From: Rikenellaceae bacterium
GTDB taxonomy: Bacteria; Bacteroidota; Bacteroidia; Bacteroidales; Rikenellaceae
DNA length: 35,358 nucleotides
Assembly (NCBI GenBank): GCA_029068395.1
Contig: JAIECQ010000015.1
Location: 1-35,358, forward strand
Direction of reading: 5' to 3'
The position numbers were made by a program, and so were the translations under genes. How positions within the stretch are numbered: the first letter of the stretch is position 1; every line of letters begins with the position of its first letter. Positions 1 through 35,358 of the stretch are shown piece by piece. The notes under the pieces were generated by a model. That model saw nothing but the letters and a program-made list of their open reading frames with translations. It was not told the origin of the DNA and made no database searches.

Positions 1-560
1 CATGCCCGGCATTACGAAGTATGCCGTAAGCCAAAATTCCTTGTGTCCGGGCTGAGGAACGAAGCCCGAGCGGCCCGGAGCCTCCGCCCACGGAGGGCCG
101 CAGCCCCGCACAGTAATATATATGACAGTGAAGTATGAACAGTGATGATGCACATGACTTTCATGCTGTGCCCTCCGCAGGCCCCGGGTCGCTCTCCGCT
201 GTGCCGGGGGTTACGGCTGTGCTGACCTTATGCTTTGCCGTGCTGCTGTTATTGTTTCTGCTTTGCTTCCGCGTTTTTCCGTCGAGAGTCCTGCCCCTGT
301 TGAATATCCTTCAGGCACTCACTTTAAGGGCCAAAAACAGCTATCCCATAAATGTGTGAGACGTATGTCGAAACACATTTATGGGATAGCTGTACTTATC
401 CGCTTAGTTGTTCCTCAAAAATATCAAAACGGGGTCCGTGACCCCTCCCCCGGAAGGGCCGCCGGAGGCAGTGCCAGCAAACCAAAACGGCAAGTCCAGC
501 AAACCATCACCGGCAGTGCCGGCACACCATCATCCGCAGTGCCGGCAAATAAACGGCACT
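1..560. repeat. Full-length copy 1 of dispersed intergenic repeat (5' GC-rich module, long hairpin, GGGGTC/GACCCC hairpin, degenerate ~23-bp tandem tail)
   Basis: Near-identical blocks at 28977-29540, partially at 21130-21397; starts catgcccggcattacgaagtatgccgtaagccaaaattcc as at 28718 and 28977. May extend left of the window. Confidence 0.85.
337..393. repeat. Perfect 21-bp inverted repeat (337-357 / 373-393) with 15-nt loop gagacgtatgtcgaa
   Basis: ACAGCTATCCCATAAATGTGT / ACACATTTATGGGATAGCTGT read directly. Confidence 0.95.
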
Positions 561-578
561 ATCCGCAAACGGACGCTA

Positions 579-607
579 TTGTATATGGCGAAAACTTCGT
601 ATATTTG
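579..607 (+). promoter_or_regulatory. Putative Bacteroidetes-type promoter (TTG at 579-581, TATATTTG at 600-607) for the MATE gene
   Basis: Match to TTTG...TAnnTTTG consensus, 18-nt spacing, 18 nt before ATG 626. Confidence 0.55.
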
Positions 608-625
608 CGCACTAAATGTATTCAA

Positions 626-1966
626 ATGGACGTTACCGATAGCCCCTCAAAGCTGGGGATGCTCGACATAAAGAAGTTGCTGATACAATATGCAGTACCC
701 TCCATCATAGCGATGACGGCGGCATCGCTCTACAACATGGTGGACAGCATGTTCATAGGTCACGGCATAGGAGCCGAGGGACTCACGGGACTGTCGCTCA
801 CGCTGCCTTTGATGAACATATCGTCGGCGTTCGGCTCTCTTGTAGGCATTGGAGGAGCCACCCTCATGTCGGTCAAGTTGGGGCAAAACGACATTGACAA
901 GGCGCGCATAATATTGGGCAACGTTGTTTTGATGAACATCATAACGGGTCTGCTGCTCTCTGTGGTGTCGCTTCTGTTCCTCGACCCCATACTCTATCTG
1001 TTCGGAGCCAGCGCCGACACCATAGGCTACGCCCGTGACTACATGCGCATCATACTTGGGGGCAACGTCATAACGGCGTCGTTTTTGGGACTCATAGAGA
1101 TGTCACGGTCGACAGGACACCCCACCCGCGCCATGATAGCCATATTGATAGCCGTTGCGCTCAACTCACTGCTCGACTACATCTTCATATTCCTTTTAGA
1201 CATGGGCATCAAGGGTGCGGCAATGGCCACTGTTGCAGCCCAGCTGGCATCGCTGTGCTTTGTCGGCTCCTATTTTTTCAGCAATAAGAACTTCATACGC
1301 TTTGAGCGTAGCATCTTCCGCCTCAACAGAAGCATTGTCGGCGGCATGCTGGCCATAGGACTGTCGCCCTTCCTCATGAACCTGTGCTCCAGCGGCGTTG
1401 TGGCCCTTATCAACCTATCGCTCAAAGAGCATGGCGGCGACGCTGCCATAGGCGCTTACGGCATTGTCAACAGATATGTGCTGCTGTTTGTGATGATAAA
1501 CATAGGCTTCAACCAAGGCATGCAGCCCATAGCGGGCTATAACTTCGGTGCGGGCAAGTATGATAGGCTCAAAAAGGTGCTCAAATACACCATAATATGC
1601 GCCATGAGCACCTCTACCATAGGGTTCCTGCTTGGTGAGCTATGCCCCGGAGCCATCACCAGCATGTTCACCACCAACACCGAGCTTACCGACATTGCCG
1701 AGCGAGGTCTGCGCCTGGTGTTGATACTCTTCCCCTTTGTGGGCTATCAGATGGTGTCGGCAAACTTTTTCCAGTCCATAGGCATGGCCAAGAAAGCCAT
1801 ACTGCTGGCACTGAGCCGACAGCTGCTGTTTCTAATACCGTTTCTTATCATCATGCCGCGCATTATTGGCATTGACGGTGTGTGGCTCTCCATACCCATG
1901 GCCGACTGCATTGCCATCATACTCACAAGCGTGATGCTGTGGCGCGAGCTAAAAAAACTACGATAG
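626..1966 (+). CDS. MATE family efflux transporter
   Basis: Start MDVTDSPSKLGMLDIKKLLIQYAVPSIIAMTAASLYNMVDSMFIGHGIG; typical MATE N-terminus and multiple TM segments. ORF-track upstream part (230-625) lies in repeat/promoter DNA. Confidence 0.9.
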   Translation: MDVTDSPSKLGMLDIKKLLIQYAVPSIIAMTAASLYNMVDSMFIGHGIGAEGLTGLSLTLPLMNISSAFGSLVGIGGATLMSVKLGQNDIDKARIILGNVVLMNIITGLLLSVVSLLFLDPILYLFGASADTIGYARDYMRIILGGNVITASFLGLIEMSRSTGHPTRAMIAILIAVALNSLLDYIFIFLLDMGIKGAAMATVAAQLASLCFVGSYFFSNKNFIRFERSIFRLNRSIVGGMLAIGLSPFLMNLCSSGVVALINLSLKEHGGDAAIGAYGIVNRYVLLFVMINIGFNQGMQPIAGYNFGAGKYDRLKKVLKYTIICAMSTSTIGFLLGELCPGAITSMFTTNTELTDIAERGLRLVLILFPFVGYQMVSANFFQSIGMAKKAILLALSRQLLFLIPFLIIMPRIIGIDGVWLSIPMADCIAIILTSVMLWRELKKLR

Positions 1967-1968
1967 AG

Positions 1969-2601
1969 ATGTCAAAGAAAGTTATCATAACCATAGGCCG
2001 ACAGTATGGCAGCGGCGGCAGACGCATAGGTCAAAACCTTGCGCAGATGCTGTCGTTTGACTATTACGACAAATCACTCTTCGACGAGGCTTCACGCACA
2101 AGCGGCATAAAACGCGAATGTTTCGAGCGCAGCGACGAGAAAAACCCCATACCCACCATGGGTATCGAGATGGGTTTCAACGCCATTTACGGTACTCCTT
2201 TCGCTGCCTCGGGCCAGCTGTTTGAAGACAAGATATTCAAGTTTCTCTCAGACACCATATGCAAGATAGCCGACGGTGACAGAGGGGCCGTGATAGTGGG
2301 CCGTTGCGCCGATTACATACTGCGTGGTCGCGACGACCTTTTCTCTGTATTTGTGCACGCCCCCTTGGATGACAGGGTAAGGCGCACCTGCCAGCACGAG
2401 GGACTGTCTGCCAAAGAGGCGCTCGACAAGATAAAGAAGACCGACAAACAGCGGGCTTCGTTCTACAACTTCTACAGCGACGGCAAATGGGGCGACGCCA
2501 CCACATACGACCTGTGCATAGACTCGTCGTTTACAGGCATAGACAAGACCTGCGACCTTCTGGCCTCAGTGGTAAGAACCATCACAGACAATGAGCGATA
2601 A
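1969..2601 (+). CDS. Cytidylate kinase-like family protein
   Basis: MSKKVIITIGRQYGSGGRRIGQNLAQML; P-loop-like start typical of the cytidylate kinase-like family; begins 3 nt after the MATE stop. Confidence 0.85.
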   Translation: MSKKVIITIGRQYGSGGRRIGQNLAQMLSFDYYDKSLFDEASRTSGIKRECFERSDEKNPIPTMGIEMGFNAIYGTPFAASGQLFEDKIFKFLSDTICKIADGDRGAVIVGRCADYILRGRDDLFSVFVHAPLDDRVRRTCQHEGLSAKEALDKIKKTDKQRASFYNFYSDGKWGDATTYDLCIDSSFTGIDKTCDLLASVVRTITDNER

Positions 2602-3943
2602 GAGCACACACATAAGCGGAGGTTTCACATACGGCACCATCTGGAAGGTTGCCTATCCCATCATGTTCGGCAACCTGGCCCAGACCATCATCACCCTCAC
2701 CGATACCGCCTTTCTGGGGCGTTTGAGCGAGGTGGCGCTGGGGGCGTCGGCCATGGCAGGCATCTACTATTATGTCTTCTCCACGCTGGCCTGGGGCTTT
2801 GCCATAGGCATGCAGGTGATAGTGGCGCGCCGTTTCGGCCAGGGTCAGTATCACAAAATAGGACCGCTGTTCGAACACGGTCTGCTCTTCGTAGGCGTGC
2901 TCGGGGTGGCGCTATTCTCGGTGCTTATGTTCCTCTCGCCGGCAATACTCGATTTTCTGATCGACTCGCCCAACGTATATGGAGCGGCCTGCACCTATAT
3001 GACATACAGACCCTGGGGCATAATATTCGTGTGCGTCAACTTCCTGTACCGCTCTTTATATATAGGACTGTCAAACACACGAGTCATCAGCTACACCACC
3101 GCCCTTATGGCCGTTGTCAACATAGTGGGCGATTACGGACTGATATTCGGACACCTTGGCATGCCTCAGATGGGCATCGCCGGTGCCGCCATAGCGTCGG
3201 TGGCTGCCGAGGTGTCGGCAACGGTGTTCTTTACGGTGTTCACCCTGTGCCGTCTGCCGCTTGACAAGTACCGCATCTTCAAGTTCGCCCGCATCAGGCT
3301 GTCGCTGCTGGGTGACATACTTAAGGTCGCCTTCCCCACGATGGTACAGAAATTGCTGTCGTTCGGCTCGTGGCTGGTCTTCTTCGCCATGGTAGAGCGT
3401 CTTGGCGAGAGAGCCTTGGCCATAACCATGACGGTGCGCAGCGTATATATGTTCATCACCATACCGGTGTTTGCCTTCGGAGCGGCATGCAACAGCCTCA
3501 CGAGCAGACTCATAGGCGAGGGACACCAGCAAGAGGTCGGACGCATGGTAGCACGCACCATAAAGCTGTGCTTCATGGTGGTGATACCGCTTTCGGTGCT
3601 CTGCTACATAATACCGCAACACCTGCTGGGCATATATACTGACAATGCCGAGCTTATATCAGAGGCTGTAGACACGCTGCACGTGGTGGCCCTGTGCGCC
3701 TTTGCCATGGGCTTCGGACAGATATGCTTCGACACCGTATCGGGCACCGGCAACACCGCTCATGCACTGGTGCTTGAGTTCGGCGCGCTGGTCTGCTATG
3801 TGGCGTTCATATTCTTCTCGTCGCACATAATGGGCGGACCGGTGTCGTTGGTGTGGGTCAGCGAGATAGTCTACGGCTCAATGGTAGGACTGGTCTCGGT
3901 GGCATACCTCAGAATAGCCCAATGGCAGAAAAAACGAATATAA
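2591..3943 (+). CDS. MATE family efflux transporter
   Basis: GTIWKVAYPIMFGNLAQTIITLTDTAFLGRLSEVALGASAMAG; overlaps upstream CDS by 11 nt. Confidence 0.9.
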   Translation: MSDKSTHISGGFTYGTIWKVAYPIMFGNLAQTIITLTDTAFLGRLSEVALGASAMAGIYYYVFSTLAWGFAIGMQVIVARRFGQGQYHKIGPLFEHGLLFVGVLGVALFSVLMFLSPAILDFLIDSPNVYGAACTYMTYRPWGIIFVCVNFLYRSLYIGLSNTRVISYTTALMAVVNIVGDYGLIFGHLGMPQMGIAGAAIASVAAEVSATVFFTVFTLCRLPLDKYRIFKFARIRLSLLGDILKVAFPTMVQKLLSFGSWLVFFAMVERLGERALAITMTVRSVYMFITIPVFAFGAACNSLTSRLIGEGHQQEVGRMVARTIKLCFMVVIPLSVLCYIIPQHLLGIYTDNAELISEAVDTLHVVALCAFAMGFGQICFDTVSGTGNTAHALVLEFGALVCYVAFIFFSSHIMGGPVSLVWVSEIVYGSMVGLVSVAYLRIAQWQKKRI

Positions 3944-3949
3944 CATACT

Positions 3950-4417
3950 ATGAGACACATTGCCATAATAACCCTTTTTCTTGTCACTGTCTCGTGCCAG
4001 AAGGTCACCTATGACTGTCAGATGGTCATAAACTCGCGTATAGAGACCTCTTCAGGCACCATCGAGCGCCTCGACAACACCGTTGCCTTCGCCTATTACG
4101 GCGACACGCTCGACTATAAGGTAGAGAGTTATCAGCAGGCGGTCAGCGGCCATGTTACCACCTCTAAAGATGGACAGACACGCCCCTTTGACCTACAGGG
4201 CGACTATTCTGCCGAGAGCGGACAGATGACCATACGCAGAATATCCAACCCGGTGGTCTTCATTGTCATGTGCGACACTGAAAACAAAGTGTACGGCTAT
4301 TGTCAACAGAGTATAAGCAAAGGGCTCGACTATGTCTACACCACCTTCACATGCCCGCTGGGGATGCTGGAGACACAAAAAGAGGTAAAGATAGGACAGT
4401 GGTATTACAGCAAATAG
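3950..4417 (+). CDS. Hypothetical lipoprotein
   Basis: Signal peptide with lipobox-like LVTVSC; no recognised domain. Confidence 0.65.
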   Translation: MRHIAIITLFLVTVSCQKVTYDCQMVINSRIETSSGTIERLDNTVAFAYYGDTLDYKVESYQQAVSGHVTTSKDGQTRPFDLQGDYSAESGQMTIRRISNPVVFIVMCDTENKVYGYCQQSISKGLDYVYTTFTCPLGMLETQKEVKIGQWYYSK

Positions 4418-4423
4418 CCGCAC

Positions 4424-5629
4424 ATGAACCGCCGACGTTCCCCTTTCGACACCGCACGTTTCGCCCACTCGCGCAAACGCAGAGTGGCCTTTGTGCTCAA
4501 CATAGCACCGCACTATCGCGGCGCGCTCTTCACGCTTCTCGACCACGACACCGACATAGACTTCTCGTTTTATGCCGGCGAGGAGTCGTCTGACGTCAGC
4601 TCGCTGCTCGACATGCGCACCTTTCTCGGATTCAAGGGCTATCTGCACAACCGATTCAAGAAAGGCAAGCTGGTATGGCAGCACGGATGGTGGCGCGCCC
4701 TGCTGCACCGCTACGACGCCTACATACTCACGGGCAACCCCGGCATAAGGTCCAACTGGCTTCTGATGATAATGGCCCGTATGCTCGGCCGCAGGGTCTA
4801 CCTGTGGAGCCACGGACTCTACGGCAACGAGAGCCGCAGACAACTGCGCCGCAACATGCTATACATGCGCATAGCAGACGGACTTATGCTATATGGCAAC
4901 CACGGCCGCCGCATGCTCTTGCGCGAAGGCTTCAAAAGCGAGTGCATAACACTCATATACAACTCATTAGACTTAGAACGCCAGCGCATGTTGCGCGACA
5001 GGTTTGCCGGCGCCGGCTTCATGCGCAACATCTTCGGCAACGACAACCCCACCATCGCCTTCATCGGAAGGCTGACACCGCAAAAACAGCTTCATCTGCT
5101 CATAGAGGCAGTGGGCATACTCAAACTATCTGGCACCGACGTCAACATAATATTCGTTGGCGACGGCCCCTCAGAGAGCGATCTTGCCGCCCTCGCCCAA
5201 AAGGCCGACATTGAAGAGAGGGTCTTTTTCTACGGCGAATGCTATGACGAAGAGATGATTGCCGCCATACTGCAAAACGCCGTCATGACGGTAAGCCCGG
5301 GCAATGTAGGTCTTACAGCCGTTCAGAGCCTCGCATACGGCGTTCCCGTGATAACGCACGACAACCTGTGCATGCAGATGCCCGAGCACGAGGCTGTACG
5401 TCCCGACCGCACAGGCGACTTTTTCCGTCATGGCGACTCGCTGGCTCTGAGCGAGAAGATAGAAAAGTGGATAGCCATAATGTCAGACCCCGACAGACGT
5501 ATGCAGGTGCGCCAAAACTGCTTCGAGATGATAGACCGTCGTTTCAGTCCCTCGGGTCAGCTCTTGCGCATAAAACGCCGGCTCCTCGCCGACATGTTCC
5601 CGCCCCCTGCCGACACCGCAGCAGAGTGA
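4424..5629 (+). CDS. Glycosyltransferase family 4-like protein
   Basis: PTIAFIGRLTPQKQLHLLIEAV...IIFVGDGPSESDL...VGLTAVQSLAYGVPVITHD: GT-B/GT4 C-terminal motifs. Confidence 0.85.
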   Translation: MNRRRSPFDTARFAHSRKRRVAFVLNIAPHYRGALFTLLDHDTDIDFSFYAGEESSDVSSLLDMRTFLGFKGYLHNRFKKGKLVWQHGWWRALLHRYDAYILTGNPGIRSNWLLMIMARMLGRRVYLWSHGLYGNESRRQLRRNMLYMRIADGLMLYGNHGRRMLLREGFKSECITLIYNSLDLERQRMLRDRFAGAGFMRNIFGNDNPTIAFIGRLTPQKQLHLLIEAVGILKLSGTDVNIIFVGDGPSESDLAALAQKADIEERVFFYGECYDEEMIAAILQNAVMTVSPGNVGLTAVQSLAYGVPVITHDNLCMQMPEHEAVRPDRTGDFFRHGDSLALSEKIEKWIAIMSDPDRRMQVRQNCFEMIDRRFSPSGQLLRIKRRLLADMFPPPADTAAE

Positions 5630-5686
5630 CATCATGGTTGTGGTATGCTATTTGATTAAATAGTGGTCTGTAAAACATTCATCACC

Positions 5687-6277
5687 ATGACAAAAGAGAA
5701 AAAAGAGACACAAGAGGCGGAAAACCAAATAGATACAAGCTGCAACGAGGAAGTTTGCGACACCCCCGACACTCATGAGGAGTGCCCGGAGACTGACAAT
5801 ATGGCAGACGAATGTGACGATGCGACAGACAAAGCGTCAGAACTGGCAGTTGAGGTTGCCCAGTGGAAAGACAAATTCATACGCCTACAGGCCGAGTTTG
5901 ACAACTATCGCAAGCGCACCCTCAAAGAGAAGATGGAGCTGATAGAGTCGGGCGGCAAAGACCTGATGAAATCGTTGCTCGTTGTGCTCGACGACTTCGA
6001 CCGCGCTCAAGAGGCTCTGGCCTCATCAGACAACATAGAGGCACTGCGCGAGGGTGTGGAGCTGATACACACCAAGATGTGCAAGGTGTTGACCGACAAG
6101 GGTCTGTCGCCCATAGAGTCTACCGGCCAAGATTTCAACACCGACTATCACGAGGCCATCACCAAGATACCCGCCCCGAGCGACGAGCTGAAGGGTAAGG
6201 TGGTCGACACCGTCGAGAAGGGTTACATGCTTAAAGACAAAGTTATAAGATATTCCAAAGTGGTTGTAGGAGAGTAA
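5687..6277 (+). CDS. grpE: Nucleotide exchange factor GrpE
   Basis: [42 protein letters not shown]; immediately upstream of dnaJ. Confidence 0.95.
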
Positions 6278-6278
6278 A

Positions 6279-7445
6279 ATGGCGGAAAAGAGAGATTATT
6301 ACGAGGTTTTGGGGGTAGGCAAAGATGCCACCGCAGACCAAATCAAAAAAGCCTATCGCAAAGCGGCCATCAAATACCACCCCGACAAGAATCCGGGCGA
6401 CAAAGAGGCCGAAGATAAATTCAAAGAGGCTGCCGAGGCTTACGACGTGTTGAGCAACCCCGACAAAAAGGCGCGTTACGACCGTTTCGGCCACGCAGGC
6501 ATGTCGGGAGGGTTCAGCAGTGCCGATGCCGGCGGTTTTGGTGGCGGCTTCAGCATGAACGACATATTCGACCGCTTCGGCGACATATTCGGAGGCCATT
6601 TCGGCGGAGGCTTCTCAGGCGGTTTCGGCGGATTTGACGGCGGTCGCCGCGTCAACAAAGGCTCAGACCTGCGCGTCAAGGTTAAGGTTACTCTTGCCGA
6701 CATAGCCTCTGGCGTGCACAAGAAGCTCAAAATAAACAAGATGGTCGCCTGCTCGACATGCGGCGGCAGCGGAGCCAAAGACAGTCACAGCTACTCAACA
6801 TGCTCTACATGTCACGGCAGCGGCGTGGTAACGCACGAGGTCAACACCTTTTTCGGGCGCGCACAGACCACGCAGACGTGCCCCACATGCGGTGGCGACG
6901 GCAAGATAATCACCGACAAATGCAAAAGCTGCGGCGGCGAAGGCGTCACCAAGGCCGAAGAGATAATTGAGGTCAACATACCCGCCGGTGTTGGCGAGGG
7001 CATGCAGCTCTCTGTTGCCGGCAAGGGTAACGCGGCCCGTCATGGCGGCATTGCCGGCGACCTGCTGATAGTGATTGAAGAAGAGCCGCATCCCGAGCTG
7101 GTGCGCGACGGCTCTGACCTTATATACAACCTCAAATTAGGCGTCACAGAGGCCATATTAGGCGCCTCTGTCGAGATACCTACCGTCGACGGCAAGGTCA
7201 AGATAAAGATAGAGCCGGGCACTCAACCGGGACGCGTCCTGAGGCTCAAAGGCAAGGGATTGCCCGACATCAACGGATATGGTAAGGGCGACATGCTCGT
7301 GTGCGTCGACATATTCATCCCCAAAAACCTCTCTAAAGAGGAGCAGGCGATGCTCGGCAAACTGTCGGAATCGGAAAACTTCAAACCTAAGAAAAACAAC
7401 AAAGAGCCGAACATATTCCAACGCACGCGCGACTTCTTTAGATAG
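6279..7445 (+). CDS. dnaJ: Chaperone DnaJ
   Basis: J domain with [11 protein letters not shown] region, four CxxCxGxG repeats. Confidence 0.98.
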
Positions 7446-7456
7446 ACTATACCTAT

Positions 7457-7510
7457 TTATATATGCAGACAATGCCGGGACAGTTGTTCCGGCATTGTCT
7501 GCATATATAA
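7457..7510. terminator. Perfect 22-bp inverted repeat downstream of dnaJ, probable terminator
   Basis: TTATATATGCAGACAATGCCGG - gacagttgtt - CCGGCATTGTCTGCATATATAA. Confidence 0.7.
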
Positions 7511-7552
7511 CCGACTGACAAACAGCTCATTACAACCGCAATACCTTTTTAT

Positions 7553-7650
7553 GCCGACTAAATTTCAAAAACCGGCATACACAACAAACTGATAAGCAAC
7601 ACTATACAATGCCGAAATCTCTTTTTCAGCCGAGTAAATTTTAAAAACCG
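7553..7650. promoter_or_regulatory. Pair of 22-nt direct repeats (7553-7574 and 7629-7650) upstream of the HzsA-like gene
   Basis: gccgactaaatttcaaaaaccg vs gccgagtaaattttaaaaaccg, 20/22 identical, 76-nt period; second copy ends 12 nt before the -7 box. Confidence 0.45.
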
Positions 7651-7662
7651 CCCGAAAATTCA

Positions 7663-7670
7663 TATATTTG
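7663..7670 (+). promoter_or_regulatory. Putative -7 box TATATTTG
   Basis: Matches Bacteroidetes TAnnTTTG; 20 nt before ATG 7691. Confidence 0.55.
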
Positions 7671-7690
7671 CAAGGCAAAAATATACCTTG

Positions 7691-10114
7691 ATGAGATACG
7701 GCTTAATTATATTCGCTTTAATATTGGTGTCGGGATGCGGCAGTGTCAGACTCGACGAAAAAAAATATGTCGATGCGGTCATGTCGGTATCGTTGCGGTC
7801 GGGTGACAGCTCCATGTTCCGCACACGAGCGCAAGACTCGCTTCTTAACAACTTCCCCGTATATTACGACTGGTGGCTTCAAGACGGCGGCGCGCAAGAC
7901 CTCTTCACCCTGCCGTTGCGCAAGTCACTGGCTTCCCGCATAAAAAAGGTGTCAGAACAGCTTGGCGTTCCCATGCCCGACCTGTCGACCAAAGGCGACA
8001 AAGAGCTGTTTTCGACATATCACAAGCTGTGCGAAAAGCGACGCGCCAAACGTCTCGAAAACATGCCTGACCGCATAGTCTTCACCAAATTCCGGCCGTT
8101 CCGTCCCCCTGTCTTCGCTGCCACCGAATCGGCAAGCGACTCCAGAGGCGAACGTAACTTCGTGGGAGGCGGACAAATGTCGATACTCAAAATGCGCGGC
8201 ATCTGGGGGCACGAACAACTGCTACTCCAGTCAGACAGCGGCATGGTCAGAGACCCCGACATAGACTTTGACGCACGCAAGCTGCTGTTTGCATGGAAGA
8301 AAGGCGCAGGCGACGATTACCACCTCTATGAGATGGACCTTTACACGCAGGCTATCAAGCAGATAAGCAAAGGCGCAGGATATGCCGACTATGAAGGGCG
8401 CTATCTGCCCGACGGTGGCATACTGTTTGCCTCCACGCGCGCGGCCACCTCACTGGGCGACATACCCACAGAGGTAAGTAACTTTTTCGTGTGCGACCGC
8501 AACGGCAATTACATGCGCCGCATAGGCTTCGACCAAGGCCACACCATATCGCCGTCAGTGTTAGAGGACGGACGTGTAATGTACACACGTTCAGACCATA
8601 ACGACAGAGGCAACATATTTGCCAGCCCCCTATTCGTGATGAACGGCGACGGCACCTCGCAGCAGGCCTTCTTCAGCATGACAGACCGTTTCCCCACCAC
8701 CCTGACGCACGCGCGCCAGATACCGTCAACCAACCGCATACTCACCATACTGACGGGATACCACTCGCCACAACACGGCAAGCTTGCCATCATCAACCCC
8801 GAGGGAGGGCGAGGCGGAGAAAACGGACTTATGATGGTCGCCCCATTGAGGGAGCCCAACGACACCGAAAAACTGCCGGTTGACATATACGGTCAATATG
8901 GCGAACAGTTTCAATACCCGTTCCCCATTGACAGAGAGAGCTTTTTGATATCATACTCGCCGCTGGGCTACAACACGGGCGAGCCCAAATTCGCCATCTA
9001 CTGGATGAACATGGAGGGTGAGCGCGAGCTGCTGGTTTCTGACCGCAGATACTCTTGCAACCAGCCTGTTATAATACGGTCGCGCACAAAACCGCGTCTT
9101 CGTGCCTCACACATCGACTATAGCAAGGAGACCGGCCAATACATGATACAAAACATATATGCCGGCAATTCGATGGTAGGAGTCAAACGCGGCAGCGTCA
9201 AGAAGTTACGCATTGTAGAGCTGATGTTCCGCAACGCCGGCATAGGCAAGCAGACGGTGAGCGGTCCCGGCGGCAGCTCACAGGTGACCACCCCGGTGGG
9301 TGTCGCAGGCACAAGCTGGGATGTAAAGCGCATACTCGGCCATGTCGACGTCATGCCAGACGGCTCGGCCTACTTCGAGGCTCCGGCACGCACACCGCTC
9401 TACTTTCAGGCGCTCGACAGCCTGGGTCATGTCATCGCCACCATGCGTAGCTGGTCGACCTTGCAGCCCGGAGAGTCGAGAGGTTGTGTAGGCTGCCACG
9501 AGAGCCACAACACCACCCCGCTGACGGCGTCGGCAATACCGCAGATAGCCTATCGCCCCATCGACAGCATCACCCCGGTGCCTCACCTCATGCCCGAGAA
9601 GGGGTTCAGTTACATAGAGAACATTCAGCCCATACTCGACCGCAACTGCGTGCGATGCCACAACGGCGCCGGCAACACACCCAACCTGTTAGGCACACTC
9701 ACCACCAAGGGCGAGGCGTCGAAACGACGTGTCAGCGAGTCGTATATAACACTGACACACGCACAGATGCGCAATAAAAACAAAGAGACGCTCACAGGCA
9801 ACGAATATCACCCCGACGTCAACTGGATAGGCAGCATGACCGACCCCATGCCGCTCAAGCCATACGCTGCCGGCTCGGCATCGAGCAAGCTGATAAGGCG
9901 TCTGCGTGAAGGCCACGGCAAGCTCGACAAGAGGCAGATTGAGACAATAGCCGCCTGGATAGACTTAGGTGCACCCTTTGCCGGCAGTTATACCGAGGCC
10001 AACAACTGGAACACCAACGAGATACGCACGTGGGACTATTACAGCCACAAACGCCATGTGGCCGAAGACGAAGACAAACGTAACGTCGAGGCATACATCA
10101 ACTCGCTCAGATAG
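7691..10114 (+). CDS. c-type-heme lipoprotein, HzsA-related / PD40 beta-propeller-like
   Basis: Lipobox LVSGC; propeller-like repeats (DPDIDFDARKLLFAW, ISPSVLEDGRVMYTRSD); two heme motifs CVGCH and CVRCH in the C-terminal half. Confidence 0.75.
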   Translation: MRYGLIIFALILVSGCGSVRLDEKKYVDAVMSVSLRSGDSSMFRTRAQDSLLNNFPVYYDWWLQDGGAQDLFTLPLRKSLASRIKKVSEQLGVPMPDLSTKGDKELFSTYHKLCEKRRAKRLENMPDRIVFTKFRPFRPPVFAATESASDSRGERNFVGGGQMSILKMRGIWGHEQLLLQSDSGMVRDPDIDFDARKLLFAWKKGAGDDYHLYEMDLYTQAIKQISKGAGYADYEGRYLPDGGILFASTRAATSLGDIPTEVSNFFVCDRNGNYMRRIGFDQGHTISPSVLEDGRVMYTRSDHNDRGNIFASPLFVMNGDGTSQQAFFSMTDRFPTTLTHARQIPSTNRILTILTGYHSPQHGKLAIINPEGGRGGENGLMMVAPLREPNDTEKLPVDIYGQYGEQFQYPFPIDRESFLISYSPLGYNTGEPKFAIYWMNMEGERELLVSDRRYSCNQPVIIRSRTKPRLRASHIDYSKETGQYMIQNIYAGNSMVGVKRGSVKKLRIVELMFRNAGIGKQTVSGPGGSSQVTTPVGVAGTSWDVKRILGHVDVMPDGSAYFEAPARTPLYFQALDSLGHVIATMRSWSTLQPGESRGCVGCHESHNTTPLTASAIPQIAYRPIDSITPVPHLMPEKGFSYIENIQPILDRNCVRCHNGAGNTPNLLGTLTTKGEASKRRVSESYITLTHAQMRNKNKETLTGNEYHPDVNWIGSMTDPMPLKPYAAGSASSKLIRRLREGHGKLDKRQIETIAAWIDLGAPFAGSYTEANNWNTNEIRTWDYYSHKRHVAEDEDKRNVEAYINSLR

Positions 10115-10171
10115 AAGGCCGCACTAAGCCCGCGACCACAACAACCGACAAACACAACAACAGCTAAAAAG

Positions 10172-11962
10172 ATGCTCGGAAAATATATTCACACAATAGT
10201 AATAGCAATAAGCACGCTGACACTGCTGTCATGCCGTCCTGTCGGCGTGCCCTCCTCTATCGTCTCGCTCACCGACGGCGACAACAAGGTGATACTGTCG
10301 GGCGACCGTCAGAGCGGCAAGGTGTGGCAGATGAATCAGCAGGGCTGGAAGACGGGCAGCACCTTTCTGTGCAGCTCCATCATCGACATAGCCACCAACG
10401 GCAAAGACCGCGTGTGGGTGCTCGGCAGCGAGAGCGACGGCCAGTGCCGGCTCTATGAGCTGTCATATCCGGGCATGCAAACCATACAGAGCCTCGCTGT
10501 AGGCCGAGGTGCCGCCTCTGTCACCTACGACAAGGAGGACGACCGGCTGTGGGTCGCATGCCGCGATCTTAAGCGGCTGTGGGAGGTTGACATAATGCGC
10601 TGGAGCGTTGTGGGCAAGCTCGACATGCCGCGTGAGGCGTCGTCTGTGGCCATTCGCGACAGCCTGCTCTATGTGGCGGGAAGGTTGCCCGAGATGGTGT
10701 CGGGACAAAAGGGCGCCGCGACATCGGTGTGCGTGTTTGACAAACGACGCAGCGCCTTGCGCAAGACCATAAATCTACCCAAAGGCTCCGTTTTAACCGG
10801 CGACATGGTAGCAAACGGCCGTTATGCCTACCTGACACACGTGTTGAGCCGCTACACCGTGCCTGCCATACGTCCTGAACATGGGTGGATAGCCTCTTCG
10901 GCCCTCTCGGTCATAGACATGGACTCTATGAAGCTGATAGCCACCGTGTTGTTAGACTCACCCGCCAGGGGAGCGGCCGGCGCCGGCGGCATGGCCGTAA
11001 GCCCTGACGGCAAAGAGCTGGCCATAGCCCTCTCGGGCATCAACAGCGTGATGGTCATAGACCTCGACGGACTCCATGCCAGGCTGAAATCATACAAAAC
11101 CGCCGACGGACGCCCCATACACGAAGACCTCGGCTTCCTTTACGGGCTGCGCAGGCGTTATCCCTCTGGCGGCAGAGGCACCGGCACACTGCTCTACCTC
11201 AACGAACACACACTGCTGGCCGGCAACCTATACAGCGGCAACATAACCGTCATCTCCGACCGTCCGCGCCGCTTCCGACAGGTAGGACGCGCCATAACAT
11301 CGACAGAGCAAGGACGCGGCGAGGCCTACTTCTCAGACGCCACACTCTCATACCAGGGATGGCTCAGCTGCGCCTCATGCCACGGCGCCGACGGACGCAG
11401 CGACGCCCTGACCCACATATATCCGGGCGACAGCATCTTCGGACGGTTCCTCACCCCCTCATTAGCCGGCGTCACCTACCGAAGCAGTCAAGAGGGTCTG
11501 AAAAGCGGCACGTTAGCCTACCGCGCCATGAGAGAGAAGCAAAACCGACTCAAACCCTCGCGTCGAAAGGGCGAACCCGAAGTGCTCCCCATAGAGGTGA
11601 CCTTAGAGGAGATGTGCTTTGAGGCGATACGCTCGCACCTCTTCACCGAGCCTCAGGACGGCGAGGCACACGCGTTGGCATCATACATATCGTCGCTGGA
11701 GCATCCCCGCTCGCCATATCTCAAAAACGGACGTCTCTCGGCACGCGCCGAAGCAGGCCTGTCGGTGTATGAAAGTCTCGGTTGCGCCTCATGCCACAAC
11801 GACGAAAAACCCCTCATAGGGCTGTGGAAGAGCGCCCCGTACATGCACGACGGACGCATGGCCACCCTTGAGGAGGTCATAAACAGCAGACACGGCATGA
11901 AAGATGCCAAGCTGACCGCCACCCAAAAAAGAGATCTCAAAGAGTATCTTCTGACCCTCTGA
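10172..11962 (+). CDS. Lipoprotein with N-terminal beta-propeller and C-terminal di-heme cytochrome c / MauG-like domain
   Basis: Lipobox LLSC; heme motifs CASCH (x2); APYMHDGRMATLEEVI typical of MauG/CcpA family C-terminus. Confidence 0.8.
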   Translation: MLGKYIHTIVIAISTLTLLSCRPVGVPSSIVSLTDGDNKVILSGDRQSGKVWQMNQQGWKTGSTFLCSSIIDIATNGKDRVWVLGSESDGQCRLYELSYPGMQTIQSLAVGRGAASVTYDKEDDRLWVACRDLKRLWEVDIMRWSVVGKLDMPREASSVAIRDSLLYVAGRLPEMVSGQKGAATSVCVFDKRRSALRKTINLPKGSVLTGDMVANGRYAYLTHVLSRYTVPAIRPEHGWIASSALSVIDMDSMKLIATVLLDSPARGAAGAGGMAVSPDGKELAIALSGINSVMVIDLDGLHARLKSYKTADGRPIHEDLGFLYGLRRRYPSGGRGTGTLLYLNEHTLLAGNLYSGNITVISDRPRRFRQVGRAITSTEQGRGEAYFSDATLSYQGWLSCASCHGADGRSDALTHIYPGDSIFGRFLTPSLAGVTYRSSQEGLKSGTLAYRAMREKQNRLKPSRRKGEPEVLPIEVTLEEMCFEAIRSHLFTEPQDGEAHALASYISSLEHPRSPYLKNGRLSARAEAGLSVYESLGCASCHNDEKPLIGLWKSAPYMHDGRMATLEEVINSRHGMKDAKLTATQKRDLKEYLLTL

Positions 11963-12145
11963 CCCGTCAGACATAAAGGTAGTGATTGCGGCATTATTGA
12001 TACCGCACTTTGCTGTATGCCATCTATGGCTAAAACATCAAGCCCCTGTGCGGCATACCCTATGACACAGTAAGTTAGTGAAAGCCAGAGTCATGGCAAA
12101 GCAACCGCAACAGAGTTCAGATAACACCTGCAAAATAATCAGACA

Positions 12146-13498
12146 ATGGCAACCAGATTACAAAATTTTTTTGTAAACAAATCATACTATAAGTCTAACA
12201 TACTCCTTGCCACACCGATAATACTTGCCAATGCGGGACAGGGATTCGTGAGTGTCGTAGACAATGCCATGGTAGGCCGTCTGGGCGCCGACCCTCTTGC
12301 GGCGGCGGCATTTGCGGGTGTGCTGGTGCTCAACACCATGGTATTCGGCATGGGCATGTCTTACGGACTTACACCGCTCGTAGGCAAGGCATACTCTGCC
12401 GGCAACGACCGACAGGCTGCCTTTTTCTACCAGAACTCACTGTCTCTCAACACCATAACAGGAGCCATATTGAGCCTTGGACTTATTGCCGCCACCCCTC
12501 TGCTCGACTATATGGGCCAACAGGCGCACATTGTAGCCATGGCGCGTCCGTTTTACATCCTCATCGCCGCGTCAATACTACCTTACATGATCTTCCTGTC
12601 ATTCAAGCAGTTCATGGAGGGTATCGGCAACACCACCGTAGCCATGGGTATCACCATATTCTGCAATCTGCTCAATATCTTCCTCAACTGGGTGCTCATA
12701 TACGGGAAGATGGGCATACCCGCTATGGGAGCCACAGGTGCCGCCCTCGCCACCCTCATATCGCGCATAATGATGCCTCTCATATTTTGGATCTATCTGC
12801 TTACCCACCATAAATATGGACGCTACTTCCGTTTTTTCCGCATACGCAACCTCACCAAACGATGCCACAGGCAACTGTTGGCCATAGGCACACCCATATC
12901 GTTACAGATGGTAATTGAGATGTTCGCCCTCAGCATGACTGCCATAATGATGGGCTGGATAGGACCCAAATCACTCGCTGCCAACCAGATAGTGCTTACA
13001 GTCATGAGTTTCATGTTTATGGTGTCGAGCGGCATTGCCGGAGCTGTCACGGTGCTCGTAAGCCACTCGATACGTGCGCGCGACATTGTCAACTATGCCA
13101 AGGCGGGCATGCAGATGTCGGCATTGTACATGTTTGCAGCCTCGTTGCTCTACATATTCGCCGGCGACACCATAGCCTCGTTATTCAACAGCGACCCCGA
13201 GGTCATAGCCATATCGGCACGCGTATTCCTCATTGCGGCAATATTCGAGATAAGCGACGGCATACAGGTCACCGCCTTAGGGGCCTTGCGAGGCATTGCC
13301 GACGTATTGCGTCCCATGATATATGCCGTGGTTATATACCTCTTTGTCAACATACCAGTGGGTTACCTGCTGGGATTCGTGCTTGAATTGGGCGAAGAGG
13401 GCATCTGGACAGGATTTCTCATAGGCGTGACATCGGCAGCGATACTCTTCAACCTGCGTCTGAGAGACAGGGTTAGACAAAGACGCCTATTTGTCTGA
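12146..13498 (+). CDS. MATE family efflux transporter
   Basis: NILLATPIILANAGQGFVSVVDNAMVGRLGADPLAAAAFAG; MATE-like. Confidence 0.9.
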   Translation: MATRLQNFFVNKSYYKSNILLATPIILANAGQGFVSVVDNAMVGRLGADPLAAAAFAGVLVLNTMVFGMGMSYGLTPLVGKAYSAGNDRQAAFFYQNSLSLNTITGAILSLGLIAATPLLDYMGQQAHIVAMARPFYILIAASILPYMIFLSFKQFMEGIGNTTVAMGITIFCNLLNIFLNWVLIYGKMGIPAMGATGAALATLISRIMMPLIFWIYLLTHHKYGRYFRFFRIRNLTKRCHRQLLAIGTPISLQMVIEMFALSMTAIMMGWIGPKSLAANQIVLTVMSFMFMVSSGIAGAVTVLVSHSIRARDIVNYAKAGMQMSALYMFAASLLYIFAGDTIASLFNSDPEVIAISARVFLIAAIFEISDGIQVTALGALRGIADVLRPMIYAVVIYLFVNIPVGYLLGFVLELGEEGIWTGFLIGVTSAAILFNLRLRDRVRQRRLFV

Positions 13499-13578
13499 GT
13501 CTCCGCCGCTTAACCGACAACAAACAACTACGTGACAATCCGGATACGATGTCAGGATACAGCGCCGCAAAAGTATAA

Positions 13579-13606
13579 AAAAGCCGACCCCCAAAGATCG
13601 GCTTTT
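13579..13606. terminator. Bidirectional Rho-independent-type terminator between convergent genes
   Basis: AAAAGCCGA - cccccaaaga - TCGGCTTTT. Confidence 0.75.
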
Positions 13607-13626
13607 ACCAAAACATCAGCTCTGCC

Positions 13627-15696
13627 TTAGCGCACAAACTCCCGCAATATATGTGAAGCGTTGCGATGCAGAGAGGCGACAAACTCATAGAGATAGTCTT
13701 TCTCGGCCTCACGGGCGGCAAGCTGATAGAGAGGATTCATCACTGTAGAGCGCAACACGAACAGCCCCTCTTTGATATAATCGTCTTTTGATATGCCAAG
13801 CGGTTTGAGCACACCGGCAATGGAGTCGTAGTTGTAAAGGCTCTCGGTTAGGCGTGTGCGCGAGACGAAAAAGTCAATGTTGTTATTGCCCTCTCGATTG
13901 CTTACCCCCACCGACATGGCGGCATACAGACGGGTGTTAAGCTCGTTTATCTGCGAGAGCGAATAGGTGCGGTCTATGGCATAACCGCCGTCTTCAGCCA
14001 CAACAGGCACCATCATGTAGCATATCAGATTGGTGTCGGGGCGATGTATAGGCTTGAAAGTGAACAATGTGCCGTTGCCTTTACCACCTTTGGTCACAAA
14101 ACGGTCATACTCGGCAAAACGGCTGAAGTGCTCTTGCATGAGGCGTTGCAGCCTCTGTGTGCTCATGAGCGTCGATTTGATAATGGCGCCGTGTCCCTCT
14201 ATGGTCAGGGGTATCGTCTTATGGGCAAGATAGCACGATGCCGCCGCCGCTCCGGGCTTAGAACCCTCGAGTATGTAACTGCCTATGTCGCCTATCGAGA
14301 ACTCGAAGTCGGGCATCAGGCCGCTCTGCTTGTCAAAGACGTAGGCTGCGTCCTGACGTATAAGCTCGGTGACAAGGCCGTGTCTTATAGACACCATGCC
14401 GGCAGGATAGGGTATGTATCCCAACTTATGTGGGTCTATGGTGACAGAGTCGGCCTCGGGGAAGCTGAGGAAGGCGCGGTAATTGTTGTCATCGCCACAC
14501 CATATACACTCGCCGGCCTGCGAATTGATGTTTATGCGGCACCTCTCAACCTTGTCGTCCATGCCTGCCGATGACAGGTCGTAACCCTTGAACATAGAGC
14601 GCACATAACCGCCCCATGCCGAGTCGATATGCAACCAGAACGACCTGTTATGCACCGCCGACAACTCATTGCGCAACGCCACTATGCTGTGTATAGGGTC
14701 TACGGCGCCCTCTTCGGTGGTGCCCGCAATGCCCAAAACGGCAGCTATGTAGGTATCTTCAGAGGCGCCGAACAGCTTGTCGCGCAAAATGGATGTGTTG
14801 ATGCGGAAGTTCTCGTCCACATCGACAATATCGAGCGAGTCAGAGCCGTAACCCAGCACATTGGCTGCCTTTTTGAGGCTATAATGAGCTGAGGGAGAAA
14901 TATATAGCTTGGGTTGCGCCCCCACACGCGCCAAAACGGCACTCAAACCGCGTTCGGCAATGTTATATTCGCTCTTCTTGACAAAATCGCCGTAATCGTT
15001 CATCACATCTTCGGCTGTGCGTCCTGCGGCCACCTGCTCGTAGAACAGCTTGCGGGTCATCCTAACGGCCTCATACGGAGCAAGATGCAGAAGAGTGCGG
15101 TTGTCGACATGGCGTATGTCGCACAAAGAGCCGTTGGGCAGCACTATCTGATATGCTATGTCTTGCTGCTGGCAATATTCGCGCACCGAGAAAGGCACGA
15201 ACTTAACCGCTCGGGCAATCCACAAAGCCTCTATGTTGGCTATGGTGCCGCCCGACGATATGTGAGTCCACGACTCGGAGGGATTGAAACCGAGCATGTC
15301 GGCCACAATCTTGCCCACCTCTATCTCAAGCGGAAAGCCTATAGGCGACGATTCACCGCTGATGTTGTTGGCATTATATAGCATGCCGGCAAAATAACCC
15401 AACACTGACGGCATGGTCTGCTCAGAAACCATGTGAGCGATGTAACGCGGTGAGTATATGGGGTTTTGCGACTTGAAAAGAGCCAGTATGCGGGTAAGCT
15501 CGTCGCGCATACTGTCTGACATAAGCTCGTGGCGGCGACGCATGCGCGAGTTGATGACGACATTGTCTTCCGGATAGTAATTGCGGCGCCAGTGCACATA
15601 ATCGCGGAAGATGTCAACCAACATCTTCTCCCAAGTGTCGGAATGCTCTGCCTTGGGACCTAAAAACCATGCGGCATAATCTGAGTCGTGATTCAT
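13627..15696 (-). CDS. Group II PLP-dependent decarboxylase, tyrosine-decarboxylase-like
   Basis: HIDSAWGGYVRSM and VTIDPHKLGYIPYPAGMVSIR (PLP lysine context); long TyrDC-like N-terminus. Start at MNHDSDYAAWFLGPK. Confidence 0.8.
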   Translation of the reverse strand: MNHDSDYAAWFLGPKAEHSDTWEKMLVDIFRDYVHWRRNYYPEDNVVINSRMRRRHELMSDSMRDELTRILALFKSQNPIYSPRYIAHMVSEQTMPSVLGYFAGMLYNANNISGESSPIGFPLEIEVGKIVADMLGFNPSESWTHISSGGTIANIEALWIARAVKFVPFSVREYCQQQDIAYQIVLPNGSLCDIRHVDNRTLLHLAPYEAVRMTRKLFYEQVAAGRTAEDVMNDYGDFVKKSEYNIAERGLSAVLARVGAQPKLYISPSAHYSLKKAANVLGYGSDSLDIVDVDENFRINTSILRDKLFGASEDTYIAAVLGIAGTTEEGAVDPIHSIVALRNELSAVHNRSFWLHIDSAWGGYVRSMFKGYDLSSAGMDDKVERCRININSQAGECIWCGDDNNYRAFLSFPEADSVTIDPHKLGYIPYPAGMVSIRHGLVTELIRQDAAYVFDKQSGLMPDFEFSIGDIGSYILEGSKPGAAAASCYLAHKTIPLTIEGHGAIIKSTLMSTQRLQRLMQEHFSRFAEYDRFVTKGGKGNGTLFTFKPIHRPDTNLICYMMVPVVAEDGGYAIDRTYSLSQINELNTRLYAAMSVGVSNREGNNNIDFFVSRTRLTESLYNYDSIAGVLKPLGISKDDYIKEGLFVLRSTVMNPLYQLAAREAEKDYLYEFVASLHRNASHILREFVR

Positions 15697-15769
15697 GGTC
15701 GAACTGTTTTTGTGAAATTTATTTTTGTTATTTGCTTGTATTACATTTTGTAACGCACACTGCAAACGG

Positions 15770-16270
15770 CTATCTTATACGGTCGAGCGAACGTATGAGC
15801 ATCTCGTCACGCACAATGCCTCTGAATGCTAAGTACGACAATATCAATGTCACCAACGGCACCACACACACGGGCGACATGCTCACCGGCGTCACCGCAT
15901 CAGAAGCGGCGGCACGCAGAGCGTCGACCACCGAATAGGCCTTATAGACATAATAGGCCACATAACCGGCTATGCCCAGCTGAAGCACCATGCCCGATAT
16001 CACAAGACGCATCTGCAACAGCCTTCTCTTGAAAAGGAATATCACCACCAAGAGCAGAAGCATGGTCAGTGCTGTGAGAATGCCGTAATATATTGTGGGT
16101 ATCAGCGTAGATTCGAGACCGTTACCGTCGGTCACCCCGAACGGCAATATGCCTATCTCATGCGCCACACCACCCTCATACATGACAAACGAGGCCGTAG
16201 GCACGAAGAAAAGAAGCAGCAGCAACAGGGCCGCCAACAACAAATATCCGCTTTGTATTCTCTGAATCAT
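15770..16270 (-). CDS. DUF4293-type membrane protein
   Basis: MIQRIQSGYLLLAALLLLLLFFVPTASF; four predicted TM segments. Confidence 0.75.
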   Translation of the reverse strand: MIQRIQSGYLLLAALLLLLLFFVPTASFVMYEGGVAHEIGILPFGVTDGNGLESTLIPTIYYGILTALTMLLLLVVIFLFKRRLLQMRLVISGMVLQLGIAGYVAYYVYKAYSVVDALRAAASDAVTPVSMSPVCVVPLVTLILSYLAFRGIVRDEMLIRSLDRIR

Positions 16271-16532
16271 ATCGTTTCGTTTTTAATTGACAAATCATAC
16301 CACGCCCACCATCAATGCCCACGCCGGACACACATACCCCTAAAGCCGCAGCCTCCTCGCCCTTAAAACTACACCCCTCGCTCACCCCTCGATGCCCACT
16401 AAAGATGCGCACCCATATCATCATCTACGGCTTTCGGTCAACAAATCTAAACAAATAAACTGAAAAAACCATGTAGCGGCACCCATATATTCGATAAATT
16501 ATGCAATCAGCCGCCATATATCGCGCACAGAG

Positions 16533-18026
16533 CTATCTGCCAACGGTGTAACTGCGTCGCAGCCAGGCCACCTCCACCTGCAACATCGCAAACAACACGA
16601 CAGCAAACACGGCAGCACACCCCCACAAAGGGAACTCTATGCCGCCGACACACGGCACAGGCAACCCGAGGGTGATATCCAAAAACTTGTTTATGACACG
16701 GAATATAAGCACCATTATCGTGTCGCACACCTCAAATCCGGTGAAAAGATATGTCACGCCCACCATAAGCAACAGGGTCGCCAACAATGCCACCACAACA
16801 TTGTTGACAACAGCGACTACCGACACCGTGCCGAAATAATAGAGCGTGAGCGGCAAGGTGAAAAGCTGCACCGTCACCGTCACCACCACAGCCAAAGACA
16901 ACACCCTCACAGGACGTACGGCAAAAAGCCACGTCGGCATAAGGGTCTTTATCTTGGGAACAAAAAACAATATGGCCAATACCGACAAGTAGCTAAGCTG
17001 AAAGCCCACATCATAAACCAACGCAGGATTGACCGCCAGCAACAACAACGCCGAACCGAAGAGAGCATCATACCGCTGCGTGTCAAACGGCGATGCCCCG
17101 CCACGCAGCGCCAAAAGCGAAAACATAACCACCGCCCTGAGCACCGACGGCGACAGTCCGCTCACAATGGCATAGCACCACAAGAGAAGCACAACCAAAG
17201 CCGAATGCACAATGCGTCCGCAACGAAACCGCCTCAGAAAGGCCAGCGCAAAGGCCGCCATCATATATATGACACCCACGTGCAACCCCGATATGGCCAT
17301 CACGTGAGATATGCCGCCACACCTGTAACGCCTCTTGGTGACGTCGTCCAACCCCTCTTTGGCTCCTAAAAGCATGGCCGAGAGCACAGCTTTGTCCTGC
17401 TTGCTTAGCAACGAGCTGTCGAGATGGCCGAGCAACCTGCCGCGGAGACGTGATGCCCACCGCAAGATGCCGCCACAGGCAGGTGCACGCAATATGGCGT
17501 AATCATCATACACCGTCAGCAGCTGACGTATGCCCCTCTTGTAAAGCCCTCCCAAGCGACTGCCCGACGACACCTTCAATGCCGACAGCTCCATCACTCC
17601 GGCAGTGAAGACAAGCGTATCACCCACCAAAAACGTCGGCGTGCCCCTGTCGAAAAGTGCGGCGGCCCTGACATGACACTGTGTCACGCGGGTCATATCA
17701 AGCACATCGGCATTGCCTGACACAGCGCGGACATCCACCTGATAACAACCTTCGCCTATCTGCCTTTGCACCACTGCCACCATGCGTGAAAGCCCCTCGT
17801 CGGGAAGACGGCCTGTCTCAACGTTCAACAAAGAGACGGCAACCCCTCCGACACAGGGTATCAAATACACCCACAGTGCACGCAACCTGCTGAACATCAG
17901 CACACACAACAACAGCAGAGACCACAACCCCGCCACTAATCCCACAACATACGAGACAGTCACCCACACCACAGGCATGGCGTTCGCCTTACGGCTTATG
18001 CTCTCAAACTCAGGCGACATGACCAT
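16533..18026 (-). CDS. ComEC/Rec2-family membrane protein (competence domain only)
   Basis: GGISHVMAISGLHVGVIYMMAAFAL...VLRAVVMFSLLALRGGASPFDTQRYDALFGSALLLLAVNP; no C-terminal metallo-beta-lactamase domain seen. Confidence 0.85.
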   Translation of the reverse strand: MVMSPEFESISRKANAMPVVWVTVSYVVGLVAGLWSLLLLCVLMFSRLRALWVYLIPCVGGVAVSLLNVETGRLPDEGLSRMVAVVQRQIGEGCYQVDVRAVSGNADVLDMTRVTQCHVRAAALFDRGTPTFLVGDTLVFTAGVMELSALKVSSGSRLGGLYKRGIRQLLTVYDDYAILRAPACGGILRWASRLRGRLLGHLDSSLLSKQDKAVLSAMLLGAKEGLDDVTKRRYRCGGISHVMAISGLHVGVIYMMAAFALAFLRRFRCGRIVHSALVVLLLWCYAIVSGLSPSVLRAVVMFSLLALRGGASPFDTQRYDALFGSALLLLAVNPALVYDVGFQLSYLSVLAILFFVPKIKTLMPTWLFAVRPVRVLSLAVVVTVTVQLFTLPLTLYYFGTVSVVAVVNNVVVALLATLLLMVGVTYLFTGFEVCDTIMVLIFRVINKFLDITLGLPVPCVGGIEFPLWGCAAVFAVVLFAMLQVEVAWLRRSYTVGR

Positions 18027-18150
18027 CTAATGACTTATGATTTGAATTTATACATACGCGCCGGCGGCCGCACGCAAGAGGCCCGGCCATGCAAGCCATC
18101 CTCACACTCCTTGCCAGTGGCGCACGCCACCACCCTGCCCCCGCACGCAG

Positions 18151-19689
18151 TCACATTATGCGGCCCGCCATCATGTCATAGCTTCTATACTGCACCGCCT
18201 CGGCAATGTGGGCAGAGCCGACATCCTCTTGTCCGTCAAGGTCGGCGATAGTGCGCGCCACCTTTAATATGCGGTGATAGGCGCGCGCACTCAGCCCCAT
18301 CTGCTCTATGGCGCTGTCGAGCAACTGACGGCTGCCTCTGCCCAGCCTGCAATAGCGCTCTACCATACGCGAATTCATGCCGGCGTTGGTATGCACATCG
18401 GTGCCGGCAAAACGCTGTGTCTGCACCTGCCGCGCCCTCTCGACACGCGCCCTTATCTGCGCGCTCGTCTCCTCAGAATGCGATTGCGACAGCTCCGACA
18501 CCTTCACCGGCATCACCTCTATGTGTATGTCTATGCGGTCGAGCAACGGACCCGATATGCGGGCATGATAACGCTTGATGTCACCAATCTTGCAGCAGCA
18601 CTCCTTTTCGGGATGGGTGTAATAACCGCACGGACACGGATTCATGGAGGCCACAAGCATGAACCGCGCAGGATACTCCACACTGTAACGCGCCCGCGAA
18701 ACTGTTATGACACCATCTTCAAGAGGCTGACGCATCACCTCCAACACCGAACGGCTGTATTCGGGCATCTCGTCGAGAAACAAGACGCCGTTGTGCGACA
18801 ACGATATCTCGCCGGGCTGCGGATTGGAACCTCCACCCACCAGCGCCACGTTAGAAATGGCATGGTGCGGCGACCTGAAAGGACGCGTGGTCATAAGGCC
18901 GCTGTCAACACCCATCTTGCCCGCCACGGAGTGTATCTTGGTGGTTTCAAGGGCCTCGTCTGCGGTCATGGGAGGCATTATGGTGGGTATGCGTCGCGCC
19001 AGCATGGTCTTGCCGGCCCCCGGAGGTCCAACCATCAGTATATTGTGTCCCCCGGCCGCCGCAATCTCAAGGGCCCTCTTGACCACCTGCTGACCCTTGA
19101 CATCTGCAAAGTCGACATCACCCGCCGAGGCCCCCGTGACATCTCCCCGCCCCATGTCGGCCGTCACCCGCTTCATGGGGAGCGTGCCGTTGAAGTGGGC
19201 CACAACCTCTTGCAGATTACGGGCGCCATACACCTCCAGCCCGTCTATCACCGCCGCCTCACGGGCATTTTCACACGGCACTATCACGGCGGCAAAATGC
19301 TCTTCGCGGGCCTTTATCGCCATTGGCAACGCACCGGCAATGGGCTTGAGATTACCGTCGAGCGACAACTCACCCAACACCACATAAGAGGCCAGCATAT
19401 CGGGATTCATCTGCCCGGATGCCGCCAGCAACCCCAAGGCTATGGGCAGATCGTAAAGGGCACCCTCCTTTTTTATGCCCGCAGGAGCCATATTGACCAC
19501 TATTTTGCGGCCCGGCACCCTGAATCCGTTGTTCTCAAAAGCAGAGAATATGCGCTGCTGGCTCTCTTTGACAGCATTGTCGGGCAATCCCACTATATAG
19601 GTCTGAACACCGGGCGACACATTGACCTCTATGGTTATAGTTATGGCATCTATGCCTATCAATGCGCTGCTATAACATTTTACCAACAT
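18151..19689 (-). CDS. comM: YifB/ComM family Mg-chelatase-like AAA ATPase
   Basis: MLVKCYSSALIGIDAITITIEVNVSPG; Walker A GPPGAGKTMLARRIPTIMPP; FRSPHHAISNVALVGGG; GVLFLDEMPEY; SMNPCPCGYY. Confidence 0.92.
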   Translation of the reverse strand: MLVKCYSSALIGIDAITITIEVNVSPGVQTYIVGLPDNAVKESQQRIFSAFENNGFRVPGRKIVVNMAPAGIKKEGALYDLPIALGLLAASGQMNPDMLASYVVLGELSLDGNLKPIAGALPMAIKAREEHFAAVIVPCENAREAAVIDGLEVYGARNLQEVVAHFNGTLPMKRVTADMGRGDVTGASAGDVDFADVKGQQVVKRALEIAAAGGHNILMVGPPGAGKTMLARRIPTIMPPMTADEALETTKIHSVAGKMGVDSGLMTTRPFRSPHHAISNVALVGGGSNPQPGEISLSHNGVLFLDEMPEYSRSVLEVMRQPLEDGVITVSRARYSVEYPARFMLVASMNPCPCGYYTHPEKECCCKIGDIKRYHARISGPLLDRIDIHIEVMPVKVSELSQSHSEETSAQIRARVERARQVQTQRFAGTDVHTNAGMNSRMVERYCRLGRGSRQLLDSAIEQMGLSARAYHRILKVARTIADLDGQEDVGSAHIAEAVQYRSYDMMAGRIM

Positions 19690-20042
19690 AACAACACTCT
19701 TTGGAGGGGTGACACAATAATGTGTAAAGATAATAAAACGACACGAATGGCAATGACAAAAATTCATATTTTGTTTCACAAAGGACATTTTATGAGAACA
19801 CAAGGTAAAACAATGAAGCGCATCCATCACATCCCAGACCCTCCACCTGTTTTGCCCGAAAAGATGAGGTCGTTTTTCCTTGCATGGATTTGCTCGCACG
19901 GCGTTGCCACGGCAGGGGTTGCACTGCATGGCTTTTGTGCCGTCAGAGGGGTTGCGGCCATTTCTTGTTCCCGTAGGCCTCCGTACCGGCATGGCTCTCG
20001 AAAAAAAAGCGAGGGGCGGCAAGACAATACATAGAGATAATT

Positions 20043-20072
20043 TTGCTTTTCAATATTTATTGCATACCTTTA
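20043..20072 (+). promoter_or_regulatory. Putative promoter (TTG 20043-20045, TACCTTTA 20065-20072)
   Basis: Bacteroidetes consensus with 19-nt spacing, upstream of ATG 20100. Confidence 0.5.
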
Positions 20073-20099
20073 CCCAAATAAACTTTAACACCTTTAATT

Positions 20100-20864
20100 A
20101 TGAAAAAAGCATTGTTTTTAGCTTTTTGCCTCTCTATGGCGATAACGGCCGGAGCTCAAAATGCAACCGTGCAACCTGAACTTATAAAATACATTGACGT
20201 AACAGGTAAGGCCGAGATGGAGATTGAACCCGACGAAATAACATTTGTCATAAATATCACCGAATATTGGAAAGAGGAGTTCGACAAGAAGGTCAAGGTT
20301 GAAAATTTCAAGACCAAGGTGCCCCTCGCCGAGATAGAGAACGATCTGGTGACAGCCCTTCTCAAAGCAGGCGTCAAGAAAGAGGAGATATCTGTACGCG
20401 AGGTCGGAGGACATGGTCGCCGAATTGGCAAAGACTTTCTTAACAGCAAACGCTACGAGCTGAAACTCAAAAACTTCAAGGTGGTCGACAACATCATCAA
20501 AACCGTCGATACCCGCGGCATCGACTATATGAATATCACCGAGTTGAAAAACGACAAGATAGGTGAATATCGTCTTGACTGCAAGGTCAAAGCGCTACAG
20601 GCGGCCCACAATAAGGCCAAAGTGCTCGTTGAAGCCATCGGCGAAGAGCTTGGCGAAGTGCTCACCATAGACTCAAGCAACGAAGGAAGCCTCGGATACT
20701 CACGTCCCGAATTTATGAATGTGTACTCGGCAAAATCACGTTCGTTTGAATCTGATGCAGCTGTAGGCGGCGCAATGGACATAGAAGAGGTGCGCAACAG
20801 CATAGACAACATACGCAAAATCAAACTCAACGAGAGAACAAGCGTCCGTTTCCGCATAAAATAA
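20100..20864 (+). CDS. SIMPL domain-containing (DUF541) exported protein
   Basis: Signal peptide then YIDVTGKAEMEIEPDEITFVINI. Confidence 0.8.
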   Translation: MKKALFLAFCLSMAITAGAQNATVQPELIKYIDVTGKAEMEIEPDEITFVINITEYWKEEFDKKVKVENFKTKVPLAEIENDLVTALLKAGVKKEEISVREVGGHGRRIGKDFLNSKRYELKLKNFKVVDNIIKTVDTRGIDYMNITELKNDKIGEYRLDCKVKALQAAHNKAKVLVEAIGEELGEVLTIDSSNEGSLGYSRPEFMNVYSAKSRSFESDAAVGGAMDIEEVRNSIDNIRKIKLNERTSVRFRIK

Positions 20865-20883
20865 CCATCTTCAGCATACGCCC

Positions 20884-20913
20884 AAAGCCCGACTTCTCCG
20901 GTCGGGCTTTTTT
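20884..20913 (+). terminator. Rho-independent terminator
   Basis: AAAGCCCGAC - ttctccg - GTCGGGCTTTTTT. Confidence 0.85.
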
Positions 20914-21129
20914 GCATCCTCTCAAACAGGATGCCCGGTGTCTTACACTACCTTTCAGCCCCCACACTTTCCCTGTCGCTATCCGACTTTTTGGATATTG
21001 CCTGATAGCTCCGCGCCGCATGTTCACGCCGAAGTAACAAAACACACATTACCCCCGCAGCATTGCCAAACACGCCCCCACTTTTACGCACTGCCCCGCC
21101 ATGACTTGCCGCACCGCCCGCCATGGCTT

Positions 21130-21397
21130 GCCGCCCTGTTTCCGCACCCTTTCCGCTGAGAGTCATGCCCCTGTTTAATATCTTTCAGACACCAACCCAA
21201 GTGCCAAAAACAGCTATTCCATAAATGTGTGAGACGTATGTCGAAACACATTTATGGAATAGCTGTACTTATTTTAGTTGTTCCTCAAAAATATCAAAAC
21301 GGGGTCCGTGACCCCTCCCCCGGAAGGGCCGCCGGAGGCAGTGCCAGCAATACAATACCGGCAGTGACCGCAATACATCCCCGGCAGTGTCGTGTGA
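21130..21397. repeat. Copy 2 (5'-truncated/diverged) of the dispersed intergenic hairpin repeat
   Basis: Shares gtttccgc...gagagtcatgcccctgtt, the long hairpin, ggggtccgtgacccctcccccggaagggccgccggaggcagtgccagcaa with copies 1 and 3. Confidence 0.85.
21210..21266. repeat. Perfect 21-bp inverted repeat (21210-21230 / 21246-21266), same 15-nt loop
   Basis: ACAGCTATTCCATAAATGTGT / ACACATTTATGGAATAGCTGT. Confidence 0.95.
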
Positions 21398-21400
21398 GTA

Positions 21401-23806
21401 TCAGAAGCGGCCTGCGTCTTCGGCGTTGCCTTTGACGACGTGGGCTGCGCTGAACTCCTTGCCGGCCTTGAAGTTGTAACGCAGCGTTATGCCGTAACGG
21501 CGTGCGCCGTCATAGGTGGTGCGGGCGTAAGCATGCTTGGAGTAGTCCGACTCGGCCACCTTGATGTAAGTGCCTGTGCTGACGATGTTGCGCACGTTGA
21601 GCACCAGTGACAACCTGCCGTCGAGGAAGCTCTTCTTGATGGAGCCGTCCATACCTGCCTGCGGACGATACAACAACATGTTACCCTGCAATGCGTTGCC
21701 GACACAGTACCCGTTAAGCTCTACTGACCACTTCTTGGGCAATGAAAACATGGTATTGACAGAGCCCTGATAAAACCAGTGTGTGCGTTTTACTCCCGAT
21801 ATGGTTGTGCTCATGGGACCGGTGGTGCCGTCTATACTTATGTCCCACCACTTGAAGGGGGTGAATGGCAGATAAGCGTTGAACATGAACGAGTTCTCGT
21901 TGTCGTAGTTGCGATATGTGAGCAGTATCATGTCGGGATTGTCGACATCTGGCAACATGACACGCTCGAAAGCCTTGTTGCGATAGGAGTAGTTGGCAGT
22001 GAACATATAGCTTCCCGCCAAAGTGAAGTTAAGGGTAACATTCTCGGCATAAGAGGGTTGCAGGTAAGGGTTACCCACCGATACGGTGACATTGTCGACC
22101 TTCACGCGCGAGGGATCTAACATGCTGAAACCGGGTCGCGATATGCTGCGTCGATAGTTGAGCGCCACGAGATGCTTCTTCTGCGGATTGATGGCATATG
22201 ACACCGCCGCCGAGGGGAAAACATCGGTGTAATTGCTGTGATGACTCTCGCTCTGCCTCAACGACTTGGGACGCATGTCGGTATTCTCTACACGCACACC
22301 TGCCGTGATGTTCCACCGTCCCAAAGAGGCCGAGGTGGTGGCATAGGCAGCCGCGACACCCTCGCGATAACGGTAATCGTCGCTGTAATCGAGCCTGTGA
22401 CTCCAGTTATGATTGTCGACAGAGGTATAATAGTCGTAAACACTCGAAAGTGTCGAATATGAGTATTTGGCACCATAACCTAACGACCACTTCTTGCTCA
22501 AACGCTTGTTAATGTCGATGCGCACGGTGTAAAAATCGTTGCGTATGTTGCTGATGTCATAGACATAGTCTAAGAGCGAGCCCATTGGCGTATAATCGGC
22601 CGTGGTGGTGTATGACCTGCCATTGGTGGCGGCGTAATGATAGTCGGCCACCACTAAAAGGTCAGAGCCCAAGGTGTCGAGCTGACGCCTGTAATTGAAC
22701 GACAGGTCGTGATTGTCGGAACGACAGTTCGGCGACAGTGAACTCATGCGCGTCAACAACTCGCGCCGAGCGATGACACCGTCAGAGACATTGTTGTAAG
22801 TATTACGATAGTTGCCCAGATGATAATCCAACCCTATGCTGTTGCGGTCGTCAAACCTGTAAACGCCCCTTATGTCGTATGTCATGGAGCGATACTTGTT
22901 GAGAGAGGCATACAGGGCACTGAGAGTGTCGCCGCTGCTACGGAAATAGGTATCCATGTCTATGTGCTCCGAGTAGTTGGTGCGCGAGTAAGAGAATCCC
23001 GTTGACAGAGAGAGCTTTTTGTGCATCACATTAATCCACGCCGAAGGATTGTATTTCAGATCAAGCGTGTCAGTGCGCTCGTAAGTCATTGACACATTGC
23101 CGAACACACCGTTAATGTTACGGTTGCGCAGGTTTATCTTGAGCACGGCCCCTCCCACGGCAGCATCGTACTTGGCGCCCGCCGACCGCACCACATCTAT
23201 GCTCTTGATGTCTTCGGCGTTGATGCCCTCTAAATAACGGAGCAGCTCGCCCGACGACATGGTCACGATGCGGTCGTTTATCATAACCTGAACACCGCCC
23301 TGCCCGTTTATCTTGATATCTTCGTTGCTGTCTATCCAAAGACCCGGCACATACCTCAACGCTTCGCGGGCATTGCGTCCCTCGGCCATCTTGCTGTCGC
23401 CCAAGGTAAGAGAGTAACCGTCGGCTCGATGGGTCACCGCACGGCCCCGCACCACCACCTCGTCAACCTCCAAAGCCTCTGGCTCCAACACCATGTCGCC
23501 CATGCTGACGGCACCTCTCACCACAACATCACGCCTCAATGTCTTGTAGCCCACAAACGACACCTCCATCACATAGTCGCCGTCGGCAATCTCCACCGAG
23601 AAAATACCGTCACTGCCTGTCGTGGTGCCGGCAATGTAGTCGCCCGCCTTGTCGGTAAAGACAACCGTGGCATACTCTATGCCTCCTCCGTCACTGCCCT
23701 TGACCGAGCCTGTCACTCTGCCACTGCCCGCAACATATACCTCATCAAAGCCCGACACCCTGCCGACCATCAAAACAAACACCGCAATCAAGTAAAAACA
23801 CTTCAT
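21401..23806 (-). CDS. TonB-dependent receptor-like outer membrane beta-barrel protein with CarboxypepD_reg-like N-terminal domain (paralog 1)
   Basis: Signal peptide MKCFYLIAVFVLMVGRVSG; VTGSVKGSDGGGIEYATVVF; plug-like region; barrel ending YGITLRYNFKAGKEF. Confidence 0.88.
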   Translation of the reverse strand: MKCFYLIAVFVLMVGRVSGFDEVYVAGSGRVTGSVKGSDGGGIEYATVVFTDKAGDYIAGTTTGSDGIFSVEIADGDYVMEVSFVGYKTLRRDVVVRGAVSMGDMVLEPEALEVDEVVVRGRAVTHRADGYSLTLGDSKMAEGRNAREALRYVPGLWIDSNEDIKINGQGGVQVMINDRIVTMSSGELLRYLEGINAEDIKSIDVVRSAGAKYDAAVGGAVLKINLRNRNINGVFGNVSMTYERTDTLDLKYNPSAWINVMHKKLSLSTGFSYSRTNYSEHIDMDTYFRSSGDTLSALYASLNKYRSMTYDIRGVYRFDDRNSIGLDYHLGNYRNTYNNVSDGVIARRELLTRMSSLSPNCRSDNHDLSFNYRRQLDTLGSDLLVVADYHYAATNGRSYTTTADYTPMGSLLDYVYDISNIRNDFYTVRIDINKRLSKKWSLGYGAKYSYSTLSSVYDYYTSVDNHNWSHRLDYSDDYRYREGVAAAYATTSASLGRWNITAGVRVENTDMRPKSLRQSESHHSNYTDVFPSAAVSYAINPQKKHLVALNYRRSISRPGFSMLDPSRVKVDNVTVSVGNPYLQPSYAENVTLNFTLAGSYMFTANYSYRNKAFERVMLPDVDNPDMILLTYRNYDNENSFMFNAYLPFTPFKWWDISIDGTTGPMSTTISGVKRTHWFYQGSVNTMFSLPKKWSVELNGYCVGNALQGNMLLYRPQAGMDGSIKKSFLDGRLSLVLNVRNIVSTGTYIKVAESDYSKHAYARTTYDGARRYGITLRYNFKAGKEFSAAHVVKGNAEDAGRF

Positions 23807-24046
23807 ACACAATCAATTAACAGCAATTAAAACAAACAGGACACAAATACCATACATCGCCCGACACTACTGCGCAAATAAGGCCGTAAAAAAAACATCT
23901 GTGTCCTATATAACTCATACATTTAACGCTTCTGCCGACATAAAGTTACAATACCGCACAACATACATCACACAACACTGATTATCAAGCTATTGCGCAC
24001 ACACCTTTCCTGTAGTCTTTACCCGAAGCGACACCCGCAATAAAAA

Positions 24047-24073
24047 AGAGCCTCCTGTTTTACGGGAGACTCT
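24047..24073 (-). terminator. Probable terminator of paralog 2
   Basis: Imperfect stem AGAGcCTCC...GGAGaCTCT followed on - strand by CTCTTTTTTATTG. Confidence 0.6.
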
Positions 24074-24175
24074 CAACAAGAGAAAAAAACGTTTTGTTAG
24101 ATAAAATTTTAAATATAAACCCAAATATTTACATAAATAAAACAGTATTGATGCAAAAAAGTTACAAAATCACCA

Positions 24176-26590
24176 TCAGAAACGTCCCGCATCCTCGGCA
24201 TTGCCCCTGACGACATTGGCCGCACTGAAATCCTTGCCGGCCTTGAAGTTGTATCGCAGCGTTATGCCGTAACGACGTGAGGTCCACGATGACATAGTAT
24301 TGGCACGTTTACCGAAGTCGGCATCGTCAATAATCACATTAAACCCTGTAGAGACTATGTTGTTCACATTCAACACCAACGACAACTTGCCGTCAAGAAA
24401 GCTCTTTTTGAGTGATCCGTCCAACGACGTCATAGGCTTCTTAAGCCACCAGTTGCCCTGCAAGACATTGCCGGAACAGTTGCCGCTAAGCTCTATCGTC
24501 CACTTCTTGGGCAGAGAGAAGATGGTGTTTGCCGATGCCTGATAAAACCACCGTGTGCGTTTCACCCCCAACACATCGGCACTCATGGGACCCGTGGTGC
24601 CGCTAAAGCTTATATCCCACCACTTGAATGGAGTGAACGGCAGATAGGTGTTTAAGACAAACATGCTTTCGTTATCGAAATTGCGGTATGTCAGCAAGAT
24701 AACATCGGGGTCGTTGACATCGGGCAATGATATGCGCTGAAAGGCATTGTTACGATAAGAGTAATAGGCCATAAACATATACTTGCCTGCCAAGGTGAAG
24801 TTGAGGGTGAGATTTTCCGAGTAAGAGGGCTTCAGATAGGGGTTGCCCACCGAAACGGTGACGTTGTCGACCACTAACCTGCTGGCATTCAGCATACCGA
24901 ATCCCGGACGGGTAATGCCGCGACGATAGTTGAGCGCAACGATATACTGCTTCTGCGGATTGATGGCATACGACACCGAGGCCGACGGGAAAAAGTCGGT
25001 GTAATTGCTATGGTGGCTCTCATCCTGCCTCAGCGACTTGGGCCTTATGTCGGTGTTCTCTATCCTCAAACCCGCCATCATACTCCAGCGTCCCAGATTG
25101 GCCGATGCTGTGGCGTAAAGCGCCCCGATACCCTCGCGATAACGGTAATTGTCGCTGTAATCGGCCCTGTAACTCCAGTTGACATTATCTGCCGAGACGT
25201 GATTGTCATACACGTTCGTCATCTTGGAATAAGAGTACTTGGCCCCATAACCCAACGACCACTTCTTGCTGAAACGCTTGTTGACGTCGATACGCGCGGT
25301 GTAGAAATCGTTCCGCGACAACGACTCGTCACGCAGGTACTCCATAAGCGACCCCCCGCCGGAACCCTCTATCATGGTAGTGTAATTGTTGCTGCCGTTC
25401 TTGCCGTAATGATAGTCGGCCACCACCAGCAGGTCGGAACCCAGGGTGTCGAGCTTGCGACGATAGTTTAACGACACACCGTGATTGACATAGACATTGT
25501 CGGGCGAATCGAGCCTTACGCCGTTGTAAACCCGCTCGGTGGTCTGCCCGAACATATATCCGTCAGAGACCATATGCCCTGTAGAGGGATAAGAACCGAA
25601 ACTATAATCAAGACCTACACTATTGCGATCGTCAAACTGATATACGCCACGGAAATCATAATTGAAATTCTGCGACTTATACAAAAAATTGGCCTCAGTA
25701 ACCAATGTGTCGCCGCGAAGTTTCATGTACGACTCTATGTCATTATGCTCCATGTTCTTATTTCTGTGATAAGTGAAGCCGGTAGATATAGATAACTTGT
25801 TGTGCATCACGTTGACCCACACCGACGGTCTGTATTTCAAATCCATCGTATCCATACGCTCGTACGACATTGACACATTGCCGAACACACCGTTCACACT
25901 GCGGTTGCGCAGGGTTATCTTAAGCACGGCCCCTCCTACGGCAGCATCGTACTTGGCACCCGCCGACCGCACCACATCAATGCTCTTGACATCTTCGGCG
26001 TTGATGGTCTCTAAATAACGTAGCAGCTCGCTCGACGACATGGTAACCACCCTGTCGTTTATCATAACCTGAATGCCACCCTGTCCGTTGATCTTTATCT
26101 CGTCGTTGTTGTCTATCCACAAGCCGGGCACATACTTCAGCGCCTCGCGGGCGTTACGTCCCTCGGCCACCTTACTGTCGCCCAGGGCCAACGAGTAACC
26201 GTCGGCACGATGGATCACCGTGCGGCCGTTCACCACCACCTCATCGACCTCCAAGAGCTCAGCCTCCAAAACTATGTCGCCCATGTTGACGGTGCCTCTC
26301 ACCTCAACATCGCGCCTCAGTGTCTTGTAACCAACAAACGACACCTCCATCACATAGTCACCCTCTGCAATTTCCACCGAGAAGAGACCGTCACTGCCTG
26401 TCGTGGCGCCGGCAATGTAGTCGCCCGCCTTGTCGGTAAATACCACCGTAGCATAATCTATGCCTCTGCCATCACTACCCTTGACCGAGCCTGTAACTCC
26501 ACCCCTGACCTCTTTAACCGACTGCAAATCGGCACCGGCCGCCAAGACATATAGTCCTGTAAAAAACAATAAGCAAAAAATAGTTTTCAT
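24176..26590 (-). CDS. TonB-dependent receptor-like outer membrane beta-barrel protein (paralog 2)
   Basis: Highly similar to 21401-23806: GVTGSVKGSDGRGIDYATVVFTDKAGDYIAGATTGSDG...YNFKAGKDFSAANVVRGNAEDAGRF. Confidence 0.88.
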   Translation of the reverse strand: MKTIFCLLFFTGLYVLAAGADLQSVKEVRGGVTGSVKGSDGRGIDYATVVFTDKAGDYIAGATTGSDGLFSVEIAEGDYVMEVSFVGYKTLRRDVEVRGTVNMGDIVLEAELLEVDEVVVNGRTVIHRADGYSLALGDSKVAEGRNAREALKYVPGLWIDNNDEIKINGQGGIQVMINDRVVTMSSSELLRYLETINAEDVKSIDVVRSAGAKYDAAVGGAVLKITLRNRSVNGVFGNVSMSYERMDTMDLKYRPSVWVNVMHNKLSISTGFTYHRNKNMEHNDIESYMKLRGDTLVTEANFLYKSQNFNYDFRGVYQFDDRNSVGLDYSFGSYPSTGHMVSDGYMFGQTTERVYNGVRLDSPDNVYVNHGVSLNYRRKLDTLGSDLLVVADYHYGKNGSNNYTTMIEGSGGGSLMEYLRDESLSRNDFYTARIDVNKRFSKKWSLGYGAKYSYSKMTNVYDNHVSADNVNWSYRADYSDNYRYREGIGALYATASANLGRWSMMAGLRIENTDIRPKSLRQDESHHSNYTDFFPSASVSYAINPQKQYIVALNYRRGITRPGFGMLNASRLVVDNVTVSVGNPYLKPSYSENLTLNFTLAGKYMFMAYYSYRNNAFQRISLPDVNDPDVILLTYRNFDNESMFVLNTYLPFTPFKWWDISFSGTTGPMSADVLGVKRTRWFYQASANTIFSLPKKWTIELSGNCSGNVLQGNWWLKKPMTSLDGSLKKSFLDGKLSLVLNVNNIVSTGFNVIIDDADFGKRANTMSSWTSRRYGITLRYNFKAGKDFSAANVVRGNAEDAGRF

Positions 26591-26625
26591 ATCATTTAAT
26601 CAGTTAGTATAATTCTTTGACTGCA

Positions 26626-26656
26626 CAAATATAAAAACATTATTTCTATTATGCAA
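26626..26656 (-). promoter_or_regulatory. Putative promoter of paralog 2 (- strand TTG-N20-TATATTTG)
   Basis: Reverse complement reads TTGCATAATAGAAATAATGTTTTTATATTTG. Confidence 0.6.
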
Positions 26657-26945
26657 CACATAATACATAAAAATAAATCATTATTTATTTTATCAAATAC
26701 AGCATACTACACACAACTATTTACAAAACAAATATTTAAATAAACAATATTATTCGTAAAAAAATACTATTTATCATATACAATTAAGTCATCACAAGCA
26801 TTGGCATGACTGTCTATTAAGAACAGATGCTTTTTGAAAGGGCTGCCCGTGCAGATCTTATCGGGAAAAAGCCAGATAGCAGCCCACCCCTTACGCAATC
26901 CCTCGGGGAAGAATCAAAGAAATCAAAGAACCAAAGTATTAATAT

Positions 26946-27450
26946 TTAGCGGACACAACGCACGCTAAAACCGCACTGCCTATTGTTGCCACCCACGCTC
27001 AAATCACTGCTGTTGAAGTACAGGTAGTACGCGCGGTTAGAACTGCCCGCAACTGACGACCAATAACGCCCGTACACACCCGCGTCGTACAACGTACCGG
27101 ACGAACCGGTGAGACGGCGACCGACAGCGGGAAACTCCACGGAATTAGAACCGGAGGTGAACTTGATATATCCATAATCAGAGTTGGTCCACCCGCCGCC
27201 GCGACTGACGGTACTACCGTTAATGAGAGCCTGAAACTCATCTTTAGTAGGCAGACGGTAACCCTCGGGGCACGGGTGGGTATTCCAGTTGCTGGGGTAA
27301 GTCGACGTGTTCCAAGACCCGCTTGGGGTAGCCCCGGAAGCCGACGCACCTGTGGTATTCCACGCCACATTGATGCCCCACTGGTAGAACTTACCGTGTG
27401 ACTCTGCACGTGTGCCACTGCACTGTGACGGCAGCTTGGTTGCGAAAGTA
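26946..27450 (-). pseudogene. Truncated Fib_succ_major-type (FISUMP) cassette, likely without its own N-terminus
   Basis: GKFYQWGINVAWNTTG...CPEGYRLPTKDEFQALING...GRYWSSVAGSSNRAYYLYFNSSDLSVGGNNRQCGFSVRCVR*; the open frame continues to 27698 into repeat DNA with no signal peptide. Confidence 0.6.
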
Positions 27451-27474
27451 GCGCCGCCGGAGGCCTGTTTGGCA

Positions 27475-27800
27475 TGTGCTGGCGCTGGCCCATCCCGCTC
27501 CGGTAGCGCGGTCTGAGTGAAACGAAACCGCACACTTTCATTTAGCCGAGATGCTTTTGCACAGGTTGTTTTTGCGCCCGCAGGCTTTTGTCCCGCATGG
27601 CTTTTACTCCGGCAGTCTTCCGCACCGGCAGGGCGGCGAGGCACGAGCCGCAACGGGCCGACCCTCCCCCCGCGGAGGCCCGTAATCCCGTCACGCAATT
27701 GTAGGCAGTGACTAAGTCACGGCAGTTATGTGCGTCACTTTCACGTCTTGCCCCCGCAGGCTCGGCCCGTGCTCCTTCACGCCAAATGGGTGTTAGGTGC
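27475..27800. repeat. Second intergenic repeat family (R2), copy 1
   Basis: gcgctggcccatc..cgctccgg..cggtctgagt..aaacgaaac...gagatgcttttgca...aacgggccgaccctccccccgcggaggcccgtaa...caggctcggcccgt, duplicated at 27957-28270. Confidence 0.85.
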
Positions 27801-27956
27801 GCAACCCGAGCAGCCGCCCCGCCAGTACAGGCATCAAGCCAAAGCCAAATCGTAAGCTACAAAGCCTTGCCAAAAGCTACAGCTAAAGCGCCCTACCTGT
27901 TTCACGCCTCGCGCCCCAATTTCACCACGCTCTCTACACTCACCCCGCTGAGGTCA

Positions 27957-28270
27957 GCGCTGGCCCATCACGCTCCGGCAGGGCGGTCTGAGTTAAACGA
28001 AACCCACGCTTTCGTTTAACCGAGATGCTTTTGCAGTGGATTTTGCATAGGTTGTTTTTGCACCGCATGGCTTTCCGCACCGGCAGGTTTTTGGTCCGGC
28101 AGGGCGGCGAGGTACGAGCCGCAACGGGCCGACCCTCCCCCCGCGGAGGCCCGTAACCCCGCCACGCAATTGTAGACAGCGACTAAGCCACGGTAGTGAA
28201 ACGCGTCACTTTCACGCTTGCCTCCGCAGGCTCGGCCCGTGGCTCCTTCACGCTAAAGGCTCGTACCGGC
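27957..28270. repeat. R2 repeat, copy 2
   Basis: Same ordered blocks as 27475-27800; a further partial copy (gtctgagtgaaacgaaaccgcacac) at 28460-28484. Confidence 0.85.
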
Positions 28271-28346
28271 CAACCCAAGGTGCTGCACATCTTTGTCTCT
28301 CACCACGCCTGACCATCATCACGCCATCGACATCCACGCCGATGAG

Positions 28347-28364
28347 GCCGGCGCAAGCGCCGGC
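28347..28364. repeat. GC-only inverted repeat GCCGGCGC-AA-GCGCCGGC
   Basis: Direct reading. Confidence 0.9.
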
Positions 28365-28496
28365 CCACACCACCAAGGGAATAAAAGCAAAAGAAATGAG
28401 AGCACAAGGAATGAAAACAGCAGTAAATAGCTATAACAATTAATGCAACCCACCGTGCGGTCTGAGTGAAACGAAACCGCACACTATTCCTTATCT

Positions 28497-28717
28497 CCGG
28501 CATTACGAAGTATGCCGTAAGCCAAAATTCCCTGTGCCGGGCTGAGGGACGAAGCCCGAGCGGCCCGGAGCCTCCCCAAACGGAGGGCCGCATATCGGTG
28601 ATTAATATATAGGGCGGTGAATTAGTGACAGCAGTGATGCTCTTCATTTTCATGCTGTGCCGGTGGTTGTGGCTGTACTTACCTATTATGTTTGCTGCGC
28701 TGCTGTTATGCTTGCTG
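28497..28717. repeat. 5' module of the dispersed repeat, tandem unit A
   Basis: ccggcattacgaagtatgccgtaagccaaaattcc...gggctgaggGacgaagcccgagcggcccggagcctcc, shared with positions 1-240. Confidence 0.85.
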
Positions 28718-28976
28718 CATGCCCGGCATAACGAAGTATGCCGTAAGCAAAAATTCCTTGTGCCCGGGCTGAGGAACGAAGCCCGAGCGGCCCGGAGCCT
28801 CCGCCCAACGGAGGGCCACATATCGGTGCATAATATGTATGGCGGTGAATTAGTCACGGCAGTGATGCTCGTCATTTTCTCGCTGTGCCCTCCGCAGGCC
28901 CCGGGTCGCTCTCCGCTGTGCCGGTGGTTACGGCTGTGCTGACCTTATGTTTGCTGCGCTGCTGTTATGCTTGCTG
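28718..28976. repeat. 5' module, tandem unit B
   Basis: catgcccggcataacgaagtatgccgtaagcaaaaattccttgtgcccgggctgaggaacgaagcccgagcggcccggagcctccgccc. Confidence 0.88.
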
Positions 28977-29540
28977 CATGTCCGGCATTACGAAGTATGC
29001 CGTAAGCCAAAATACCTTATGCCGGGCTGAGGAACGAAGCCCGAGCGGCCCGCACCTCGCGGTGGGCAGGAAATCCCCCCCAACGGAGGGCCGCAGCCCC
29101 GCACAGCAATATATGACAGTGAATTAGGAACGGTGATTATGCACATAACTTTCATGCTGTGCCCTCCGCAGGCCCCGCGTCGCTCTCCGCTGTGCCGGTG
29201 TTCGGCTGTGCGGCTTATGTTTGCAGCGCTGCTGTTATTGTTTCTGCTTTGCTTCCGCGTTTTTCCGTCGAGAGTCATGGCCCATGTTGAATATCTTCCA
29301 GGCACTCAACCCAAGGGCCAAAAACAGCTATTCCATAAATGTGTGAGACGTATGTCGAAACACATTTATGGGATAGCTGTACTTATCCGCTTAGTTTGCC
29401 CTCAAAAATATCAAAACGGGGTCCGCGACCCCTCCCCCGGAAGGGCCGCCGGAGGCAGTTTCAGCAATACATAACAGCAGTTCCAGCAAACCATCACCGG
29501 CAGTGACCGCAAGCCATCACCGGAGGCAGTGCCGTGATGT
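28977..29540. repeat. Full-length dispersed repeat, copy 3 (tandem unit C plus long hairpin and tail)
   Basis: Collinear with 1-560 over nearly its whole length. Confidence 0.88.
29324..29380. repeat. 21-bp inverted repeat (29324-29344 / 29360-29380) with one T.G position, same 15-nt loop
   Basis: ACAGCTATTCCATAAATGTGT / ACACATTTATGGGATAGCTGT. Confidence 0.95.
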
Positions 29541-29542
29541 CG

Positions 29543-31972
29543 TCAGAAGCGGCTTGCGTCTTCGGCGTTACCTTTGACGACCTGAGCGGCTCGGAAATCT
29601 TTTCCTGTCTTGAAATTGTACTTTAACGATATGCCATACGAACGGGAGCCTGCCGACTGCCATGAGAATATCCTTTTGCGATAAGAAGGCTCGTCTATCA
29701 ACATGCTTGTCTTGGTGTAAACAATTCCCTTAACCTCGGCCATCAACGTGAGCTTACCATCTAAGAATGTCTTTTTGACAGAGGCATCCATCGACGCCAC
29801 AGGCCTGTCTACCACTATGTTGCCCTGTATCATATTGCCGGCACACCAGCCCGACATCTCGACAATCCATTTCTTGGGCAACAAAAATGTCATGTTTGCC
29901 ATTCCCCGATAAAACCACTTTGAACGCTCACGCCCCATAAATGTGCTCTGCATCAGCCCCGAGCCACCCGAGATATTGAAATTCCACCATTTGAAAGGAT
30001 TAAAAGGCAGATAAGCATTGAATATCAATATGTCTTGCTTGTCAATATTATCATTCTTGTACATCACAATCTCAGGGTTGTTCTCGTCAATGACGGCCAC
30101 CTGGGCAAACAGGTCCTTGTCGCCCTCATAAGCAGCCGTCAACATATACCTGCCGGCCAAAGTGAAGTTGAGCGACACGTTATTGGAATAAGACGGCTTC
30201 AAATAGGGGTTGCCCACCGCAACAGAAATGTTATCAATAGGCTGACGCCGAGGGTTGAGCATCGCGAAGCCGGGACGACGAATGCTTCGGCGATAACTCA
30301 TCGCCGCCACATAATCGCCTTTGGCAGTCAAGAGATAGGACAACGAAGCCGAAGGGAAAAAGTCGGTGTAATTGTTATGATGGTTCTCGCTCTGCTTCAG
30401 CGATGTGGGACGCAGGTCGGTGTTCTCTACACGCAATCCGGCCATGATGTTCAACCTGCCGACACGACCTGTCGCGCTGGCATACGCCGCCGCAATACCC
30501 TCGCGGTAACGATAATCATCACTGTAAACATCGTCATACACCCACTCAGTGCCCTGCTCTGACGAGTAATATTCAAAGACACTCGACATCTTGGAGTAAG
30601 AATACTTGGCCCCGTAACTGAGCGACCACTTGGTATTGAAACGCTTGGTGACATCTATGCGCGCTGTGTAAAAGTCATTCTTAAGCAGACTTGCAGACTT
30701 CACATAATCAAGCACTTTCACCGCATCTAACTGCTGCATCAACTCCGAAATGTTGGTCTCCCAGCTGTTGGAGCGATGATAGTCGGCCACCAGCAAGAGG
30801 TCGGAACCCAACGAGTCTAACGTGCGACGATAATTGACCGACAGGTCGTGCGTCTTGCTCAAATCACTGGGCGACAACGATTTTGTGGTCGCATAGTTCA
30901 TCAAATCGCCATACGAACGGCCATAGCCGACAGAAGAGGAGAAATTATCTTCATCGCTTGGCGAACGACGAAAATCGTAATCGACCCCCACGCTGTTTCG
31001 CTCGTCGATGTTGTAAACGCCCCTTAACGTGTAATTATAAGAGTGTTGGCCGTTGTTCAATACCGACTCTGAGTTTATCGTATCACCCAGCTGCCTGAAA
31101 CATGAATACTGACGCAAGAACTGCGAATACTGACGCCGCGCATATGTAAAACCTGTCGAAAGCGATAACTTGCCATACATGGCGTTCACCCACACCGACG
31201 GCATCACCAGTGTTGTCAAGGTGTCGGTGCGTCTGTAATTCATAGACACAGTGCCAAACACGCCCTCTACCTTGCTGCGGTTGCGCAGGTTAATCTTAAG
31301 CACCGCACCGCTTGCCGAGGCGTCATACTTTGCCCCTGCCGAACGCACCACGTCTATGCTCTTGACATCCTCGGCGTTTATCGACTCCAGATAGTTCAAC
31401 AAATCGGTCGACGACATGGTCATCACCCTGTCGTTTATCATCACCATCACTCCCCCCTGGCCGTTCACTGTTATCTGGTCGTTGTTGTCGATCCACACCC
31501 CCGGCACATACTTCAATGCCTCTCGCAGGTTGCGCCCCTCGGCCACCTTGCTGTCTCCCAACGTCAGCGAGTAACCGTCTGGCCGCTGCGTCACCATACG
31601 GCCCTGCACCACCACCTCGTCTACCTCCATAGCCTCGGGATGCAGCACCACATCACCCAAATCGATAGCGTCTTTAACCACCACCCTGCTGACCGACGAC
31701 TTGTATCCGATGTAAGACACCTCCATGTCATACTCCCCCGCCGCCAGCTCAACAGAGAAAACACCCTCCCCGTCGGTGGTCGCCCCTGCCACATAGGCGC
31801 CATCCTTTGAGAATACCACCGTGGCATACTCGACAGAGATGCCGTTCGTGCCTTTCACACAACCGGCAACAACCTTCTTCTCATCAGCAAACACCATGTC
31901 AGCCCCACTGTGACCGACACCAAACACCCGCCCCGACAGACACACAAACACAAAGAAAAGCAGATTCTTCAT
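29543..31972 (-). CDS. TonB-dependent receptor-like outer membrane beta-barrel protein (paralog 3)
   Basis: Signal peptide; VAGCVKGTNGISVEYATVVFSKDGAYVAGATTDGEGVFSVELAAGEYDMEVSYIGYKSS; tail GKDFRAAQVVKGNAEDASRF. Confidence 0.88.
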   Translation of the reverse strand: MKNLLFFVFVCLSGRVFGVGHSGADMVFADEKKVVAGCVKGTNGISVEYATVVFSKDGAYVAGATTDGEGVFSVELAAGEYDMEVSYIGYKSSVSRVVVKDAIDLGDVVLHPEAMEVDEVVVQGRMVTQRPDGYSLTLGDSKVAEGRNLREALKYVPGVWIDNNDQITVNGQGGVMVMINDRVMTMSSTDLLNYLESINAEDVKSIDVVRSAGAKYDASASGAVLKINLRNRSKVEGVFGTVSMNYRRTDTLTTLVMPSVWVNAMYGKLSLSTGFTYARRQYSQFLRQYSCFRQLGDTINSESVLNNGQHSYNYTLRGVYNIDERNSVGVDYDFRRSPSDEDNFSSSVGYGRSYGDLMNYATTKSLSPSDLSKTHDLSVNYRRTLDSLGSDLLLVADYHRSNSWETNISELMQQLDAVKVLDYVKSASLLKNDFYTARIDVTKRFNTKWSLSYGAKYSYSKMSSVFEYYSSEQGTEWVYDDVYSDDYRYREGIAAAYASATGRVGRLNIMAGLRVENTDLRPTSLKQSENHHNNYTDFFPSASLSYLLTAKGDYVAAMSYRRSIRRPGFAMLNPRRQPIDNISVAVGNPYLKPSYSNNVSLNFTLAGRYMLTAAYEGDKDLFAQVAVIDENNPEIVMYKNDNIDKQDILIFNAYLPFNPFKWWNFNISGGSGLMQSTFMGRERSKWFYRGMANMTFLLPKKWIVEMSGWCAGNMIQGNIVVDRPVASMDASVKKTFLDGKLTLMAEVKGIVYTKTSMLIDEPSYRKRIFSWQSAGSRSYGISLKYNFKTGKDFRAAQVVKGNAEDASRF

Positions 31973-31998
31973 AATATATCACATTTTTATTGACAATA

Positions 31999-32029
31999 CA
32001 AATGTAAATAAAAATTCATTGTTTTGCAA
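31999..32029 (-). promoter_or_regulatory. Putative promoter of paralog 3 (- strand TTG-N20-TACATTTG)
   Basis: Reverse complement reads TTGCAAAACAATGAATTTTTATTTACATTTG. Confidence 0.6.
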
Positions 32030-32278
32030 TACAAAATACACAAACAATCAAAATTATTAGCCATCGCAAAATACATCTCATTTTCACGCACCTACACATA
32101 TATAATAAGGTAGACAATAGCCTAATTTTTCAAAACAAAAAAATTTTACCTACAACACAATAAATTGCAAACATCAGCACAAAACACAAAATACGACATA
32201 TCAAGACATTAAACACTCACGTGCACACAAAGTGATGCAAAAGTAGCCGAAACATGCTTTTTTTCGGGAAAAAATATC

Positions 32279-32286
32279 TATATTTG
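32279..32286 (+). promoter_or_regulatory. Putative -7 box TATATTTG
   Basis: Bacteroidetes consensus, about 67 nt upstream of ATG 32354. Confidence 0.5.
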
Positions 32287-32353
32287 CATGTCTCAAACAA
32301 AAACAAACAGACAGCAATCAACATTTTATTAATAACAAAAAAAAGAAATTGTC

Positions 32354-32791
32354 ATGTTGTACGCAATTTTACTTATCGTTTTGGGTATTTTGGCTGTTCC
32401 CTCTTTGATCGTTTCAAAGAAACCGAATGCTAAAGAACTTATCGACAAGATCGCTCCTTTCCAGGGCTGGTTGGGTCTTGTATTCTGCGTTATCGGTATT
32501 TGGGGTATCATCTCATCTATCATCCACATCGGTTGGTTGACCTCTTATCCCATTATCTGGATTCTCGACCTCGCTGTCGCTATCGTTGAGGCTTGCCTCG
32601 GTTTCATCCTCGGCTACAACCTCATCGTTAAATACGTTCTCTCTAAGAACGAGGCTGCTGCGGCTAAAGGTGAGCAGATTCTTGCAAAACTCCTTCCCTT
32701 GCAGGGTAAACTCGGTATCGCGGCTATCGTTCTCGGTATCGTTTACATCATCCTCTACTTCGTTCTTTTTGCAGCATTGCTCGCAGCTTAA
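32354..32791 (+). CDS. Small hydrophobic membrane protein of unknown function
   Basis: 145 aa, about four TM segments, own promoter-like motif and strong terminator. Confidence 0.8.
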   Translation: MLYAILLIVLGILAVPSLIVSKKPNAKELIDKIAPFQGWLGLVFCVIGIWGIISSIIHIGWLTSYPIIWILDLAVAIVEACLGFILGYNLIVKYVLSKNEAAAAKGEQILAKLLPLQGKLGIAAIVLGIVYIILYFVLFAALLAA

Positions 32792-32808
32792 TTTAAGCCA
32801 AAGCATAT

Positions 32809-32846
32809 AAAAAAACACCGCTCCTTTTCGGAAGCGGTGTTTTTTT
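32809..32846. terminator. Bidirectional Rho-independent terminator
   Basis: AAAAAAACACCGCT - ccttttcgga - AGCGGTGTTTTTTT. Confidence 0.9.
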
Positions 32847-32870
32847 ATACCCTACTCATGCAGGGGGGGG

Positions 32871-34091
32871 CTATATATATGTCAGGCTGGAAAGATTGTC
32901 CTGGTCAAATACAGTGGCGGCACATCGGCATATATCGTCGGCTGTGACAGCATCCACGCGCGCCTTTAGCCCCTCGTAAGACTCTACCTGTCCATAGACG
33001 AGCATGCTCTTGCCGGCCGACAACATAAGGCTCTCGGCATTCTCTGAGGCTATCACAATCTGTCCCAAAAGCTGCTTTTTGGCCATGGCCAGCGCCCGCG
33101 GAGTGAGCGGCTCGTTTTTCATGCGCTCAATCTCAGAGACAGCCAAGTCGCAACACTGACATAGATTCTCTTTATCACAACCGAAACAGACCGTCACAAC
33201 ACCGGTATCGCAATAAGAGGCAAAACCCGCCTCCACCGAATAGCACAACCCGTTGCGCTCCCTTAAGGCCACATTAAGCCTGCTGCCCGAACTCATTCCA
33301 CCCAGCACATTGACCATGAGAGCCACGGCGGTCCTGTCATGACTGAGACACGAACAGCTGCGACCTCCCATTATGAAGTGACTCTGATAGGTGCCCTTAG
33401 AGACCTTGTCGTTACCTGTCACATAAGGAGCCACCCCCTGACGCACCACCGCAGAGCGTCTTGCCGGCAACCGACCGAACTTATCATGCGCCACCTGACG
33501 GAAACGAGCCGATGACACATTGCCGACCACCGAGAAAACCATACGGTCGGTAGTGTAATGGCGCTCCACAAAACGACGCAGGTCGTCCGAACGAAAACGC
33601 GAAATGCTCCGTCTGGTGCCCAATATGTTGCGCCCGAGCGAACTGCCGGCAAACACCATGTCTTCAAAATCGTCATATATAGCCTCAGAGGGCGAATCCT
33701 TATACGAATTGATCTCATCTATAATGACACCTCGCTCGGTCTCTATGTCTCGCTCGGCAAACAAGGAGTTGAACACCACATCGGCAATCAGATCTGCCGC
33801 TTTGGCATAATCGCCCTTAAGCACTGTCGCATGCACCACCGTCTCCTCTTTGGTGGTATAAGCATTAAGCTCGCCGCCCACATTGTCGAGCAACGAGTTT
33901 ATGTGATATGCACGTCTCTTTGCGGTGCCTTTAAAAAGCAGATGCTCAATAAAATGCGCCATGCCATGCTCGTTGTCGGCCTCGTCACGCGTACCCGCAC
34001 CTATGGTGAGTCCGCAGTGCAACACCGCACTCCTTACACGCCCCAAGACACACTTTATGCCGTTGTCAAGCTCAAAAACTTCGTACTCCAT
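32871..34091 (-). CDS. M16 family (insulinase-like) zinc metallopeptidase
   Basis: HFIEHLLFKGT (HxxEH) with downstream ETVVHATVLKGDYAKAADLIADVVFNSLF..E..RGVIIDEI. Confidence 0.92.
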   Translation of the reverse strand: MEYEVFELDNGIKCVLGRVRSAVLHCGLTIGAGTRDEADNEHGMAHFIEHLLFKGTAKRRAYHINSLLDNVGGELNAYTTKEETVVHATVLKGDYAKAADLIADVVFNSLFAERDIETERGVIIDEINSYKDSPSEAIYDDFEDMVFAGSSLGRNILGTRRSISRFRSDDLRRFVERHYTTDRMVFSVVGNVSSARFRQVAHDKFGRLPARRSAVVRQGVAPYVTGNDKVSKGTYQSHFIMGGRSCSCLSHDRTAVALMVNVLGGMSSGSRLNVALRERNGLCYSVEAGFASYCDTGVVTVCFGCDKENLCQCCDLAVSEIERMKNEPLTPRALAMAKKQLLGQIVIASENAESLMLSAGKSMLVYGQVESYEGLKARVDAVTADDICRCAATVFDQDNLSSLTYI

Positions 34092-34192
34092 AACAGATCC
34101 TTTATTTACACTCCCCTCTTCAAAAGCGCCGCCCCGCTCTGGCCCAAACTTTCGCTGACGCCACAGCCACCAATATCATGCAGAGCAAAATA

Positions 34193-34216
34193 AAAGGGAC
34201 TTGAATAAGTCCCTTT
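34193..34216 (-). terminator. Terminator of the ribosomal protein operon
   Basis: AAAGGGACTT-gaat-AAGTCCCTTT; - strand continues TTTTATTTT. Confidence 0.8.
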
Positions 34217-34239
34217 CAAAATGATATTGCAAACAATAC

Positions 34240-34710
34240 TTACTCTGCTGCGTTCTCTTCTTTTGCGCTCTCTTCGGCAACCACGTTTACCTTGACTGTG
34301 CCTTTGATGTCGCGGTAAACCTTAACGGAAGCCTCGTAAGAGCCAAGCTCTTTGATTGCAGAGACGGTAATGTTCTTTTTCTCTACCTCCACGCCCTTTG
34401 CAGCTATCTGCTCTGCTATCTGAGCGGCGGTCACCGAGCCGAAAATCTTGTTGCCATCGCTAACCTTAGCGGTAACGGTGACCTCTATTGCCGATATCTT
34501 GGCAGCTTTAGCCTCGGCCTCAGCGCGAACTTTAGCCTCTTTGTGAGCCTGTTGTTTTATGTTTTCCGCAAGCACTTTCTTTGCCGAAGCAGTGGCCAGG
34601 ATAGCCTTGCCCTGGGGTATCAGAAAGTTGTTTGCATAACCGGGACGCACATTGACGATGTCGTTTTTGTGGCCCAAATTATCGACGTCTTGTTTAAGTA
34701 TGATTTCCAT
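34240..34710 (-). CDS. rplI: 50S ribosomal protein L9
   Basis: MEIILKQDVDNLGHKNDIVNVRPGYANNFLIPQGKA. Confidence 0.98.
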   Translation of the reverse strand: MEIILKQDVDNLGHKNDIVNVRPGYANNFLIPQGKAILATASAKKVLAENIKQQAHKEAKVRAEAEAKAAKISAIEVTVTAKVSDGNKIFGSVTAAQIAEQIAAKGVEVEKKNITVSAIKELGSYEASVKVYRDIKGTVKVNVVAEESAKEENAAE

Positions 34711-34741
34711 TGATAATGTCTCTAAAGAAATTAGAAAAAGA

Positions 34742-35011
34742 TTACTTCATTAAGTCTGTCACGAAAGGCAGAATGGCCAAATGGCGCGCACGTTTAATGG
34801 CGGTTGCGACCTTTTTCTGATATTTCTGTGAAGTACCGGTCAGACGACGGGGTAATATGCGGCCCTGCTCGTTGAGGAACTTCTTGAGAAATTCGCCGTC
34901 TTTGTAATCAATATACTTGATACCGTTCTTTTTGAAACGGCAATATTTTTTCTTTCTAACCTCTACCGTGGGAGGGTTGAGATATCTTATTTCTGTCTGA
35001 TTCTGTGCCAT
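34742..35011 (-). CDS. rpsR: 30S ribosomal protein S18
   Basis: [63 protein letters not shown]. Confidence 0.98.
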
Positions 35012-35014
35012 GAT

Positions 35015-35358
35015 TTATTCCTCCTTCTTGCTGCTGTTGTTTTTTCTTCTTTTTTCTGCATATTCAACGGCGTGTTTGTCCATCTTGAAAGTGAGGAAAC
35101 GAATCACACGCTCGTCGCGCGAGTACTGGGTTTCGAGTTTCTCGATAATGCTGCCCTCGCCCGTGAACTGAAGCAGGAAATAGAAGCCTGTGCTCTTTTT
35201 CTGAATAGGATAAGCCAACTTTTTGAGGCCCCAGTCTTCCTGACTGACGATCTGACCTCCGTTTTCGGTGATAACACCGCGGAATTTGCCAACCAACTCG
35301 GCCAGTTGCGCGTCGTTAAGGACTGGAGTGGCAATGAAATCGGTTTCGTTATTTTTGT
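35015..35358 (-). CDS. rpsF: 30S ribosomal protein S6 (5' end beyond the window)
   Basis: Frame open to the window edge: [58 protein letters not shown]. Confidence 0.95.

What the first reader, a model, noticed from the sequence alone, without database searches (positions are those of the whole stretch)
337..393. Long hairpin present three times with an invariant loop and a covarying stem position
Seen: a 21-bp stem / 15-nt loop occurs at 337-393, 21210-21266 and 29324-29380. The loop GAGACGTATGTCGAA is identical in all three. The one variable stem position is C345-G385 (C-G) in copy 1, T21218-A21258 (U-A) in copy 2 and T29332-G29372 (U.G) in copy 3, the pattern expected if pairing is maintained. 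The wobble form is tolerated only when read as + strand RNA (A.C on the - strand). Inference: the hairpin may act as RNA or as a folded single-strand DNA target. Three copies are few, so this is suggestive only.
Basis: partly seen in the sequence, partly recalled or inferred. Interest (0 to 1): 0.72.

Follow-up and report, generated by a model that had tools for sequence, protein, structure and literature searches.

The report
Covarying hairpin at repeat-island borders
A gut bacterium (an uncultured relative of Rikenellaceae) carries about 146 copies of a DNA hairpin whose stem sequence changes freely but always stays paired; the hairpins mark the outer borders of repeat islands that store many hypervariable gene fragments made by a single mutation-generating retroelement.

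Summary
The three window hairpins belong to a family of about 146 in this 2.08 Mb draft genome and at least 66 in one sister species. Among 39 distinct 61-nt copies 99.2% of cells pair, 14 of 23 stem pairs show double changes, and sliding the partner destroys the signal. The loop is not invariant: a GAC/GTC clamp inside a GA/GAA internal loop is fixed, the tetraloop varies. The hairpins are inverted, outward-pointing borders of repeat islands carrying mostly 5'-truncated variable-region cassettes of one diversity-generating retroelement (DGR; reverse transcriptase, template and adenine-biased mutation found). Border positions are conserved between the two species, but border sequences are scrambled (concerted evolution) and some hairpins are flipped. 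The hairpin is probably not the DGR's own target hairpin: a related genome has the DGR without it, full-length target genes examined lack it, and it does not predict cassette freshness. Best reading: a structure-recognised border element that works like REP/BIME palindromes, but is not one (no GTAG, no Y1 transposase found). Whether DNA or RNA folds is unresolved.

The parts
337..393 (+). hairpin copy 1 (21-bp stem; GA/GAA internal loop, GAC/GTC clamp, tetraloop GTAT)
1..548 (+). right border of a repeat island cut by the contig start: one ~255-bp GC-rich unit (about 1-261), hairpin, GC-rich tail ending in ~21-bp GGCAGTGCCAGCAA repeats
431..445 (-). terminator-like GGGGTC-ACG-GACCCC + GTTTTGATAT in the tail, reading into the island (count not above shuffles)
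21210..21266 (+). hairpin copy 2, solo border without repeat unit or cassette
21267..21393 (+). tail of copy 2, abutting the 3' end of the outer-membrane beta-barrel gene 21401-23812 (-)
29324..29380 (+). hairpin copy 3 (T.G wobble at 29332/29372), right border of the island
29381..29534 (+). tail of copy 3, abutting the 3' end of the beta-barrel gene 29543-31972 (-)
28497..29300 (+). about three tandem ~255-bp GC-rich repeat units inside the island
26946..27698 (-). DGR target cassette (FISUMP domain, TIGR02145), 5'-truncated; variable region about 26949-27143
26909..26938 (-). T-rich motif that follows most DGR variable regions in this genome

Best explanation
The hairpin is the folded core of the border of a dispersed, genus-restricted family of repeat islands. 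SHOWN: borders are inverted and point outward; stems change in compensated fashion; the tip (GA/GAA internal loop plus GAC/GTC clamp) is fixed while the tetraloop is free; border positions are shared by two species although border sequences are exchanged among sites. INFERRED: a protein, not yet identified, recognises the folded loop strand by its tip and long helix regardless of stem sequence, much as REP/BIME palindromes are recognised, and this keeps pairing under selection; homologous exchange between the ~146 borders then swaps hairpins among fixed sites, and strand switching within the palindrome occasionally flips one. The fold is more likely made in single-stranded or cruciform DNA than in RNA, but this is not settled.
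For: Copy number and fold. Covariation: 99.2% of cells paired, 14 of 23 stem pairs with double changes, 0 of 500 shuffles reach the score; 98-99% paired in register against 25-62% slid in four length classes. Island architecture tail-hairpin-[units]n ... VR-hairpin-tail, mirrored. Positions conserved: 33 of 129 outside flanks lie ~450 bp from a hairpin in G002, 0 of 40 controls. Orthologous hairpins no more alike than random pairs (0.709 against 0.693, p = 0.11); ortholog-specific similarity begins only at about +160 nt. Flips at 14 sites. DNA rather than RNA: flips, solo and unit-side borders without a gene, no conserved Bacteroidales-type promoter.
Against: No recogniser protein found; no Y1 transposase in the assembled 84% of the genome. 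No clean empty site or target duplication seen, so mobility of the islands is not shown. Orientation is biased (161 standard to 14 flipped) and gene 3' ends face borders 88 to 40, which also fit a role in transcription. Palindrome repair by strand switching could perfect stems without selection.
Confidence: 0.45

Rival explanations
1. RNA hairpin: the 3' part of transcripts leaving the island (cassette mRNA, unit RNA), acting as 3' protection, processing site or insulator; on the inward strand the hairpin plus T4 and the tail act as terminators of neighbouring genes.
For: G.T exceeds A.C 88 to 16 over copies; standard orientation 161 to 14; neighbouring gene 3' ends face borders 88 to 40; a run of four T follows the hairpin on the inward strand in 127 of 177 copies and the tail holds a terminator-like hairpin.
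Against: By events the wobble bias is not significant (24 to 13) and favours the outward strand, which lacks a T run, so terminator and wobble evidence conflict. Flips persist. No conserved promoter. Terminator scan not above shuffles.
Confidence: 0.28
2. DGR target-recognition hairpin: a cruciform after the variable region that promotes mutagenic retrohoming, as in Bordetella phage BPP-1.
For: BPP-1 shows the same logic, stem structure not sequence, loop sequence-specific (PMC3240598); 33 of 100 variable-region tails have a hairpin 151-213 nt downstream; the hairpin is absent from the template locus.
Against: Spacing ~200 nt against 4-34 bp; most hairpins have no variable region beside them; freshness of variable regions does not differ (2.57 against 3.33 deviations, p = 0.17); 0 of 9 VRs in full-length target genes have one against 27 of 71 truncated cassettes (several of the 9 are internal or have short downstream sequence); G001 has the RT and 15 VR ends but no hairpin, G002 the hairpin but no RT found.
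Confidence: 0.07
3. No selected function: a long palindrome perfected by replication strand switching (quasipalindrome correction), which mimics compensatory change and also flips the loop.
For: Flipped hairpins with perfect arms are the footprint of strand switching; recombinant hairpins with mismatched arms exist.
Against: The tip and the 10 bp next to it are conserved over two species while mid-stem varies, so sequence-specific constraint exists; mismatched chimeras exist but are rare; copy-level wobble asymmetry.
Confidence: 0.2

Closest known systems
REP / BIME repetitive extragenic palindromes with RAYT (TnpA-REP)
   Same: Over 100 intergenic palindromes, inverted pairs bounding a segment, complementary mutations preserving pairing, irregular stem or tip, strand-specific folded ssDNA recognition known for REPs (PMC2817692, PMC8266576)
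   Different: 57-61 nt rather than about 20-40; no GTAG foot; no Y1 transposase found; bounds 1.5-2 kb islands carrying cassettes rather than short spacers
DGR target hairpin/cruciform (Bordetella phage BPP-1)
   Same: Stem sequence free, loop sequence fixed, lies downstream of a variable region in about a third of cases, absent at the template
   Different: 21-23 bp stem against 7-10; ~200 nt against 4-34 bp; most copies not beside a variable region; dissociates from the RT among relatives
Silent-cassette systems (pilE/pilS of Neisseria; from own knowledge)
   Same: Many 5'-truncated variable cassettes with conserved 3' flank, a few full-length genes, exchange among copies
   Different: Cassettes are diversified by a DGR; transfer of cassettes into full-length genes not shown
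Intergenic stem-loop repeat families (PMC2267715; ERIC, NEMIS from own knowledge)
   Same: Dispersed intergenic hairpins with conserved fold
   Different: No match to any Rfam family; border arrangement

Membership tests
REP/BIME (RAYT-associated) | over 100 intergenic palindromic copies, inverted pairs | tested here: met
   about 146 copies, inverted borders
REP/BIME (RAYT-associated) | GTAG (or near) tetranucleotide at the 5' foot | tested here: not met
   foot is GGCCAAAA-AC...GT-ACTTAT
REP/BIME (RAYT-associated) | cognate Y1 transposase (PF01797) in genome | tested here: not met
   none in the assembled genome, about 84% complete
DGR target hairpin | within 4-34 bp of the variable region | tested here: not met
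   151-213 nt from the T-rich tail
DGR target hairpin | 7-10 bp GC-rich stem with GRNA tetraloop | tested here: not met
   21-23 bp AT-rich stem; tetraloops GTAT, GCAT, CCGA, GATA and others
DGR target hairpin | required for retrohoming | not testable with these tools
   only indirect: freshness test negative
Rfam RNA family | match at gathering threshold | tested here: not met
   0 matches in the window
Intrinsic transcription terminator | short GC-rich stem followed directly by T run | tested here: inconclusive
   outward strand no T run; inward strand T4 after the hairpin; tail hairpin matches but not above shuffles
DGR (for the associated system) | RT next to a template repeat, variable repeats with adenine-specific differences | tested here: met
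   RT 467 aa with IGNLTSQ and YVDD beside TR; A sites differ 43% against 7-13%, entropy 1.26 against 0.33 bits, p 4e-16

The most novel reading that the evidence does not exclude
The islands are a silent archive: one DGR keeps hypermutating about 130 truncated lectin cassettes, and the hairpin borders (as cruciforms or folded ssDNA) promote their exchange and transfer into a few full-length surface genes, joining mutagenic retrohoming to cassette-based antigenic variation.
Probability: 0.12. Interest if true: 0.85.

Novelty: new variant of a known kind. Interest (0 to 1): 0.55.

Why it matters
It is an unusually clean natural case of a bacterial hairpin with fixed tip and freely covarying stem, fixed positions and exchanged sequences across two species, so structure recognition can be tested directly. 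It also bounds what looks like a very large DGR cassette repertoire: 136 variable-region ends with one RT found, against 15 targets over nine loci in the well studied Thiohalocapsa PB-PSB1 (PMC10907252).

Tried and rejected
Rfam scan: nothing. Phage, plasmid and viral-contig searches: nothing. Y1/RAYT mobility: no transposase found. DGR target hairpin: rejected on spacing, freshness, association and dissociation among relatives. Precise empty sites: only an imprecise presence/absence difference near window 19794-20036 and decayed ends in G002. Hairpin-only swapping: rejected, the whole border to about +160 nt is exchanged. Conserved promoter in the border: none. First covariance model R1 used only 16 pairs because MAFFT misaligned the outer stems; pair counts were therefore made on an ungapped length class. 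A first count of flips mixed in reverse-strand matches and was redone.

Full report
OBSERVATION. The three hairpins are exactly where and as described, and each is far more stable than shuffles of the same sequence. A 24-nt core search gives 66 copies and a covariance model about 146 (149 rows, three of them reverse-strand or end fragments). Rfam has no match in the window.

PAIRING. Distinct stems of 21, 22 and 23 bp occur with the same tip. On 39 distinct 61-mers from two species 99.2% of cells pair, 14 of 23 stem pairs have changes on both sides, several with three or four Watson-Crick types, and the score is 0.330 against 0.095 (sd 0.009) in shuffles and 0.04-0.08 with slid partners. The shuffle control does not remove relatedness, but slid partners share it. 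The 3-bp GAC/GTC clamp never varies there, the tetraloop does (27 loop forms overall). The internal loop GA/GAA could form tandem sheared G.A pairs only on the loop strand (inference). A second tip type, CGCA-C-GTC-NNNN-GAC-TGCG, occurs at a few sites in G002 only.

STRAND. G.T/T.G against A.C/C.A is 88 to 16 over copies, 55 to 15 over distinct hairpins, and 24 to 13 by a rough count of independent events (p = 0.10; some of the 24 lie outside the canonical stem). This is suggestive, not proof, of a functional loop strand.

ARCHITECTURE. Mapping about 387 kb of the genome shows islands of fixed design: tail, hairpin pointing out, GC-rich ~255-bp units, a variable-region cassette with a T-rich motif, hairpin pointing out, tail, or the mirror image; also solo borders. 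In the window, copy 3 bounds an island with three units and a cassette (26946-27698), copy 1 is a border cut by the contig start, copy 2 is solo. Gene 3' ends face borders 88 to 40.

THE ASSOCIATED DGR. One RT (C108) lies directly after a template repeat. Variable regions differ from the template at 43% of adenines and 7-13% of other bases; entropy 1.26 against 0.33 bits. The genome has 136 variable-region ends, sister genomes 15, 44 and 5. Most cassettes examined are 5'-truncated, but long tandem-domain genes exist.

IS THE HAIRPIN PART OF THE DGR? The BPP-1 precedent made this the obvious idea. It fares badly: spacing, association, freshness of variable regions, absence from the full-length target genes examined (0 of 9 against 27 of 71, p = 0.025; several of the nine are internal or have little downstream sequence), and dissociation among relatives: G001 has RT (70% identical) without hairpin, G002 hairpin without RT found. 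A small hairpin about 45 nt after the variable region is a better candidate (by eye).

EVOLUTION. Of 129 outside flanks, 33 match G002 at about 450 bp from a hairpin, 0 of 40 controls: positions are old. Yet at 32 orthologous sites, with flanks 88% identical, hairpins are no more alike than random pairs, and this holds for the whole border up to about +160 nt. So borders exchange sequence, by ectopic recombination (inference), while staying in place and staying paired. Hairpins are flipped relative to their flanks at 3 of about 120 (G000) and 11 of about 60 (G002) sites.

CONCLUSION. Shown: a large, covarying, position-conserved border-hairpin family. Inferred: tip-plus-helix recognition by an unknown protein, DNA more likely than RNA. 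It works like REP/BIME palindromes but fails two membership features tested. Limits: draft metagenome assemblies that break at these repeats, two species, no transcript data.

Noticed in passing
G000:C108 (L081:222-1851) and about 136 sites genome-wide, incl. window 26946-27698: A single DGR (RT and template) with about 136 variable-region ends, mostly 5'-truncated cassettes plus a few full-length tandem FISUMP genes; unusually large.
   Followed up: partly
L334 (C133), L340 (C22), L342 (C146), L343 (C140), L345 (C91): Long ORFs (343-951 aa, cut by locus edges) with DGR variable regions, candidate expressed targets, none with the border hairpin found downstream.
   Followed up: partly
about 45 nt after variable regions in G000; L182 about 1440-1515 in G001: Small hairpins (CTTGCGTAAG; GATGTCC-TGCGAAGC-GGACATC) at the place where DGR target hairpins are expected.
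   Followed up: no
L254, L256, L142, L308 (G002): A second border-hairpin type with tip CGCA-C-GTC-NNNN-GAC-TGCG replaces the first at orthologous sites.
   Followed up: partly
tip of every hairpin, e.g. window 360-369: GACNNNNGTC is an interrupted palindrome of the kind read by dimeric DNA-binding proteins or restriction enzymes.
   Followed up: no
window 7688-11962: Protein matching Pfam HZS_alpha (1.5e-32) beside a cytochrome-c-type protein, unexpected in a gut Bacteroidales genome.
   Followed up: no
G003 loci L180, L183, L185: The GC-rich repeat unit exists without any hairpin of this family in a third species of the genus.
   Followed up: partly
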